This document shows, piece by piece, positions 1-64,000 of a stretch of 64,000 nt of DNA (positions within the stretch are counted from its first letter, which is position 1; each line of letters starts with the position of its first letter). Where the stretch lies: contig NZ_CANMDS010000001.1 of assembly GCF_947496725.1 (NCBI RefSeq), positions 682,001 to 746,000 on the forward strand, read 5' to 3'. The notes under the pieces were generated by a model, which searched no databases, was not told where the DNA came from, and was given only the letters and a program-made list of their open reading frames with translations. Both the position numbers and the translations under genes were made by a program. Origin of the DNA: an uncultured Dokdonia sp. (GTDB lineage Bacteria; Bacteroidota; Bacteroidia; Flavobacteriales; Flavobacteriaceae).

Positions 1-895
1 GGTCTGCATTAAAGTACATTACTAATGATACTAAAATACCAAAGCCAAAGACAAAAGCCATATAAAGTCTAAACTCCTCATCCTTTAAAATCTTCTGGAT
101 TTTACCCTTAAATGCAAAATAGCTTAATACGAAGTTTGTACCCGCTAGGAGCATAAAGAACGTTATGATGTACTGTATAACTGGCTTATCATTCCAGTAA
201 GCTACACTTGCATTTTTTGTAGAAAACCCTCCAGTTGAGAGTGTACTCAATGCGTGGTTTACCGCATCAAAAAATGACATACCAGCCAGCTTAAGCAAGA
301 TGGTTTCAATCACAGTAAAGCTTACGTAAATTAGCCAGAGACGTTTTGCCGTATCAGTAATTCTAGGGTGTAACTTATCTGCACTAGGTCCTGGAGCTTC
401 GGCCGCAAAGAGCTGCATCCCTCCTATACCTAGCAGTGGCAGTATGGCAATAGCAAGTACGATGATACCCATACCCCCTATCCAGTGTGTGGTAGAGCGC
501 CAGAAGAGAATACTCTTAGGCAACGCTTCTATATCTGTAAGTATGGTGGCGCCTGTTGTGGTATACCCACTTATAGTCTCAAAAAAGGCGTTTGCCACGC
601 CCGGTATAGCTCCTGTAAAAAGGTAAGGCAACATACCACTAAGTGACATAAATAGCCACCCAAAGGTGACAATAATATATCCTTCTCGTTTTTTTACAAT
701 TTTCTCGTGCCCACGTGTCATAAACATAAGCAACGTACCGGCAAATGCAGTAAGCAATGCTGCTGCAGAGACTTCTAGACCTACGCCATCTTTTGCAAGA
801 AAACTTACAAGTGCTGCAATGAGCATAAAGCCGCCATTAAAAAGCAGCAATAATCCCATTAAGTGAAATATAATCTTGTAATTAAGTTTTGGCAT
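1..895 (-). CDS. trkH: TrkH-family potassium uptake membrane subunit (partial, 3' end outside window)
   Basis: Potassium-translocating membrane subunit of the Trk/Ktr system. I translated the minus strand from ATG at 895; the frame stays open to the window edge, so only the N-terminal ~298 residues are present. Seen: hydrophobic helices throughout, a first pore-loop filter SGYTTTGATIL and a second filter-like LSTGGFST, both typical of TrkH/KtrB. The gene starts 5 bp after the trkA stop, so the two form an operon transcribed leftwards with the cytosolic gating subunit first. The start was chosen because MPKLNYK leads directly into the first membrane segment. Very sure of the family; the C-terminal part cannot be judged. 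Confidence 0.92.
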   Translation of the reverse strand, partial: MPKLNYKIIFHLMGLLLLFNGGFMLIAALVSFLAKDGVGLEVSAAALLTAFAGTLLMFMTRGHEKIVKKREGYIIVTFGWLFMSLSGMLPYLFTGAIPGVANAFFETISGYTTTGATILTDIEALPKSILFWRSTTHWIGGMGIIVLAIAILPLLGIGGMQLFAAEAPGPSADKLHPRITDTAKRLWLIYVSFTVIETILLKLAGMSFFDAVNHALSTLSTGGFSTKNASVAYWNDKPVIQYIITFFMLLAGTNFVLSYFAFKGKIQKILKDEEFRLYMAFVFGFGILVSLVMYFNAD

Positions 896-900
896 TGGGG

Positions 901-2250
901 CTAGATAAACATTTCTTCTACTTTTTTAATAGATCTAGGTAAACAGCATACTACTACACGGTCACCCTTTTCTATTCTAAAAGCACCTAAGGCTATAAGA
1001 CCTTGATTATTTCTTACTACTCCTGCTATAGTCGCACTTCTAGGGAAGTCTATGTCTCGTATACGTTTCCCCTGTACCTCAGAAGAGTCCTTTACAATAA
1101 ACTCTAGTAGCTCTGCATTCATATTATTGAGCTTAGTCATTGCTACTACCTCTCCTTTACGGATGTATCTAAAGATATTATTTGCAGCTAGTAGCTTTTT
1201 ATTGATAAGGGTATCAATACCTATACTCTGTGAGAGCTGGAAGTAATCCATATTCTCAACCAGGGCTATAGTTTTTTGTACTCCTTTTGACTTAGCAACC
1301 AGACACGACATAATATTAGTCTCACTATCTCCTGTTACAGAGATAAAGGCATCCATATCGTGTATATTTTCTTCATCTAGTAGTTCTACATTACGACCGT
1401 CACCATTTATAACAAGTGCCTTGGGTAGTAAATCTGCTAGATCAATTGCTTTCTCACGGTTCTTCTCTACTAGTTTTACATTAAATCTATTACTACATAA
1501 ATCTTTTGCAGTTTTTGACCCGATGTTACTACCGCCCAGTATCATAACATTTTTGATGTTTTGACGTATTTTACCAGTGAGCTTGTAAATCTCTTCTACA
1601 CCGCCCTGCACCGTCACAAAATAAATATGATCACCTTCCTTAAAAACAGTATCACCTCTAGGGATCAATGTATATTGTGTTCCTTCTCGCTGTATCGCGA
1701 TAGGCATAAAGTGTAACTCTGGAAAGATTTTTGCTGCCTCTTTTACACTTTTACCTACAAAAGATGCGGTACGTGATAAGGTAGTCCCTACCATAGTAAG
1801 TGCTCCATTATCAAACTCATAACTGTCTGAAAAACCACTCTGGTTAAGTAGTAACTCAATCTCACTTGCCGCTAGACTCTCTGGAGAGATTAACTCATCA
1901 ATCCCAAATTTCTGAAAGCCTGCCAGCTCCTTGTGCTCAATAAACTCTGTGTTAGATATACGAGCAATCGTGCGCTGTGCACCCAGCTGTTTTGCCAGTA
2001 CACAAACCGTGATATTTGTAGTCTCGCTTGCTGTAACTGCGATGAGAAGATCTACTCCCTCAACTCGTGAGTCTTGTAGTATCGCAATAGAGGTTGCGTC
2101 CCCTTTTATAGTTCTGATATCTAGATGCGTGTCTGCATATGACAGACTCTCTCTATTAGTATCAATAAGGGTAATATCTTGAGATTCGTAAGAGAGTAAT
2201 TTTGCTAAGTGAAACCCTACTTCTCCTGCTCCTGCAATGATTATTTTCAT
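901..2250 (-). CDS. trkA: Trk system potassium transporter regulatory subunit TrkA
   Basis: Peripheral NAD(H)-binding subunit that gates TrkH. 449 residues, the usual size of the double-RCK form. Two Rossmann folds are visible: GAGEVG at residues 7-12 and a second glycine-rich turn ([12 protein letters not shown]) near residue 240; each is followed by a TrkA-C segment (around 130-220 and 370-449). First gene of the trkA-trkH unit. A good Bacteroidota -7 box lies 26-33 bases upstream on the same strand. Confidence 0.95.
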
Positions 2251-2275
2251 AAATGGATGTGCTCAAAAATGCGTA

Positions 2276-2283
2276 CAAAGATA
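2276..2283 (-). promoter_or_regulatory. -7 promoter box of trkA
   Basis: Minus strand reads TATCTTTG, an exact match to the Bacteroidota TAnnTTTG element. No convincing TTG -33 box at ideal spacing. Confidence 0.6.
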
Positions 2284-2347
2284 CTACATAGGTGATGGAT
2301 TAAAAAAATTGCAAGGGTTTATTGCCAGTTTGGAGGGCTTTGTAGGT

Positions 2348-2362
2348 GCGCTTTCGCGAAAA
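2348..2362. repeat. Iterated palindrome copy 1 (degenerate)
   Basis: GCGCTTTCGCGAAA; right arm degenerates into an A run. Lies in the trkA-ubiE divergent gap. Confidence 0.7.
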
Positions 2363-2462
2363 AAACGAACGGTATTCAAAATAACTAAGCATCTGGAGTT
2401 GAAACCCAGACCAAGACAAATAAGCTTTCGTCAAGAAGATAAAGGGGTTATGGATTATAATT

Positions 2463-2475
2463 TTTCGCGAAAGCG
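2463..2475. repeat. Iterated palindrome copy 2 (partial), abutting the ubiE -7 box
   Basis: TTTCGCGAAAGCG immediately followed by the TATCTTTG promoter box of ubiE, so the repeat occupies the spacer between the -33 and -7 regions. Confidence 0.7.
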
Positions 2476-2476
2476 T

Positions 2477-2484
2477 TATCTTTG
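2477..2484 (+). promoter_or_regulatory. -7 promoter box of ubiE
   Basis: TATCTTTG, exact TAnnTTTG match, 14 bases before the chosen ubiE ATG. It shows that the longer upstream reading frame is not the real start. Confidence 0.65.
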
Positions 2485-2497
2485 TAAAAAAATTGAA

Positions 2498-3226
2498 ATG
2501 GCCAAAAAGGTAACCCCATATAAGTCTTCAGACCAGTCTAAAAAAGAGCAAGTAGAGCAAATGTTTGATAACATTTCTGGCGAGTATGACGGTCTTAACC
2601 GTGTGATCTCTTTTGGGATAGACGTAAAGTGGCGCAAGAAGGTGGTACAACTTGTGGCAGATACTAACCCAGATTCTATCCTTGACATTGCAACAGGTAC
2701 AGGAGACCTCATTATTAATATGGCAAGTACAAATGCTAGTAAACTAGTAGGTCTTGACATCTCTGAAGGAATGCTATCTGTAGGCCGAAAGAAAATTGCT
2801 GCCAAAGAACTTGATGACCGCATCGAGATGATGCAGGCAGATAGTGAGAATATGCCCTTTGAAGACCATACTTTTGATGCTATTACTGTAGCCTTTGGGG
2901 TACGTAATTTTGAAACATTAGAAAAAGGCCTAGCAGAGATACTACGCGTACTAAAACCAGGAGGGATTTTTGTGATATTAGAAACCTCTGTCCCTACAAA
3001 AACACCTTTTAAACAAGGATACAACTTCCACTCTAAAGTGATCTTACCTACCGTGGGTAAACTCTTTTCTAAAGACAAAAATGCTTACGGCTACCTGAGC
3101 GAAAGCGCAAATGCATTTCCTTTTGGAGAGGTACTCAACAATATTTTACGTAAAATTGGGTTTAAAGACGTGCAACATAAGCCACAAACCTTTGGCGTTG
3201 CAACAATTTACACGGCTACAAAATAA
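2498..3226 (+). CDS. ubiE: Demethylmenaquinone methyltransferase (UbiE/MenG)
   Basis: SAM-dependent C-methyltransferase that makes menaquinone from demethylmenaquinone, the last step of the respiratory quinone pathway. 242 residues from ATG 2498, matching the family length. The frame is open back to 2237 but that stretch contains the promoter and a repeat, so I reject it. Motif I is [12 protein letters not shown]; the UbiE signature AFGVRNFE and the family-typical [14 protein letters not shown] are present. porT starts 4 bases after its stop, so the two are probably co-transcribed, an arrangement familiar from other flavobacteria. Confidence 0.94.
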
Positions 3227-3230
3227 TTTT

Positions 3231-3935
3231 ATGCGCACATACATTGCTGTAATAGCACTTGTTTTAGGTTTTTCTTCGGTTAATGCTCAGTGGTTATCTA
3301 GACCCAGAGTTCAGAATGATCAAAACTTTGATAAAAAACCTATTTCTTGGGGATACTACTTTGGTGTAAACTCAATGGATTATAATTTTGATTATCAAAA
3401 TGAACAAGAAGACATACAGGTTGAAAAAACTGTAGGTTTTAATGTAGGCCTCATAGGTGACTTACGACTCTCTGAGTTTGTGAGTTTACGTACTGAGCCA
3501 GGACTTATCTACACACAGCGTAATCTTATGTATGCGCCAGACCCACGTTTTGACAGTGAGGCAGACTTACTAAGAGAAGTACCTTCTACCTATATATACC
3601 TACCGCTTGCGCTTAAATTTAATACGAGAAGGCTTAATAATGTGCGCCCTTATGTACAGTTTGGCGTAGCTACTGTAACGAATTTATCTAGTAATGAGGA
3701 GAATCCAGACGACAACTTTGCTGGACAGTTCCGTACAACCTCTAGTCCTTTCTTTTATGAGATGGCTATAGGTGTAGAATTATATCTCTACTACTTTAAA
3801 TTTATACCTAGTATAAAAGGTGTCTTTGCCGCGTCTGACGAGTTAGTACGTGATAATAGACCCAACAGTCCTTGGACGGGTAATATTACAAAGATGCAAA
3901 CCAGAGGTGTGTTCTTAAACTTCACCTTTCAGTAA
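3231..3935 (+). CDS. porT: PorT/SprT-like T9SS outer-membrane barrel protein
   Basis: 234 residues with a clear signal peptide (MRTYIAVIALVLGFSSVNA, cleavage before QW) followed by alternating beta-strand segments rich in aromatic and glycine residues, as in PorT-family beta-barrels. The frame stays open upstream to 3111 inside ubiE, but only ATG 3231 gives a signal peptide. PorT (SprT in Flavobacterium johnsoniae) is required for the type IX secretion/gliding system and typically lies next to ubiE, which is what is seen here. The call rests on context plus barrel-like composition, so a generic porin-family protein remains possible. Confidence 0.75.
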   Translation: MRTYIAVIALVLGFSSVNAQWLSRPRVQNDQNFDKKPISWGYYFGVNSMDYNFDYQNEQEDIQVEKTVGFNVGLIGDLRLSEFVSLRTEPGLIYTQRNLMYAPDPRFDSEADLLREVPSTYIYLPLALKFNTRRLNNVRPYVQFGVATVTNLSSNEENPDDNFAGQFRTTSSPFFYEMAIGVELYLYYFKFIPSIKGVFAASDELVRDNRPNSPWTGNITKMQTRGVFLNFTFQ

Positions 3936-3945
3936 GACGGCGCTA

Positions 3946-4686
3946 CTACCCTCTTTTAAACTCACTTAAACAAATTGCCGTTGCCGTTGCTACGTTAAGA
4001 CTTTCGGTAGCTTGTGTGATGCCAAATCTAGGTATAGCAACACGCTTTGTAACAAGCTGCTCGATACCTGTAGAGATTCCGTTTGCCTCGTTACCCATTA
4101 CAATCACACCCTCTTGCGGCAGTGATGCTGCATAAATATTTTCTCCATCCATAAAGGTTCCAAAAACGGGACGGTCTTCATTAGACAAGTATGTATCAAT
4201 ATCTGTATAAATAATATCCACTCGCGTGAGCGAGCCCATTGTGGCCTGCACCACCTTAGGGTTATAACAATCTACAGTAGCCTTTGAGCACACCAGCTGC
4301 TTTATCCCAAACCAATCGCAAAGACGTATAATAGTACCCAGGTTACCAGGGTCACGTACATCATCTAGCACAACGGTAAGCCCAGACCTATCTATAGCTA
4401 TTGCTTCTGGCATTTTAAATGTTGCCACTGCCTTCTGTGCGGTTTTTAAAAAGGTGAGTTTCTTAAGCTCAGCTGGAGTTGCTTCATTTACTTTAGACTG
4501 GTCTTGGGGTGATAACGCTTTCGCGAAAGCGGAAACATCTTCCGTATGTAATTCTACAAGCTCTAGTGATGATAAAAGAAGTTCATTTACAACCTTAATA
4601 CCCTCTGCAACGAAAACACCTTCGCGCTGGCGGTACTTTTTTTGCCCTAAACTCGTTATTCGTTTGATTGTATTTTTGCTTACCAC
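3946..4686 (-). CDS. TrmH/SpoU-family RNA 2'-O-methyltransferase
   Basis: SPOUT-class RNA ribose methyltransferase. I start it at GTG 4686, giving VSKNTIKRITSLGQKKYR, the normal N-terminus of this family; the open frame upstream to 4797 overlaps tamL and is implausible. N-terminal L30-like substrate-binding domain (residues 1-95), then the SPOUT knot with VVLDDVRDPGNLGTIIR, VIVMGNEANGIS and IPRFGITQATESLNVATA, the three family motifs. A perfect copy of the iterated palindrome lies in frame at 4516-4531 and encodes AFAKA in the linker between the domains. The exact RNA target cannot be told. Confidence 0.88.
   Translation of the reverse strand: MVSKNTIKRITSLGQKKYRQREGVFVAEGIKVVNELLLSSLELVELHTEDVSAFAKALSPQDQSKVNEATPAELKKLTFLKTAQKAVATFKMPEAIAIDRSGLTVVLDDVRDPGNLGTIIRLCDWFGIKQLVCSKATVDCYNPKVVQATMGSLTRVDIIYTDIDTYLSNEDRPVFGTFMDGENIYAASLPQEGVIVMGNEANGISTGIEQLVTKRVAIPRFGITQATESLNVATATAICLSEFKRG
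4516..4531. repeat. Iterated palindrome copy 3 (perfect, inside the SpoU-family gene)
   Basis: CGCTTTCGCGAAAGCG, perfect 16-mer, translated as AFAKA in the methyltransferase interdomain linker. Confidence 0.9.
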
Positions 4687-4724
4687 GATTAAGATGTACT
4701 TTTGAAAATGATGAAAACGCCCTA

Positions 4725-7295
4725 TTGAAAACAACTTGTACAAAAATATCACTATTTCTGGTAGTGGCACTCTTTCTGTTAGGTTGTAACGCAACAAAAC
4801 GAGTTCCCGCAGATGGTCACCTCCTTACAGAAAACACTATTTATGATGGTGAAGATAAAGTAGGCGAGCCACGTCTTTACAATTACCTCTATCAAAAACC
4901 TAACACTAGGCTACCCCTCATAGGTACGCCCCTACGACTATACATTTATAATCTAGCAAGGCCTAATATAGATTCTATACTAGATGTACAACGTGCTGCA
5001 AGTGCAAAAAGATATACCTTTTGGGAGCGCGTACTTTCTGAAAAGCAAGTAGAAGCCGTGCGTAATTTTAAAAAGAATTTTAATAATGGTATTAAAAAGA
5101 CTGGTGAAGCACCAGCCATCGTCACAGAAGCCATAACCGAAAAATCTGCACAACGCCTTACTGCTTATTATGTAAACAATGGCTATTTTAATGCTAACGT
5201 AGCTTATGATATTAAGAAAGACAGCAACCAGCGAGCATCTATAGATTATAAGGTTAAGAAGGGCAACCCCTACTTTTTAGATAGTATTACCCCTATCATT
5301 GCTTCTCCGGTAGCAGATTCTATTTATTATGTACATAAAGACAAGTCTGTTCTAAAACCAGGAGAGCGATATGCCACAGCAAATATTAATGCAGAGACAC
5401 AACGCCTTACAGAGCTTTTTAGAAACAACGGGCTCTACCATTTTGAGTCTGATTATATACGTCTAGTAGGTGACACCGTTAAAACAAATCACAAGGCAAA
5501 TCTTGAATATATTATAGACAACCCTACAGAGACTGTAAATGACTCTACGTATGAGGTTCCTTTTAAAGTGCACAAAGTATCTAGCGTGAACATCATCACA
5601 GATTATAGTTATGAGAACCGCAATAAAACTTTTAACGACTCTCTTATAAGTGATAGCTTTAATATCTATGCTTATGATAAAATAAACTATAGACCTAAAG
5701 CACTTACAGACATTATCCCCCTTAAGCCTGGCACTATCTACCGCGATGTAGACCGCATACAGAGTTTGAGCAGGTTGAGTAGGCTTGGTACATTTAAATA
5801 CCCAAGTATCTCGTACATCGAAGACCCGGCAGATAGTACACGTTCTGATCTCATAGCGAGCATACGACTCACCCCGCTAGAAAAATATAAGCTTAGGGCA
5901 GATTTTGATGTCTCTACCTCAAATATTCAAGACTTTGGGATTGCTGGTTTTGGGTCGCTATTAATTCGTAATATCTTTAGAGGAGCAGAAACACTTGAAA
6001 TCTCTGGTCGTGGAAGTGTAGGAGCATCTGATGATGCGGCAAACCCAGACGATAGTTTCTTTAACATCTCTGAGATAGGTGCAGATATGCGTCTCACCTT
6101 CCCACGTATATTTTTTCCTTTTAACACTAATAAATGGATACCTGCAGAGTGGCAACCTAACACCCGTTTTAACCTAGGTGTAGGCATACAACAAAATATA
6201 GGTCTAGATAAACAAACTGTGAGCGGTAGTCTAACATATAACTGGAGCCCCTCTTGGAAAAGATCTTTTAGCGTAGATCTTGTAAATGCACAATATGTGC
6301 GTAACCTTAACCCAGATAACTATTTTAACATCTACAGAAATAGTTATGATGATTTAAACACCATAGCTCAAAACAATCAGGCAGATGTAAACCCAGCATA
6401 CTTCACTACAGATGCTAGTGGCGAGGTAAATCTCTCTATCCCTTTTGGCGCAGAGCAGTTTATAAATGATGTAGATAATGGCGCTTCAGGCAGCATTGCC
6501 CAAGGCGATGTAGATGATATACAAGCCATAGGAGAGCGTCAAGAAAGACTTACTGAGGATAACCTTATTGTATCTCTTAACATATCACATATATATGACA
6601 ATAGAGAAAACCTGTTTGATGAGACATTTAGCCGTTTTAGAACACGTATCGAGCTTGCGGGAAATGCGCTAGCGCTCGCTGGCAACATTGCAAACACAAG
6701 TAGAAATGAAGATGGTAACAAAAGCCTCTTTGGTGTAGTATACTCACAGTATGTAAAGACAGAGCTAGACTACTCTCGTCACTGGGACTTAGGTAATAAT
6801 AATATCATCGCCGCAAGAGCATTTGGTGGTATTGCCATTCCTTATGGCAACTCTGGGAGTATTCCTTTTATACGTAGTTTCTTTGGTGGTGGGTCTAATG
6901 ATAACAGAGCCTGGAGAGCCTATGACCTAGGTCCAGGAAGTAGCGGTAGCCCCAATGAGTTTAATGAAGCAAATATGAAACTTGCTTTTAACTTAGAGTA
7001 TCGTTTTGACCTCATAGGCCCTATAGAAGGTGCGCTCTTTACAGACGCTGGTAATATCTGGAACGTGTTTGATAATGTAGAAGATGAGGCCTCAAGATTT
7101 ACTGGGTTTGAGAGTTTACAAGAGCTAGCATTAGGTTCAGGTTTTGGATTACGATGGGATTTTGACTTTTTTGCGCTTCGTTTTGACGTAGGTTTCAAAA
7201 CCTACAACCCTGCGCTTGCAGAGGGTGACAGATGGTTTACCCAGTACAACTTTTCAAATGCAGTATATAATGTGGGAATCAACTACCCTTTTTAA
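4725..7295 (+). CDS. tamL: TamL-type Omp85 lipoprotein (BamA/TamA family barrel)
   Basis: Outer-membrane Omp85 protein of the TamA class with a lipoprotein signal. From TTG 4725 the protein starts MKTTCTKISLFLVVALFLLGC: positive N-region, hydrophobic core, lipobox LLGC; 856 residues. Residues ~20-380 are POTRA-like repeats (paired helices plus KVKKGNPYFLDSI and similar); residues ~400-856 form the 16-strand barrel, ending NVGINYPF with a terminal aromatic. Lipidation of a TamA homologue is the Bacteroidota form called TamL, thought to act with TamB in outer-membrane biogenesis. Divergent from the methyltransferase with only 38 bp between; both genes appear to use non-ATG starts. A TTG at 4668 is the alternative start. 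Confidence 0.85.
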   Translation: MKTTCTKISLFLVVALFLLGCNATKRVPADGHLLTENTIYDGEDKVGEPRLYNYLYQKPNTRLPLIGTPLRLYIYNLARPNIDSILDVQRAASAKRYTFWERVLSEKQVEAVRNFKKNFNNGIKKTGEAPAIVTEAITEKSAQRLTAYYVNNGYFNANVAYDIKKDSNQRASIDYKVKKGNPYFLDSITPIIASPVADSIYYVHKDKSVLKPGERYATANINAETQRLTELFRNNGLYHFESDYIRLVGDTVKTNHKANLEYIIDNPTETVNDSTYEVPFKVHKVSSVNIITDYSYENRNKTFNDSLISDSFNIYAYDKINYRPKALTDIIPLKPGTIYRDVDRIQSLSRLSRLGTFKYPSISYIEDPADSTRSDLIASIRLTPLEKYKLRADFDVSTSNIQDFGIAGFGSLLIRNIFRGAETLEISGRGSVGASDDAANPDDSFFNISEIGADMRLTFPRIFFPFNTNKWIPAEWQPNTRFNLGVGIQQNIGLDKQTVSGSLTYNWSPSWKRSFSVDLVNAQYVRNLNPDNYFNIYRNSYDDLNTIAQNNQADVNPAYFTTDASGEVNLSIPFGAEQFINDVDNGASGSIAQGDVDDIQAIGERQERLTEDNLIVSLNISHIYDNRENLFDETFSRFRTRIELAGNALALAGNIANTSRNEDGNKSLFGVVYSQYVKTELDYSRHWDLGNNNIIAARAFGGIAIPYGNSGSIPFIRSFFGGGSNDNRAWRAYDLGPGSSGSPNEFNEANMKLAFNLEYRFDLIGPIEGALFTDAGNIWNVFDNVEDEASRFTGFESLQELALGSGFGLRWDFDFFALRFDVGFKTYNPALAEGDRWFTQYNFSNAVYNVGINYPF

Positions 7296-7364
7296 GCATT
7301 ATAGCTAGTATAAAAATCCTACCATAGTCACCTCACTTTAAATACTTGATGTGGTTGTTATTAT

Positions 7365-7380
7365 GCTTTCGCGAAAGCGT
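7365..7380. repeat. Iterated palindrome copy 4 (one mismatch)
   Basis: GCTTTCGCGAAAGCGT between tamL and fbaA; left outer C is replaced by T. Confidence 0.85.
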
Positions 7381-7476
7381 AATTCTCCTAAAACGTTATC
7401 GTAGTAACCCACCTCTCAAGGACAATAAACGAGTAATATTTACTACTTTTACTACATAAAATTTTAAACTCATACA

Positions 7477-8544
7477 ATGTCGCATTCTATAAAACCAGGT
7501 GTTGCCACAGGGCACGAAGTACAAGCAATTTTTAACTATGCAAAAGAGAAAGGCTTTGCCCTTCCTGCTGTAAATGTTATAGGGTCTAACAGTATAAACA
7601 CTGTACTAGAAACTGCAGCTTCACTTAACGCCCCTGTAATCATACAGTTTTCTAACGGTGGTGCTCAGTTTAACGCTGGTAAAGGACTAAGCAATGAAAA
7701 CCAGCAGGCAGCCGTACTAGGTGCTGTAGCTGGAGCAAAGCACGTACACGAGCTTGCAAAGGCATACGGAGCAACAGTTATTTTACACACAGATCACTGT
7801 GCAAAGAAGTTACTGCCTTGGATAGACGGTTTACTAGATGCTAGTGAGGCTTATTATAAGGAACACGGTCACTCTCTCTTCAGCTCTCATATGATAGACC
7901 TAAGTGAGGAGCCAATAGAAGAAAATATAGAAATCTGTAAAGGATATCTTGAGCGTATGGCAAAAATGGATATGACGCTCGAAATAGAACTAGGTATCAC
8001 TGGTGGTGAAGAAGATGGTGTAGATAATAGCGATGTAGATGACTCAAAATTATATACACAACCAGAAGAAGTTGCTTATGCTTATGAAGAACTAAGCAAG
8101 GTAAGTGATCAATTTACTATCGCAGCAGCCTTTGGAAACGTACACGGAGTTTACAAGCCAGGTAATGTAAAGCTTACACCAAAAATTCTTAAAAACTCAC
8201 AAGAGCATATTTCTGAAAAATATGGAAAAGAGCACAACCATATAGATTTTGTTTTTCACGGAGGAAGTGGCTCAACTGTAGAAGAAATACGCGAGGCTAT
8301 AGGATACGGTACTGTAAAGATGAATATTGATACAGATTTACAGTATGCTACCGCAGAGGGTATACGTGATTACTTTGGAGAAAATGCCGAGTATCTTAAA
8401 ACACAAATAGGAAACCCTACCGGTGATGATTCTCCTAACAAAAAGTTTTATGACCCACGCGTATGGTTACGCAAGGCAGAAGGAACAATGGGAGCACGTC
8501 TCAAAAAGGCTTTTGAAGACCTTAATAATATAGATACACTCTAG
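7477..8544 (+). CDS. fbaA: Fructose-bisphosphate aldolase, class II
   Basis: Zinc-dependent aldolase interconverting fructose 1,6-bisphosphate with DHAP and glyceraldehyde 3-phosphate in glycolysis and gluconeogenesis. 355 residues, the length of the E. coli FbaA (class IIA) type. Zinc ligands: HTDHC (about residue 107-111), the glutamate in ELGITGGEEDGVDN, and histidines in NVHGVY and VFHGGSGS. A strong hairpin terminator follows within 25 bp, so it is monocistronic. Confidence 0.96.
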   Translation: MSHSIKPGVATGHEVQAIFNYAKEKGFALPAVNVIGSNSINTVLETAASLNAPVIIQFSNGGAQFNAGKGLSNENQQAAVLGAVAGAKHVHELAKAYGATVILHTDHCAKKLLPWIDGLLDASEAYYKEHGHSLFSSHMIDLSEEPIEENIEICKGYLERMAKMDMTLEIELGITGGEEDGVDNSDVDDSKLYTQPEEVAYAYEELSKVSDQFTIAAAFGNVHGVYKPGNVKLTPKILKNSQEHISEKYGKEHNHIDFVFHGGSGSTVEEIREAIGYGTVKMNIDTDLQYATAEGIRDYFGENAEYLKTQIGNPTGDDSPNKKFYDPRVWLRKAEGTMGARLKKAFEDLNNIDTL

Positions 8545-8565
8545 TAATCAATATATTATTACTTA

Positions 8566-8607
8566 CAAAAAGGGATTATATCAAAATTGCTTGATATAAT
8601 CCCTTTT
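8566..8607 (+). terminator. Terminator after fbaA
   Basis: Arms AAAAAGGGATTATATCAA (8566-8583) and TTGATATAATCCCTTTT (8591-8607) pair perfectly, with a T run at the 3' side. Confidence 0.85.
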
Positions 8608-8643
8608 ACGTATTTTTACAGCTTATTATTTTGAATTTTTAAA

Positions 8644-8657
8644 CGCTTACGCGAAAG
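8644..8657. repeat. Iterated palindrome copy 5 (degenerate)
   Basis: CGCTTACGCGAAAG, one change in the centre (TTTC to TTAC); upstream of accD. Confidence 0.6.
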
Positions 8658-8727
8658 GTTGATAACACACATAGACGCCTTTGCTAAGAATAACTAATAT
8701 ACCCTTAACCAAATTCAAACACCTTAT

Positions 8728-9585
8728 ATGGCTTGGTTTAAACGTAAAGACAAAGGAATACACACAGCAACAGAGGATAAAAAGGATACTCCTAAAGGAC
8801 TCTGGTATAAATCACCTACTGGTAAAATAGTAGATACAGAAGAGCTAGAAAAAAACTTTTACATCTCTCCAGAAGATGGGTACCACGTACGCATAGGGAG
8901 TAATGAGTATTTTGAAATACTCTTTGATGATAACAAATACAAAGAGCTAGATGCAAAGCTTACCTCTAAAGATCCTCTAAAATTTGAAGACAAAAAGGCG
9001 TATGCAGATCGTCTAGTTGCCGCTCAAGAAAAGACTGGACTTAAAGATGCTGTGCGTACAGCTGTAGGTAAATCAAAAGGTGCAGATCTAGTGATAGCTT
9101 GTATGGATTTTAGCTTCATAGGTGGATCTATGGGAAGCGTTGTAGGAGAAAAAATTGCACGTGCTGCAGACTACTCTCTTAAAAATAACATCCCTTTTAT
9201 GATCATCTCAAAATCTGGTGGTGCTCGTATGATGGAAGCTGCGCTTTCTCTTATGCAACTAGCAAAAACAAGTTCTAAACTTGCCCAACTAGCAGATGCT
9301 GGCATACCTTACATATCACTATGTACAGATCCTACCACTGGAGGAACAACTGCCTCTTTTGCAATGCTAGGAGACATTAATATCTCTGAGCCAGGAGCAC
9401 TTATAGGCTTTGCTGGACCACGTGTAGTGCGTGATACTACTGGTAAAGAATTACCAGAAGGCTTCCAGACTGCAGAGTTTGTACAAGAACACGGTTTCTT
9501 AGATTTTATAACACCTAGACAAGAACTTAAAGGTAAAATAAATCTCTACTTAGACCTTATTCTAAATAGACCAGTGAGAGCTTAA
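8728..9585 (+). CDS. accD: Acetyl-CoA carboxylase carboxyltransferase subunit beta
   Basis: Beta subunit of the carboxyltransferase that makes malonyl-CoA for fatty acid synthesis. 285 residues. The crotonase-like core is intact: [49 protein letters not shown] and FAGPRVV. Unusual against the E. coli type: the N-terminal four-cysteine zinc ribbon is absent. The corresponding stretch ([17 protein letters not shown]) contains no cysteine at all although its length is kept. As far as I recall other flavobacterial AccD proteins look the same. Single gene between terminators. Confidence 0.95.
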
Positions 9586-9604
9586 CTCTCTTAATAAATA
9601 AAAT

Positions 9605-9630
9605 AAAAGCGGCTCTTTGAGCCGCTTTTT
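9605..9630. terminator. Bidirectional terminator between accD and the polyprenyl synthase
   Basis: AAAAGCGGCTC-ttt-GAGCCGCTTTTT; A run and T run on both sides serve the two convergent genes. Confidence 0.9.
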
Positions 9631-9670
9631 ATGTTTGTACGCTTTACAAAACATAGAGTTTTTACAAGCA

Positions 9671-10648
9671 TTACTTCTTTCTATCTATCACATAATTTAC
9701 CATAAGCTCAAGCGAGTCACGGTATGTAGATTGAGGATAGGTCATAAGTATATCGAGCGCTTCTTGCTGTAACGCCTTCATTTTTGATATCGCATAATCG
9801 AGACCGCCATTATCTTTTACAAAGGCAATCACTTCTTTTACACGCTTCTTATCTGTATTCTTATTTTTTATACTATTGATAAGCCAGTCCTTCTCTTTTT
9901 TTGAAACTGTATTAAGTACATATATAAGCGGTAAGGTCATTTTTTGTTCCTTAATATCAATACCTGTAGGCTTACCTATTTTTGCAGTACCATAATCAAA
10001 GAGGTCATCTTTTATTTGAAAAGCCATCCCTATGAGCTCTCCAAATTTATGCATACGCTTTACTTCCTTACCTTTTGCGTGAACGGCTTGAGCACCCATT
10101 GCACAGCAGGCCGCAATAAGTGTTGCAGTTTTTTGTCTAATGATCTCGTAGTACAACTCTTCTGTGATATCTAGTTTTCTTGCCTTTTCGATCTGGAGTA
10201 GTTCTCCTTCAGAAATTTCGCGTACAGCGACAGAGATAATTTGTAATAAATCTGTGTCACCATTATCTATAGAAAGGAGTAATCCTTTTGAAAATAAGAA
10301 ATCACCCACTAATACAGCAATCTTATTTTTCCATAAAGCATTAAGTGAAAAGAAGCCGCGACGCATATTACTATCGTCTACCACATCATCGTGCACGAGG
10401 CTTGCCGTATGTATTAATTCTATAACAGAGGCGCCTCGATATGTACGATCATTTACCTCACCGTTATTCATCATTTTTGCAGTAAGAAAAACAAACATAG
10501 GCCGCATTTGCTTACCCTTACGATTTACGATATAGTGTGTGATACGATTAAGAAGCGCGACTTTAGAGCGCATAGAAAGGGCAAACTTTTCTTCAAAAAG
10601 CTCCATTTCATAGGCTATGGGTTCTTTAATTTGAGCTACTACTTTCAT
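9671..10648 (-). CDS. Polyprenyl (octaprenyl-type) diphosphate synthase
   Basis: Trans-isoprenyl chain elongating enzyme, 325 residues. First aspartate-rich motif LVHDDVVDDSNMRRG (DDx4D type, around residue 85), second IKDDLFDYG (around 215), and the KTATLIAACC helix between them. The long-chain group (IspB-like) makes the quinone side chain; together with the ubiE gene 6 kb away this fits menaquinone synthesis, but chain length cannot be read from sequence. Divergent from the T9SS cargo gene. Confidence 0.9.
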   Translation of the reverse strand: MKVVAQIKEPIAYEMELFEEKFALSMRSKVALLNRITHYIVNRKGKQMRPMFVFLTAKMMNNGEVNDRTYRGASVIELIHTASLVHDDVVDDSNMRRGFFSLNALWKNKIAVLVGDFLFSKGLLLSIDNGDTDLLQIISVAVREISEGELLQIEKARKLDITEELYYEIIRQKTATLIAACCAMGAQAVHAKGKEVKRMHKFGELIGMAFQIKDDLFDYGTAKIGKPTGIDIKEQKMTLPLIYVLNTVSKKEKDWLINSIKNKNTDKKRVKEVIAFVKDNGGLDYAISKMKALQQEALDILMTYPQSTYRDSLELMVNYVIDRKK

Positions 10649-10778
10649 TATAGTAAAGATACCACTTACAAATAGGATTGTATTTATAAACTTATTGTAT
10701 AGATAGTGTTAAATTTTCATTAAGAACCTATAATTTCTGTACCTTAAGCCTCGTATTAATAATCCTAATTAAAAAAAT

Positions 10779-11627
10779 ATGAAAAAAATTACTCTTATTG
10801 CTGCTTTTCTAGCAGCCTTTACTATGAATGCTCAGTTTACCGATGACTTTGAAGCGGAAACCGTTGATGCTACCGAATTTGCAAATTGGAACTCTATTGA
10901 CGTAGATGGAGATGGGAATTTTTGGGAAGTTGGAGATATAGATGCGGCAGCTACGGGTGCTGAAATGTCAATACTAGATGGACTTGTAGCTGACTCAGAC
11001 TCTTGGGAAGGAGCAGCATTCACGCCTGACAACATATTAGTTTCTAAAGTTGCTATTGATCTTGCGGCTGATGCATCTACGCTATCCTTTACAATGGGAA
11101 CATATCAAACTAACGGAAGTTTTATTGCTGATAGATTACAAGTATATCTTACTGCTACAGACAATGTTGATGATATTGTTACAGATACACCAATTTTTGA
11201 TATGACAGTTGGCGATGTAACTGCAGCTACAGATGGACCAAGTGCAGCAACTACAATAGATATTGATATTTCAGGATTTGCTGGACAATCACTTTTCTTA
11301 GCATTCCGTCATTTTGATTCAGTTGATGAAAATTCAGTACTTCTTGATGACGTTACAATTGATGGTGTATTAGCAAATGAAGATGTTTCTAATATAGCAT
11401 CATTTAGCCATTACAACGTGCAGGATGGAAATGGATTAAGACTTGTTTCTAATGCTCCAATGCAAATGATTACAATTTTTAATGTATTAGGTCAGAAAAC
11501 TTTATCTACTACACTTGAAGACACGACAGACAGAATAGTAGACATCTCAAGCCTTAGAACTGGAGTTTATATTGCACAAGTAACTGTAGGTGACAACACA
11601 GAAACTTTGAAGATTATCAAAAAATAA
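10779..11627 (+). CDS. Secreted protein with choice-of-anchor-J-like domain and T9SS type A sorting tail
   Basis: 282 residues. Signal peptide MKKITLIAAFLAAFTMNA. Residues ~22-195 have the acidic FEAETVDATEFANWNSID...DGDGNFWEV pattern and closing VLLDDVTIDGV of choice-of-anchor-J/MAM-like beta-sandwich domains. Residues ~205-282 are a type A sorting domain: NVLGQKTLS, then VDISSLRTGVYIAQVTVG and terminal ETLKIIKK. This predicts export across the outer membrane by the type IX system and probable surface anchoring or release. Very aspartate-rich. Function unknown beyond an adhesin-like guess. Confidence 0.85.
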   Translation: MKKITLIAAFLAAFTMNAQFTDDFEAETVDATEFANWNSIDVDGDGNFWEVGDIDAAATGAEMSILDGLVADSDSWEGAAFTPDNILVSKVAIDLAADASTLSFTMGTYQTNGSFIADRLQVYLTATDNVDDIVTDTPIFDMTVGDVTAATDGPSAATTIDIDISGFAGQSLFLAFRHFDSVDENSVLLDDVTIDGVLANEDVSNIASFSHYNVQDGNGLRLVSNAPMQMITIFNVLGQKTLSTTLEDTTDRIVDISSLRTGVYIAQVTVGDNTETLKIIKK

Positions 11628-11645
11628 TTCTTGATATCTAGATAT

Positions 11646-11677
11646 AAAAAAAGCGACTCAATTGAGTCGCTTTTTTT
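11646..11677. terminator. Bidirectional terminator
   Basis: AAAAAAAGCGACTCAA pairs with TTGAGTCGCTTTTTTT; nearly perfect palindrome between convergent genes. Confidence 0.9.
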
Positions 11678-11700
11678 ATGTCTTATTTTGAGTTTACCAA

Positions 11701-12741
11701 CTACTGCTTATTTGCAAGTTGTCCGCAAGCGGCATCTATATCTTTACCACGTGATCTTCTCACTGTTACAGTGACTCCATTTGCTTCAAGTACATCTACA
11801 TAACGGTCTATAGCTTGAGGGTTTGCTTGTTGAAACTGACCATCATCTATAGGGTTGTACTCTATGATATTTACTTTACTAGGCACTGCTTTACAAAAGT
11901 CTAAAAGTGCGTCTATATCTATCTGTCTATCATTTATGCCATCCCAAACTACATACTCATAGGTAATGCGCTTTCCAGTTTTTTCATACCAGTAAATAAG
12001 CGCTTCTTTGAGATCTGCGAGTGGCATTTGCTCATTAAAGGGCATAATCTCTGTACGTACATCATCTAGTGCAGAGTGCAGCGATACAGCAAGATTAAAC
12101 TTCACCTCTTCGTCTGCCATTTTTTTAATAATCTTAGGCACACCAGAGGTAGAGACTGTAATTCTCTTAGGTGACATACCAAGTCCTTCTGGATCTGTGA
12201 TCTTATCTATAGCCTTAATCACATTATTATAATTCATTAATGGCTCTCCCATCCCCATAAAAACAATGTTAGACAGGGGTCTATCGTGATATAACTTACT
12301 TTGCCTATCTATGACCACCACTTGATCTACGATCTCATCTGGGTTGAGATTACGCATTCTCTTTAATCTCGCTGTCGCACAAAATTTACAATTAAGACTA
12401 CAACCTACTTGTGAAGATACACAGGCGGTTGTTCTACTCTTAGTAGGTATTAAAACAGACTCAACCGTAAGACCATCGTGCAGCTTTACAGCGTTCTTTA
12501 TAGTACCATCACTACTACGTTGCATCTGGTCAACACGTATATGGTTAATCACAAAATGCTCATCTAGTAAGATGCGTGTCTCCTTTGAGATATTAGTCAT
12601 ATCTACAAAGTCGTGTGCGCCCTTTTGCCATAACCACTCATAAACCTGATTACCTCTAAAGGCTTTATCACCTTGGTCTACAAAAAAAGTTCTAAGATCT
12701 TCTTTGGTTAATTTACGTATGTCTTTCTTTTCTGTTTTCAC
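11701..12741 (-). CDS. rlmN: 23S rRNA (adenine2503-C2)-methyltransferase RlmN
   Basis: Radical-SAM enzyme methylating A2503 of 23S rRNA (and A37 of some tRNAs). 346 residues with a GTG start (MKTEKKDIRKLTKEDL). The iron-sulfur motif CSLNCKFC is around residue 112; VFMGMGEPLMNY, ITVSTSGVPKII and LAVSLHSA follow in the normal order; the substrate-radical cysteine is near the C-terminus (DIDAACGQL). Stands alone, with a terminator shared at its 3' end. Confidence 0.95.
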   Translation of the reverse strand: MKTEKKDIRKLTKEDLRTFFVDQGDKAFRGNQVYEWLWQKGAHDFVDMTNISKETRILLDEHFVINHIRVDQMQRSSDGTIKNAVKLHDGLTVESVLIPTKSRTTACVSSQVGCSLNCKFCATARLKRMRNLNPDEIVDQVVVIDRQSKLYHDRPLSNIVFMGMGEPLMNYNNVIKAIDKITDPEGLGMSPKRITVSTSGVPKIIKKMADEEVKFNLAVSLHSALDDVRTEIMPFNEQMPLADLKEALIYWYEKTGKRITYEYVVWDGINDRQIDIDALLDFCKAVPSKVNIIEYNPIDDGQFQQANPQAIDRYVDVLEANGVTVTVRRSRGKDIDAACGQLANKQ

Positions 12742-12834
12742 GATGCAAAGGTACGGAGTTGTTTGTTGTTTCCCGCACTAGATCTTATGGATACAACCAG
12801 GTCGTAATACTACATCCATCATAAAGCAATAAAA

Positions 12835-12850
12835 CCCTCTATAATGAGGG
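12835..12850 (-). terminator. Short terminator after the class V aminotransferase
   Basis: Minus strand CCCTC-attata-GAGGG followed by TTTTATT. Confidence 0.6.
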
Positions 12851-12879
12851 CTGTATTATTTTAAATATGTTAGTCGATA

Positions 12880-14043
12880 TTAAACGAGACTATCTTGAAA
12901 TGTTCTAAGACTTACTCCCATTTCAAAAGGATAGTTCTGAGATTGTAGCGCACGCTCTAGCGCTCCTAGCACGGCTAGTAAATCATTAGATGATACAGAC
13001 CCCATATGCCCTACTCTAAAATATGTTGTCTTAATTTCAGAAAGCAATCCTCCTGCTACGATAACATCATCTGCTACCATATGTGCTCGAAGTAACGCTC
13101 CATCTATATTTTTTGGATAATAAACAGCTGTTAGTGTATGAGCAGCGATCACATCTTCTATAGGTAAAATAGATAAATTAAGAGAGGCTATTCCAGCTCT
13201 AAAGGCTCGAGCAAGCCTTTTATGTCTTTGTACTCTCGCACCCATCCCCTCATCACAAATAATACCCAAACTTTTCTCTAAGGCCAAAATAAGATTTACA
13301 GGCGGTGTTCCAAAATAAGAAGGTCTCCCTTCTTGATAAGCAATCATAATAGGCAGCCAGTTATTCCAAGAAGCATAATAGTTACCTACGGGTGTTTTTC
13401 TATTTTTCCAGACGTCTAGCGCTTTTTGAGAAGCAACAAGCAGTGCAAGCCCCGGCGGTACGCCTATGGCTTTTTGAGATCCAGTTAATACCACATCTAC
13501 TCCCCACTTTTCTTGTAAAATTTCTTCCCCTGCTACAGAGCATACCCCGTCAAGTATAGTGAGTACTCCATACTTTTGCGCAAGCTTACATATAGCCTCT
13601 GGCGCTACCATAACTCCTGTAGATGTATCTACGTGTGTAAACGTGAGTAATTTATAGGAGCCTTCTTTGAGCGTTTCCTCTATAATATCTAAAGGCACTA
13701 CTTCACCTATAGGCGCACTAAGAACCGTAGTTTCTGCGCCATAAGTTTCTAAAATATCTTTAAACCGCTCACCAAAATATCCGGTAGAAATGACAAGCGC
13801 ACTATCTCCTTTCTCAATAAGGTTAGACGCCGCCATATCCATAGCTAGCGTTCCGCTTCCGGCAACTATAAAGGGCTGACCACTAGTTGATTTCCAAACT
13901 TCCTTCATCATATCTAGAGCGTTTCCAAAAACGTCTATAAAATTTGGCGCAACGTGACTTGTGGTAGGCACAGCCATTGCTTGCAATACATCTGGTTCAA
14001 ACTCTATTGGTCCAGGTATCATAAGTAATTTTCTGCTTTTCAT
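12880..14043 (-). CDS. Class V aminotransferase, alanine/serine-glyoxylate aminotransferase-like
   Basis: PLP-dependent fold type I enzyme, 387 residues from ATG 14043 (MKSRKLLMIPGPIEFEPDVL); a TTG 9 bases earlier is the alternative. The opening PGP motif, GSGTLAMDMA, LDGVCSVAGE and the Schiff-base lysine in TGSQKAIGVPPGLALL are typical of the alanine-glyoxylate / serine-glyoxylate aminotransferase group. It lies directly downstream of aceA and aceB on the same strand, so removing or supplying glyoxylate by transamination to glycine is a reasonable role. An internal structured element and terminator separate it from aceA, so it may have its own promoter. Confidence 0.85.
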   Translation of the reverse strand: MKSRKLLMIPGPIEFEPDVLQAMAVPTTSHVAPNFIDVFGNALDMMKEVWKSTSGQPFIVAGSGTLAMDMAASNLIEKGDSALVISTGYFGERFKDILETYGAETTVLSAPIGEVVPLDIIEETLKEGSYKLLTFTHVDTSTGVMVAPEAICKLAQKYGVLTILDGVCSVAGEEILQEKWGVDVVLTGSQKAIGVPPGLALLVASQKALDVWKNRKTPVGNYYASWNNWLPIMIAYQEGRPSYFGTPPVNLILALEKSLGIICDEGMGARVQRHKRLARAFRAGIASLNLSILPIEDVIAAHTLTAVYYPKNIDGALLRAHMVADDVIVAGGLLSEIKTTYFRVGHMGSVSSNDLLAVLGALERALQSQNYPFEMGVSLRTFQDSLV

Positions 14044-14130
14044 AATTTTCAATAATATGTTAAGGCTCTTTTCTGAAGTGAGTAAATCATTACATAAAGA
14101 TGCTCATTATAATGATACAACTTTTTAGGT

Positions 14131-14152
14131 TTACGCTTTCGCGAAAGCGTAA
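14131..14152. repeat. Iterated palindrome copy 6 (perfect, 22-bp extended symmetry)
   Basis: Perfect 16-mer flanked symmetrically by TTA...TAA; between aceA and the aminotransferase. Confidence 0.92.
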
Positions 14153-14180
14153 TAACACCCCACACAGCCATTATACAAAT

Positions 14181-14250
14181 AAGAAATTCCAGCCAGATAG
14201 TGTAAACCAATACTTCCTACCAAAGACTATATCTGGACTGAAATTTCTTT
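14181..14250. repeat. Long interrupted inverted repeat between aceA and the aminotransferase
   Basis: AAGAAATTCCAGCCAGATA (14181-14199) and TATCTGGACTGAAATTTCTT (14231-14250) are complementary with two small irregularities, leaving a loop of about 30 nt. On the minus strand it would be in the leader of the aminotransferase or the tail of aceA. Confidence 0.7.
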
Positions 14251-14261
14251 AATTTCAAAAA

Positions 14262-14283
14262 GACGATGAGAGCAAGCATCGCC
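14262..14283 (-). terminator. Terminator after aceA
   Basis: Minus strand GGCGATG-cttgctct-CATCGTC followed by TTTTTG. Confidence 0.7.
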
Positions 14284-14307
14284 TTCTTACAACAAATTGA
14301 GGTTTAC

Positions 14308-15918
14308 TTACTCTGCGAGCACAGCCTTTTGCTTTGTTACGGGTTCTTTTACAGTAAACTGGTTACTAGTATTATTTGCTCCACCAGCCTTAAGAGCTCT
14401 GTCTCCTGCATAAAATGTTTTGTGATCATCTCCCAGATCTGAGCCAGCCATTCTCTGGTGTTTTACGCAAGAAACACCTTTGCGTATTTCTTCTCTCTGC
14501 ACATCTTTTACGTAGGCTAGCATACCTTGATCTCCAAAATAGCCTTCGGTAAGATTATTCATATGCAACGCAGTGGTGTGATATGTAGGCAATGTAATAA
14601 GGTGGTGGAAGATACCAGCCTCTCTTGCACCATCCATCTGGAAGGTTTTAATCTTCTCATCTGCACGGTGTGATAACTCTGTATTATCATACTCTACATC
14701 CATAAGATTATTACGGTCATAAGCTGTCATATTCTCTCCTTCTTCTAGCATCTCATCATAAGCTTGATTACGGAAATTGAGTGTCCAATTAAATGACGGT
14801 GAGTTGTTGTATACCAGCTTTGCATTGGGCATTACCGCTCTCACTCTGTTAACCATATGAGCGATTTGCTTTACATTAGGTGTAGGGGTTTCTATCCATA
14901 AAAGATCTGCTCCATTTTGTAGACTCGTAATACAATCTAGTACTACACGATCTATATTTGTTCCGTTTTTGAATTTATACAATCCGTTAGGTAGTCTTAC
15001 TGGACGTACAATTTTACCATCGCGTTTTAGCAGCACATCATCTTCTTTTGCAGTAGCAATATCTATCTCTTCTGCCTCTACAAAGGCAAGATATTGTGAT
15101 GCAAGATCTCCTGGCTCCTGACTTACCGGTAGCTTTTGAGTAAGACCAGCCCCCTCAGAGTCTGTTCTTGCTACAATGACACCTTGCTCTACTCCTAGTT
15201 CTAAAAAGGCATAGCGTAGTGCATTAATTTTTGCAATAAAATCTTCGTGTGGCACGGTTACTTTTCCATCTTGGTGCCCGCACTGCTTAGCGTCAGACAC
15301 TTGATTTTCTATTTGAAGAGCACAAGCACCTGCTTCTATCATTTTTTTGGCGAGAATGTAAGTTGCCTCTTCATTACCAAAACCTGCATCAATATCTGCA
15401 ATGATAGGCACAACGTGCGTCTCATAATTATCTATTTGATCCTGCACATCTTCACCAGCATCTAGACGACGAAATAGATCGTTGAGCTCTACAGCATCTG
15501 CCTGGCGTAAAAAAGTGTAAATCTCTTCTATTAACTTAGGCACGGCAGTTTTTTCGTGCATAGATTGATCTGGTAATGGCCCTAGTTCTGAACGTAAAGC
15601 GGCAACCATCCATCCAGAAAGATATAAGTATTTTTTATTTGTAGTGCCGTGATGCTTCTTTACAGCAATCATTTTTTGCTGCGCTACAAACCCGTGCCAG
15701 CAACCTAGTGATTGCGTATAATTCATAGGGTTTGCATCATATTCTTCCATATCCTTACGCATAATAGCTGCGGTGTATCTGGCAATATCAAGACCGGTTT
15801 TAAATCTATTTTGCACCGACATACGAGCCGTGTTTTCTGGGCTTATAGAACTCCACGAGTTTCCGTGCTTTGCTTTAAGTGTACGAATAACTTCAAGGGC
15901 TGAATTATAATTTGACAT
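14308..15918 (-). CDS. aceA: Isocitrate lyase (long form)
   Basis: Cleaves isocitrate to glyoxylate and succinate, the first step of the glyoxylate shunt used for growth on acetate, fatty acids or other C2 units. 536 residues, about 100 longer than the E. coli enzyme, matching the long subgroup known from Pseudomonas. The catalytic loop reads KQCGH (residues 211-215, nucleophile Cys213) rather than KKCGH, which is normal for that subgroup. Substrate motifs WIETPTPN and LVYNNSPSFNW are present. aceB lies 64 bp upstream on the same strand, so an aceBA operon is likely. Confidence 0.96.
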   Translation of the reverse strand: MSNYNSALEVIRTLKAKHGNSWSSISPENTARMSVQNRFKTGLDIARYTAAIMRKDMEEYDANPMNYTQSLGCWHGFVAQQKMIAVKKHHGTTNKKYLYLSGWMVAALRSELGPLPDQSMHEKTAVPKLIEEIYTFLRQADAVELNDLFRRLDAGEDVQDQIDNYETHVVPIIADIDAGFGNEEATYILAKKMIEAGACALQIENQVSDAKQCGHQDGKVTVPHEDFIAKINALRYAFLELGVEQGVIVARTDSEGAGLTQKLPVSQEPGDLASQYLAFVEAEEIDIATAKEDDVLLKRDGKIVRPVRLPNGLYKFKNGTNIDRVVLDCITSLQNGADLLWIETPTPNVKQIAHMVNRVRAVMPNAKLVYNNSPSFNWTLNFRNQAYDEMLEEGENMTAYDRNNLMDVEYDNTELSHRADEKIKTFQMDGAREAGIFHHLITLPTYHTTALHMNNLTEGYFGDQGMLAYVKDVQREEIRKGVSCVKHQRMAGSDLGDDHKTFYAGDRALKAGGANNTSNQFTVKEPVTKQKAVLAE

Positions 15919-15982
15919 AGTATTAAGTATTAAGAGATTATTTTATTTAAAAGCCTGTAAGGCTATTCTATATAGATTGTGT

Positions 15983-17578
15983 TTATAAATAGGTGTATGC
16001 TGGTGTGGTTAAAAATTCTTCAAAATCTTCTGATAAGACGAGATCATTAAAAAGATTAAAAGCATTTTCAAATTGGGTTGCCTCTATCTTATCTGCACCC
16101 ACCTCTGTTATTATTTTTTCTACCTCTTCATCAAAAAGCATTGTGTACAGATCTTTAGTAAGCACATTTCCATCCTCTAAGACGGCTTTATTTTTAAGCC
16201 AGTGCCAGATTTGAGTTCTTGAGATTTCGGCTGTAGCAGCATCTTCCATAAGGTGATAGAGTGCCACTGCTCCCTGGCCACTAAGCCAAGCATTGAGATA
16301 CAGAATACCTACGTTGATATTTTTACGAACCCCCTCCTCTGTAACAGTACCTTCTGGAATAGCTATAAGATCATTTGCCGTGACGGTTATATCATCTCTT
16401 GTGACTTCCATCTGGTTAGCTGCTGGCATATATGCATTAAACTCATCTATCGCAACTTGCACCAGTGCTGGATGCGCTACCCAGGTACCATCGTGTCCAT
16501 TTTTCACCTCACGCTCTTTGTCCTTTCTTACTTTTTCTAAAGCTGCCTTATTTGCCTGAGGGTTGTTTTTTATTGGTACTTGTGCTGCCATACCACCTAT
16601 GGCTAAGATTTTTCTTTTGTGACAGCGTTGTATAACAAGTTTTGAATAGGCATCCATAAATGGTGCGGTCATCCCTACCTGGTCACGATTAGGCACTAAG
16701 AAGTTTGGATCATTTCTAAACTTCTTGATGTATGAGAATATATAATCCCAACGCCCACAGTTAAGACCTACGATGTGGTCTTTTAATTCATAAATAATTT
16801 CATCTAGCTGGTGACTTGCTGTAATAGTTTCTATAAGTACTGTACATTTTATTGTACCTATAGGTAACTCCAGGTACTCTTGTGCAAACTCAAATACATC
16901 ATTCCAGAGTCTTGCCTCTAGATAGTGCTCTAGCTTTGCCAGATAGAAATAAGGCGCTGTGTTATTTTTTAAAAGTTGGGAAACGTTTGTAAAAAAGTAT
17001 AATCCAAAATCTACCAGTGAACCCGATACTTCAACATTATCTATAAGTAAATGCTTCTCATTGAGATGCCATCCTCTAGGTCTTACTAGTAAGGTGGCAA
17101 CCTCATCGTTAAGTGTATATTTTTTATCCTTAGTAGGGTGATGATATGTTATCGTTTTATTTACAGCATCACGAAGATTAATCTGGCCTTCCATCACATT
17201 CTGCCAGCTAGGTGCGGTACTATCTTCTAGATCTGCCATAAAAGTTCTTGCTCCAGAGTTGAGCGCATTTATAACCATTTTACGATCTGTAGGCCCAGTA
17301 ATCTCCACTCTTCTGTCTTGCAAGTCGTGAGGAATCTCTCCTGCAACCCACTCCCCCTCTCTAATATCTTTCGTCTCAGTTGGGAATAAAGGTTTCTCAC
17401 CTTGATCAAACAATAGCTGCTGTTGCTCTCTTGCTTGTAGTAATTCTAACCGTCTGGAATTAAACCGTTCGTGAAGGGCTTTTATAAAGTCTAAAGCTTC
17501 ATCTGTTAATATCTCTGAGTAATAGCTTTTAACATTACGGTTAAAACTTATTGCATACTGGTTTATTTCTGGTGCCAT
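15983..17578 (-). CDS. aceB: Malate synthase A
   Basis: Condenses glyoxylate with acetyl-CoA to malate, the second shunt reaction. 531 residues, the normal A-isoform size. Motifs: FMADLEDSTAPSW and LLVRPRGWHL (residues ~115-180), LNCGRWDYIFSYIKK in the TIM barrel, and the catalytic aspartate region HLMEDAATAEISR near residue 455. Read divergently from the RamB/ScfR-like gene across a 125-bp gap that contains a perfect 14-bp palindrome, the probable operator controlling aceBA. Confidence 0.96.
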   Translation of the reverse strand: MAPEINQYAISFNRNVKSYYSEILTDEALDFIKALHERFNSRRLELLQAREQQQLLFDQGEKPLFPTETKDIREGEWVAGEIPHDLQDRRVEITGPTDRKMVINALNSGARTFMADLEDSTAPSWQNVMEGQINLRDAVNKTITYHHPTKDKKYTLNDEVATLLVRPRGWHLNEKHLLIDNVEVSGSLVDFGLYFFTNVSQLLKNNTAPYFYLAKLEHYLEARLWNDVFEFAQEYLELPIGTIKCTVLIETITASHQLDEIIYELKDHIVGLNCGRWDYIFSYIKKFRNDPNFLVPNRDQVGMTAPFMDAYSKLVIQRCHKRKILAIGGMAAQVPIKNNPQANKAALEKVRKDKEREVKNGHDGTWVAHPALVQVAIDEFNAYMPAANQMEVTRDDITVTANDLIAIPEGTVTEEGVRKNINVGILYLNAWLSGQGAVALYHLMEDAATAEISRTQIWHWLKNKAVLEDGNVLTKDLYTMLFDEEVEKIITEVGADKIEATQFENAFNLFNDLVLSEDFEEFLTTPAYTYL

Positions 17579-17634
17579 CCTTTGATGTTTTAAATTCTAC
17601 ACCACAATGTTAAAAAAAATACTTTGATTAAAAA

Positions 17635-17648
17635 AGCGAACGTTCGCT
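17635..17648. promoter_or_regulatory. Palindromic operator candidate between aceB and its divergent regulator
   Basis: AGCGAACGTTCGCT is a perfect 14-bp palindrome 57 bp before aceB. A third half-site, TTCGCAAAAAGC at 17677-17688, repeats the TTCGCTAAAAAT half (17643-17654) and directly precedes the regulator's -7 box. Confidence 0.65.
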
Positions 17649-17690
17649 AAAAATATATTTTCACTAAAATTAAGTATTCGCAAAAAGCCT

Positions 17691-17698
17691 TATATTTG
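17691..17698 (+). promoter_or_regulatory. -7 promoter box of the aceBA regulator
   Basis: TATATTTG, exact TAnnTTTG match ending only 5 bases before the ATG at 17704, so the transcript would have almost no leader. Confidence 0.6.
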
Positions 17699-17703
17699 TG
17701 TAT

Positions 17704-19176
17704 ATGGATGAAGAAGATATCAAACTAATTTTTGGGCTTAAGCTACGCCAGATAAGGACTGACAAAAACCTATCTCTTTTTGGATTGTCAAAACTAACCG
17801 GACTTTCAAAATCATATTTAAATGAAATTGAACACGGAAAAAAATATCCAAAACCTGATAAAATTTTTACGCTTTCGGAAAAATTAGACATTCCGTACGA
17901 TCAAATGGTGTCTTTAAAGCTGGATAAAAACCTCGCTCCTATAGGTGAAATTTTAAAATCAAAGATTCTAAAAGAGATTCCTCTAGAGCTTTTTGGTATA
18001 AAAGAAAGTGATCTCATAGATATTGTATCTAATGCGCCAGCAAAAGTCAACGCCTTTATAAGTACAATCATAGAAATTGCACAGCACTACAACTTTGGGA
18101 GGGAAAGCTTTTTTCTTGCTTCTGTGCGCTCATATCAAGAAGCAAATAACAACTACTTTGATAACATAGAGCAAAAGGTACTCGACTTTGTAAAATCGTA
18201 TCAAATAAACATAGGGCAAAGTATCTCATCAAACGAGCTAGAGGAAATCCTCATAGAAGAATACAACTACTCCATAAAAAATGATGAACTAGATAAGTAC
18301 AAAGATCTAGATAACTTACGATCTGTTTTTATACCTAAATCACGCACACTACTAGTCGCAAATGATATAGACGAGTCACAACGCACCTTTATCTATGCAA
18401 AGGAAATAGCCTATAATTTTCTAGAAATCAAAGAAAGGTTGTACACCTTCCCGTGGATACTTTTTGAAACTTTTGACCAGGTACTTAATAATTTTTATGC
18501 CTCTTACTTTGCAGGAGCATTAATCATACCTCGTAAAAACCTTACGGCAAAAATTAAAGATATTTTTAAGGAACCTGTTTTTCATAAAGATTCTTTTGAG
18601 CACATCACAAATGAGTTTAACGCATCACCAGAGTCTTTTTATCAAAGGCTTACTAATATTCTACCTAAGGAGTTTAATATAAAGAACTTGTTTTTTCTGC
18701 GGTTTACACACAAACTTAACGACACAAAATTTCACCTTACAAAGGAGTTGCACCTAGCGCACCAGCACGCGCCACGAGCAAATGAAAGTGATGAGCATTA
18801 CTGCAGGAGATGGGTGTCTTTACAGGTGCTCAAAGATTTATCTAAGAGTAGTGACAATAGTAAGTTTGACTTACAAATATCTAACTATGAGAATGAGGGC
18901 GTACAGTATCTAGTGCTCTCTACTGCAACAAAAGATCCTTTTAAAGAGAACAAGTTTAGAAGCATAAGTATAGGGCTACTCATAAATAAACAACTTGAGC
19001 GCAAAATAAAATTTCTCAATGACCCAAATATTCCTACTCGTAACGTAGGGGTTACTTGTGAACGTTGTGCCATTACAGATTGTGAAGTGAGACAAGCTCC
19101 TCCAAAGGTTTTAAATCGAACTTCAAAGAATAAAAAAATAGCCGCTATTGTAGAGCAGCTTAATGATACATATTAA
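17704..19176 (+). CDS. XRE-family regulator of the RamB/ScfR type (HTH plus IrrE-like and DUF2083-like regions)
   Basis: 490 residues from ATG 17704; a GTG two codons earlier overlaps the promoter box. HTH (residues ~8-65): LRQIRTDKNLSLFGLSKLTGLSKSYLNEIEHGKKYPKPDKI, shortened here as an XRE helix-turn-helix. The middle (~200-300) contains an IrrE/ImmA-like domain without a visible HExxH (the place reads FIYAKEIAYNFLEIKERLYTF). The C-terminus has VTCERCAITDCEVRQAPP, the cysteine cluster of short-chain fatty-acyl regulators such as RamB and ScfR. This family controls glyoxylate shunt or propionate genes by sensing acyl-CoA-type signals; position next to aceB supports that. Symbol left blank because the ligand is unknown. 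Confidence 0.85.
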   Translation: MDEEDIKLIFGLKLRQIRTDKNLSLFGLSKLTGLSKSYLNEIEHGKKYPKPDKIFTLSEKLDIPYDQMVSLKLDKNLAPIGEILKSKILKEIPLELFGIKESDLIDIVSNAPAKVNAFISTIIEIAQHYNFGRESFFLASVRSYQEANNNYFDNIEQKVLDFVKSYQINIGQSISSNELEEILIEEYNYSIKNDELDKYKDLDNLRSVFIPKSRTLLVANDIDESQRTFIYAKEIAYNFLEIKERLYTFPWILFETFDQVLNNFYASYFAGALIIPRKNLTAKIKDIFKEPVFHKDSFEHITNEFNASPESFYQRLTNILPKEFNIKNLFFLRFTHKLNDTKFHLTKELHLAHQHAPRANESDEHYCRRWVSLQVLKDLSKSSDNSKFDLQISNYENEGVQYLVLSTATKDPFKENKFRSISIGLLINKQLERKIKFLNDPNIPTRNVGVTCERCAITDCEVRQAPPKVLNRTSKNKKIAAIVEQLNDTY

Positions 19177-19206
19177 TCACACTAAAAGATACAAACCGAC
19201 TATACC

Positions 19207-19284
19207 TAATAGCCCCGATTGTAATGTAAATCCCGCAGTTGCCTGGCGTAGCCGGCACGAGGAATTGCAATGTAAAGCGGGATA
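19207..19284. repeat. Structured extragenic element with internal repeat
   Basis: Starts near AATAGCCCCGATTG and ends AAAGCGGGATA. Two copies of ATTGYAATGTAAA (19218-19230 and 19264-19276) flank a GC-rich centre; TCCCGC (about 19231) can pair with GCGGGA (about 19278). It resembles, from memory, an extragenic structure repeated in many flavobacterial genomes. Confidence 0.5.
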
Positions 19285-19325
19285 CTACCTATATAAGCAC
19301 ACCATAAGATAGTGCTACAAACAAA

Positions 19326-19355
19326 AAAAGCCCAAACTTTACAGTCTGGGCTTTT
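19326..19355. terminator. Terminator of queA (also downstream of the regulator)
   Basis: AAAAGCCCA...TGGGCTTTT with inner ACT/AGT pairs; T run stronger on the minus strand, serving queA. Confidence 0.8.
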
Positions 19356-19373
19356 GTACATTATGGCAATGTA

Positions 19374-20423
19374 TTAGATAATTAACATTGCATCTCCATA
19401 AGAGTAGAATTTGTATTTTTCTTTTACTGCCTCATCATAAGCACGCTTCATAAAATCGTGACCTGCAAAGGCAGACACCATCATAAGCAATGTAGACTTA
19501 GGCGTGTGGAAGTTTGTAATCATACAGTTTGCAATACTAAAGTCATACGGTGGGAATATAAATTTATTAGTCCAACCACCAAACTCGTTAAGTGTACCGC
19601 TACTAGATACTGCACTTTCCATCACGCGCATTGCGGTAGTACCTACGGCACACACACGACGCTTTTCTGAAATAGCTTTATTTATAATCTCTGTGGCTGG
19701 CTTACGTATGTATGCTTCCTCACTATCCATTTTGTGCTTTGAGAGGTCTTCTACCTCTACCGCGCTAAATGTACCAAGACCTACGTGTAAAGTTACCTCA
19801 GCAAAGTCAATACCTTTAATTTCTAAACGCTTTAATAGGTGCTTTGAGAAGTGAAGTCCTGCGGTAGGTGCTGCTACGGCTCCTTCTTCTTTTGCATAGA
19901 TAGTCTGGTAGCGCTCCTCATCTTCTGGCTCTACCTCACGGTTTATGTATTTTGGTAATGGTGTTTCTCCCAGTGAAGTAAGTTTTTTTCTAAACTCTTC
20001 ATAAGACCCATCATATAAGAAACGTAACGTACGGCCACGTGATGTTGTGTTATCTATTACCTCTGCAACAAGACTCTCATCATCACCAAAGTATAGCTTA
20101 TTACCTATACGTATTTTACGTGCTGGATCTACAAGTACATCCCACAGTCGTGTCTCAGAGTTTAACTCTCTAAGTAAGAATACCTCGATACGAGCTCCTG
20201 TCTTCTCTTTATTACCGTATAAACGTGCCGGAAAAACCTTTGTATTATTAAGTACCATAACATCTTCTGGCTCAAAATAATCTATAAGATCTTTAAACAT
20301 CTTATGCTCGATGGTTTGCTCCTTGCGATTAAGGACCATTAATCTAGACTCGTCCCTGTTTTCGGCAGGGTGCTCTGCTAGTAATTCATCTGGTAAGTCA
20401 AAGTTAAAGTGTGATAACTTCAT
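19374..20423 (-). CDS. queA: S-adenosylmethionine:tRNA ribosyltransferase-isomerase
   Basis: Transfers and isomerises the ribosyl moiety of SAM onto preQ1-tRNA to give epoxyqueuosine. 349 residues. Start [21 protein letters not shown]; conserved [46 protein letters not shown] and [22 protein letters not shown], all hallmarks of QueA. Preceded by the best promoter in this part of the window; no preQ1-type riboswitch was recognised in the 60-base leader. Confidence 0.97.
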
Positions 20424-20490
20424 AAAGGGTTCTGGTTTTTGTTTTTTAAGTCAAGCTATAGCACCTATATAGCGCTAGCTCGCAAGACGG

Positions 20491-20522
20491 CAAATATACA
20501 ATCTCGAGATAGGGGTTGTCAA
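20491..20522 (-). promoter_or_regulatory. Complete Bacteroidota promoter of queA
   Basis: Minus strand TTG (20522-20520), 21-bp spacer, TATATTTG (20498-20491): matches TTG-N(17-23)-TAnnTTTG. Expected start of transcription is near 20484, 60 bases before the ATG. Confidence 0.75.
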
Positions 20523-20526
20523 GTCT

Positions 20527-21780
20527 TTAGCCAATTATCTCTTGACCAAAGCCTAAAACTTCTAGATCTGTCCAAAAATCTGGGTATGATTTTGACACAA
20601 CACCAGCATCTTCTATAAGTAATGGCACTTGTAAAGCAAGTGGTGCAAAGGCCATTGCCATACGGTGATCGTGATATGTCGCTATGGTGATATTTTCATT
20701 TATAGCAGCTTTTTGAGGTAATAGTGTAAGATCTTGATCTGTAACCATAATACTACCTCCCAGCTTTGTAATCTCCTCACGCAGTGCCTCTAGCCTATCT
20801 GTTTCCTTTATTTTAAGTGTGTGCAAGCCCGTGAGGTGACACCCTACGCCTAGACCTAAACAGCTTACCGCTATAGTTTGTGCAATGTCTGGTGAGTTTG
20901 CAAGATCTAAGGTTATCGTTTCTGGCAACTCAAAATCTTGATTAAGCGAGAGTGTGAGCTTATCTCCTGCAAAGCTAGAAACCACGCCCAGTTGCTTGTA
21001 TATTTCTCTAAGAGCAGCATCTCCTTGCAGGCTACTCTCTTTATAACTAGCTATGGTAATGGTGTGTGGGGTGTTAAAATTACGCTTTCGCGAAAGCGCA
21101 ACAATACTATAAAAATACGACGCACTACTCCAGTCTGACTCGACCGTTATCTCTCTAGCTACCGCTGAAGTTCTACCCGGTTTTATCACTATTTTTTGCC
21201 CCTCAAAGGTAGCCTCTATATCTAGTTGATGTAATAACGCAAGCGTCATATTTATGTAAGGAACCGAGGTAATCTTGCCATCAAGACGTACGGTAAGACC
21301 ATTATCTAGCTTTGCTCCCATCATCATAAGTGCAGAGATATACTGGCTGCTCACATTTGCCTTGAGTGTTACCTCATTGCGCTGTAATGCTTTCCCTTTT
21401 ATTTGTAATGGTGGGTACCCTTCATTGTGAGTAAATGTGATTTGAGCTCCCAGCTCTTGAAGCGCTTCTACCAGTATTGCCATAGGGCGTTCTTGCATAC
21501 GAGCACTACCGGTAAGGAGTGTATCTCTACCTTCTTGAATAGAAAAATAGGCCGTAAGAAAACGCATAGCAGTACCCGCGTGATGTATGTCTACCACCTC
21601 ATCACTCGATGATAGTGCCTTTTGCATAACCTGGGCATCATCGCTATTTGATACATTTTTTAATGTAATACCATCAAAGAGTGCTTGTAAGATAAGTAGC
21701 CTGTTAGTCTCACTTTTGGAACCTGTGATCTGTATATCGCCGCTGCAATGTGCCGCTGTATGGTGAACTTTTAAAAGCAT
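20527..21780 (-). CDS. aroA: 3-phosphoshikimate 1-carboxyvinyltransferase (EPSP synthase)
   Basis: Sixth step of the shikimate pathway; joins PEP and shikimate 3-phosphate. 417 residues. SKSETNRLLILQAL (~20-33), HAGTAMRFLTAYFS, the RMQERPMAILVEAL loop, SSQYISALMMMGA, KETDRLEALREE and YHDHRMAMAFAPLAL are all present. A perfect iterated palindrome at 21083-21098 is translated in frame as ALSRKR, giving VALSRKRNFNTPHTITIAS; compared with my memory of other EPSP synthases this adds roughly 8-10 residues between strands. Stop is separated by 3 bp from the pyrophosphohydrolase upstream, so they are co-transcribed. Confidence 0.96.
   Translation of the reverse strand: MLLKVHHTAAHCSGDIQITGSKSETNRLLILQALFDGITLKNVSNSDDAQVMQKALSSSDEVVDIHHAGTAMRFLTAYFSIQEGRDTLLTGSARMQERPMAILVEALQELGAQITFTHNEGYPPLQIKGKALQRNEVTLKANVSSQYISALMMMGAKLDNGLTVRLDGKITSVPYINMTLALLHQLDIEATFEGQKIVIKPGRTSAVAREITVESDWSSASYFYSIVALSRKRNFNTPHTITIASYKESSLQGDAALREIYKQLGVVSSFAGDKLTLSLNQDFELPETITLDLANSPDIAQTIAVSCLGLGVGCHLTGLHTLKIKETDRLEALREEITKLGGSIMVTDQDLTLLPQKAAINENITIATYHDHRMAMAFAPLALQVPLLIEDAGVVSKSYPDFWTDLEVLGFGQEIIG
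21083..21098. repeat. Iterated palindrome copy 7 (perfect, inside aroA)
   Basis: CGCTTTCGCGAAAGCG read in the frame giving ALSRKRN on the minus strand. Confidence 0.92.
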
Positions 21781-21783
21781 AGC

Positions 21784-22110
21784 TTACTTTAATTTTTCAT
21801 TGTTATGATGACGGTCGTGATCACGTTTTGTTTTTATGTCCAGCTTCTTATCAAATGCTTCTTGTAAATCTACACCTGTCTGGTTTGCTAGGCATAGCAC
21901 CACAAACATTACATCTGCAAGCTCCTCTCCTAGATCTTTACCTTTATCGCTTTCTTTCTCACTTTGCTCTCCATAGCGGCGTGCAATAATTCTGGCTACT
22001 TCTCCTACTTCTTCGGTAAGTTGAGCCATATTTGTGAGTTCATTAAAGTATCGCACACCGTGAGTCTTTATCCAGTCGTCTACAGCCTGCTGAGCGTTTG
22101 AGATATTCAT
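21784..22110 (-). CDS. MazG-like nucleotide pyrophosphohydrolase
   Basis: 108 residues, all-alpha NTP pyrophosphohydrolase fold. Metal-binding pattern EExxE...ExxD is visible: QLTEEVGEVARII (residues ~29-41) and DLGEELADVMFVVLCL (~60-75). Family members hydrolyse (d)NTPs to monophosphates, as housekeeping of non-canonical nucleotides. Forms an operon with aroA. The C-terminus is histidine/lysine-rich (DHDRHHNNEKLK). Substrate unknown. Confidence 0.88.
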   Translation of the reverse strand: MNISNAQQAVDDWIKTHGVRYFNELTNMAQLTEEVGEVARIIARRYGEQSEKESDKGKDLGEELADVMFVVLCLANQTGVDLQEAFDKKLDIKTKRDHDRHHNNEKLK

Positions 22111-22113
22111 AAT

Positions 22114-22222
22114 TTATTTTTTTACCAAAACTATGGTTTCTTTTTCTTTGCTTACAATTTGGGTAAAGAATTTTTTTATCTCATTATACATCTCTGCATA
22201 AAAGAGTGTGGTTTTTTGCAGA
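22114..22222 (-). pseudogene. Remnant C-terminus of a third DUF3857/transglutaminase-like protein
   Basis: Minus-strand translation from about 22222 to the TAA at 22114 reads ...FYAEMYNEIKKFFTQIVSKE... and ends ETIVLVKK. The rhythm matches the tails of the two downstream paralogues (YKDLQAYLKMIVAKESEKIVFKK and FIRSAIRNDQQKIVIKKQ). A stop codon lies just upstream (about 22229), so only the tail survives. Read as a decayed third copy; coincidence in 35 codons is possible. Confidence 0.5.
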
Positions 22223-22301
22223 AAACCTTATTCAAAAAATACAACAAAAGACTTATAGAATTGAATTCAAATTAGCCATTGCAACTAAGATTTGCCTCAA
22301 T

Positions 22302-24308
22302 TTATATCTTCTTAAACACAATTTTCTCACTCTCCTTTGCAACTATCATTTTCAAATAGGCTTGCAAATCTTTATAGTAGTTAGAGTTAACAAGAGCCGC
22401 ACTCATCGTGTTTTGCAGTCCTACATTTACTTTATCTCCAGATACTGTCACACCAAAACGATAAGACCCCATATTGTCCACAAGGTTTATTGCCAGATCA
22501 TCTGGCACAGACTCCACTTCATATCCTGCAGGAATTTTTATTGAAACCGTATACTTATCTGACCAAGGATACACATAATCTACGGGATGATTTCTTGACT
22601 CTGCAGTTAGGTAATTTTTATTTGTTCCCAAATGTGCAAGGGGATTTACATATAGTTTATCACCAGCTTCATCTATCATATCCTCGGCTTCAAAATTATA
22701 CTCAAGCGTAAGTGGCTTAGATGCAACTTTTAAATCTTTAAAAGAAACATCTATCGCATCTATACTTTCATAATAACTATCTAGTTTTTTTAATTGCTCA
22801 TCACCAGTAAGAGCAGCAAATCTATTACGCTCAGACCTTGCATAATGACCAGAAAACCTATTCTTAGCGTTTCCAGAAATTATCATATCATCTGTAATTT
22901 CCAGATTGAGCATCCCTATATGAGTAGCAGGTCTATTTGGAAATAAATCTACTAACCTTGAAGACCCATCTGCCTTAACCATTCTACCCATCCAGTTTAA
23001 AAGTTCTGGCTTTAAAATATTCGGAACTCCAGCTTTATCAGCCCCATCTAGTAAGTAGAGTTTCTCATTTACAATAGCTCCTGCTATAACGTAATTAAAA
23101 CCTGTACGAGTAGGAAAAACAGGTATACCATTATTCTTTGTACTCAATAATACGGGACTACACCTTACACCGGCGTATCTAAGCATAGAAGAGAGCATTA
23201 AATTAATGTCTGCCACATTACCTACGCCGTCCTTATATGCTTTTTTTACACCAGCATCTACATAAACACCATAGTAGTCATTCCAAGTCATCTTGCTCTT
23301 TACATAATCATAAATAAGAAACATCTTTTCTGTCTGAGATGAAGCTTCACTTATAATATTATCAATATCCTTTTTGTAATAACTCTCACGATCTAACTCT
23401 TTACCAAACCCGGTAGATTGATATATTTTACTAGCTACATCTTCCCAAGACGTTGCGTATGATCTAATCTCACTGTTTGGAAATTTAGTCATTGCCAACT
23501 CGAACTTTAATGCAGACATATAGTTATTAAGATTACCAGAGTATGGCTCATTCTTAATAGGAGGTACATTAGTCAAGTTTACTATATATCCGTTTTCTGT
23601 AAACTCGACCTCTTCATTTGAAGAACTAGATCTTGCTACATTAGCAAGTTTGGTACTTGTATATCTATATCTCAAAGTGCGATTCTTTTTTTCTGTAGTA
23701 AGATTAAGGGGTATTACACCTTTACCGTGTGTGCGATACATTAAGTACTCTGGCGCAAAAAATCTCATATCTACTCGATCTACTGGTATCTCTTCTTGAA
23801 ATCTAAACTCGTCTATATTTGAGTAAAAGGGCGATTTGAAAGTATACTTATATTCAATTACAGAGCCATCGCGTATATCTGGCATTGTAAATTTAGTCAC
23901 CTTCCTATATTTAGATTTTTCTTCTTTGAAAATATCGCGTGATTGCAGCTTACTTTCGATAATTTTATCCCCTTCTACATTATAAGTATAAGCTTTTAAA
24001 CCTGTAACCTGCTCTTCATCACTTGCACCTACATACTGGCTCAACATAACTGTCGCCTCGTCATAGCCATCTTGATTGTAAATTTTAACGCGCTCTTGCA
24101 CTTCTGTTTTTATATAGAAACCTTCATCTTGGCTGTAGCCAAATTTTGTATCAGTGTTTCTGTATAAAATACTCGCATTTGCATCAGGATAATTAGGATG
24201 TTCCTTTTGCAAAATCTCTTCTTTAGAAACTTTTCCAAAGTCATAATCTTGCGCAGTAGCACCTAGAGCAAAAAATATTAAAATAGTGATGGATAGTAAT
24301 TTTTTCAT
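22302..24308 (-). CDS. Secreted DUF3857/transglutaminase-like protein, catalytic residues lost
   Basis: 668 residues, signal peptide MKKLLSITILIFFALGATA. N-terminal DUF3857-like beta domain (~50-270), central transglutaminase-like core (~285-450), C-terminal DUF2569-like beta domain. Against the neighbour's GYGDCKAL / GNHAIL / ECTDQ triad, this protein reads GVGNVADINL, GFNYVIAG and LLDGADK: the Cys and His positions are replaced by Val and Tyr, so peptide cleavage or crosslinking is unlikely. Ends EKIVFKKI. Lies 5 bp after the related gene, hence same transcript. Probably a periplasmic binding or scaffold protein. Confidence 0.82.
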   Translation of the reverse strand: MKKLLSITILIFFALGATAQDYDFGKVSKEEILQKEHPNYPDANASILYRNTDTKFGYSQDEGFYIKTEVQERVKIYNQDGYDEATVMLSQYVGASDEEQVTGLKAYTYNVEGDKIIESKLQSRDIFKEEKSKYRKVTKFTMPDIRDGSVIEYKYTFKSPFYSNIDEFRFQEEIPVDRVDMRFFAPEYLMYRTHGKGVIPLNLTTEKKNRTLRYRYTSTKLANVARSSSSNEEVEFTENGYIVNLTNVPPIKNEPYSGNLNNYMSALKFELAMTKFPNSEIRSYATSWEDVASKIYQSTGFGKELDRESYYKKDIDNIISEASSQTEKMFLIYDYVKSKMTWNDYYGVYVDAGVKKAYKDGVGNVADINLMLSSMLRYAGVRCSPVLLSTKNNGIPVFPTRTGFNYVIAGAIVNEKLYLLDGADKAGVPNILKPELLNWMGRMVKADGSSRLVDLFPNRPATHIGMLNLEITDDMIISGNAKNRFSGHYARSERNRFAALTGDEQLKKLDSYYESIDAIDVSFKDLKVASKPLTLEYNFEAEDMIDEAGDKLYVNPLAHLGTNKNYLTAESRNHPVDYVYPWSDKYTVSIKIPAGYEVESVPDDLAINLVDNMGSYRFGVTVSGDKVNVGLQNTMSAALVNSNYYKDLQAYLKMIVAKESEKIVFKKI

Positions 24309-24313
24309 ATGAT

Positions 24314-26209
24314 TTATTGTTTTTTGATGACGATTTTTTGTTGATCATTTCTTATTGCACTTCTTATAAAGCTTCTAAGTTTTGCATAATTTTCTTTACT
24401 ATAAGTCCCTTCGTTAAATATAAAAGACCTCTTATAAATTATCTTTGAATTCTCTACTTCCTTTATACTATAACTATATGTTCCAAATGGCGATTTAAGT
24501 TGTTCACCCTTTGGAACACTTACTACCTCAAATCCATCAGGAAGATTAATCTCGATAGTTTCTTCATCCTTAAATCCTCTTGATATTTCGACCTCAAACA
24601 TTCTATTCTTAACACGATCTGGCAGCGCTGTATATCTATTAAATAAATTGAGAGAAACAAGCATCTCATCACCAGCAAATGAAGCATAATTTTCTACTTC
24701 AAGTTCTATATTTTCGGTGGTTATAGCTTCATCACGATTATTAAGAATGTTAATGTTGGTTAAGGATACATTATTTAGGTAATTCCAAAACTTATAGTAA
24801 TACTTCTTTTTATCGTCTTGGTTTTCTGTGACTAGCCTGTATTTACCTGCATATTGTAAACCTCCAGATTTAATACTTACCCCTCCTTGAGCATTACCGC
24901 TGGCATCTATGGTAAAAGAACCATTCATTATCTGATAGTTATCTTGAGCCGTATATTTTTTGGTATGGACAATTTCGCCTCCATCTGGTTTTACGACAAG
25001 TACATCTCGATCATCTGTAAAACCAGCTATAAAACCAAATGGCACTTCTTGATCTGTACATTCTAACCATACATAATCATCACCTGTGGGTACTGATAAA
25101 ATTGCGTGGTTACCCTGTATAGCCGTAAAGTCATCTTCTATATCGCGCTTGTCACGGCTCCCATAAAGAATAGTATAATAGGATGGCACCCCCACCGCTT
25201 CAAGTAAAGATTTTGTGTAATTTGTAAGCGCCTTACAATCACCATAACCCAGTTTATCTACTTGTGAGGCAAGCATAGGTTTCCAGCCACCTATACCTAC
25301 TTGAACACTTATGTACCGCGTCTTATTCTGCACAAAATCATAAATAATTTTAGCCTTTGCTATAGGATCTTTAATGTCTTTTACAAGTTCCTTTGCCTGT
25401 GTAATTGTTTCTTCTGGTAAGTCCTGCGCCCCTTGAAGTAAATTTTCATTCATCCACTGTCCAAAGACTCGCCAATCACGAGCGTCTCCATCTAGCCCCT
25501 CTAAGTGAAAATCATTAAGAGCAATAGCCACCCTACCCACTATATTTCTATAGCCAGGGCTATAATCTTCTGGAACAAGCGATGGAGAATTTTTAATTAC
25601 AAGCCGTAGTGAATTTTGAGATTCTTCTACCTCTATGCGGTTATAATCCCCGTACATTTTATGCTTTAAATTAACCTCATCTGCATAGTTAATTTCAAAA
25701 ACCTTTTCTTCTGTGCTTGAGTAATACCCCTCGTTTGCATAAAAAGATGGAATAGAAGCTGTGTTTTTTGAGACAATCTCGCTTTCTACCACGACTGTAT
25801 AAGGATAGCTGGTAGGCGTAAAATCGAGATATAACAAGCGTGTATCTATATAGAGACTTATACCGTCTGCAGCGCTTACATCTTTAAAGTCGCGTTGTTT
25901 ATACTTTTTAACCTCCTTACCGCTATCATCATATATTACAACAGAAGCATTTTTTATGCGAGTAACATCATCATAATACATATATGCCTCTACATCTCTA
26001 TTACCACGTTTATTTAAAACAGTCACCACGCGTTTGTGAGCTGTTTTTATGGTAGATGAATTAGGTATATCTATGGTATGCTTTTCAAAACGCAAGACAC
26101 TGTTTGCAGATTTTAAAAGGTCTTCAGGAATATTTTTTGACGTATATAAATTATCTTGAGAGTAGGCAAATAGTGCCCACATACATAGGAGGAAAGTAGG
26201 TATGCGCAT
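24314..26209 (-). CDS. Secreted DUF3857 transglutaminase-like protein, intact triad
   Basis: 631 residues, signal peptide MRIPTFLLCMWALFAYS. DUF3857-like domain (~45-235), then the transglutaminase core with candidate Cys-His-Asp: DKLGYGDCKALTNYTKSLL, IQGNHAILSV and VWLECTDQEVPFG. C-terminal beta domain ends KIVIKKQ. Role in Bacteroidota is not established; periplasmic protein processing or polysaccharide-related functions have been suggested for similar proteins. First gene of the two-gene tandem; the paralogue downstream has lost the active site. Confidence 0.85.
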   Translation of the reverse strand: MRIPTFLLCMWALFAYSQDNLYTSKNIPEDLLKSANSVLRFEKHTIDIPNSSTIKTAHKRVVTVLNKRGNRDVEAYMYYDDVTRIKNASVVIYDDSGKEVKKYKQRDFKDVSAADGISLYIDTRLLYLDFTPTSYPYTVVVESEIVSKNTASIPSFYANEGYYSSTEEKVFEINYADEVNLKHKMYGDYNRIEVEESQNSLRLVIKNSPSLVPEDYSPGYRNIVGRVAIALNDFHLEGLDGDARDWRVFGQWMNENLLQGAQDLPEETITQAKELVKDIKDPIAKAKIIYDFVQNKTRYISVQVGIGGWKPMLASQVDKLGYGDCKALTNYTKSLLEAVGVPSYYTILYGSRDKRDIEDDFTAIQGNHAILSVPTGDDYVWLECTDQEVPFGFIAGFTDDRDVLVVKPDGGEIVHTKKYTAQDNYQIMNGSFTIDASGNAQGGVSIKSGGLQYAGKYRLVTENQDDKKKYYYKFWNYLNNVSLTNINILNNRDEAITTENIELEVENYASFAGDEMLVSLNLFNRYTALPDRVKNRMFEVEISRGFKDEETIEINLPDGFEVVSVPKGEQLKSPFGTYSYSIKEVENSKIIYKRSFIFNEGTYSKENYAKLRSFIRSAIRNDQQKIVIKKQ

Positions 26210-26265
26210 TTTGATTTGATTGATGTGTCAGCAAAATATAAAAAAGACACCTACCGCACAAGTCG

Positions 26266-26718
26266 CTACACCCTATTTTTTGTATCTATAGTTATAGTAA
26301 CTGGCCCGTCATTGAGCAGTTGCACTTTCATATCTGCACCAAACTCTCCAGTATAAGTGGGTTTATTACGCTTTCGCGAAAGCGTACTCACAAACTCCTC
26401 ATACATAGGTATTGCGTGTTCTGGGCGTGCTGCTTGTAAGAAAGAAGGACGATTTCCTTTTTTTGTACTGGCAAATAATGTGAACTGACTTATCACTAAA
26501 ATATCACCATCTATATCTCCTACCGAAAGGTTCATTGCGCCTTGCTCATCGCCAAAAATACGTAAGCCTATAATTTTATTACAAAGCCACTCTATGTCTT
26601 CTTGTGTATCTTCGTGAGTAACACCTAACAGCACCAGAAGGCCGCTTTTTATTTCTGACTTTACAACACCATTTATAGTAACCGAAGCCTGTGTAACTCG
26701 CTGTATGACTGCTTTCAT
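26266..26718 (-). CDS. dtd: D-aminoacyl-tRNA deacylase
   Basis: Hydrolyses D-aminoacyl-tRNAs (and Gly-tRNA-Ala), a translation proofreading enzyme. 150 residues. Family motifs SQFTLFAS (~78-85) and the cross-subunit NDGPVTI Gly-cisPro loop near the C-terminus are intact. A perfect 16-bp palindrome with 20-bp extended symmetry lies at 26367-26386 and encodes STLSRKRNK in the variable loop before EFGADMKVQL. The start codon overlaps the rsgA stop by one base (TAATG), so translation is coupled. Confidence 0.95.
   Translation of the reverse strand: MKAVIQRVTQASVTINGVVKSEIKSGLLVLLGVTHEDTQEDIEWLCNKIIGLRIFGDEQGAMNLSVGDIDGDILVISQFTLFASTKKGNRPSFLQAARPEHAIPMYEEFVSTLSRKRNKPTYTGEFGADMKVQLLNDGPVTITIDTKNRV
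26367..26386. repeat. Iterated palindrome copy 8 (perfect, inside dtd)
   Basis: Perfect 16-mer with TA...TA extension, translated LSRKRN on the minus strand, the same peptide as in aroA. Confidence 0.92.
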
Positions 26719-27671
26719 TATTCTTCTGGATAAATATCTTTTCTATAATGCTGGTCATCATCACCGGCAAGCATTTGGGTATAACTCTTATAGCGAGACC
26801 ACGGTATTTCATCATTTTCTAGCGCAGCTTTTACGGCACATTTTGGCTCTTCTAGGTGTAAGCAATTATTAAACTTACACTCACTCTTAAGAGCAAAAAA
26901 CTCAGGAAAGTAATCTCCTATTTCTTCGCGTTCCATATCTACAATACCAAAGCCTTTTATACCTGGTGTATCAATAATGCGCGCATCAAAACCTAGGTCA
27001 AACATCTCTGCAAAGGTGGTGGTGTGTTGCCCCTGGCTGTGCTGTACACTTATTTGTTTTGTCTTGAGGTCTAGTGTAGGCTCTATGGCGTTTACCAGCG
27101 TAGACTTACCTACACCAGAGTGTCCGGTAAACATACAGGTCTTACCTTCCATCATTTCCTTTACAGTATCTACATTTTTACCGGTAATGGCAGATATACC
27201 TACACACTCATACCCTATCTCACGATAGATAGCTGCTAGGTATCGTATCTCCAGTATTTCTTCTTCGTTATAAGTATCTATTTTATTAAAAAGCAATACT
27301 GCTTTTATGTGATATGCCTCTGCAGTAACTAGAAAACGATCTATAAATGCTGTAAACGTGGGTGGATTGTTAAGGGTTACCAGTAAGAAAACGGTATCTA
27401 CATTACTTGCTATGATGTGGGTTTGCTTAGAAAGATTTACAGACTTACGTACTATGTAATTTTCGCGCGGGTGTATGTTTGTAATCACACCAGTCTCTAC
27501 ATCACTTTTTGTATCTAGATCAAAATCTACCACGTCACCCACTGCAACAGGGTTTGTACTCTTGATTCCTTTAATACGGAACTTCCCTTTTATTCTACAT
27601 TCAAACCACCTCCCGTCTTCTGCCTTTACGGTATACCAACTCCCTGTAGATTTATAAACTGTTCCTGTCAT
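26718..27671 (-). CDS. rsgA: Ribosome small subunit-dependent GTPase A
   Basis: Circularly permuted GTPase for 30S maturation, 317 residues. N-terminal OB fold (~1-70), then G4 NKID, G1 GHSGVGKSTLVNAI, G3 DTPGIKGFG in the permuted order, and a C-terminal zinc knuckle with Cys/His in FALKSECKFNNCLHLEEPKCAV. All hallmarks present. Upstream of and overlapping dtd by one base, so co-expressed. Confidence 0.97.
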   Translation of the reverse strand: MTGTVYKSTGSWYTVKAEDGRWFECRIKGKFRIKGIKSTNPVAVGDVVDFDLDTKSDVETGVITNIHPRENYIVRKSVNLSKQTHIIASNVDTVFLLVTLNNPPTFTAFIDRFLVTAEAYHIKAVLLFNKIDTYNEEEILEIRYLAAIYREIGYECVGISAITGKNVDTVKEMMEGKTCMFTGHSGVGKSTLVNAIEPTLDLKTKQISVQHSQGQHTTTFAEMFDLGFDARIIDTPGIKGFGIVDMEREEIGDYFPEFFALKSECKFNNCLHLEEPKCAVKAALENDEIPWSRYKSYTQMLAGDDDQHYRKDIYPEE

Positions 27672-27813
27672 AGTGTATTGTGAGGTGTAAAAATAACCTC
27701 TTTTTTAATACTCCATAAACAAATGTGGTAAAGTCCGTAAATAATTGATCGATGTAGGAATTATCTCGTTAATTATGTTATTTTCGTCGCTTAATCAATC
27801 AAATTTATATTAA

Positions 27814-29463
27814 ATGAAAAAAGCATTTAACCTTTTATTCTTATTAGTTACCACTAGCTTAATGGCACAGCTAAATGTAGGTAGTGTGCAACTGGATTTT
27901 GGAGAAGATATTTCTGAAACTGAAGGAAACATTGTAAATATTGCTGGAGTAAAAAATGGCTTAATCCACACCTTATCAAAAAAGGGAAAAAAGTTTTACC
28001 TACAGACTTTTGACACCGACAGCAAAAAAAATGTAGCAAGTAAACTTTTAAAACTTGAAAAAATTAGAGACAACAAAGCTTATGTAGAGGATGTTGTCGT
28101 AATACAAGACAAAGCCTACGTGATGGCAACGTACTATAGCAAAAAAGATAAAACATATAATTTTGCTGCTTTAGAAATACTTGACGGTCTAGAGCTTGGT
28201 GCGCCTAGAGTTATCTTGTCTTCGCAAGTAGACAGCAGATCTAAGAAAGGTGTTTTCTTATTTGAAATGTCATATGATGAGATTAACTATATGGTAACTC
28301 ACGTTTATATAAACGACAAGAAAGAACTTCTTAGGTATGAGTTCTCTTTAGTAGATGCAAATATGAGTATTGTAAAGGAGGATGTAAACACCGTAAGCTT
28401 TGAAGATAGAAAAGATTTATTTTTTGATTTTGCAGATTTTGGAGTAAACGAAAATGGTGATGCTTTTATAGTATACACGGAGAGCTACAGAGATCGAAAA
28501 GCCAAAACCACAAAAAACAACATCACACTACAGACTTACTACAGAAATAAAAACTACGAATTAATTGAAACTAAAATCCCCCTCAATGGCAAGCGAGTAG
28601 TAAACTGTGATCTTATTTATACAGAAAATAGGATACAACTAGTAGGATTTTACTCAAAGCTAAGGAAGAGCGGAAGATCAGAATATAAGATAGAAGGAAT
28701 TTTTGATATTGCAGTAAACACAACAAATAACGCTATAGACAAGAAAGTTTTTAATGACTTCACGGTAGAAACTAAATCTAAACTCATAGGAGAAAGAAGA
28801 GCAAAAAAAGGTAAGAACCTCAAACCATTTTACAGAAATACAGATTTAATTGAAAGAGAAAATGGAGGAGTAATTGTACTTTCTGAGTATTTCTTTAAAA
28901 CCATAGGGAGATCTTCTGGAATAGGCATAGCAGGAGTAGGCATAAGTGCTACACCAGTTATATACGACACAAACGAAATTATTGTGACTGCCCTTAATGC
29001 AGATGGTACACTAGCCTGGAGTAATGTAATCCCTAAAGAACAAAAAGCAGCAATAAGTGTTATATCTGTAGGGCTTGTAGGTGGTGCCTCAAATGGATCT
29101 TTTTCGATATCTGCAGGAGTAATGTTTCCAGTTGCTTCTATGGGAGATGGTCCTGAGTACTTAAGCTCTATGCCATTTTACAAAGACAATAAATTAACTG
29201 TAATTGTAAATGATGACCCAAAGAACATAGGTATTACAAAAATGGATGATGTAAAAAAGGTAAGAAACATTAACAAAATGATTCCGGTAGCTTTTGAATT
29301 TGATGATGCTACAGGTAAAATGACTAGGATTGATCCTGAAGAATTTGAGAAAAGACAAATTGTGGTACGACCAGGAGTTGTTTATCCTATAAGTGAGAAT
29401 GAAACAATCATTTACGGCTCAAACAAGTCAGAAACTAAACTAGGTATCTTAAAAATAGATTAA
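27814..29463 (+). CDS. Secreted protein of unknown function
   Basis: 549 residues with signal peptide MKKAFNLLFLLVTTSLMA followed by QLNVGSVQLDFG. I do not recognise the family. It looks like a large beta-rich (propeller-like) periplasmic or surface protein: repeated KVYVMATYYSKKDKTYN-type hairpins and many aromatic/charged strands, plus a glycine/serine-rich stretch SVGLVGGASNGSFSISAGVMFPV around 425-450. No sorting tail. Single gene ending at a strong terminator; no clue to function from neighbours. Confidence 0.75.
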   Translation: MKKAFNLLFLLVTTSLMAQLNVGSVQLDFGEDISETEGNIVNIAGVKNGLIHTLSKKGKKFYLQTFDTDSKKNVASKLLKLEKIRDNKAYVEDVVVIQDKAYVMATYYSKKDKTYNFAALEILDGLELGAPRVILSSQVDSRSKKGVFLFEMSYDEINYMVTHVYINDKKELLRYEFSLVDANMSIVKEDVNTVSFEDRKDLFFDFADFGVNENGDAFIVYTESYRDRKAKTTKNNITLQTYYRNKNYELIETKIPLNGKRVVNCDLIYTENRIQLVGFYSKLRKSGRSEYKIEGIFDIAVNTTNNAIDKKVFNDFTVETKSKLIGERRAKKGKNLKPFYRNTDLIERENGGVIVLSEYFFKTIGRSSGIGIAGVGISATPVIYDTNEIIVTALNADGTLAWSNVIPKEQKAAISVISVGLVGGASNGSFSISAGVMFPVASMGDGPEYLSSMPFYKDNKLTVIVNDDPKNIGITKMDDVKKVRNINKMIPVAFEFDDATGKMTRIDPEEFEKRQIVVRPGVVYPISENETIIYGSNKSETKLGILKID

Positions 29464-29485
29464 CACCATACATCATTACAAAAAG

Positions 29486-29524
29486 AAGCCCTCTAGCAAT
29501 TTATAAACTGCTAGAGGGCTTTTT
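29486..29524. terminator. Bidirectional terminator
   Basis: AAGCCCTCTAGCA...TGCTAGAGGGCTTTTT between two convergent genes. Confidence 0.88.
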
Positions 29525-29546
29525 AATTAACAAATACAGTATAGAT

Positions 29547-30644
29547 TTAAGCTCCTTGCATCTGTGCCACTTTTTTCTGGTGGTTTATAGACTCTTGGTG
29601 CACGGCTTTAAACACACGTAAGATAAACTCCTCACTTAGGTTGTGTTGCTCTCCTTCTAGAATCATCTTCCCAAGGATCTCGTTCCAACGCTTTGTTTGT
29701 AGTATTGAGACATTATTTTCTGCCTTGAGCTCCCCTATTCCATCAGAGATTTTCATACGCTTCCCAAGGTTTTCAATAAGCTGGTGATCTATAACGTCTA
29801 TCTGAGTACGTAGTGTATTAAGTTTATTATTATACTCTACCTCTGTACCTACTTCTTTACGGATTTTTAAATCCTTCATCATCTGTACAAGCGTAGCTGG
29901 TGTGATTTGCTGTGCAGCATCACTCCAAGCGTTATCAGGATCATAGTGTGTCTCAACCATAAGACCATCATAGTTAAGATCAAGACCTGTCTGACATAAA
30001 TCGTGTATGATATCACGACGCCCTGCAATGTGTGAAGGGTCAAGAATTAATGGTAAATCTGGAAATTTATTCTGTAAATCTACAGCGATTTGCCACTCTG
30101 GATTGTTTCTGTAACGCGTCTTCTCGTATGTTGAGAATCCTCTGTGTATTACTCCAAGGTTTTTAATGTCTTGTGTGTAAAAACGCTCTACAGCTCCTAG
30201 CCACAATGCAAGGTCTGGGTTTACCGGGTTCTTGATAAGAACGGTTTTATCTGTTCCCTTAAGCGCCTCTGCAATATCTTGCACGATAAATGGAGATACC
30301 GTTGTACGTGCTCCTATCCATAAAATATCTATATCTGCCTCTAGTGCAAGATCTACGTGGTTTGCATTTGCCACCTCAGTAGTGGTAAGCATACCTGTTT
30401 CTTCTTTTGCTTTTTGAAGCCACTTAAGACCCAATGCACCTACCCCTTCAAAGTTTCCTGGGCGGGTTCTAGGCTTCCAGATACCGGCACGTAGTACCGT
30501 GGCATCTGTATCTTTAAGCTGGTGTGCAATTTTAAGCACCTGTGCTTCTGTCTCTGCGCTACAAGGTCCTGCTATCACGAGTGGGTGATCAAGGCCAAAA
30601 GCGTCTAACCAATTTCTAAGTTCTTTTTTATTTTCCATATTCAT
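29547..30644 (-). CDS. aroF: Bifunctional DAHP synthase / chorismate mutase
   Basis: Fusion of a KDPG-type 3-deoxy-7-phosphoheptulonate synthase (residues ~10-265; PCSAETEAQV, WKPRTRPGNFEG, ILDPSHIAGRR) and an AroQ-type chorismate mutase (~275-350; LNTLRTQIDVIDHQLIENLGKRM). It provides the entry step and the branch step to prephenate; this pairing in Bacteroidota fits feedback sensing through the mutase domain. 365 residues. Last gene of pheA-aminotransferase-tyrA-aroF; a palindrome copy separates it from tyrA. The aroF symbol is approximate. Confidence 0.93.
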   Translation of the reverse strand: MNMENKKELRNWLDAFGLDHPLVIAGPCSAETEAQVLKIAHQLKDTDATVLRAGIWKPRTRPGNFEGVGALGLKWLQKAKEETGMLTTTEVANANHVDLALEADIDILWIGARTTVSPFIVQDIAEALKGTDKTVLIKNPVNPDLALWLGAVERFYTQDIKNLGVIHRGFSTYEKTRYRNNPEWQIAVDLQNKFPDLPLILDPSHIAGRRDIIHDLCQTGLDLNYDGLMVETHYDPDNAWSDAAQQITPATLVQMMKDLKIRKEVGTEVEYNNKLNTLRTQIDVIDHQLIENLGKRMKISDGIGELKAENNVSILQTKRWNEILGKMILEGEQHNLSEEFILRVFKAVHQESINHQKKVAQMQGA

Positions 30645-30674
30645 TTAATTTGTGCCGCTTTGGGCTTGTGATTC

Positions 30675-30690
30675 CGCTTTCGCGAAAGCG
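30675..30690. repeat. Iterated palindrome copy 9 (perfect)
   Basis: Perfect 16-mer in the 51-bp gap between tyrA and aroF, i.e. inside a polycistronic message. Confidence 0.92.
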
Positions 30691-30695
30691 TAAAA

Positions 30696-31547
30696 CTATT
30701 TTATTCCGTTTAATATTTCTTTTATGTGGTTTGTATTTTCCATCTCATTGTGTACTCCTGTATAATCTTCGGCTTCCAAAAGGGATTTGAAATCATTGAG
30801 ATTTGCAATGTACTCTGTGAGTGTTTCTAATACGTTATCTCTATTTTGTTTAAAGATAGAGGTCCAGGTCACGGGATTACTTTTTGCAAGACGTACCGTA
30901 GATGCAAACCCACTGCCCGCCATATCAAAAATATCACGTTCATTCTTCTCCTTATCTATGACCGTTTTACCTAGCATAAATGCACTTATGTGTGACAGGT
31001 GGCTCATATATGCAATGTGCTTATCGTGAGAAACTGGATCCATATAACGCATACGCATTCCCATATTTTTAAAAAGGTCAAGCACTGGCTCTTGGAGCTT
31101 AAATGCAGTTTTTTCTACCTCACAAACGATGTTTGTTTTTCCCTCATAAAGACCAGTAATTGCCGCACTAGGACCAGAAAACTCGGTTCCCGCGATGGGA
31201 TGACACGCTAGAAAGTTTCGGCGTTTAGGGTGATTTGTTACAACCTCACAAATAGCTTGTTTTGTTGAGCCCATATCTATCACTACAGTATCATCATTTA
31301 TTATGTTAAGAACGTCTGGTAGCACGTGTATCGCTACATCTACTGGTATTGCTAGTACAACCAGGTCTGCTTTTGCAACATCCTCTAGTACACCCGCCTT
31401 ATCTATAAAGCCTAACGTTAGTGCTTCATCAAGATGTCCTTTACTGGCATCTATACCACACACGGTTGCTTCTGGCAACTGCGCGCGCAAATCTCGTGCA
31501 AAAGAGCCTCCTATAAGCCCTACCCCTATGATACAAATGTCTTTCAT
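30696..31547 (-). CDS. tyrA: Prephenate dehydrogenase
   Basis: Oxidises prephenate to 4-hydroxyphenylpyruvate in tyrosine synthesis. 283 residues. NAD site IIGVGLIGGSFARDL at the N-terminus, VVIDMGSTKQ, HPIAGTEFSGPSAA and the C-terminal helical SHLSHISAFMLGKT segment with catalytic His. No ACT domain. Downstream of the aminotransferase by about 75 bp. Confidence 0.94.
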   Translation of the reverse strand: MKDICIIGVGLIGGSFARDLRAQLPEATVCGIDASKGHLDEALTLGFIDKAGVLEDVAKADLVVLAIPVDVAIHVLPDVLNIINDDTVVIDMGSTKQAICEVVTNHPKRRNFLACHPIAGTEFSGPSAAITGLYEGKTNIVCEVEKTAFKLQEPVLDLFKNMGMRMRYMDPVSHDKHIAYMSHLSHISAFMLGKTVIDKEKNERDIFDMAGSGFASTVRLAKSNPVTWTSIFKQNRDNVLETLTEYIANLNDFKSLLEAEDYTGVHNEMENTNHIKEILNGIK

Positions 31548-31621
31548 TTATCTTTATTTCTACACTTTTATTTGAAAATCAACACCTTACACTTGTTAAT
31601 TAACAATATTCAGCTTTCTTA

Positions 31622-32767
31622 TTACTTTACTCTCTCTATAGCTTCTTTTATTTGTTCTTCCTTTACACAGAGGCTAAAACGTATATAGCCAGCTCCCATC
31701 GTCCCAAAAATGGTTCCTGGTGTGATAAATATGTATTTCTCTAGTAGCATCTTATCTATAAATGCTTCGGCGTCTATACCTGATGGCAACTTTGCCCATA
31801 CAAAGAGTCCTACTTGGTTACTATCATAACTACACCCTAGCGTTTCTACTAGTTTAAAAACAAGAGCACGCCTTTGTGCGTAGATACCATTAATATGATC
31901 AAACCAATCTTTACCAAGACCTAGTGCTGCAATGGCTCCTTTTTGAATACCATAAAACATCCCGCTATCCATATTAGATTTTACACGTAATATGTGACCT
32001 ATATGAGTTGCACTACCTAGCACCATCCCCACGCGCCAGCCTGCCATATTATATGTTTTACTTAAACTATTAAGCTCTAGCGCTACATCCATAGCTCCCG
32101 GCACTGCAAGCAATGACTGTGGGTTGTCATTAAGTATAAAACTATATGGGTTGTCGTTTATAACAAGAATATCTTGCGCTTTTGCAAAGGCGATTAATTC
32201 TTCAAAAAAGCCATCTGGCACCTTTGTGCCTGTAGGCATATGCGGGTAGTTTACCCACATTAATTTTACTTGTGACAGGTCCTGCTTTGCCAGTTCTTTA
32301 AGGTCTGGTAACCATCCATTTCCTGCAGTTAAATCATAGGTAAGCGCTTCTGCCTCTACGAGTCGTGTTACTGCCGCATAACTAGGGTACCCAGGATTAG
32401 GAAATAACACCTTGTCTCCAGGATTTAAAAAAGCCATAGAGATATGCATAATCCCTTCTTTTGACCCCATTAATGGTAAGATCTCGGTATCTGCTTGCGC
32501 AGTGACTCCATAATTATCTTTATAAAAAGTAGCCATTGCCTCTCTTAGTGCTGGTATACCGGTATAGCTTTGGTACTGATGTGCAACACTATCGTGCAAG
32601 CCCTTGAGCATTGCAGCTACTGCTGCTGGAGGTGCTGGCATATCTGGACTGCCTATACCCATATTAATCACAGGGTGACCAGCAGCTATGAGACCACGTA
32701 CTTCTTTTAACTTTTTTGAGAAGTAGTACTCTTTAGTTTCTTGTAATCTATTTGCTGGCTTACTCAT
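31622..32767 (-). CDS. Class I aminotransferase of the aromatic operon
   Basis: PLP enzyme, 381 residues. MGIGSPDMPAP at the N-terminus, NPGYPSYAAV, NYPHMPTGTK, NDNPYSFI and the Schiff-base lysine in ELNSLSKTYNMAGWRVG. Sits between pheA (4-nt ATGA overlap) and tyrA, so the likely job is the last transamination of phenylpyruvate and hydroxyphenylpyruvate. General aspartate or LL-diaminopimelate aminotransferases share these motifs, so specificity is by context. Confidence 0.88.
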   Translation of the reverse strand: MSKPANRLQETKEYYFSKKLKEVRGLIAAGHPVINMGIGSPDMPAPPAAVAAMLKGLHDSVAHQYQSYTGIPALREAMATFYKDNYGVTAQADTEILPLMGSKEGIMHISMAFLNPGDKVLFPNPGYPSYAAVTRLVEAEALTYDLTAGNGWLPDLKELAKQDLSQVKLMWVNYPHMPTGTKVPDGFFEELIAFAKAQDILVINDNPYSFILNDNPQSLLAVPGAMDVALELNSLSKTYNMAGWRVGMVLGSATHIGHILRVKSNMDSGMFYGIQKGAIAALGLGKDWFDHINGIYAQRRALVFKLVETLGCSYDSNQVGLFVWAKLPSGIDAEAFIDKMLLEKYIFITPGTIFGTMGAGYIRFSLCVKEEQIKEAIERVK

Positions 32768-33582
32768 TGCTTCTGATTTTTATAGGCACCTAATACTTTA
32801 AAATCTTTTGCCATAAGTGAGACTAAAGTGGTTGCTTTCTTAAAACTTTCTACGCTATCAAAAGTGACATCTACAAAGAAGGCATACTCCCAAGGTTTCT
32901 CTATGATAGGCATAGATTGAATTTTTGTGAGATTCATCTTGCAATCACTTAGCACGTTAAGAATCGTTGCCAGGCTCCCACGCTTGTGGTCTGTCGTAAA
33001 TCGCAGTGATGCTTTGTTTATAACCCCTTCGGCTTCTTTTCCATTTTTATTAAGGATAAAAAAGCGAGTAGCATTCTCATCTACGGTTTGTATAGATGAC
33101 TTAATGATTGATAAATCATAGATTTCGGCCGCTGTCGTGCTTGCAATGGCGGCAATACCCGTTAGATTGCGTTCTTTTATTTCTCTTGCCACGCCCGCCG
33201 TATCTGTATCTTCTACCAGTTTTATAGATGGGTAGTCTCTAAAAAACTGTCTACATTGCAATATTGCCATAGGGTGTGACCATACTTCTTTTATGGTAGT
33301 AAGATCTTGCCCTTTGAGCGCCATTAAGTTGTGTTGTATATCTAGGTAGTACTCTCCTTCTATAGTTAGGTTATGATCATCTAGTAGGGCATAGTTAGGT
33401 AATATGGCTCCTGCTATGGTGTTTTCTATTGCCATCACGGCATCATCTACCTCACCATCTAGTAACGCATCTACCAGTCTAGGGAAAGACATACACTCCA
33501 GCACCTCCACATCTGCCCCAAAAAACTCTTGAGCTACCTTGTGGTGAAATGATCCTTGTACGCCTTGTATCGCTACTTTCAT
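32764..33582 (-). CDS. pheA: Prephenate dehydratase
   Basis: Makes phenylpyruvate from prephenate. 272 residues: catalytic domain (1-185) with VQGVQGSFHHKVAQEFF, AIENTIAGAI and the NATRFFIL tail holding the TRF motif, then an ACT regulatory domain (~195-272) for phenylalanine feedback (KRGSLATILNVLSDCKMNLTKI region, quoted in part). First gene of the operon, and preceded by the attenuator at 33650-33786. No fused chorismate mutase; that activity is supplied by aroF in the same operon. Confidence 0.95.
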   Translation of the reverse strand: MKVAIQGVQGSFHHKVAQEFFGADVEVLECMSFPRLVDALLDGEVDDAVMAIENTIAGAILPNYALLDDHNLTIEGEYYLDIQHNLMALKGQDLTTIKEVWSHPMAILQCRQFFRDYPSIKLVEDTDTAGVAREIKERNLTGIAAIASTTAAEIYDLSIIKSSIQTVDENATRFFILNKNGKEAEGVINKASLRFTTDHKRGSLATILNVLSDCKMNLTKIQSMPIIEKPWEYAFFVDVTFDSVESFKKATTLVSLMAKDFKVLGAYKNQKQ

Positions 33583-33649
33583 AATCTGTTTTCTATAGAT
33601 GATTTGTAATCACCTTTCTAAATTTTATTTTACTTGAATTGACTCCAAT

Positions 33650-33685
33650 AAAAAAGTCCTGATAAAAAATTTTATCAGGACTTTT
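33650..33685 (-). terminator. Attenuator terminator of the aromatic operon
   Basis: Minus strand AAAAGTCCTGATAAA (33685-33671) pairs with TTTATCAGGACTTTT (33666-33652), followed by T and A residues. It lies after the leader peptide and 67 bases before pheA, so it stops transcription before the operon. An upstream copy of ATCAGGA (33727-33721) can pair with the left arm TCCTGAT and prevent it. Confidence 0.85.
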
Positions 33686-33705
33686 CTAGTTTTGAGTATG
33701 TCTAA

Positions 33706-33786
33706 TTACTGCAATACCAATCCTGATCTCTTCTTAAAAAAGAAGAAATAAAAAAAGTTGTTCCAATAATAAACTTGCGTTTGCAT
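33706..33786 (-). CDS. Phe/Tyr-rich leader peptide of the pheA operon
   Basis: A 26-codon frame too short for ordinary gene calling. ATG at 33786, stop TAA at 33706. The peptide contains the run YYWNNFFYFFFF (10 aromatic residues of 12) followed by KKRSG. The aromatic codons overlap one arm of a hairpin (TCTTCTT...AAGAAGA) that competes with the antiterminator. It ends about 20 bases before the terminator arm. This is the classical layout of ribosome-mediated attenuation: starvation for Phe/Tyr stalls the ribosome, the antiterminator forms and pheA is transcribed. Candidate promoter: TTTG near 33838 with TACATTAG (33811-33804). Confidence 0.88.
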   Translation of the reverse strand: MQTQVYYWNNFFYFFFFKKRSGLVLQ

Positions 33787-33905
33787 ATTCAATTCTTAGA
33801 CTGCTAATGTAGAAAAAAAATCTAATGAGAACCGACAAACCATCTCTTTTGCGAAATAAATTTTTATAACCTCTTTTTATTACGGAATTCATAATGGTTT
33901 TGAGT

Positions 33906-33923
33906 ACGCTTTCGCGAAAGCGT
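33906..33923. repeat. Iterated palindrome copy 10 (perfect)
   Basis: ACGCTTTCGCGAAAGCGT, 18-bp perfect palindrome between the divergent pheA leader and gldA. Confidence 0.92.
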
Positions 33924-34117
33924 CATTACCCACCCATTACACCTCACACACCACAAACCTAATCTCCCCATTATAAGGCCACTATCTCACCGCAACACGG
34001 TTATAAACTCAAAAACACCTAACCGTTACCTCATAAAAAGACATACACACATCACATAACACCCTTAGATTACAAGAAACTCGTGACTGTTACGTTTTAT
34101 GCTCATCCCTTATTTAC

Positions 34118-34125
34118 TAACTTTG
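34118..34125 (+). promoter_or_regulatory. -7 promoter box of gldA
   Basis: TAACTTTG, exact TAnnTTTG, 21 bases before the gldA ATG. Confidence 0.6.
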
Positions 34126-34145
34126 TGTAAGAACAAAATCATCAT

Positions 34146-35042
34146 ATGTCTATCCAAGTACACGGAATTACAAAAACCTATGGCACTCAGAAAGCGCTAG
34201 ATGATATCTCATTTACACTTAGTAAAGGTGAGATAGTAGGTTTTCTAGGTCCTAACGGTGCCGGTAAAAGTACAATGATGAAAATCTTAACCACCTACCT
34301 CACTCCTACTCAAGGTACCGCTCAAGTAAACTCGTACGACACGCGTAAGGAGGTACAACAGGTACGTAGCGCTGTAGGCTATCTCCCAGAGCACAACCCG
34401 CTATATCTAGAGATGTATGTAAAGGAGTACCTCGCTTTTAATGCAGGTATATATAAGGTAAGCAAAGAGCGCATAGCAGAGGTGATACAGCTCACAGGAC
34501 TCACTCCAGAAGCACATAAAAAAATAAGCCAACTCTCAAAAGGGTATCGCCAGCGTGTAGGTCTTGCCACGGCACTGCTGCACGACCCAGAAGTGCTTAT
34601 ACTAGATGAGCCTACTACGGGTCTAGACCCTAACCAGTTGCTAGAGATACGTAGCCTTATAAAAAATATAGGGCAACACAAGACCATATTAATGAGCACT
34701 CACATTATGCAAGAGGTAGAAGCCATTTGTGACCGCGTGATTATTATTAATAAGGGACAGATTGTAGCAGATAGAAAGATGAGCGAGCTACGAGATGGCG
34801 AGCAGCAAGTGGTTATAGTAGAGTTTGACTACCGCGTAGAAGAAGTTGCGCTAAGCAGGCTAGATAAGGTAGCCAGTGTGAAAAACACGACAGGCTTCAC
34901 CTATGAGATTACCTTTGCCACGCAAGAGGATATGCGTGCAAACGTGTTTGACTTTGCACACGATAATGAGCTCAAGATCTTACAGCTCAACCAGAAAAAC
35001 GCCAGTCTCGAGAGTCTTTTTACAGAATTGACCGGAAAATAA
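34146..35042 (+). CDS. gldA: Gliding-motility ABC transporter ATPase GldA
   Basis: ATP-binding subunit, 298 residues. Walker A GPNGAGKS (~37-44), Q loop region GYLPEHNPLY, signature LSKGYRQRVG, Walker B LILDEPTTGLDP and the switch His. The LPEHNPLYLEMYVKEYLAF stretch and C-terminal extension are typical of GldA, which works with GldF and GldG (not in this window) in gliding motility of flavobacteria. Family assignment beyond ABC-2-type ATPase relies on resemblance to GldA. Confidence 0.87.
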   Translation: MSIQVHGITKTYGTQKALDDISFTLSKGEIVGFLGPNGAGKSTMMKILTTYLTPTQGTAQVNSYDTRKEVQQVRSAVGYLPEHNPLYLEMYVKEYLAFNAGIYKVSKERIAEVIQLTGLTPEAHKKISQLSKGYRQRVGLATALLHDPEVLILDEPTTGLDPNQLLEIRSLIKNIGQHKTILMSTHIMQEVEAICDRVIIINKGQIVADRKMSELRDGEQQVVIVEFDYRVEEVALSRLDKVASVKNTTGFTYEITFATQEDMRANVFDFAHDNELKILQLNQKNASLESLFTELTGK

Positions 35043-35074
35043 GTGCCAACTGTTTTATAATTAAAAGAATAATG

Positions 35075-35082
35075 TATCTTTG
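35075..35082 (+). promoter_or_regulatory. -7 promoter box of rpsO
   Basis: TATCTTTGCA, an exact TAnnTTTG box as seen before highly expressed genes of this phylum; 58-base leader to rpsO. Confidence 0.65.
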
Positions 35083-35139
35083 CACGCTGATAGAGACACT
35101 ATCACGACATACATCGATCTCATTTAAAACAATATTGGA

Positions 35140-35409
35140 ATGTATTTATCAAAAGAAGCAAAAGAAGAAATTTTCGCAAAGCACGGAAAAGGGAAAAACG
35201 ATACTGGATCTGCAGAGGGTCAAATCGCTTTATTCACGCACCGTATCACACACTTAACTGAGCACTTAAAGAAAAACCGTAAGGATTATAACACTGAGCG
35301 TTCACTAGTAATGCTGGTAGGTAAGCGTCGTTCTTTACTTGATTACTTAAAGAAAAAAGACGTACTACGTTACAGAGCTATTATTAAGGAGCTAGGTATC
35401 CGTAAATAA
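35140..35409 (+). CDS. rpsO: 30S ribosomal protein S15
   Basis: 89 residues, the standard length. MYLSKEAKEEIFAKHGKGKNDTGSAEGQIALFTHRI and the RRSLLDYLKKKD rRNA-binding helix are unmistakable (quoted in part). Precedes pnp as in many bacteria, but here a strong terminator and 450 bp separate the two, so they are not simply co-transcribed. Confidence 0.98.
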   Translation: MYLSKEAKEEIFAKHGKGKNDTGSAEGQIALFTHRITHLTEHLKKNRKDYNTERSLVMLVGKRRSLLDYLKKKDVLRYRAIIKELGIRK

Positions 35410-35418
35410 GAATTTTTT

Positions 35419-35447
35419 AAAAAAGGGAGCTTCACGGCTCCCTTTTT
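35419..35447 (+). terminator. Terminator after rpsO
   Basis: AAAAAGGGAGC-ttcacg-GCTCCCTTTTT. Confidence 0.9.
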
Positions 35448-35479
35448 CTATATATTTAATACCGATGTTTTGAGAGGTA

Positions 35480-35492
35480 CGCTTACGCGAAA
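35480..35492. repeat. Iterated palindrome copy 11 (degenerate)
   Basis: CGCTTACGCGAAA, same central change as copy 5. Confidence 0.55.
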
Positions 35493-35781
35493 TTTCAAAA
35501 CGGATCAAATTCTGAAAACACATTAGTACACAACCATAAAGGTTACTTACTAAAACTTCAGATTTTCGCCTTAAGGCAAGACATATTACATAAGACCTTT
35601 TGTATGATTACATATCATAACAAAACGGCAGAGAAAGCTTTCACAGCTAGTTTTTCATTGGTGTCCGATTTTTGGGAAGTAACTACCCATTTATCATCCC
35701 GTATCTGTTTGAGATACATCAACTACACAACACAACGACACTATGAATACCCACGAAGGGTGTTCTGAACTATTAACACTT

Positions 35782-35794
35782 TTTCGCGAAAGCG
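35782..35794. repeat. Iterated palindrome copy 12 (partial)
   Basis: TTTCGCGAAAGCG in the pnp leader region. Confidence 0.65.
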
Positions 35795-35827
35795 GGATTA
35801 TAGCAATCCTCATACCGCGAGAAAATT

Positions 35828-35846
35828 TTCCCGATATACTCGGGAA
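35828..35846 (+). promoter_or_regulatory. Hairpin in the pnp leader
   Basis: TTCCCGA-tatac-TCGGGAA, a 7-bp stem ending 15 bases before the pnp ATG, overlapping or adjoining the ribosome site. In E. coli, pnp is autoregulated through a leader stem; this could be an analogous site, by inference only. Confidence 0.5.
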
Positions 35847-35861
35847 GGAAAAACACATTTT

Positions 35862-38090
35862 ATGATTCCAAAGGTTTACAAAGAGGTCATTGACCTTGGT
35901 GATGGAAGAGAAATCTCTATCGAAACAGGAAAACTTGCAAAGCAAGCACACGGATCTGTAGTAGTACAGTCTGGAAAGTGTATGATGCTTTGTACAGTAG
36001 TATCTAACTACGAGAGTAAAGACGTAGACTTCTTACCACTTACGGTAGATTACCGCGAGAAGTTTGCAGCAGCAGGACGTTACCCAGGTGGTTTCTTTAA
36101 GAGAGAAGCACGCCCGTCTGACGGTGAGGTATTAACGATGCGTCTAGTAGACCGTGTACTACGCCCACTTTTCCCAAAAGATTACCACTCTGAAACGCAG
36201 GTGATGATCCAGCTTATGTCTCACGATGAGAACGTAATGCCAGATGCTATGGCAGGTCTTGCAGCAAGTGCGGCAATACAACTATCTGACTTCCCTTTTG
36301 AGTGTGCAATCTCAGAGGCAAGAGTAGGTCGTGTAAACGGTGAGTTTATCATTAACCCTACAAGAGCACAGCTAGAAGAGTCTGACATCGATATGATGAT
36401 AGGTGCCTCTGCAGATTCTGTGATGATGGTAGAAGGTGAGATGGACGAGATTTCTGAAGAAGAAATGGCAGACGCTATTAAGTTTGCTCACGATCACATT
36501 AAAGTACAGTGTGAGGCTCAAATGAGACTTGCAGAAGCTGTAGGACGCAAAGAAGTACGTGAGTACCCAGCAGAGCGTGAAGATGAAGATCTTAAGAAGA
36601 AAGTACACGATATGGCATATGATAAAGTATATGCTATCGCAAAGGCTGGTTCTTCTAAGAAAGAAAGAGGAATGGCTTTTTCTGAAATTAAAGAAGAGAT
36701 CAAAGCTACCTTCACAGAAGAAGAGCTAGAAGATTATGGTGGTCTTGTATCTAAGTACTACCGCAGTGCAGAGAAGGCTGCAATACGTGACCTTACTCTT
36801 AATGAAGGACTACGTCTAGACGGTCGCCAGACGGTAGACATACGCCCTATCTGGTGTGAGACAGATTACTTACCATCTGTACACGGGTCTGCAGTATTTA
36901 CACGTGGAGAAACTCAGGCACTTGCAACGGTAACGCTAGGTACCTCTAGAGATGCAAATAAGATAGATATGCCATCATACGAGGGAGAAGAAAACTTCTA
37001 CCTACACTATAACTTCCCTCCTTTCTGTACAGGTGAGGCAAGACCTATACGTGGTACTTCACGTCGTGAGGTAGGTCACGGTAACCTTGCACAACGTGGT
37101 CTTAAAGGAATGGTACCAGATGATTGTCCTTATACAGTACGTGTCGTGTCTGAAGTATTAGAATCAAACGGTTCTTCTTCTATGGCAACAGTATGTGCAG
37201 GTACAATGGCAATGATGGATGCAGGTATCCAGATGACTAAGCCAGTATCTGGTATTGCAATGGGACTTATCTCAGATGCAGAGACGGGAAAATATGCAGT
37301 ACTCTCAGACATACTAGGAGATGAAGATCACCTAGGAGATATGGACTTTAAAGTAACTGGTACGGCAGACGGTATTACGGCTTGCCAGATGGATATTAAA
37401 GTAAAAGGACTCTCTTATGAGATACTAGTAAATGCACTACAACAAGCACGTGCAGGTCGTTTACACATCCTTGAGAAACTTACAGATACAATTGCAGCAC
37501 CACGTGAAGACGTAAAAGACTACGCTCCTAAGATGGTAGGCGTACGTATTGCAAATGAGTACATAGGTGCATTAATAGGCCCAGGTGGTAAAGTAATACA
37601 AGAACTTCAGAAAGAGACAGGTACCACTATCGTGATAAACGAAGACCCTGTAACAGAAGAAGGTGTTGTAGAGATACTAGGTACAGGTCAAGAAGGTATA
37701 GACGCCGTACTTGCAAAGATAGACTCTATTACCTTTAAGCCAGTTGTGGGTAACACATACAAGGTGAAGGTAATCAAGATGCTAGACTTTGGAGCCGTAG
37801 TAGAGTATCTAGACGCTCCTGGTAACGAGGTATTACTACACGTATCTGAGATAGCTTGGGAACGTACAGAAAACGCTAGTGACGTACTCTCTATGGGTGA
37901 AGAGCTAGACGTAAAATACTTTGGTATAGACAAGCGTACTCGTAAAGAGAAAGTATCTCGTAAGGCGCTTATGGAAAAGCCAGAAGGATATGTAGCACGC
38001 CCACCTAGAGAAAACAACGATCGCAACCGCGGTGGTCGTGATAATCGTGGTGGTCGCGATAACAGACGTGACGATCGTAAAAGGGACTAA
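35862..38090 (+). CDS. pnp: Polyribonucleotide nucleotidyltransferase
   Basis: Phosphorolytic 3'-5' exoribonuclease of RNA turnover. 742 residues with the full domain set: RNase PH 1 (~10-145), helical linker, RNase PH 2 (~320-545), KH (~560-620, [17 protein letters not shown]) and S1 (~625-695). [10 protein letters not shown] and [18 protein letters not shown] are active-site hallmarks. The tail after S1 is an Asn/Arg/Gly/Asp-rich low-complexity stretch built of RDNRGG-type repeats, presumably RNA binding. Confidence 0.97.
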
Positions 38091-38122
38091 GCACCTTATA
38101 ACGATTTAATTGATTTTTAAAG

Positions 38123-38158
38123 AATCGGTTATCCTTTACTGGGTAGCCGATTTTTTTT
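38123..38158 (+). terminator. Terminator after pnp, left edge of R repeat 1
   Basis: AATCGGTTA...TAGCCGATT then eight T. The loop CCTTTACTGGG is shared with the terminator at 46005. Confidence 0.85.
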
Positions 38159-38424
38159 GTGGTGCGCTTTCGCGAAAGTTGCCACGCACACCCTACAACC
38201 CCTTTTGTAAGAAAATGTTTATAAAAATGTGTACAGAATAAGGAAAACCGTAAAGAAGTATGAAAGCAGTACTGTATTTTAGAGCACTGTAGCGTAGCTA
38301 TTTAACTAGTTGCGTTTATACAACTAAAAATGAGATGCGCCCTATTAACTAAAATAACCACCTGGCATATAGTTTTACTGGGCTTACGGGCCATAGATAG
38401 TAAACTTTCTGTTGTATGCTAGAT
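38135..38424. repeat. R repeat, copy 1 (long)
   Basis: About 290 bp that recurs at 51002-51296 at roughly 80-85 percent identity by eye. Landmarks in order: GGGTAGCCG-T run, palindrome, CCTACAACCCCTTTTGTA hairpin, ATGTTTATAAAAATGTG, AGAATAAGGAAAACCGTAAAG, TACTGTATTTTAGAGCACTG, TTTTACTGGGCTTACGGGCC, then CTGTTGTATGC. Confidence 0.85.
38164..38178. repeat. Iterated palindrome copy 13 (degenerate right arm)
   Basis: GCGCTTTCGCGAAAG, part of R repeat 1. Confidence 0.75.
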
Positions 38425-38446
38425 AGTAGTAATACCCAAAAAACCT

Positions 38447-38872
38447 ATGAAATATAAATTTCCGAAAGTCAAATTGAATGAAGATGGTAATTTTGGCCCA
38501 ACTAAAAATGATAATTATTACCATCCAGTCTTTTATCACAATAAAACTGCAAAAAAAAATTCCGATAAGACGAAATGGATTTTGAAAAAGAACGAGCAAT
38601 TTGAAGTTTTTCGACTTTCTGATGAAGGAAATTGGACTTGTAAAGAAAAAAATGGATTATTCGGAATTTTAGAAAATGGGAATATTGTTTTAGGAAATGG
38701 AGAAGAAAGACTATCTTTTTTCCCAAATCCAGCAAATAAAAATGATGCTTGGCACGGTTTCCCAGTTAATAGCGGAGAATTTGAACCAAGTACCAAAACT
38801 GTGGAAAAATGGTATAACGATGATGTTATTGACTATAGAATGAGAATTAAGATTTTAAAAGGAGCTATATGA
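38447..38872 (+). CDS. Unknown cassette protein, first of an overlapping pair
   Basis: 141 residues; family not recognised. No signal peptide or membrane segment, so cytosolic. Rich in Lys, Asn, Trp and aromatic residues. Distinct motif NKNDAWHGFPVNSGE (about 95-110) followed by VIDYRMRIKILKGAI. Its stop overlaps the next gene's start (ATGA, 38869-38872), which implies translational coupling and a common task. AT-rich, unlike pnp before it, and directly downstream of R repeat 1, so likely acquired. A small partner plus a large sensor-like protein would suit a conflict system, but this is inference. Confidence 0.7.
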   Translation: MKYKFPKVKLNEDGNFGPTKNDNYYHPVFYHNKTAKKNSDKTKWILKKNEQFEVFRLSDEGNWTCKEKNGLFGILENGNIVLGNGEERLSFFPNPANKNDAWHGFPVNSGEFEPSTKTVEKWYNDDVIDYRMRIKILKGAI

Positions 38873-40110
38873 AAACTCTCAAATTTACATTAGAAGTTGA
38901 TGCAATAGAGAGCTATATTTATAGTGGTCATTTATTTCTTATTATGTTAAATGGTCGAATTGCATATTCGCCTTTATCTCGCATTATATATAAACTCATA
39001 AATGAATATCCTGATTTCGAAAATTTGATAAGAGTTTCCTTCCAAAGAAACGATTATCTCAACAACAGACAGGCAGAAGTATTTTTCGGCATTGGAGAAA
39101 TGAAAAAAAGTTTCATTCAATTATGGGAAAAAGCTTCAGAAGAAATGGAATTCAAAATTATTCTTGACGAGGGTGATTATACTATAGTTGACGAAGTTCC
39201 TACTATGCCTGTTTTAGACCTTAAAATGTATGCAATGCGCTTATACATTGGAAGTAAAGAAGGGCTTTATGAAATCAAATTAAATTCCGATGACAGATAT
39301 AATTTAGAACCTACTAAAGCTAAAAAACGTTTTGATGCAAAAGTCACTTGCTTGAATGCTAAATCTGGGGAAATAATTATTTCTTCAAATAGTAATGGCT
39401 TATTTCACGGAACTTTTTTAAACAGTTCTAACAACCTCATTGTTAATGAAACATCTGTTTCTAAAAAATCAATACGAACTAGTTGGTCAGGTTATGATGT
39501 GGTAAATTATGATAAACAAAATGATTTTGAGTATTACGTAAATGAGACAGAAAAAATTAAAGAAAAACCAACATATTCCAAATTTGATGAAAATACTGAA
39601 AGACGTAGAATAACGGATTTTGGTTCTTCTAAATTCGACCTTTCATCTTTATTGTCTTATTCACTAATAGAAAAAGAACAAATCAATTATTGCTTTAACA
39701 GTTCAACCTCTGGTTTCTTTTTTATGAAAGACGGAAGTTTTGTAAATATTAATTTAAAAAAACCAAAAGACAAACAGTTGTATTTCGTGTCAAGAAATAA
39801 AGCATTACCAACTTTGAAAAATGGTAGCGCAAAATTTTTAAAGCCTTTATCAACATCAATAGTTCCTGAAGGTTGTGTTGTTGAGTATTTTGACAAAGTT
39901 GTTCTTTATAGAAACTCGAAGGCGAAAATTATAGAAACGAGCCCTTCAATTAATGTTAGAACTTATCCTTCATCCAAAAGGTATCGAAATTTAATTTCTG
40001 TCACTAAAGAAAGTGAAATTACAATTCACTCTATTTTCCCATTTAAGGAAGATAATTTTCTTTTGACTGTAGACGATTTTGAAAACAATACAGCGTTTGA
40101 ATTTGCGTAA
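38869..40110 (+). CDS. Unknown cassette protein, second of the pair (propeller-like)
   Basis: 413 residues, not recognised. No signal peptide. After an N-terminal alpha/beta part (1-130) there are repeated strand-turn-strand units such as MRLYIGSKEGLYEIKL, EIIISSNSNGLFHGTF, INYCFNSSTSGFFFMKDG and FDKVVLYRNSKAKII, which look like beta-propeller blades. Coupled by a 4-nt overlap to the 141-residue protein. Followed 7 bp later by spacer A. A ligand- or partner-sensing propeller is a reasonable picture; the biological role is unknown. Confidence 0.7.
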   Translation: MKTLKFTLEVDAIESYIYSGHLFLIMLNGRIAYSPLSRIIYKLINEYPDFENLIRVSFQRNDYLNNRQAEVFFGIGEMKKSFIQLWEKASEEMEFKIILDEGDYTIVDEVPTMPVLDLKMYAMRLYIGSKEGLYEIKLNSDDRYNLEPTKAKKRFDAKVTCLNAKSGEIIISSNSNGLFHGTFLNSSNNLIVNETSVSKKSIRTSWSGYDVVNYDKQNDFEYYVNETEKIKEKPTYSKFDENTERRRITDFGSSKFDLSSLLSYSLIEKEQINYCFNSSTSGFFFMKDGSFVNINLKKPKDKQLYFVSRNKALPTLKNGSAKFLKPLSTSIVPEGCVVEYFDKVVLYRNSKAKIIETSPSINVRTYPSSKRYRNLISVTKESEITIHSIFPFKEDNFLLTVDDFENNTAFEFA

Positions 40111-40117
40111 ATTACTA

Positions 40118-40322
40118 CTGCTAACAGTGTATATAAAAAATAGCGCAAGTCATTGCTAAAACAATGGCTTAGGCATTTTGGAAAGTTGCTAAATTTTCAA
40201 ATTTGACAAATTTCCAAAAATAAAATAATTAGTAAAATTTAAAAATCCGGCTTGTGTTTAATCCGAAAAGTAACAGCTTATTTTTAGCGCTACTTTTCAT
40301 ATACGGAGCCGTTGGCAATAAT
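40118..40322. repeat. Cassette spacer A (attC-like)
   Basis: Outer ends are inversely related: TGCTAACAGTGTATATAA (40119 on) against the complement of CGGAGCCGTTGGCA (about 40303-40316), and GTATATAAAAAATAGCGC against TAGCGCTACTTTTCATATAC. An inner hairpin TTGCTAAATTT/AAATTTGACAA sits in the middle. Ends GCCGTTGGCAATAA. Confidence 0.75.
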
Positions 40323-40328
40323 TAGAAA

Positions 40329-41576
40329 ATGAAACTTAATAAGGAACAATTAGAAAAAATCAACGAAGGAATTAAAGCCCTTTTGGATTTTTGCCCGATA
40401 ATGATAGACGATAATGAAGAATTAATTTTTACTGATGAAAGAATTAAAGAAATTATTGATGAAGAAGAGGATATTGAGGGTCTAGAAATTTTGTTTCCTG
40501 GAGAACACGATTATACGTTTATTGAACCTGATTATTTTATTGATAGTATAGATGAAATAAAAACCATTGAAATAATTGATAGCAGTTATATTAAGGCAAA
40601 ATTGTCAAGGTATTACCTAGTAAGTGCAAATGACTTTACAGATGAACACATTTTATCTTTTCATTCATTACATACAAAAGGAAAAGGCTATCATATAAAC
40701 TTAATTGATGAGTCAATAATAGTTGGAATGGCCGCAACAAAACTAGAGGAATATGAGAATGATGCTTGGGGAACTATTACGCCATATATATCTATCGGAA
40801 TCGAATATGAAACTGATAATGATATTTTAAGCAAAGAAGATGAGGAAAATTTAATTAACTCATATATATTCGAAGTTGCTGACACAATGAATATTGCACT
40901 TACCTTCTCTGAAATAAGAAATCCAATTTATGATTTAACCGACATAACTGGAGATATTGCAGAAGGGGATTTTGAGAGTTTGAGAGAACTGGAACCTTAC
41001 AATATCGGAATGGAATTTTTTGTTTCAGCTATACAAATCAAAGACCCAGAACTTAAATTTCTCAACTTTTATAAGGTATTAGAACATTTCTCGCCAATTG
41101 CTGTGAATATAGAAGCTAACGAATTGATGAGAAAAAAATTAGATGCGCCTAAAAGTTCCTTTGAAGATGGAGATTATATTCGCTCAATATTTACACTCGC
41201 GAATTCTATGCGTGACAGATATAATGATGAGGATTTAATTAAAGCTTCGTTCAATACTTGTTTCGATTTTGTAGGTTTATTTCCAACACTTCCAGCTTCG
41301 TTGATAAAGAAAATTAAATCGAATATTCAAGTAAAAGAATTAGATTATTCCACTAATAAGCAAAAATTAACAACAGCTTGTAATATTGCTGGAAAAATTA
41401 TTTATAAAACAAGAAATAAAGTTGTTCACGCAAAATCAAATTTCAATCTGACTGGAGATGAAATACAGCCTTCAGAATATGATGAATTGAATGAGTTTAT
41501 GAAAGAGGCAAGTTCGCAAACGATTAGATGGTACACCAGACAACCTAGTCATTTGAAATTAGAGATAATCAAATAA
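40329..41576 (+). CDS. HEPN-domain protein, candidate RNase of a defence cassette
   Basis: 415 residues, cytosolic, strongly acidic N-terminal half (runs such as IIDEEEDIEGLEIL). The C-terminal ~180 residues are helical: LKFLNFYKVLEHFSPIA, then YKTRNKVVHAKSNF, where R362-N-K-V-V-H367 matches the Rx4-6H motif of HEPN ribonucleases, in the same layout as ApeA-like and DUF4145-like HEPN proteins. Such domains usually cut RNA in abortive infection or toxin systems. The N-terminal part would be the sensor, not recognised. Lies alone between spacers A and B. Confidence 0.7.
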   Translation: MKLNKEQLEKINEGIKALLDFCPIMIDDNEELIFTDERIKEIIDEEEDIEGLEILFPGEHDYTFIEPDYFIDSIDEIKTIEIIDSSYIKAKLSRYYLVSANDFTDEHILSFHSLHTKGKGYHINLIDESIIVGMAATKLEEYENDAWGTITPYISIGIEYETDNDILSKEDEENLINSYIFEVADTMNIALTFSEIRNPIYDLTDITGDIAEGDFESLRELEPYNIGMEFFVSAIQIKDPELKFLNFYKVLEHFSPIAVNIEANELMRKKLDAPKSSFEDGDYIRSIFTLANSMRDRYNDEDLIKASFNTCFDFVGLFPTLPASLIKKIKSNIQVKELDYSTNKQKLTTACNIAGKIIYKTRNKVVHAKSNFNLTGDEIQPSEYDELNEFMKEASSQTIRWYTRQPSHLKLEIIK

Positions 41577-41735
41577 CGTTTTACAACAAAGAACTGAGTT
41601 AAAAACCAAGTCTATTTGAAAATTACTTTTAGAATAGAAAAATTAAAAACAAAGCATAAAAATTCGGCTCTGTGTTAATCTGAAAAGTTAGTGTCTTTTT
41701 ACACGCTACGTTTCATACATAAGACCGTTGGTCAC
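41577..41735. repeat. Cassette spacer B (attC-like)
   Basis: Begins at the stop: ACAACAAAGAACTGAGTTAA (motif at 41587-41606), then AATTACTTTTAGAATAGAA, TTCGGCTCTGTGTTAATC, CTACGTTTCATACATAAG and CCGTTGGTC. Right half aligns with spacer A. Confidence 0.75.
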
Positions 41736-41750
41736 CATAAAACTTAAAGA

Positions 41751-42887
41751 ATGAGAATAACAATCATTATAATTATTCTGACAATTCAAATAAGTTGTAA
41801 AAACCGTAATGAGACCAATAATAAGTCTGATAATTCTGTCATCACAGAGTTAACAAAATGCAACTATAATAATGAAGCAATTACTGCATATTACACGCTA
41901 ACTAATAAAGCTGAAATTGCAATTTGTAATGGTGATTTCGATAGAGCATCCAGAAATTACTCATTGGCATTTAGAGAAACCAAAAAACCTTTTGGTGCAG
42001 ATGTTTATAATGCCGCACTTTCAAATCAACTCTCTAATAATTTTGATGAAAGAGATTTAAATCTTCAACTACTTATAAATAATTCTGATGATTTAGAATT
42101 GCTGAAGTCAATTTTTGTCAGCACCTATATAGATGAAAACCTTTGGAATTCTTTTATAAAGCAAAGAACGATTGAATATGATTCAAGATTAAGAAACGAA
42201 TTCAAGTCAATTTATGAAAGAGATCAATTATTCAGACCTATGTATGATACTCATAATGACACTATTCAAGCTAATCGAGTGATTAATATGAACAGGATAC
42301 TTTCAATAGCAGATTCTGTTGGCTTTCCTTCTCAGATGGAGCTCGGTTTTAGAAAATCTTTAAGAGGGCAAAATCACGATGTGGTTTTAGTTCATACATC
42401 TCAAAAAAGAAGCAGCAATAAAAATATAATTGATCTTGAACCAATTCTTTGCAAGGCAGTAAATGAGGGACGATTTGATCCTGAACAGGCAATCTCTTAC
42501 CTACATTTCCAAAATGATAAAGACAAAGGAGATTTTGAGGTTTACTCAACTTGGCAATATAGACATCACTTGTTGCCAGATTCTCTAAATAACAAAATAT
42601 GGCTTCCAAATTTATCTAAAGAAAAATATGAGAGTGCCAATAGAATAAGAAAAAAATGGAATGCTGATCAACTAGATGACATTGCAACAAAATCTGATTT
42701 TAATTCAAGAAGCAACATACCGTTCATATTTACATCAGTTATGACATTCGTTGAAAATATGCCAACAGATCTTACTCAGGAAGAGGCTTTGGAACAATAT
42801 AAAATCAACACTTCAGATAAAAGACCATTTGAAAAGTCAAAATACGGTGACTATCAAAGAACTGAGTTAAAAAACAAGCCTATTTAA
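41751..42887 (+). CDS. Cassette lipoprotein of unknown function
   Basis: 378 residues. Lipoprotein signal MRITIIIIILTIQISC with Cys16. Early part (45-110) has TPR-like helices (AITAYYTLTNKAEIAICNGD, FDRASRNYSLAF), later a charged alpha/beta region with HDVVLVHTSQKRS. Family not recognised. Odd feature: the last codons (YQRTELKNKPI) are encoded by the conserved spacer motif CAAAGAACTGAGTTAA, so the natural stop was lost and the reading frame now runs into the spacer. Followed after 36 bp by a peptidase lipoprotein, without a full spacer. Confidence 0.75.
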   Translation: MRITIIIIILTIQISCKNRNETNNKSDNSVITELTKCNYNNEAITAYYTLTNKAEIAICNGDFDRASRNYSLAFRETKKPFGADVYNAALSNQLSNNFDERDLNLQLLINNSDDLELLKSIFVSTYIDENLWNSFIKQRTIEYDSRLRNEFKSIYERDQLFRPMYDTHNDTIQANRVINMNRILSIADSVGFPSQMELGFRKSLRGQNHDVVLVHTSQKRSSNKNIIDLEPILCKAVNEGRFDPEQAISYLHFQNDKDKGDFEVYSTWQYRHHLLPDSLNNKIWLPNLSKEKYESANRIRKKWNADQLDDIATKSDFNSRSNIPFIFTSVMTFVENMPTDLTQEEALEQYKINTSDKRPFEKSKYGDYQRTELKNKPI

Positions 42888-42922
42888 AAGTTACTTTTAG
42901 AATAGAAAAATTAAAAACAAAA
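42855..42922. repeat. Truncated cassette spacer C
   Basis: CAAAGAACTGAGTTAAAAAA through TTAAAAACAAA matches the left 60-70 bases of spacer B almost base for base; the right half, including GTT, is missing. Confidence 0.8.
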
Positions 42923-42923
42923 A

Positions 42924-43748
42924 ATGCACAGGGTATTTATATTCATATTTGTTCTCATAAATGTAAGTTGTAATTCAACAAAATTACCAACTGATAGATT
43001 TTCACAATATGAATATTTCAAATCATATAGTTTTGAAAATAACAATTTAAAAATTCAACTTAAAAACCCTTTACACTGTCCTTTAAGAGTATGGCTGTTT
43101 AATGATGATAATGAACTGCAAAATAGATTTAACCAGCTCAATCCAATAGAACTTAACAGTACATCAGACACATTAATAGTCCTTCCAAAAGTAAATCAAA
43201 CCAATAGCGACATCAAGTTTAGTTCACGATTAGGAAGTGTTGCTAAGAACATAGACGAAATCAAACTTGAATTACCTTTCCCAAATAAAAAAGAATACAA
43301 AATAATTCAAGGAAATAATACTAATTACACTCATAGTACAGATTATTCGAGATATTCCATAGATTTTGATTTAAAAACAAATGACACTATTTGCTCTGCA
43401 ACAAGCGGGTTTGTTGTAGGTGTTGTAGATAAATATAAACACGGTGGCAAAGGAGATCAATGGAAACCTTATGGCAATTATGTGACGATTTATGAGCCAC
43501 AATCAGGTTTATTTACTCAATATGTTCACTTAGTTAAAAATGGGAGTCTCGTTAAAGTTGGCGATGAAGTTATTAGTGGCCAACCAATTGCCTTATCTGG
43601 TAAAACAGGTCAAACAGATATTGAACATTTGCATTTTAATTGTTTAGTACCAGTAAACAGTAATGATGGACTAAAATCTATCCCATTCGAATTTATAGAA
43701 GGTTATAAAAGTAAGAACCTGAAGAAGAATGATATAGTCCGAAAATAA
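42924..43748 (+). CDS. M23-family peptidase lipoprotein
   Basis: 274 residues. Lipoprotein signal MHRVFIFIFVLINVSC. The C-terminal domain (~130-260) is a lysostaphin-type M23 endopeptidase fold: RYSIDFDL carrying the Asp ligand, TSGFVVGVVDK, YGNYVTIYEP, FTQYVHLV and EHLHFNCLVP with the HLH motif. A histidine lies ten residues before the Asp (THSTDYSRYSIDF), so Zn ligands may be complete. Target is presumably peptidoglycan cross-bridges in the periplasm. Sits between truncated spacer C and spacer D. Confidence 0.82.
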   Translation: MHRVFIFIFVLINVSCNSTKLPTDRFSQYEYFKSYSFENNNLKIQLKNPLHCPLRVWLFNDDNELQNRFNQLNPIELNSTSDTLIVLPKVNQTNSDIKFSSRLGSVAKNIDEIKLELPFPNKKEYKIIQGNNTNYTHSTDYSRYSIDFDLKTNDTICSATSGFVVGVVDKYKHGGKGDQWKPYGNYVTIYEPQSGLFTQYVHLVKNGSLVKVGDEVISGQPIALSGKTGQTDIEHLHFNCLVPVNSNDGLKSIPFEFIEGYKSKNLKKNDIVRK

Positions 43749-43925
43749 CTGTTTTACACCAACTCATATAGCTATTAGGTAAGCAGTTGCTTAATTAAGG
43801 TTGAGGCATATTTGGAAAGTTACCGTAATTTTAAATTTGACGTCTTATCAATAAAAAGATAACTAGTGAATTTCAAAATTAAAACTGTGATTTACAAAAT
43901 ACAAGCCCTATAGAAAACCGTTGTA
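43749..43925. repeat. Cassette spacer D (attC-like)
   Basis: TTACACCAACTCATATAGC, then TTGCTTAATTAAGGTTGAGG, CATATTTGGAAAGTTACCG, ending AAACCGTTGTAC. Aligns with spacer F over its left ~90 bases. Confidence 0.75.
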
Positions 43926-43951
43926 CTACATTAAAAAATTCTAATTAATAA

Positions 43952-45916
43952 ATGAACAGAGCTTATTATAAAAATTTAATATCAAAATTTATTGCAGAAG
44001 ATAATAACTCTATCTTAGGTCAATTAAGTTTGAATCATTCTAATAGGCAATTAGAGGACTTGCAAAAAAATGCCTGGGTTAAGCAAATTGAAATTTTAAA
44101 AGAGCAATTATCTGAATTTGAAGGTCAAATTTATTTTGAATTCGCTATCCCTAGAATGGGAAAGCGAGTTGACAATATAATTATCATTAATGACTCAGTA
44201 TTTGTGGTTGAATTTAAGGTTGGTGATGGTGGTTTTGAAAGTTATGCTCAAGCTCAAGTTTTAGACTATACACTAGATTTAAAAAATTTTCACGAAGGAA
44301 GTCATAATGCAAAACTAATTCCCATTTTAGTTGCCACAAACGCAGAAAATCAAGCTATAGAAATAAATAATACTATCAATCACATAACTGTGGTTAAAAC
44401 AAATAAAAAAAACCTAAAAAATGCTTTGAAATCTTTTATAACAGAGACTTCAGACAACATAGATTATGAAAATTGGGAATCATCAATATACAAACCTACT
44501 CCTACTATCGTTGAAGCAGCACAAGCACTTTACAAAGGACATAAAGTAGAAGAAATATCAAGATCAGATTCTGGAGCAATAAATTTATCTAAAACTGCAA
44601 ACTGCTTAAATAGAATCATTAATGATTCAAAAAGAAACAACAAAAAAACAATTTGTTTTGTTACCGGAGTTCCAGGAGCAGGAAAAACATTAGCAGGTCT
44701 AAATATTGCAAATGAAAGATTAAAAGCAGATGAAGACGAACACGCAGTTTTTCTTTCTGGAAATGGTCCTCTGGTAGATGTGCTTAGAGAAGCCTTAGCC
44801 CGTGACTTAGTTAAAAACTCAAAAGAAAAAGGAGAAACAATAACAAAAGAAAATGCAAAAAGAGAAACAAATACATTTATTCAAAACATACACCATTTTA
44901 GAGATGAATATCTAAAGTACAATGTTGAACCAACTGAAAAAGTTGTCGTTTTTGATGAAGCACAAAGAGCTTGGAATAAAAAGCAGGTTAGCTCATTTAT
45001 GAAACGTAAAAAAGGGATTGAGAACTTTGAAATGTCTGAGCCCGAATTTTTAATTGATGTAATGAATCGACATAAAGATTGGTGCACTATTATTTGCTTA
45101 ATTGGTGGTGGTCAAGAAATAAATACTGGAGAAGCAGGATTAGAAGAATGGATAAACTCCCTTCAAAATAAATTTAAAGATTGGAATGTTCATTATTCCA
45201 ACCTAATAACTGATAGCAAAAATTATATAAAAACACTTGAACAAAAAAACTGGCTTTCTGACAATGCAAATTCAGAAAGCGAATTGCATTTATCCGTTTC
45301 CGTGAGATCATTTAGATCTGAAAAATTATCCGCATTTGTTCACCAACTTTTAGAGTTAGACACGAAAAAAACTAGTAAACTTTATAAAGAAATTAAAGGT
45401 GACTTCCCTATAAAAATCACACGTGAATTATCTAAAGCAAAAAGTTGGATTAGAAAACAAGCAAAAGGTAGTGAAAGAACTGGAGTAATTGCTTCTTCTG
45501 GAGCTAGAAGACTGAGACCATTAGGAATTAATGTTAAAAATGAAATTTCTGCTCCCAACTGGTTTTTAAATGGCAAAAAAGATATAAGATCTTCATACTT
45601 TCTTGAAGAAATTGCAACCGAATTTGACATTCAAGGTTTAGAAATAGATTGGTCTTGCTTAGCTTGGGGTGCAAACTTTTATATTGATAATAATAATTGG
45701 AAGTTCCAGAATTTCAAAGGAAGCAAGTGGCAAAATATAAATCAAGAAATAAGTAAATCATACTTAAAAAACACATACCGAGTCCTTTTAACTCGTGCAA
45801 GACAAGGAATGGTAATATATTTACCTAAAGGATCTGAAATAGATCACACAAGGCCTGATTGCTATTATGATGGTACTTGGAATTATTTAAAAGAAATAGG
45901 AATTGAAGAACTATAA
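43952..45916 (+). CDS. PD-(D/E)XK nuclease fused to DUF2075 helicase/ATPase
   Basis: 654 residues, cytosolic. N-terminal nuclease-like module: D74 in RVDNIII, E87-F-K89, and conserved Gln in SYAQAQVLDY (Q100, Q102) fit the PD-(D/E)XK fold. Then a superfamily-1-type DUF2075 ATPase: Walker A GVPGAGKT (239-246), Walker B FDEAQ (334-338), IGGGQEINTGE, and motif VI LLTRARQG near residue 613. DUF2075 proteins include anti-phage nuclease-helicases such as Nhi, so a single-gene defence cassette is likely. Enclosed by spacer D and truncated spacer E. Confidence 0.82.
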   Translation: MNRAYYKNLISKFIAEDNNSILGQLSLNHSNRQLEDLQKNAWVKQIEILKEQLSEFEGQIYFEFAIPRMGKRVDNIIIINDSVFVVEFKVGDGGFESYAQAQVLDYTLDLKNFHEGSHNAKLIPILVATNAENQAIEINNTINHITVVKTNKKNLKNALKSFITETSDNIDYENWESSIYKPTPTIVEAAQALYKGHKVEEISRSDSGAINLSKTANCLNRIINDSKRNNKKTICFVTGVPGAGKTLAGLNIANERLKADEDEHAVFLSGNGPLVDVLREALARDLVKNSKEKGETITKENAKRETNTFIQNIHHFRDEYLKYNVEPTEKVVVFDEAQRAWNKKQVSSFMKRKKGIENFEMSEPEFLIDVMNRHKDWCTIICLIGGGQEINTGEAGLEEWINSLQNKFKDWNVHYSNLITDSKNYIKTLEQKNWLSDNANSESELHLSVSVRSFRSEKLSAFVHQLLELDTKKTSKLYKEIKGDFPIKITRELSKAKSWIRKQAKGSERTGVIASSGARRLRPLGINVKNEISAPNWFLNGKKDIRSSYFLEEIATEFDIQGLEIDWSCLAWGANFYIDNNNWKFQNFKGSKWQNINQEISKSYLKNTYRVLLTRARQGMVIYLPKGSEIDHTRPDCYYDGTWNYLKEIGIEEL

Positions 45917-45960
45917 AAACGCAGTACACCAAAGAACTGAATTAAAAAGCAGGCCTCTTC
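45917..45960. repeat. Truncated cassette spacer E
   Basis: CAAAGAACTGAATTAAAAAG at 45930-45949 matches the left core of spacer B; the rest is replaced by chromosomal sequence up to the terminator. Confidence 0.65.
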
Positions 45961-46004
45961 GGCTATGCTCAGCACAAGCTTTTAAGCCCTAAAACCATAA
46001 AAAT

Positions 46005-46033
46005 GGCCACCCTTTACTGGGTAGCCTTTTTTT
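46005..46033. terminator. Terminator at the right edge of cassette block 1
   Basis: GGCCACC-ctttactg-GGTAGCC then seven T; same stem-loop sequence family as those at 38123, 49594 and 51000. Confidence 0.8.
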
Positions 46034-46043
46034 ATTATATGTA

Positions 46044-46059
46044 CGCTTTCGCGAAAGCG
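46044..46059. repeat. Iterated palindrome copy 14 (perfect)
   Basis: CGCTTTCGCGAAAGCG, 18 bases after the terminator, the same arrangement as in the R repeats. Confidence 0.92.
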
Positions 46060-46082
46060 GTCTTTTAAAAATTTAAGTACTG

Positions 46083-48482
46083 TTACTCCAGTTTACTTTT
46101 GGGGAGGTTTTGAGCGAGTTTATATCCCTTTTTCTTACTCACTATATAGTCGCGTTTTGCTCGCTCACTGTTACCTAGGCGTTCATAAGCCACTGCCCTA
46201 TTATATTCTGGTCTTCCGTCTTTAAAAGCTTTTGCATCTATCACTTTTGTGAGATGCGCTACGGCATCTTCATACTGTTTCATCTTAACCTCTATAATAC
46301 CTAGGTTAAGTAGTGTGGGATTATTAGACGGAGTCACTGCGAGTATTTTTAAGAACTCCTTTTTAGCCTCTGGATATTTTTTCTCATTAATAAAGTCAAA
46401 TCCTTTTTTATACCAAGCACGTATAGATCCCTCATTCTTGCGGCTGGTGAATTTTTCTCTAAACAGAACTAGGCTGCTATCGCTAGGGTTGAGCTTTATG
46501 GCTTGATCTACTATTGCAGCGGCACGGTCTGTATCCTTATAGAATTCAAACACGCGAGAAGCTTTTGCTTTCCATTGCTGTACGTCATTTGGAAAACGTT
46601 CTAATCGAGCGTCGTATGTTTTAAAATAATTTACGGTATCTCCCTTATCACGGTAGGCATTAAGCAAGATGACGTAGTTATTCTTTATGGCTGGGTATTT
46701 TTCAAATCCCTGCTTTGCATAATAGATAGCGCTATCAAGATTTTTTTGACGCTGGCCAAATATAATCGCCTTGAGCATTTTAGACTCATACTGGTTAGGA
46801 GCAATAGCAATCGATTTATCTAGGTGTTGCAACGCCAGTTTATTATTACCCTCGCTCATTGCATACATAGCCATCACGTGCTCATTAGGTCTACCTGCAC
46901 CACTTATTTCAAAAAAGCCATCTATTCTCCCCCTAGCTTGCCCGTATGAGTAGACATAGTCTGCGGTCATTAAGTTTTGAGATCCCGTATCTGCTACGAT
47001 ATAATTTTGGTTTACATACGAGTCATACTTGGCATATGAAATCACAGCTGCTACCAGCCCTACCATTCCTAAACCTATAAGTACCGGTACGAGTGGTAAA
47101 GCGAGTTTTGGCTTCTCGCTTTGGCTCTTCATCTTCACACCTTCGGTTTCCATAAGTGAGATGATAAGCGCCGCTAGTATGGCAAATAAACCTTGGATAG
47201 GCGTGCGCTCTAGCGGGAAATTTATAGAAGCATCAAGCCCGTAAGCAATAAGGGCTAAGGCAAGCACAAGAAAAGTCCATCTTTTTTCTGAATCTTGATT
47301 TTTAAAGAAGAGCAACAATATACCGCCAGATAACATTATAAATAACAAGACATAAGGTATAAAACCTAAGATGCCTGTCTCTGCCAGTATCTGTAAAAAG
47401 TCATTATGCACTCGTAAGGGATACAAAAATCGATCTGTATTAGACTGGTTATAATACAAGTCTTTATTCCCTAGCTTCCAGTTTCCTAATCCAACACCTA
47501 CTAGGGGACTCCTCTTAAAGTCGTCCATAGCCATTTTATAGTATAGGAGACGTCCAGAAGACTTGGTACTAGTGACAGATTGTGTGGGCTTTACTGTGAC
47601 AGCTGCTCCACTGTTTGCACGATAAGATGTGGTCAGTATATTTTTATAGCTATTGGCTTTGCTTCTATCCAGTCTATTAGAATTAGTTACTAGCAAGAAG
47701 CCCGCTATAAGAATACCTATAATAGGTAGGAGCGGATATTTAAGTCTTTGTACCAGAGCGCTAGAGCGCACCCCATCAATGATAAAATAAATGATAAATA
47801 AAGAGAATATAACCGTCGCACTTAATACTGCGGCACGTGCTCCCACATAAAATAATGCTGTAAAACTTACAAAGAGCGTAAGCAATGACATCACTCTCCA
47901 GCGCCCTGCGTGTTTTAAAACTCCAGAAATAATAAAGGGTAAAGTAATAGAAAGAAAAGCCGCTGTCACATTACGACTCCCAAAGAGCAGCTCCGTTTCT
48001 TTAAGTAGCGGTACGGTACGTGGGACACTCCAGTTATCAATAAAATGAAATATAATCTGAATCCCAATAATAAACACAATGACGTGTAATGTTTTGACTA
48101 AAAACGCAAATAAACGATGCGGCGCAACTTTAAAAATGAGATAAAGATTAAACACCCCTACCAGCGTGATTCCCACGCGGGCAATATCTTTTACTCCCTC
48201 AGAGATATTTAAACTCCCAAAAATGGATACCAAACAGGCAACAAAAAAGACCAGGTAGATGCCAAAAAACCAAAAGGCAACACGAGAAGAAGTGCGCAGC
48301 ACCCCTAGCGTACGGTTGTTATAAAAAAATATAAGACCTAAAAGGTTTATAACCCCAAAGTAGAACCACTGAGATCCTACAGGGTCTATCGCTTCAAAAC
48401 GAGGGATGATACTTATTACACAGTACAGAACTATTAATAGTTTAAACCCCAGTAGGTTTAAGGTGTCTCGAGAATTTTCCAA
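46083..48482 (-). CDS. O-antigen-ligase-like membrane protein with C-terminal TPRs
   Basis: 799 residues. About a dozen hydrophobic helices (residues ~10-460) with the Wzy_C/WaaL-type periplasmic loop containing GVGLGNWKLG and RVHNDFLQILAETG (His in HND), the typical ligase signature. Residues ~530-799 are TPR repeats (NKLALQHLDKSIAIAPN, YPEAKKEFLKILAVTPS, YEDAVAHLTKVIDAK). Transfers or polymerises surface glycans; in flavobacteria this architecture may instead serve protein glycosylation. Composition resembles the core genome, so it separates the two cassette blocks. Confidence 0.85.
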   Translation of the reverse strand: MENSRDTLNLLGFKLLIVLYCVISIIPRFEAIDPVGSQWFYFGVINLLGLIFFYNNRTLGVLRTSSRVAFWFFGIYLVFFVACLVSIFGSLNISEGVKDIARVGITLVGVFNLYLIFKVAPHRLFAFLVKTLHVIVFIIGIQIIFHFIDNWSVPRTVPLLKETELLFGSRNVTAAFLSITLPFIISGVLKHAGRWRVMSLLTLFVSFTALFYVGARAAVLSATVIFSLFIIYFIIDGVRSSALVQRLKYPLLPIIGILIAGFLLVTNSNRLDRSKANSYKNILTTSYRANSGAAVTVKPTQSVTSTKSSGRLLYYKMAMDDFKRSPLVGVGLGNWKLGNKDLYYNQSNTDRFLYPLRVHNDFLQILAETGILGFIPYVLLFIMLSGGILLLFFKNQDSEKRWTFLVLALALIAYGLDASINFPLERTPIQGLFAILAALIISLMETEGVKMKSQSEKPKLALPLVPVLIGLGMVGLVAAVISYAKYDSYVNQNYIVADTGSQNLMTADYVYSYGQARGRIDGFFEISGAGRPNEHVMAMYAMSEGNNKLALQHLDKSIAIAPNQYESKMLKAIIFGQRQKNLDSAIYYAKQGFEKYPAIKNNYVILLNAYRDKGDTVNYFKTYDARLERFPNDVQQWKAKASRVFEFYKDTDRAAAIVDQAIKLNPSDSSLVLFREKFTSRKNEGSIRAWYKKGFDFINEKKYPEAKKEFLKILAVTPSNNPTLLNLGIIEVKMKQYEDAVAHLTKVIDAKAFKDGRPEYNRAVAYERLGNSERAKRDYIVSKKKGYKLAQNLPKSKLE

Positions 48483-48789
48483 ATGTCAAACTTCTTTTAT
48501 TCTTGTCACCATTGACACGACGAAGTTAAGAAAACCTTTTTAACGTTTTATTAGCAAAACCGTGGACCCAAGAATAGCGCACAATTTTATGCAACAGCAA
48601 CTCATAATGACGCTTTTGCGAAAAGTGCCACTCACAACCCTACAATCCGTTTTGTAGGAAAATATCATAAAAAATTAATAAGAATAAGGAAATCCGTAAT
48701 GAAATATACTTCAAAATACATATTTTCGAGGTTTCAATGTAGGAAAAACCTATTTATAGTTAATGCTTAAAAACATCAATCAAGAAATT
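48483..48789. other. Gap before the second cassette block, with partial R repeat
   Basis: First 120 bp: nothing recognised. From 48611 a degraded R copy (palindrome variant CGCTTTTGCGAAAAG, then CACAACCCTACAATCCGTTT, TGTAGGAAAAT, AATAAGGAAATCCGTAA). Confidence 0.65.
48611..48700. repeat. R repeat, copy 2 (partial, includes palindrome copy 15)
   Basis: Degenerate palindrome CGCTTTTGCGAAAAG at 48611-48625 followed by about 75 bp of the R core. No terminator in front. Confidence 0.75.
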
Positions 48790-49557
48790 ATGAAAAAACT
48801 ATTACTTATTCTTTTAGCTTTAAACTTAAGCTGTAAAAGCGATATCAACTCAAATGCTAGTGGTGACTCTAGTGGTTCAATTCAAAAAAGTCTAGGTAAA
48901 AAGATTGAAATCACTGATCAATTAGAAAAGTATTTTTTACAAGACGGAATTGAACAAAGAAATAAGGAACTAGAAGATATATTATCCAAAGCTGATTCTA
49001 ACACCTCAAATGCACTAGAAGATGCGCTAAATCGGAAATCTAGGTATAGTTACAGGTATGATTCTGTAGAAAACGAAAAGAACATAATTGAGGCAAAAAG
49101 CAATAGAGAGGTCTTCGTTACTATGCAGAAAAACATACAAAGCTATTTGTCATCACCAGAAAGTGAAAAGGCTTTTGTTTATCCATTACAAAAATCACCA
49201 AAGGATGTCGTTCTATATCTTTTTAAAGCGGTTACAAGTGGGGAATTTTCTAATTTAAAATACTTCAACGACCCATATTTAAAAGACTATAGTGACGCAC
49301 ATACAATGTTTCTGATGGCGGCATACCTTCCTGAAATGAACCTAATTTCTAACAAAAAAGCTCACAGAAAATTTACTGAACTTTTGGCTGAATCTGAGAA
49401 TATTAGCATAGAAGTCCAGAATGTAAGAATTGAAAAAAATAAGGCTTTTGTTTTAACCTCTTTAATTGACAGTACTTCTACCAAAGGTTCAAAAGAATTT
49501 GTTATCGAGTTAGTGAACCGTAATGAATATTGGTTCTTTGACGGTATCAGAGACTAA
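48790..49557 (+). CDS. Cassette lipoprotein of unknown function
   Basis: 255 residues from ATG 48790; an ATG 27 bases earlier adds nine residues that spoil the signal. Signal MKKLLLILLALNLSC with Cys15. Ser/Asn-rich linker, then helices; the last ~90 residues (SNISIEVQNVRIEKNKAFVLTS-like, ending NRNEYWFFDGIRD) look like an NTF2-like or DUF4878-type domain. Not recognised with certainty. Single gene between two R repeats. Confidence 0.7.
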   Translation: MKKLLLILLALNLSCKSDINSNASGDSSGSIQKSLGKKIEITDQLEKYFLQDGIEQRNKELEDILSKADSNTSNALEDALNRKSRYSYRYDSVENEKNIIEAKSNREVFVTMQKNIQSYLSSPESEKAFVYPLQKSPKDVVLYLFKAVTSGEFSNLKYFNDPYLKDYSDAHTMFLMAAYLPEMNLISNKKAHRKFTELLAESENISIEVQNVRIEKNKAFVLTSLIDSTSTKGSKEFVIELVNRNEYWFFDGIRD

Positions 49558-49593
49558 AGTAAAAGTTTTTACTCATTAAAATCACAAAAATCC

Positions 49594-49700
49594 GGCTACA
49601 CCTTACCGAGTAGCCTTTTTTTTTGTTGCGCTTTCGCGAAAAGTATCACCCACAACCCTACACCCCCTTTTGTAGGAAAATGTGCGTAGAATAAAAAAAC
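49594..49700. repeat. R repeat, copy 3 (partial: terminator, palindrome 16, core)
   Basis: GGCTAC...GTAGCC and T run (49594-49625), GCGCTTTCGCGAAAAG (49628-49643), then CACAACCCTACACCCCCTTT and TGTAGGAAAATGTG, AGAATAA. Confidence 0.82.
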
Positions 49701-49763
49701 AGCAGTTTGTATATCAGACAATTATTGAAAGATCTCATTAAACCATTAAATAAATAAAACTAT

Positions 49764-50894
49764 ATGATTAAAAAAGTACTATTCGGAATTGTGATTATTA
49801 TATCACAAAACTTATTTGCTTCTCAAAAACCTATTTTAGTAACAGAATCTACAATTTCATTAAACCTTGACGAAACAGAGGAACTGTTTTTCAGTTTTGC
49901 CGAAGGTGATATTATTGAATTTGACTTTGAAATGGTAAAAGGCAAACACATAAAAGAAGTTGAGGTTTATGAAATGCCCAACAATAAGATTTTTGCTGAT
50001 TTTAAAGTGCAAAAAATCTCAAAAAAACAAATTCATATAAGGAACAAAGGACTTTACAAGTTTAAATTCTATAGTTCTTCTTTAACAAAAAGGGTAGGCA
50101 AAATTAAAATTTTCAGAATTCCTGCTGATGAATCCACAAAAAAATTCAATACCAATTGGAAATGGAAGACCATAAGGGATACCATTTACACACCCTATAC
50201 AATTGACAGTATTACGGGTTATAAAAAAATTCAGTATAAGGAAAAAGTAAGAGAATTAGTCAAAACCGAAAACATAGAAGATATTCTTTTCAATAAAAGC
50301 CAGCGCGTTCACTCTTATTATAATGACAATAGAAGTAGCACCTACTTAAGAGTAGATCTTCCCAACCCTATGGTATCAGATTTGAAAGAAGAAAGATTAA
50401 TTGCTTGGGCATATTGGATTGGTGTTGGTCAAGAAGCTCAACAAGCATATAAAGAAAATGCAAGAGCAGTGGGTGAATTAGCAAACGGAGTTTCAGCAAT
50501 TTACGGTACCCCACTTGCAGGGCTAGCAGTGGGTACAGTATCAGAGTTGCTTATACCTAAAACTGGTGAAGATGTATTTTATACATTTCTCCCAGATTAT
50601 GAAAATGCTGAAAAATTTATAAATGGGCTAGAATACTTACAAAACGATACCGGTAAAGGTATTGCTGCATACGGGAAAAATTCAAACATCACGCAAGGAA
50701 CTTTTTACATTGGATTACATAATGATAATCAAATACAAGGTATTGATGTCGATGTAAAAGTAGTGTCTATAAAAGAAGTAAAAACTTTTGAAATAGTAGA
50801 ATACGATAGGGAAAGAGAAGAACCCATAACTGTAACTTTAAATAAGACAAGGATGGACGTAAAAGAGACAAAGATTAGAGTACCGTTTGAATAA
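49764..50894 (+). CDS. Secreted protein of unknown function (cassette)
   Basis: 376 residues, signal peptide MIKKVLFGIVIIISQNLFA. First ~110 residues look like a beta-sandwich (EGDIIEFDFEMVKGKHIKEV, then GLYKFKFYSSS), resembling the pre-peptidase C-terminal fold. A small/hydrophobic helix pair follows (AVGELANGVSAIYGTPLAG, LAVGTVSELLIP), then another beta domain. Not recognised. Lies between R copies 3 and 4. AT-rich. Confidence 0.7.
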   Translation: MIKKVLFGIVIIISQNLFASQKPILVTESTISLNLDETEELFFSFAEGDIIEFDFEMVKGKHIKEVEVYEMPNNKIFADFKVQKISKKQIHIRNKGLYKFKFYSSSLTKRVGKIKIFRIPADESTKKFNTNWKWKTIRDTIYTPYTIDSITGYKKIQYKEKVRELVKTENIEDILFNKSQRVHSYYNDNRSSTYLRVDLPNPMVSDLKEERLIAWAYWIGVGQEAQQAYKENARAVGELANGVSAIYGTPLAGLAVGTVSELLIPKTGEDVFYTFLPDYENAEKFINGLEYLQNDTGKGIAAYGKNSNITQGTFYIGLHNDNQIQGIDVDVKVVSIKEVKTFEIVEYDREREEPITVTLNKTRMDVKETKIRVPFE

Positions 50895-50999
50895 ATAGCT
50901 TTAGCTGGCAGAGATCTCCCTATGCGCTATTACATTTTATTTCAAAAATTCAAAACTTAAACAACAAAATAAAACGTAAAGTGCATTCTTTGAAAAACC

Positions 51000-51030
51000 C
51001 GGCTACCTTTCACTAGGTAGCCGTTTTTTT
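51000..51030 (+). terminator. Terminator at the left edge of R repeat 4
   Basis: CGGCTACC-tttcacta-GGTAGCCG then seven T. Confidence 0.85.
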
Positions 51031-51296
51031 TGTTGCGCTTTCGCGAAAGTTACCACCCACAACCCCACAACTCCTTTTGTAGGAAAATGTTTATAAAAAT
51101 GTGCACAGAATAAGGAAAACCGTAAAGAGGTATGATCGTAGTACTGTATTTTAGAGCACTGTAGCGTAGCGGTTTATAAGCTTACGTTTATGCAACCAAA
51201 AAAGAGATACGACCTATTAAACTAAAATAATCAACTAAGACGCAGGTTTTACTGGGCTTACGAGCCATAAATAGTGAACTTGCTGTTATACGCTAA
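51002..51296. repeat. R repeat, copy 4 (long, includes palindrome copy 17)
   Basis: Aligns end to end with copy 1; GCGCTTTCGCGAAAG at 51035-51049; right end TTGCTGTTATACGC against TTTCTGTTGTATGC in copy 1. Confidence 0.85.
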
Positions 51297-51375
51297 TCGG
51301 CGTTCATTTAAAAAAAACGGAGTAAACCGAAAATCCGACTAAATTAAAGAGTAGGTAAAGTTAAAAATAACCAAA

Positions 51376-52041
51376 ATGACTAGAAAATTATTACTATTTG
51401 GAATGACAATTCTTTTTTTCGCTTGCAATTCACCTTTAGAAAAGAAATTTAACGAAGAGACTGCAAAAGAAGACCTTAAAGAAGTTAAAGAAGAAATCGA
51501 TTCAACTGATTTAAAACTTTTAGCTGGCTCAATGATAAGGTTAAAATTTCAAGATAAAAATCTTGAAGATATGACTTATGGAGAAATATTAGAAAACGGA
51601 AAAAAATGGAAAGAGGAGCAAGATAAAATTGAAGCGGAACAAAAAGCACTCGCTGAAAAAGCCGCTAAAGAAGAAGCTGAAAGAACAAAAAGACTTAACG
51701 AGGCTGTTATGGTTTCCTGTTATGAAAAAGGATTCACTAAATATGATTATGAAGATTATATAACATACAAATTTGTAATTAAAAACAAATCAGATAAGAA
51801 AATAAGAGCGGTTAAAGGAGGAATAACATTCACAAATTTATTTGATGACAAGATTAGTTCATTGAGCTTTGTTTATGACCAACCAATTGAAGCAGGTAAA
51901 GAAATTACTTGGAATGCAACAACTGACTATAATCAATTTAAGGATGAAGACCAAGCTCTGAAAAACAAGGACTTAAAAGACCTAAAGGTTGTTTGGAAAC
52001 CTGAGAAAATTATTTTTGATGACGGAACGACATTGGAATAG
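51376..52041 (+). CDS. Cassette lipoprotein with coiled coil
   Basis: 221 residues. Signal MTRKLLLFGMTILFFAC, Cys17. Residues ~25-120 are a charged helix, with an uninterrupted Glu/Lys/Ala coiled coil (KWKEEQDKIEAEQKALAEK). The C-terminal ~100 residues (YKFVIKNKSDKKIRAVKGG, then ITWNATTDYNQF, LKVVWKPEKIIFDDGT) look like an immunoglobulin-like FxLYD-type domain. Anchored periplasmic or surface stalk; function unknown. Between R copy 4 and spacer F. Confidence 0.75.
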   Translation: MTRKLLLFGMTILFFACNSPLEKKFNEETAKEDLKEVKEEIDSTDLKLLAGSMIRLKFQDKNLEDMTYGEILENGKKWKEEQDKIEAEQKALAEKAAKEEAERTKRLNEAVMVSCYEKGFTKYDYEDYITYKFVIKNKSDKKIRAVKGGITFTNLFDDKISSLSFVYDQPIEAGKEITWNATTDYNQFKDEDQALKNKDLKDLKVVWKPEKIIFDDGTTLE

Positions 52042-52250
52042 AAAACGAAACGCCAACACCGTATATAGCTCATAGTTAATCATTTGCTTAATCGAAGTTA
52101 AGGCATATTTGGAAAGTCGCCGAATTTTTAAATTTGGCGATCTTTAAGAGAAAATAGATAAATTTAAAAATTCGCTTGTGTTAAACAGAATGGTTCGTGC
52201 GTTTTTTCCGCCCTACTATTCTTACACAATCCCGTCACTCGTAATGTAAA
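52042..52250. repeat. Cassette spacer F (attC-like)
   Basis: CGCCAACACCGTATATAGC, then TTGCTTAATCGAAGTTAAGG, CATATTTGGAAAGTCGCCG. Inner hairpin TCGCC..AAATTT/AAATT..GGCGA keeps pairing with bases different from spacer A. Right end ATCCCGTCACTCG lacks GTT. Confidence 0.75.
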
Positions 52251-52275
52251 AAAACAACGAACTAAAAACAAAAGA

Positions 52276-53055
52276 ATGAATCCTGAAATAGAAATTATTA
52301 CTACAGAATCATTTCCAGAATTCCTTACAGAGATTGAGAGAATTTCTCAAGCAGATAGTTCTGTTTGGTTTAGAGGTAATTCTAATCACAACTACACGCT
52401 ATCGCCTTCTATCTTTCGGGGTAATTATGAGCCAAAATATGAACAATCATTTCAAACGAAATTCAAATCCAGAGCTTTGCCATATCTGACAAATAGACCT
52501 GTGGAAAATTATTGGGAATGGTTATTTATAATGCAACATCACGGAGTGCCTACTAGGCTTTTAGATTGGTCAAGTAGCGCATTAGTTGCACTCGGTTTTG
52601 CTATTATGTTTAGAGAAGACCATATTGATACAGATGCCGCTATTTGGTGTCTAAATCCAATTAATTTAAATGAAAGTACCAGAGTAGTTTTAACACCAGA
52701 AGACAAAATACCTGATATTTCAGTTAACGGAAATGCTCAAGCTTCTTTCAAAATTGAAGCCGCTGCTAGAGCTGACTACCCAATTGCGATAACCGGACCA
52801 TTAAATAACAAAAGAATTGCAGCTCAGAAAGGGACATTTACTCTATTTCCGAATACAAATAAATTTAATTTAGAGGATAAAGCAGATGCACATAATTTTC
52901 TTACCAAGATTATAATACCAAATGCTAATATAGAAGCATTTAAAAATCAGCTATATTATTTAGGAATGACAGAAAGTACAATTTACCCTGATTTAAATAA
53001 TTTAGCACTTGAAATAAAAAGAGAGTATAATCAAAATTTAGAGGCTGATGTTTAA
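52276..53055 (+). CDS. FRG-domain protein
   Basis: 259 residues, cytosolic. Namesake motif: SVWFRGNSNHNYTLSPSIFRG (FRG at residues 32-34; quoted to its core), followed by the conserved MQHHGVPTRLLDWSSSALVA (~90-110). FRG domains are found in phages and mobile defence islands and may have nuclease or nucleotide-related activity; biochemistry is unclear. Overlaps the DUF262 gene by 8 bp, so they form one functional pair. Confidence 0.88.
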   Translation: MNPEIEIITTESFPEFLTEIERISQADSSVWFRGNSNHNYTLSPSIFRGNYEPKYEQSFQTKFKSRALPYLTNRPVENYWEWLFIMQHHGVPTRLLDWSSSALVALGFAIMFREDHIDTDAAIWCLNPINLNESTRVVLTPEDKIPDISVNGNAQASFKIEAAARADYPIAITGPLNNKRIAAQKGTFTLFPNTNKFNLEDKADAHNFLTKIIIPNANIEAFKNQLYYLGMTESTIYPDLNNLALEIKREYNQNLEADV

Positions 53056-54169
53056 GATATTAAAATTAGGCGAGATGGAACCTCTAAGTGTAGGTACATT
53101 TCATAAGATTCAAGATAAGATTGACTTCTTCCCAATTTATCAGAGATATGGTGGGATTTGGAGTAATGAACGAAAAAGGCTTTTAATCGACACTATTATA
53201 AACGGATTCGATATTCCAAAGTTTTATTTTAATTATTTCGTAGAAGCTAATAACATATTAAACCCCAAAGGTTTCAGTTACGCAGTTATTGACGGAAAGC
53301 AAAGACTACAAACAATTTTAGATTATCTTAATGATAAATTTAGTCTCTCAGATAACTTTGTATTTTATGAAGATTCTAATATAAATCTATCTAATCTACG
53401 ATTTTCCGAATTGTCAAATAGACACCCAACTATCGCTAGCAGTATAGAGGAATATATTCTAGATATTGTTTATGTTGTAACTGACGAAGAGGATAAACTT
53501 GAAGAATTATTTTTAAGACTAAATGGTGGTTACGCTCTTACTAATGCTGAGAAAAGAAATGCTATTGGTGGCCATTTAAATAGGGAAATCCGAGAAATAG
53601 TTGAAAATCACAGCTTTTTTCAACAAAAAATTAGATTCAAAAATCCTAGATACCAACACCAAGATTTACTTACAAGAATATTATTTGTTGAGTCAAACAA
53701 TGAACTTGTTTCTTTAACCAATAATGTTTTAGATGTATTTGTAAGGGCACATCAATATGAAAGTCAAGATTGCGGTGATTTAATTGCTAAAACTATTTCG
53801 GAACTAGACAAATTTGTTGAGGCCTTTGAAGATAAAGACGTACTTCTTAGAGGTAAAGGAATTATTCCTGTTTATTATTTTTTCATATCACGATTCAATC
53901 CCAACTTAACAACAATAAGAAAATTCATAGAACAATTCGAACAAATTCGAACAGAGAATAGGTCTTTACCAGACGAAGAACAAATATCGATTTTAATAGA
54001 ATTTGACAGATGGAATCAACAAGGTGTTCACCGAGAAAAGTCACTAAATGAACGCTTGGAAATTATCATTAGATTTTATTCAAAATTTGAAGAAGATGGC
54101 AGTATTAGTATAGAAACAAACGTACTTTTAAATGATTTTGAATTAGATAATGAAGAAGAACTTATTTAA
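53048..54169 (+). CDS. DUF262 (GmrSD/ParB-like) protein
   Basis: 373 residues. DUF262 N-terminal domain: FFPIYQRYGGIWSNERKRL, LIDTIINGFDIPKFYF and the nucleotidase/nicking motif D82-G-K-Q-R86 (usually DGQQR), then LFLRLNGGYALTNAEKRNA. The C-terminal half is helical, with no HNH (DUF1524) nuclease visible, unlike full GmrSD. Coupled to the FRG gene by overlapping frames. Together they resemble a two-protein DNA-targeting defence cassette, the DUF262 part supplying NTP hydrolysis or nicking. Confidence 0.88.
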   Translation: MFKILKLGEMEPLSVGTFHKIQDKIDFFPIYQRYGGIWSNERKRLLIDTIINGFDIPKFYFNYFVEANNILNPKGFSYAVIDGKQRLQTILDYLNDKFSLSDNFVFYEDSNINLSNLRFSELSNRHPTIASSIEEYILDIVYVVTDEEDKLEELFLRLNGGYALTNAEKRNAIGGHLNREIREIVENHSFFQQKIRFKNPRYQHQDLLTRILFVESNNELVSLTNNVLDVFVRAHQYESQDCGDLIAKTISELDKFVEAFEDKDVLLRGKGIIPVYYFFISRFNPNLTTIRKFIEQFEQIRTENRSLPDEEQISILIEFDRWNQQGVHREKSLNERLEIIIRFYSKFEEDGSISIETNVLLNDFELDNEEELI

Positions 54170-54215
54170 AACATTGCAGATGACAAAGAACTGAGTTAAA
54201 AACAAAATTACCTCA
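54170..54215. repeat. Truncated cassette spacer G
   Basis: CAAAGAACTGAGTTAAAAAC at 54184-54203, matching B, C and E; marks the right end of the accessory region. Confidence 0.7.
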
Positions 54216-54266
54216 ACAAAACTAAGCATAGGCTTTCACCTGGCGTGTACTTGCAAAATCACAAAA

Positions 54267-54304
54267 AAAACCACCCACCTCAAAATAGGAACGGGTGGTT
54301 TTTT
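54267..54304 (+). terminator. Terminator closing the accessory region
   Basis: AAAACCACCC...GGGTGGTTTT and T run. Confidence 0.85.
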
Positions 54305-54306
54305 GT

Positions 54307-54319
54307 TTTCGCGAAAGCG
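54307..54319. repeat. Iterated palindrome copy 18 (partial)
   Basis: TTTCGCGAAAGCG directly after the terminator T run. Confidence 0.7.
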
Positions 54320-54377
54320 TAATCATAGTACTGCATACTTTACGACCTTTATAGCCGCAAAAAGCGAAATAAGTAGG

Positions 54378-54385
54378 TATTTTTG
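54378..54385 (+). promoter_or_regulatory. -7 promoter box of the Nudix gene
   Basis: TATTTTTG, exact TAnnTTTG match, 21 bases before ATG 54407. It excludes the upstream TTG at 54383 as the start. Confidence 0.55.
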
Positions 54386-54406
54386 CGTGCTACTTACGTT
54401 ACCGCA

Positions 54407-54922
54407 ATGCAACACTTAAAGACACATTATCACCCAGATATCACAAGCCTAGAGGGCAAGTCTATCATCAAGCGGCTTACCACAAGGAGCATAGCGATGC
54501 AGGGTGATCACATACTGCTTATGTATACTGCTCGTTATGAAGATTACAGCCTGCCTGGCGGTGGTCTTGATGAGGGGGAAGATATTATCACGGGTATGAT
54601 GCGAGAGCTGCGTGAGGAGACGGGAGCGATGGGTATTACAAACATCACGCCTTACGGCACCTATGAGGAGTACAGACCGTGGTATAAACCCACGCACGAT
54701 ATACAGCATATAATCTCTTATTGCTACACCTGTGAGGTGCATAAAGAACTGGGCACAGCAAGCCTAGAGCGTTATGAGACGAGCAACGGGATGAAAGCCG
54801 TATGGATCACCATACAAGAGGCCATTGCTCATAATGAGCATACCATAGCAACGAGTTCAAAAAAAGGGATGAGTATAGAGCGCGAGACGTTTTTACTCAA
54901 ACACATTGCAAATACCTTATAA
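54407..54922 (+). CDS. Nudix hydrolase
   Basis: 171 residues from ATG 54407. Complete Nudix box GGGLDEGEDIITGMMRELREETGA (G-x5-E-x7-RELREETG), with N-terminal region KSIIKRLTTRSIAMQGDHILL typical of ADP-ribose/NTP-pyrophosphatase-like members (quoted in part). Hydrolyses a nucleoside diphosphate linked to X; substrate unknown. Probably co-transcribed with the Imm53-like gene 11 bp downstream. Confidence 0.9.
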   Translation: MQHLKTHYHPDITSLEGKSIIKRLTTRSIAMQGDHILLMYTARYEDYSLPGGGLDEGEDIITGMMRELREETGAMGITNITPYGTYEEYRPWYKPTHDIQHIISYCYTCEVHKELGTASLERYETSNGMKAVWITIQEAIAHNEHTIATSSKKGMSIERETFLLKHIANTL

Positions 54923-54933
54923 AAACACACCTT

Positions 54934-55245
54934 ATGAATGATACCATACTAGACTGGATACAACAGTGGTTTTTAAACAACTGTAATGGTACCTGGGAGC
55001 AAGGCGAAGCCATACAAATAAACACCACAGATAACCCCGGCTGGGAAGTAGAGATAGATGTGTCTAACACCTCACTGGCTACACTGGCTATCCCACAAAT
55101 ACTTAACGAGAAAAATAAGAACGACTGGTATAGTGTAAAGATTGAAGATAAAACCTTCAGCGCCTCTGGAGATGCACAAAAACTACAGTTTTTGCTCGGG
55201 CTCTTTAAAGAAACCATTGAGAAGATAGAAGGCATCGAGCCATAA
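54934..55245 (+). CDS. Imm53-family immunity protein
   Basis: 103 residues. The pattern WIQQWFLNNCNGTWEQG, IQINTTDNPGWEVEIDV and NDWYSVKIEDKTFSASGD matches what I remember of Imm53, where the usual opening is W..W...CDGDWEH and DNPGW.V.IDL. Imm53 proteins protect against polymorphic toxins. No matching toxin lies in the window, so it is an orphan, possibly guarding against neighbours' toxins. Cytosolic, no signal peptide. Confidence 0.75.
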   Translation: MNDTILDWIQQWFLNNCNGTWEQGEAIQINTTDNPGWEVEIDVSNTSLATLAIPQILNEKNKNDWYSVKIEDKTFSASGDAQKLQFLLGLFKETIEKIEGIEP

Positions 55246-55322
55246 AGAAAGGTAGATGTAGTGGTGTCACCCACTACATCTACCCAGACCATAAAAACAG
55301 CTACAAGCTAACTAACTGATAA

Positions 55323-55808
55323 ATGCATCCATCACTCTGCATACTTATAGACGTGTTTATTGCTCCACATCATCTGGAGCTGTCTAAGTATACAGAAGAT
55401 GCAGAGAGCAAAGCATATGAGGGCTGTAGCTTTATAGTCGGGCAAAAGACCATCATCTACAGAAAAGCCAAACAGACGCCAAAAAAAGTAGGGCAGTTTG
55501 TGACCTTTTGGAAAAGAGAGGGCATAGCACCTATTGCACCTTTTCACATAGATGACCTCTTTGATTATTACATCATCTATGCAAGCAACGAGACCAAGGC
55601 GGGCGTGTTTGTTTTTACAAAAGACCGCTTGCAAGACAAGGCGATAGTAAGCACAGCTCACAAAGAAGGCAAGCGCGGTTTTCGAGTCTACCCTCCCTGG
55701 GATGTACCTACGAGCAAGCAAGCCATTGCCACACAAAGGTGGCAAGTACCGCATTTTTACAAACTAGATAATGCTAGTGATCTTAACAAACTAGCACACC
55801 TCTTCTAG
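55323..55808 (+). CDS. MepB-like protein
   Basis: 161 residues. Typical MepB stretches: SKAYEGCSFIVG, AKQTPKKVGQFVTFWKRE, GVFVFTKDRL, GKRGFRVYPPWD and TQRWQVPHFY. MepB is a small cytosolic protein of unknown function named after the Staphylococcus mepRAB locus; it likely binds nucleic acid or small molecules, untested. Stands between the Imm53 gene and the TetR gene, which it does not overlap. Confidence 0.8.
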   Translation: MHPSLCILIDVFIAPHHLELSKYTEDAESKAYEGCSFIVGQKTIIYRKAKQTPKKVGQFVTFWKREGIAPIAPFHIDDLFDYYIIYASNETKAGVFVFTKDRLQDKAIVSTAHKEGKRGFRVYPPWDVPTSKQAIATQRWQVPHFYKLDNASDLNKLAHLF

Positions 55809-55837
55809 CCACCATACACTAAATAAACGTTAAAAAC

Positions 55838-55868
55838 TTGGCGATAACTAACCAAGTGGTTAGTTTTG
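55838..55868 (+). promoter_or_regulatory. Promoter with overlapping TetR operator
   Basis: TTG (55838-55840), 20-bp spacer, TAGTTTTG (55861-55868): complete Bacteroidota promoter. Operator AACTAACCAAGTGGTTAGTT (55846-55865) is a 9-bp inverted repeat covering the spacer and the -7 box. Confidence 0.8.
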
Positions 55869-55883
55869 TATCCTATTACAAGT

Positions 55884-56447
55884 ATGGCAAGAAAAAAAGC
55901 ATATAGAGAAGACCTGGTGATTGAGAAGGCGATGAACCTTTTTTGGCGTAACGGCTATGAGGGCACCTCTATGCAAATGCTTGAAAAGGAAATGGGGATT
56001 AATAAATTTTCTATTTACTCAAGTTTTGGCAGTAAGAACGGTGTTTTTTTAGAGAGCATTGCTTGTTATAAAAAGAAGCTGTACAAACTTGTAAATGAGC
56101 TCAAGGCAACACAAAAAGGCGTAGCAGGTATAAAGGAATACTTTTACAACTTTATAACTTTTACCAGAGAGACCGAGTATGGTAAAGGGTGCCTAGTGAC
56201 AAATACGGCAAATGAGATAGGCCCAGATGCAGACCAAGGTATTAAGGATGCACTAGCAAGTTTTACCGGTGAGATTAAAACCATATTTGCAACCATCATA
56301 GCACAAGATGGCACTAAGACGCCGCAAGAAATTGCAGCCGAAGCAGATTACTTGCTTATCGCAATGTTTGGACTCTCATCTGCCACAAGGATGTTTACAC
56401 AAGAGCAATTATCACATTATATAGAAAACATATTTAAAAACCAGTAA
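55884..56447 (+). CDS. TetR-family transcriptional regulator
   Basis: 187 residues from ATG 55884; an in-frame TTG upstream overlaps the promoter. HTH at residues ~8-55: KAMNLFWRNGYEGTSMQMLEKEMGINKFSIYSSFGSK (quoted to its core), a classic TetR N-domain. Ligand domain ends FGLSSATRMFTQEQL. Its promoter carries a palindromic operator and a related operator precedes the next gene, so it probably represses both. Belongs to the AcuR/YxaF-like group by eye. Confidence 0.9.
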   Translation: MARKKAYREDLVIEKAMNLFWRNGYEGTSMQMLEKEMGINKFSIYSSFGSKNGVFLESIACYKKKLYKLVNELKATQKGVAGIKEYFYNFITFTRETEYGKGCLVTNTANEIGPDADQGIKDALASFTGEIKTIFATIIAQDGTKTPQEIAAEADYLLIAMFGLSSATRMFTQEQLSHYIENIFKNQ

Positions 56448-56467
56448 CGGTTTTTTTTACACTAAAA

Positions 56468-56483
56468 CTAAACGATTGTTTAG
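56468..56483. promoter_or_regulatory. Second TetR operator, before the AhpD-like gene
   Basis: CTAAAC-gatt-GTTTAG. Widened to AACTAAACGATTGTTTAGAT it agrees with the tetR operator at the AACTAA and TTAG positions. Confidence 0.65.
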
Positions 56484-56516
56484 ATATATTTAACAATAAC
56501 TAGAAAAAGAAAAATT

Positions 56517-57074
56517 ATGACTACTTTAAAAATTCACGACATTGACTCTGCACCACAAGAAAGTAAGCCTTTACTTGAGGGATCTCTTAAAGCCTTTGGA
56601 ATGGTACCAGGCCTACACGGCGTACTAGCTGAGTCACCTCAGCTACTAGAAGCTTACCAGACACTTCACAAATTATTTGGTGAGTCTTCTTTTGATAATG
56701 ATGAGCTTACCGTGGTATGGCAAACTATTAATGTAGAGCACGAGTGTCACTACTGTGTACCAGCACACACAGGGATTGCACATATGATGAAGGTAGACGC
56801 TGCCATCACAGATGCCCTACGCAACAAGACTACCTTACCGTCTGAGAAGCTTGAGGCACTACGTGACTTCACACTTACAGTTACTCGTAACCGTGGTAAC
56901 GTAACTCAAGAAGATCTTGATACATTTTATGCTGCAGGATATGGTGAGAGACAAGTGCTAGATATCATTTTGGGTCTTTCTCAAAAGGTGATAAGTAACT
57001 ACACAAACCACATCGCAAATACGCCAGTAGATGAGCCTTTCCAAAAATTTGCTTGGAAAGCCGAGACCGTATAA
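56517..57074 (+). CDS. Carboxymuconolactone decarboxylase/AhpD-like protein
   Basis: 185 residues, all-helical. Redox motif ECHYCVPAHTGIAH (CxxC-x3-H) as in AhpD alkylhydroperoxidases, and the usual DAITDALRNKT and ILGLSQKVISNYTNH helices. Likely a thiol-dependent peroxide reductase in the cytosol. Lies 69 bp after the TetR gene with an operator in between, so it is the probable target of that regulator, i.e. a peroxide or electrophile response pair. Confidence 0.88.
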   Translation: MTTLKIHDIDSAPQESKPLLEGSLKAFGMVPGLHGVLAESPQLLEAYQTLHKLFGESSFDNDELTVVWQTINVEHECHYCVPAHTGIAHMMKVDAAITDALRNKTTLPSEKLEALRDFTLTVTRNRGNVTQEDLDTFYAAGYGERQVLDIILGLSQKVISNYTNHIANTPVDEPFQKFAWKAETV

Positions 57075-57101
57075 ATACCCGATCCCCCTCTTAATGATTA
57101 T

Positions 57102-57131
57102 AAAGCCTTAGTCCCCTACTAAGGCTTTTTT
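57102..57131 (+). terminator. Terminator after the AhpD-like gene
   Basis: AAAGCCTTAG-tcccctа region-CTAAGGCTTTTTT (arms 57103-57111 and 57119-57127). Confidence 0.88.
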
Positions 57132-57149
57132 ATTTTACGGGTATGAGTC

Positions 57150-57165
57150 CGCTTTCGCGAAAGCG
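57150..57165. repeat. Iterated palindrome copy 19 (perfect)
   Basis: CGCTTTCGCGAAAGCG, between two terminators in the convergent AhpD-asnB gap. Confidence 0.92.
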
Positions 57166-57172
57166 TAAAAAA

Positions 57173-57195
57173 AACCCACTCATTACAAGTGGGTT
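57173..57195 (-). terminator. Terminator after asnB
   Basis: Minus strand AACCCACT...AGTGGGTT followed by T8. Confidence 0.85.
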
Positions 57196-57225
57196 CTTTA
57201 CAATTAAACTAATAAAACAAAAATC

Positions 57226-58896
57226 TTAATAGGCATCATCGTGCACAAAGGCTACTGCCCTACCCGATGGATCGTTCATATTTTTAAATGCTTCATCCCA
57301 CTCTAGTGCGATAGGGGTGCTACACGCCACACTAGGTACAGATGGGACACAAAGCGCTGCAGCATCACTTGGGAAGTGCTCTTCAAAAATACTGCGGTAG
57401 TAAAACTCTTCTTTGTTTTGTGGTGTATGCGTTGGGAAGCGGTGGTGTGCGTTTTCCATTTGGGTAGCACTTACTGCTTGATCTACCACATCCTTAAGTG
57501 TGTCTATCCACGAGTAGCCTACACCGTCAGAAAATTGTTCTTTCTGTCTCCAGGCTACACTTTCTGGAAGGTATTTTTCAAACGCCTTACGTAAGATCCA
57601 CTTTTCCATACTGCGGCGTTCTTTGGTTATCATTTTATCTACTGGGTTGAGGCGCATTGCCACATCCATAAATTCTTTATCTAAAAAGGGTACACGTCCT
57701 TCTATACCCCAGGCAGCAAGTGACTTGTTTGCTCTCAAGCAATCATACATATGCAACTTGTCTAGTTTACGTACGGTCTCCTCGTGAAAATCTTTTGCCG
57801 TAGGCGCTTTGTGGAAATATAAGTACCCACCAAAAATCTCATCTGCACCCTCACCAGAGAGTACCATTTTTACTCCCATAGACTTGATTACTCTAGCCAT
57901 AAGGTACATTGGGGTGCTGGCTCTTATGGTAGTGATATCATAGGTCTCTAGGTGATAGATCACATCTTTTATGGCATCTAGCCCTTCTTGTATCGTAAAC
58001 TCTATAGGGTGATGTACAGTGCCTATATGATCTGCCACTACTTGAGCAGCCGCAAGGTCGGGGGACCCCTTGAGCCCTATACTAAAAGAGTGTAACTGTG
58101 GCCACCACGCTCCGGTTTTATCACCAGACTCTATACGCTTCTCAGAGTAGAGCTTTGCCACGGCACTAGTAATAGAGGAGTCTAGACCTCCAGAGAGTAA
58201 TACCCCATAAGGTACATCACTCATAAGCTGGCGTTTTACAGAGGCCGCAAGTGCATCGTGTAACTCTTCTATACTAGACTCGTTATCTTTTACATTATCA
58301 TACTCCATCCAGTCACGGGTGTACCAGCGAGTAAGCTCTCCCGTTGTGCTAGAATAATAGTGTCCCGGAGGAAATAATTCTATTTTTGAACAAACACCTT
58401 CTAGTGCTTTAAGCTCTGACGCTACATAAAAAGTACCGTGTTGATCCCATCCCATATATAAAGGGATGATACCCATATGATCACGAGCTACGAAGTACTC
58501 ATCTTTTTCTACATCATAGAGTGCAAACCCAAAAATACCGTTGAGCATATCACAAAAGTCGTGACCGTGCTCTTTATAAAGCGCGAGTATAATCTCACAG
58601 TCTGATGCTGTTTGAAACTCATAATCTCCCGTGAGTTGCTCACGCAGCTCTTTGTGATTGTATATCTCCCCATTTGCCGCAAGCACAAGGCTTTTATCTT
58701 TTGAAAACAAAGGCTGCTTTCCAGAAGCGGGATCTACAATAGAGAGACGCTCGTGAGTCATTATCGCATTCTCATTATTAAAAACTCCATTCCAATCCGG
58801 TCCTCTATGACGAATTTTTTTAGACATTTCTAATAATTGGGGGCGTAAATCTTCGGCTTTCTCCTTTAGATCAAAGGCGCATACAATTCCACACAT
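57226..58896 (-). CDS. asnB: Asparagine synthase B (glutamine-hydrolysing)
   Basis: ATP-dependent amidation of aspartate. 556 residues as in E. coli AsnB. N-terminal nucleophile Cys2 (MCGIVCAFDLK), NGEIYNHKELR and the class II glutaminase fold (~1-200); synthetase domain with the PPi loop LLSGGLDSSI near residue 240 and LSGEGADEIFGGY. Stands alone with its own terminator. A palindrome TTACAAATTGTAA lies 79 bp upstream and may be its operator. Confidence 0.96.
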   Translation of the reverse strand: MCGIVCAFDLKEKAEDLRPQLLEMSKKIRHRGPDWNGVFNNENAIMTHERLSIVDPASGKQPLFSKDKSLVLAANGEIYNHKELREQLTGDYEFQTASDCEIILALYKEHGHDFCDMLNGIFGFALYDVEKDEYFVARDHMGIIPLYMGWDQHGTFYVASELKALEGVCSKIELFPPGHYYSSTTGELTRWYTRDWMEYDNVKDNESSIEELHDALAASVKRQLMSDVPYGVLLSGGLDSSITSAVAKLYSEKRIESGDKTGAWWPQLHSFSIGLKGSPDLAAAQVVADHIGTVHHPIEFTIQEGLDAIKDVIYHLETYDITTIRASTPMYLMARVIKSMGVKMVLSGEGADEIFGGYLYFHKAPTAKDFHEETVRKLDKLHMYDCLRANKSLAAWGIEGRVPFLDKEFMDVAMRLNPVDKMITKERRSMEKWILRKAFEKYLPESVAWRQKEQFSDGVGYSWIDTLKDVVDQAVSATQMENAHHRFPTHTPQNKEEFYYRSIFEEHFPSDAAALCVPSVPSVACSTPIALEWDEAFKNMNDPSGRAVAFVHDDAY

Positions 58897-58974
58897 AATA
58901 CTTGTTTTATTTGTTATTGATAAGTCAAAGATGCACTTACACTTTCATTAATAAAACATAAATAGCAATTATGA

Positions 58975-58987
58975 TTACAAATTGTAA
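58975..58987. promoter_or_regulatory. Operator-like palindrome upstream of asnB
   Basis: TTACAA-a-TTGTAA, 79 bp before asnB and 161 bp before the divergent DUF2911 gene. No regulator gene nearby. Confidence 0.4.
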
Positions 58988-59021
58988 CCATATATAGAGT
59001 AAGTATGTAAATGTATAGGTA

Positions 59022-59041
59022 TACGCTTTCGCGAAAGCGTA
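59022..59041. repeat. Iterated palindrome copy 20 (perfect, 20-bp)
   Basis: TACGCTTTCGCGAAAGCGTA in the divergent asnB/DUF2911 gap. Confidence 0.92.
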
Positions 59042-59147
59042 CTTTAAAAACATTTTGAAAGTTTTAATAAAATTTGCCGACCTACGTCTTAACTTTACAC
59101 TATAACTCAAGGCCTTATAGGGCTTTTAACACAAAAATTAATTAACT

Positions 59148-59684
59148 ATGAAAAATGTACTTATGACTGCGATGGTTGCTCTTGCCTTTGTAGCAGCACC
59201 ATCACTTAATGCTCAAGATTTTAATGTAGACAAGAGTCCTATGGACCAGGCTGCTTTCCCTACAAATTACAAGGAGGCAAATAAAGACATAAAAGTGACT
59301 TACAGCAGACCACAACTTAAAGGACGTGAGATCTCTAAACTTGCCCCAGAAGGTAAAGTGTGGAGACTAGGAGCAAATGAGGCTGTAGAGGTTACATTAT
59401 ATAAGGATATGAAACTAGGTGAGACTCCAGTAAAAGCTGGAACATACACAATGTATGCAATGCCTAACGGTAAGGAGTGGACAGTAATTTTAAGCTCTGA
59501 CCTTAACGTATGGGGATCTTATTTTTACAAACCAGAAAATGACGTAGCACGTATCACAGTACCAGTTACTATGGAAGATGAGTCTATAGAATATTTTGGT
59601 ATGGAATTTACTCCGGAAGATAAAGGTGCACACTTACATATGGCGTGGGGTAATGCACGCGTAGAAGTACCTTTTTACAACTAA
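59148..59684 (+). CDS. Secreted DUF2911 protein
   Basis: 178 residues, signal peptide MKNVLMTAMVALAFVAAPSLNA. DUF2911 pattern: VTYSRPQLKGREI, GKVWRLGANEAVEVTLYKD, AGTYTMYAMPNGKEWTVIL and the SSDLNVWGSYFYKPENDVAR segment (in part). A common periplasmic protein of Bacteroidota with unknown role. Abundant-type start region and strong terminator suggest high expression. Confidence 0.9.
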   Translation: MKNVLMTAMVALAFVAAPSLNAQDFNVDKSPMDQAAFPTNYKEANKDIKVTYSRPQLKGREISKLAPEGKVWRLGANEAVEVTLYKDMKLGETPVKAGTYTMYAMPNGKEWTVILSSDLNVWGSYFYKPENDVARITVPVTMEDESIEYFGMEFTPEDKGAHLHMAWGNARVEVPFYN

Positions 59685-59711
59685 AAACAGGCTTTAGGCT
59701 AAGAAACAGAA

Positions 59712-59747
59712 AACTGGATTCTCAAAAATGAGAATCCAGTTTTTTTT
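59712..59747. terminator. Bidirectional terminator
   Basis: AACTGGATTCTC-aaaaat-GAGAATCCAGTT and T run, between convergent genes. Confidence 0.9.
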
Positions 59748-59773
59748 ATGTGTTAGAATAAGTATTTAGTTCT

Positions 59774-60304
59774 CTATTCTTCAAAGTTTCCATCGAGCCA
59801 TCTGGCTACTCTAAGCTCCCATTGTAGTTCTTTCATATGATCTATAGAATGGCTAGACTCTTTATCAAATAATTTTTGGGTAGCAATGCGCTCTTGCTCT
59901 ACTTCTTGGTAAATGGCTTTAATTTCTTCTAGGCCGTTTTCTGTAAAGTTATAGGCAGCAATGCGTGCCTGGAGTTTACGAGCATAGACCTCTGTAATAT
60001 CAAAATGTGTTTGCTCGTGTGCGAGCAGGTGTTTTGTTTTTTCTTTATGTCGCACCCACGAGTATTCTGGATAAAAATGTGCGGTTACGGTAATGCTATT
60101 TTTATCTAAAAAGCCTTGACCATTTGAAGCATACCCCTGACTCATACCCGTACTAGAACTAGCTGCCCAGCCATCTAGCGTACCCGGTGATCCTTTAAAA
60201 TCTGACCACTGCAACGCACGTGTCTCGCTCCACGCAAATCGCTCTGGAGCATCTGCAGTGGCCATAAGTGCAACTGCACACAGTATGTAGACTAGGCGTA
60301 ACAA
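59774..60304 (-). CDS. DUF922 putative zinc protease, secreted
   Basis: 176 residues, signal peptide MLRLVYILCAVALMATADA. LQWSDFKGSP is the usual DUF922 opening; HLLAHEQTHFDITEVYARK contains HExxH (HEQTH), making it a likely zinc metallopeptidase. Substrate unknown. Third gene of a leftward unit; the first gene is a paralogue with a broken active site (see 61569). The gap to the middle gene is 5 bp. Confidence 0.85.
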   Translation of the reverse strand: MLRLVYILCAVALMATADAPERFAWSETRALQWSDFKGSPGTLDGWAASSSTGMSQGYASNGQGFLDKNSITVTAHFYPEYSWVRHKEKTKHLLAHEQTHFDITEVYARKLQARIAAYNFTENGLEEIKAIYQEVEQERIATQKLFDKESSHSIDHMKELQWELRVARWLDGNFEE

Positions 60305-60309
60305 CGTAA

Positions 60310-61572
60310 TCAGGTTTTTTGTTTTTTCTTACGAGCCGCAGGAAACAATACATTATTTAGTATAAGACGATACCCAGGTGAGTTAGGATGAAGCTCAAGC
60401 TCTGTTTTTGGGTCTCCCACGCGGTGACGGTAATCCTCTGGGTCGTGCCCTCCATAAAATGTAAAAAAGCCCTTACCTTTTATACCGTGTATGTAACGTG
60501 CCTCACCATTAGTAAGATTTTCGCCCATCACGAGCACATTAGATTTTATAACCTCTGAGTCATAACTCGTGGTTTGCCCCATAAATCCTTTTACTAGTGC
60601 CGTATGGTTCTGGCATAACATTGTAGGAATAGGATCCCACTTTGCACTATAATCTTTGAGCGTAAAATAATCTGTACTAAAAGGAATCTTGCGCTTGCGG
60701 GTCATATCTATAGATGAGAACTCATACATAGTAGGCGATCGCTCTAGCGTGAAATTCTTAAAAGCAAAGGTCTTTTTAAAATCAATCTTTGAGCTATAAC
60801 TAGGATCACTAGGATCTCCGTCAAACATAGGTTCACAAATATCTACACCCTCTGCAGCGAGTGCAATATCAAAACTATCTGTCGCGCTACACATTGCAAA
60901 CATAAAACCACCGCCCACTACGTAGTCACGTATTTTTAAAGCAACATCTCGCTTCTCTTCAGACACTTTGCTGTAACCTAGCTCGGCAGCAAGTGCTTCG
61001 GCGGCTTTCTTTTCTTCTATGTACCAAGGTGCGGCTCTGTAGGCTCCATAAAATTTTCCAAACTGGCCTGTAAAATCTTCGTGATGCAAGTGTAACCAGT
61101 CATATAATATGAGTTGGTCGCTTAGCACCTCTTTATCATATATAGTCGTATAAGGAATCTCTGCATAGGTAAGTACCATCGTCACGGCATCATCCCACGG
61201 CACTTTACTATCTGGCGTATAAACGGCAATTTTTGGCGCTTTTTCTAATACGACAGCCTCCATATTTTGCGATGGACTCGCAATCTCTGTAAGAATTTTT
61301 TCGGTCTGACTATCTGAGAGTACCTCATAAGAGACGCCACGTATGGTGCACTCACGGCGTACCTCCTCAGTGTCTGGTAATAAAAATGACCCGCCACGGT
61401 AGTTGAGTAACCATTTTACCTTCTGGCTTTTATTAAGTGACCAGTAGGTAATCCCATAGGCTTTGAGGTGTTCCTTTTGTGTCTCTACATCCATAGGTAT
61501 GAGGATGTATGACGCTTTCGCGAAAGCGAAATTCAACACAAGGAAAAACAATAATAGATTTCTTTTATTCAA
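60310..61572 (-). CDS. Conserved secreted protein, GATase1-like
   Basis: 420 residues. Signal peptide MNKRNLLLFFLVLNFAFAKA, where AFAKA is encoded by a perfect iterated palindrome and supplies an AKA cleavage site. The body has AVYTPDSKVPWDDAVTMVL, LILYDWLHLHHEDF, VVGGGFMFAMCSATDSFD and FYGGHDPEDYRHR, like a DUF4159-type glutamine-amidotransferase fold with Cys and His. Databases often label such proteins asparagine synthetase B, which the sequence does not support. Middle gene between the DUF922 pair; overlaps the upstream gene by 4 bp. Confidence 0.7.
   Translation of the reverse strand: MNKRNLLLFFLVLNFAFAKASYILIPMDVETQKEHLKAYGITYWSLNKSQKVKWLLNYRGGSFLLPDTEEVRRECTIRGVSYEVLSDSQTEKILTEIASPSQNMEAVVLEKAPKIAVYTPDSKVPWDDAVTMVLTYAEIPYTTIYDKEVLSDQLILYDWLHLHHEDFTGQFGKFYGAYRAAPWYIEEKKAAEALAAELGYSKVSEEKRDVALKIRDYVVGGGFMFAMCSATDSFDIALAAEGVDICEPMFDGDPSDPSYSSKIDFKKTFAFKNFTLERSPTMYEFSSIDMTRKRKIPFSTDYFTLKDYSAKWDPIPTMLCQNHTALVKGFMGQTTSYDSEVIKSNVLVMGENLTNGEARYIHGIKGKGFFTFYGGHDPEDYRHRVGDPKTELELHPNSPGYRLILNNVLFPAARKKKQKT
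61513..61528. repeat. Iterated palindrome copy 21 (perfect, in a signal peptide)
   Basis: CGCTTTCGCGAAAGCG translated FAFAKAS at the end of the signal peptide. Confidence 0.92.
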
Positions 61573-62150
61573 GGTCTTGCTATTTTAATTTTTTTCTTAT
61601 TCTCATATCGGAATTCATTTAAAGCATTCAATTTACCCTGTATTCGCTCCTTCCATTCAGATAGTTTTTGAGTATTACGACCACTTTCCGTTTCTCTAAT
61701 AAGAAGTGCCCGCTCTTGAGAAAACTCAGACATTAATTTATTACTAATCACTTGAAGGTGATCAAAACCTTTGAGTACTTTTTTCTTCTCAATAAGTGCC
61801 TGTTTTCTAAACTTCCTAGTATAAACTTCACTAAGATCAAACTGCAGTTGCTGAAAAGCGAGTTGCGCTTGTTGATTTTCTAAAACAGTCTCATTTATCC
61901 AAGAAGCCTCTCCAAGAAATATATTGAGTATTTTTTGATTAAAATTTTTACTCAAAAATGAAAAACCACTTACCTGATATGACATCGAAAACTGGCTGTA
62001 CAATGCCTCGTTTTCTGTATCATTTATTTTCATCTTAAAATTGGCTATTTCTAAGGGATTACTTGCTGACCATAACTTTTGACCTTGCTGTAATCGCTGT
62101 CCAAAAATAGACACTGAAATAAATAAAAATAGTACGGTAATATACTTCAT
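61569..62150 (-). CDS. Secreted DUF922-like paralogue with lost active site
   Basis: 193 residues, signal peptide MKYITVLFLFISVSIFG. Aligns with the protease at 59774: there HEQTHFDITEVYARK, here FQQLQFDLSEVYTRK, so both His and the Glu of HExxH are gone while the neighbouring SEVYTRK helix is kept. Probably non-catalytic, possibly a partner or regulator of the active copy. First gene of the three-gene unit; ATGA overlap with the next gene. Charged helical C-terminus. Confidence 0.72.
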   Translation of the reverse strand: MKYITVLFLFISVSIFGQRLQQGQKLWSASNPLEIANFKMKINDTENEALYSQFSMSYQVSGFSFLSKNFNQKILNIFLGEASWINETVLENQQAQLAFQQLQFDLSEVYTRKFRKQALIEKKKVLKGFDHLQVISNKLMSEFSQERALLIRETESGRNTQKLSEWKERIQGKLNALNEFRYENKKKIKIARP

Positions 62151-62258
62151 CTAGTAGCTCATTGTATAACGTTAAAAATACAGATTTGTTATGACAAGCA
62201 GCGTGCCAAAAGACATCCTAAAAAAGATGAACTCTAGATTGTGGATTGTTATAAAAAC

Positions 62259-62294
62259 AAAAAGCCTCAATAGCAATACTATTGAGGCTTTTTC
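62259..62294 (-). terminator. Terminator after dnaB
   Basis: AAAAAGCCTCAATAG-caata-CTATTGAGGCTTTTT; minus strand T run serves dnaB. Confidence 0.88.
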
Positions 62295-62311
62295 TATAAT
62301 TACATTATGTT

Positions 62312-63868
62312 CTAAAAAGGAACTCCATCATCTTCTTCTTCACTAGGTAGTCCTGGTGCTGGACCGCCAAAGGCGTCATCTGCGCTAGGTAGTGCATTAG
62401 GATTAAAGGTATCATCATTTGCAGCGGCATTCATACTACTTGCAAACTCATACGGTGTTGTAAATTCATCTAGGTTATCAAATTTACCTAGGTGACCAAT
62501 AAACTTAAGACGGATGTTATCTAGACCCCCGTTACGGTGTTTAGCCACGATAAACTCTCCTTGACCTTCAGTCGGGCTACGCTCTTCATCATCCCACTCC
62601 TCTATCTTATAATATTCTGGACGGTAAATAAATGATACAATATCTGCATCCTGCTCGATCGCTCCAGATTCACGCAGGTCAGACAATAGTGGTCGTTTAC
62701 TACCACCACGCGTCTCTACCGCACGTGATAGCTGCGATAGTGCGATTACAGGTACACTAAGTTCTTTTGCAAGCGCCTTGAGGTTACGAGAAATCATAGA
62801 AATTTCCTGCTCACGGTTACCGCCTCCTTTATTTGCAGATCCTCCCGTCATAAGCTGGAGGTAATCTATCATTATGATTTTAATACCAAACTGCGATGCT
62901 AGACGTCGCGCCTTTGCACGTAAGTCAAAAATAGAAAGCGACGGTGTGTCATCTATAAATAGTGGTGCTTTCTCAAGGCTCTTTACCTTTACGTTAAGCT
63001 GTTCCCACTCGTGTTTTTCTAGTTTACCAGTACGCAACTTCTCAGAAGAAAGCCCCGTCTCAGACGAGATCAAACGTGTGATGAGTTGTACAGAAGACAT
63101 CTCCAGAGAGAAGAAGGCTACGGGCACATTCTGGTCTACCGCCATATTACGAGCCATCGTAAGGGTCATAGCCGTTTTACCCATACCTGGACGAGCCGCC
63201 ACGATAATTAAATCTGATGGTTGCCATCCTGAGGTAAGTTCATCTACCTTATGAAAACCAGTAGGTATACCCGAGAGCCCCTCTTGGTTTGCTATTTCTT
63301 CAATTTTCTTTTTAGCTTGTATTACGAGACTCTGCGCACTTTCTGAACTACGCTTTACGTTACCCTGTGTTACTTCATATAGCTTAGTCTCGGCAGTGTC
63401 TAGTAGGTCAAAAACATCTGTGGTCTCATCATATGCTTCTTCTATAATCTCGTTTGAGATTTTAATAAGTGATCGCTGTATAAACTTCTGTAAGATGATA
63501 CGTGCGTGGTACTCAATGTGTGCAGAAGAGGCTACTTTTTGAGTAAGTTGTATAAGGTAATAATCACCTCCAGCCGCTTCCAGCTTTGCCATTTTCTTGA
63601 GCTGCTCAGAAACGGTTAATAAGTCTACTGGCTGCCCTTCTTCAAAGAGTACGCGTATCGCCTCAAAGATGTGTTTATGCTGTTCTTTATAAAAAACCTC
63701 TGGTGATAAGATGTCTATTACCTCATCTACACCCTTCTTATCAATCATAAGCGCACCTAGCACAACTACCTCAAGATCAAGTGCTTGTGGTGGTATTTTA
63801 CCTTTCTCAAGGCTAATTACCTGACCCTTAGAAGTATTATATGCTGGTTTTGGCTTGGTTTGTTCCAT
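62312..63868 (-). CDS. dnaB: Replicative DNA helicase
   Basis: Hexameric helicase at the replication fork. 518 residues from ATG 63868 (MEQTKPKPAYNTSKGQ); the open frame extends 20 codons further through a palindrome copy, which I reject. N-terminal DnaB domain (~25-140, PPQALDLEVVVLGALM), RecA-like domain with Walker A AARPGMGKTA, H1a EMSS region FFSLEMSS, and IIMIDYLQLM. KRPLLSDLRESGAIEQDAD and the acidic C-terminus follow. Confidence 0.96.
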   Translation of the reverse strand: MEQTKPKPAYNTSKGQVISLEKGKIPPQALDLEVVVLGALMIDKKGVDEVIDILSPEVFYKEQHKHIFEAIRVLFEEGQPVDLLTVSEQLKKMAKLEAAGGDYYLIQLTQKVASSAHIEYHARIILQKFIQRSLIKISNEIIEEAYDETTDVFDLLDTAETKLYEVTQGNVKRSSESAQSLVIQAKKKIEEIANQEGLSGIPTGFHKVDELTSGWQPSDLIIVAARPGMGKTAMTLTMARNMAVDQNVPVAFFSLEMSSVQLITRLISSETGLSSEKLRTGKLEKHEWEQLNVKVKSLEKAPLFIDDTPSLSIFDLRAKARRLASQFGIKIIMIDYLQLMTGGSANKGGGNREQEISMISRNLKALAKELSVPVIALSQLSRAVETRGGSKRPLLSDLRESGAIEQDADIVSFIYRPEYYKIEEWDDEERSPTEGQGEFIVAKHRNGGLDNIRLKFIGHLGKFDNLDEFTTPYEFASSMNAAANDDTFNPNALPSADDAFGGPAPGLPSEEEDDGVPF

Positions 63869-63900
63869 AGCTACGAATGTAAAAAAATAGTTGTGCGAGT

Positions 63901-63920
63901 TACGCTTTCGCGAAAGCGTA
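63901..63920. repeat. Iterated palindrome copy 22 (perfect, 20-bp)
   Basis: TACGCTTTCGCGAAAGCGTA, 33 bp upstream of the chosen dnaB start, most likely in its promoter region. Confidence 0.92.
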
Positions 63921-64000
63921 GTACTCACAGGTCATTAACAATGCAACTGTTAACAACTTGAAAATATTGTTAATAAGGGTAAAAAAATCCGCACTTACAA

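Follow-up and report, generated by a model that had tools for sequence, protein, structure and literature searches.

A predicted leader-peptide attenuator ahead of the phenylalanine-tyrosine operon in Dokdonia and related flavobacteria

Introduction

In the window analysed here, a 64,000-nt stretch of DNA from an uncultured Dokdonia sp., an operon for phenylalanine and tyrosine synthesis is preceded by a very short open reading frame packed with aromatic codons and by a hairpin that runs into a T tract. What does this arrangement do, and how widely is it shared? Leader-peptide attenuation, which textbooks describe from work on enteric bacteria, is one possible answer, and Vitreschak 2004 is said to be a survey of proteobacterial attenuators. 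An earlier note, made from the letters of the window, had proposed such an attenuator at this locus. From a comparison of pheA loci we conclude, with high confidence, that the element before pheA is predicted to be a ribosome-mediated (leader-peptide) transcription attenuator of the Phe/Tyr operon.

Results

The genes behind the element lie on the minus strand in the order pheA-aminotransferase-tyrA-aroF, and the earlier note's naming of them agrees with Pfam. They are pheA, a prephenate dehydratase with an ACT domain (32764-33582; PF00800, E 6.8e-56; ACT E 1.3e-05, just under its cut-off), a class I/II aminotransferase (31622-32767; PF00155, E 4.3e-55), tyrA, a prephenate dehydrogenase (30696-31547; PF02153, with NF006307 above cut-off), and a DAHP synthase fused to chorismate mutase, called aroF here (29547-30644; PF00793 and PF01817). 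The best NCBIfam names for the aminotransferase are LL-diaminopimelate aminotransferases, below their cut-offs. The output of the operon is Phe and Tyr, and the DAHP synthase step feeds all three aromatic amino acids. The nearest named record to PheA among the best 80 of 285 relatives is from a Dokdonia MAG and is 98% identical. Gene order is kept in all 74 loci whose downstream sequence reaches 2.9 kb or more; in the remaining 73 loci, where less lies downstream, an aroF match directly follows pheA in four (L120, L130, L132, L137), one (L122) has no aminotransferase match, and pheA stands alone in five shorter loci (L143-L147).

Upstream of pheA on the same strand, translation gives a 26-codon leader frame, a putative Phe/Tyr leader peptide (MQTQVYYWNNFFYFFFFKKRSGLVLQ, 33706-33786), with its ATG at 33786 and a TAA stop ending at 33706. 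Ten of the 12 codons of its run YYWNNFFYFFFF (33736-33771) are aromatic, including three for Tyr and one for Trp, and translation together with ribosome-masked folding marks these as the predicted stall sites. The frame and its codon counts are, to the base, those of the earlier note, and so are the arms behind it. Region 2 (GATCAGGATTG, 33718-33728, minus strand, with core ATCAGGA at 33727-33721) is the predicted 5' arm of an antiterminator. Region 3 (33671-33688, minus strand, core TCCTGAT at 33680-33674), recovered by folding, duplex prediction and a joint search for triples of regions, would serve both as the 3' arm of that antiterminator and as the 5' arm of a terminator whose 3' arm, region 4 in the folding (33649-33666, minus strand, core TTATCAGGA at 33665-33657), runs into the T tract. 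The terminator hairpin starts 17 nt 3' of the leader stop and has an 18-pair stem and a 4-nt loop (-21.9 kcal/mol, z -8.61; 0/200 shuffles as good), and the whole leader folds at -50 kcal/mol (z -6.55). The duplex of regions 2 and 3 is predicted at -12.5 kcal/mol, with one of 50 shuffles equally good. Both pairings draw on region 3, so antiterminator and terminator are mutually exclusive.

Promoter-like elements of the Bacteroidota type, for which the consensus is TTTG/TAnnTTTG, precede the leader on the minus strand (33804-33839): the motif scan found TTTG at 33839-33836, a 24-nt spacer, the longest in the permitted range of 17-24, and TACATTAG at 33811-33804, ending 17 nt 5' of the leader ATG. 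Scores of 9 or 10 out of 10 were reached by 61 of 83 distinct upstream segments against 30 of 830 mononucleotide shuffles.

Other elements of the window were recorded alongside. The 16-base palindrome CGCTTTCGCGAAAGCG is a dispersed repeat. Its 12 copies in the window, 11 of them perfect and one carrying a mismatch, compare with no copy in 100 shuffles and lie at positions 4516, 7364, 14134, 21083, 26369, 30675, 33907, 46044, 57150, 59024, 61513 and 63903. One copy lies about 70 nt 5' of the leader promoter elements and another between aroF and tyrA, and a similar palindrome sits between leader and pheA in two comparison loci (L008, L021). On the plus strand, Rfam matches are the S15-Flavobacteria ribosomal protein leader (RF03161, 35075-35142) ahead of the S15 gene at 35140, Flavo-1 RNA (RF01705, 19207-19288) and the DUF805b motif (RF02914, 51317-51357), the latter two above their gathering scores.

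A structured leader ahead of an amino-acid operon could also be a metabolite-binding riboswitch or a T-box that happens to hold a short frame. We consider this extremely unlikely, given that no riboswitch or T-box appears among the Rfam matches to the window even up to E 10 (the best permissive row, PyrR, scores 28.6 bits against a threshold of 54), and that conservation between genomes lies in the aromatic codons and in three short arms, the latter differing in sequence by lineage. Phe_leader, the Rfam family of the enteric pheL RNA, is likewise absent among the window's matches, at gathering scores and up to E 10 (30 rows).

Taken by itself, one window proves little, because short frames rich in Phe and Tyr are common in AT-rich DNA: 3 of its 712 short ATG frames carry seven F/Y in ten codons. 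The significance comes from comparison. To the 18 genomes of the genus we added 80 named loci (the best 80 of 285), nearly all labelled flavobacteria, which gave 98 pheA loci. Of these, 96 had at least 400 nt upstream and were kept; L067 and L077, with 43 and 134 nt, were dropped. Ten pairs within the 96 are the same contig (L003/L019, L004/L020, L008/L021, L010/L022, L011/L026, L013/L024, L014/L027, L015/L023, L016/L030 and L017/L025). An ATG frame with at least six F/Y in ten codons is present in 96/96 loci, as against 58 of 1920 dinucleotide shuffles (3%) and none of the 96 antisense strands. Between that frame and pheA, a hairpin with a T run at -9 kcal or below occurs in 95/96 loci and in 22 of 288 shuffles; the remaining locus has a terminator hairpin of -7.5 kcal. 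The top-scoring hairpin is one other than the terminator in three loci (L036, L065, L091), and in L065 and L091 it overlaps the end of the leader. The earlier note had looked to related genomes for absence of the frame or the arms; what we find there is a frame, a terminator and a 2:3 antiterminator that are conserved and that covary.

The conserved hairpin might instead gate the pheA start codon, by itself or through the leader, with its resemblance to a terminator incidental. In some relatives it ends only 12-20 nt before pheA, as such translational control would have it, but it ends 66 nt before pheA in the window and about 219 nt before it in L016 and L030. It is also followed directly by a T run in 96/96 loci, although the search itself requires a T run, against the 22/288 shuffles at -9 kcal. 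We therefore regard translational control as very improbable and keep to transcription attenuation.

The leader peptide is conserved within genera. Among aligned codon pairs within genus-level groups in which at least one codon is aromatic, 889 are identical, 107 synonymous and 67 aromatic-to-aromatic, while 62 have lost the aromatic residue; these counts are descriptive, as the compared pairs share ancestry. Such conservation and the long aromatic run would also suit a nascent peptide that arrests the ribosome by sensing free Phe or Tyr, in place of a scarcity of charged tRNA. However, the order of residues and the flanks differ by lineage (YYNWFYFFF, RFYFYFYFF, NRFYFSNTYYFFW), whereas the run and its distance to region 2 are kept, and 67 of the differing aromatic codons exchange one aromatic residue for another. 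Arrest would moreover require read-through at high amino acid levels, the opposite of what a biosynthetic operon needs. We give nascent-chain arrest only a slim chance, and take scarcity of charged tRNA as the probable signal of the attenuator.

The alternative pairing can be followed across lineages. The pairing of regions 2 and 3 ranks among the top 2 of 50 shuffles in 83/96 loci, and a change in one core is matched in the other from lineage to lineage. The window's closest relatives have ATCAGGA/TCCTGAT; Winogradskyella, Olleya and Polaribacter have GAGAC or GAGGC/GTCTC; Leeuwenhoekiella has CGGGACC/GGTCCCG; and Flavobacterium has both GGGATTGT/ACAATCCC and AGGATTGT/ACAATCCT. With G-U allowed, the five columns of region 2 pair with their own region 3 in 63/63 distinct combinations and with that of another lineage in 65/253; with Watson-Crick pairs only, the counts are 42/63 and 14/253. 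Region 3 was picked jointly with regions 2 and 4, which leans these figures towards pairing, but the own-versus-other control uses one search for both sides. Two loci (L094, L097) had no triple, and three miscalled ones (L073, L095, L098) were left out of the covariation count. Across the 63 distinct combinations, CT in region 3 goes with AG (13) or GG (4) in region 2 and with AG (17) in region 4; TC goes with GA (33) or GG (1) in region 2 and with GA (26) or GG (8) in region 4; and CC goes with GG in both (12 and 12). This three-way covariation of regions 2, 3 and 4 is the signature that a switch would be expected to leave, and is the strongest evidence of all.

The geometry is similarly narrow. 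Region 2 starts 8-17 nt past the last aromatic codon in 87/94 loci in a free search, and 8-16 nt past it, with a mode of 10, in 91/91 when the search was limited to 5-19 nt. Placed by the size of the ribosome footprint, this is about how far the front of a ribosome would reach when its A site holds the last aromatic codon. That AT-rich intergenic DNA should by accident combine a spurious F/Y-rich frame with a constitutive terminator, as the three such frames in the window might allow, has a vanishingly small chance: conservation in 96/96 loci, covariation and narrow spacing contradict it as far as sequence allows.

To attenuation, these positions matter through what a ribosome would cover. We folded 83 distinct leaders (identical leader-terminator sequences collapsed), each ending at the terminator loop, with the ribosome placed on one codon after another, at equilibrium and not cotranscriptionally. 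L036 was left out because its terminator was miscalled, and the separate triple search found a proper triple there. With the A site on the window's YYWNNFFYFFFF codons, region 2 is unmasked in the computed folds. Over the 83 leaders, the median pairing of regions 2 and 3 is 0.78 when the A site lies on aromatic codons and 0.00 at the stop codon, and in each of the nine profiles followed codon by codon the pairing drops to zero within a few codons past the aromatic run. Both thresholds were passed by 81/83 leaders, with L085 and L089 at 0.46, and again by 81/83 with a footprint of +12 rather than +10. In some lineages the leader frame ends before region 2, and a ribosome at the stop codon still masks it (L049, L052).

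The earlier note had all four arms competing in the classical way. Regions 2, 3 and 4 are solid, but region 1 is doubtful. In the window, folding places it within the Phe codons (ATTTCTTCTT, 33740-33749, minus strand) opposite AAGAAGAGAT (33735-33726), and the resulting 1:2 hairpin overlaps the region 2 heptamer by only 2 nt. Folding frequently draws this hairpin from U-rich Phe codons against the A-rich Lys and Arg codons behind them, and it is better than 95% of shuffles in 15 of 77 distinct leaders, or in 6 of 77 for pairing of the core. The pairing of the window's own region 2 core with the leader does not beat any of 100 shuffles, and the core is occupied by the leader about 0.11 of the time in computed folds. 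In untranslated RNA at equilibrium, region 2 pairs with region 3 at a median of 0.62 and with the leader at 0.15, while some leaders do have a strong 1:2 competitor (L028 0.69, L049 0.77). With so weak a protector, the untranslated RNA would therefore often form the 2:3 pairing at equilibrium. Since region 2 without a ribosome prefers region 3 to the leader in these folds, termination in many lineages may depend on translation of the leader instead of on a protector hairpin.

In its best 12 codons, a distinct leader has on average 4.7 Phe, 2.9 Tyr and 0.8 Trp. Trp is present in 55/71 distinct leaders, against 26/157 equally F/Y-rich shuffled frames, and because of this enrichment the Trp codon is probably not accidental. 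It looks selected, in keeping with the earlier note's suggestion that it is part of a general sensing of aromatic supply. The 18-codon leaders of Flavobacterium are without Trp.

From the leader, terminator, alternative pairing, three-way covariation and spacing that are seen in the sequences, we infer leader translation, codon-specific stalling, termination and derepression as follows. Transcription would start about 10 nt 5' of the leader ATG, and a ribosome translating the leader would trail RNA polymerase. When charged tRNA-Phe, tRNA-Tyr or tRNA-Trp is scarce, the ribosome would stall in the aromatic run and leave region 2 free to pair with region 3 before region 4 is made; no terminator would form, and the operon would be transcribed. 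When amino acids are ample, the ribosome would move past the last aromatic codon and mask region 2, regions 3 and 4 would form the terminator, and transcription would end about 66 nt before pheA.

How far does the predicted leader extend? PheA was found in 69/118 genomes of the order and 102/118 of the phylum. In the order, phylum and further family searches, loci were taken from no more than the 30 best matches, which tilts the wider leader counts towards closer relatives. Leader and terminator are present in 35/49 further loci (best matches in the order and phylum), which include other families of the class and two loci assigned no more closely than to the same phylum (L134, L139). Among 20 lower-ranked loci picked by hand, four have an aromatic-run frame (L148-L151) and three of them a strong terminator near pheA (L149-L151). 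Two loci (L116, L119) have weak leaders only, with five of ten codons, and no leader was found in L122, L123, L125-L127, L128, L129, L143-L147 and L152-L167. We do not count L128 and L129 as contradictions, because pheA there directly follows two long frames, one of which, by eye, we take to be aroA, so that no leader is expected at that spot. Separately, L123 and L125-L127 are genomes of about 0.6 Mb that keep pheA-aminotransferase-tyrA without a leader, which fits the shedding of regulation on genome reduction, as one would expect. In the order of genome G199, 8 of the best 30 loci have a leader, including three with a distant PheA (L280, L282, L283), and none was found in the other 22 of the 30 sampled. 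On these sequences the predicted leader is thus widespread but patchy outside flavobacteria, and not phylum-wide.

A duplicated form appeared in two loci (L140, L142), each with two aromatic frames upstream of pheA and a terminator for each frame; the tandem loci examined were L140 with L293-L321 and L142 with L264-L266. In one family (f18), where 40/60 genomes have PheA, at least one leader with a terminator precedes pheA in 29 of the best 30 loci and two do in 19/30; in another (f22), the counts are 4/4 and 3/4. Shuffled controls gave one leader with a terminator in 5/300 (f18) and 0/40 (f22), and two in none. Within the tandem units, the 2:3 pairing beats 95% of shuffles in 31/43 and fails to in 12/43, with a median offset of 11 nt. 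Both units are rich in Phe and Tyr codons, so they do not divide the two amino acids between them.

Other biosynthetic genes of the genus have short frames of their own. A leader of the type MKNNTVHTWWW, then a terminator-like hairpin, precedes trpE in 18/18 genomes (L168-L185), and an HHHH or HHH leader, then a terminator-like hairpin, precedes hisG in all 17 genomes with a hisG match (L198-L214); these trpE and hisG leaders lie some hundreds of nt 5' of the domain that was matched, and each suits the pathway of the gene behind it. Ahead of thrA, Thr/Ile-rich short frames (for example MRTTQYTSIFLITTITIGTITPLGL) occur in 4/4 genomes, a count without a shuffle control (script indices: L256 459-537, L257 522-621, L258 557-641, L259 536-614); no terminator of -9 kcal was found before the gene in these four. 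An Ile-rich leader with a terminator before ilvD was considered as a genus trait and rejected, being present in only 2/16 loci.

Discussion

If our reading is right, the Phe/Tyr leader explains a class of tiny open reading frames and predicts a sensor of aromatic supply. More tentatively, and with the chances somewhat against the proposal as a whole, because 22 of 30 loci in one sampled order are without the leader, we suggest that many Bacteroidota may carry their own battery of leader-peptide attenuators with no sequence debt to the enteric ones: a Phe/Tyr/Trp "aromatic meter" on pheA-aminotransferase-tyrA-aroF, a WWW leader for trp, HHHH for his and Thr/Ile for thrA. On this proposal, tandem aromatic units reading the same signal would be common in two families, and many lineages would be without a strong protector and would need leader translation for turning the operon off. 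Read-through of a tandem would then be roughly the product of two probabilities, so that the switch would be steeper and leak less than a single attenuator. The other families that carry the tandem form provide a natural test of two serial attenuators versus one, and protector-free switching in many lineages would be a testable departure from the textbook model.

The earlier note held the mechanism to be known from enteric pheL, which stands, and not to be described in flavobacteria, which stands only in part: leader-peptide attenuation was mentioned in 2021 for Flavobacterium psychrophilum, of the same family (PMC9723704). The passages on it name no operon, codons, arms or covariation, and the set it refers to may well include the pheA operon. 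Leader-like sORFs have been reported in Bacteroides thetaiotaomicron, of the same phylum (PMC7366714), where the example is a hypothetical protein gene and the main text is without phenylalanine or pheA. A leader-gene distance statistic covers Bacteroidetes (PMC4833913), and the authors of a 2010 survey state that, to their knowledge, Proteobacteria and Actinobacteria were the only phyla with a demonstrated system of this kind until their own Firmicutes case (PMC2965389). Within the open-licence literature we found no paper naming a Phe/Tyr leader in Bacteroidota, and Salmonella mgtCBR was the only case of tandem attenuators.

That case resembles the tandem pheA units in having a pair of leader ORFs and a pair of serial attenuators. 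It differs in that its two units read different signals (ATP and proline) and are called "a singular example", whereas both tandem pheA units carry Phe/Tyr runs (PMC3641672). Another similar case is the uORFC-13-1 motif of Acholeplasma, which lies upstream of aroF and is like our leader in being a candidate Phe-codon uORF beside a terminator before an aromatic-pathway gene; it is unlike ours in its 24 representatives from Acholeplasma and environmental sequences, its requirement of at least one Phe codon, and its other gene context (PMC8632094).

Escherichia coli offers two further comparisons. The frequent 2:3 formation predicted for the untranslated flavobacterial leader differs from the E. 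coli trp model. E. coli pheL-pheA is alike in having a leader peptide (15 residues) and a terminator before pheA, and the same analysis steps place its antiterminator region 2 at 6 nt past the last Phe codon. There, however, Phe is the sole aromatic residue of the leader and pheA is the gene behind it, and tyrA and aroF, which come after pheA, are encoded on the other strand, whereas the leaders described here have Phe, Tyr and often Trp codons before a four-gene operon for Phe and Tyr, and Rfam gives the window's leader no connection to pheL. The attenuation mechanism is thus already known; what is new is the predicted mixed aromatic leader on a Phe and Tyr operon, conserved in the sampled flavobacteria, present in other families too, and found there in a duplicated form.
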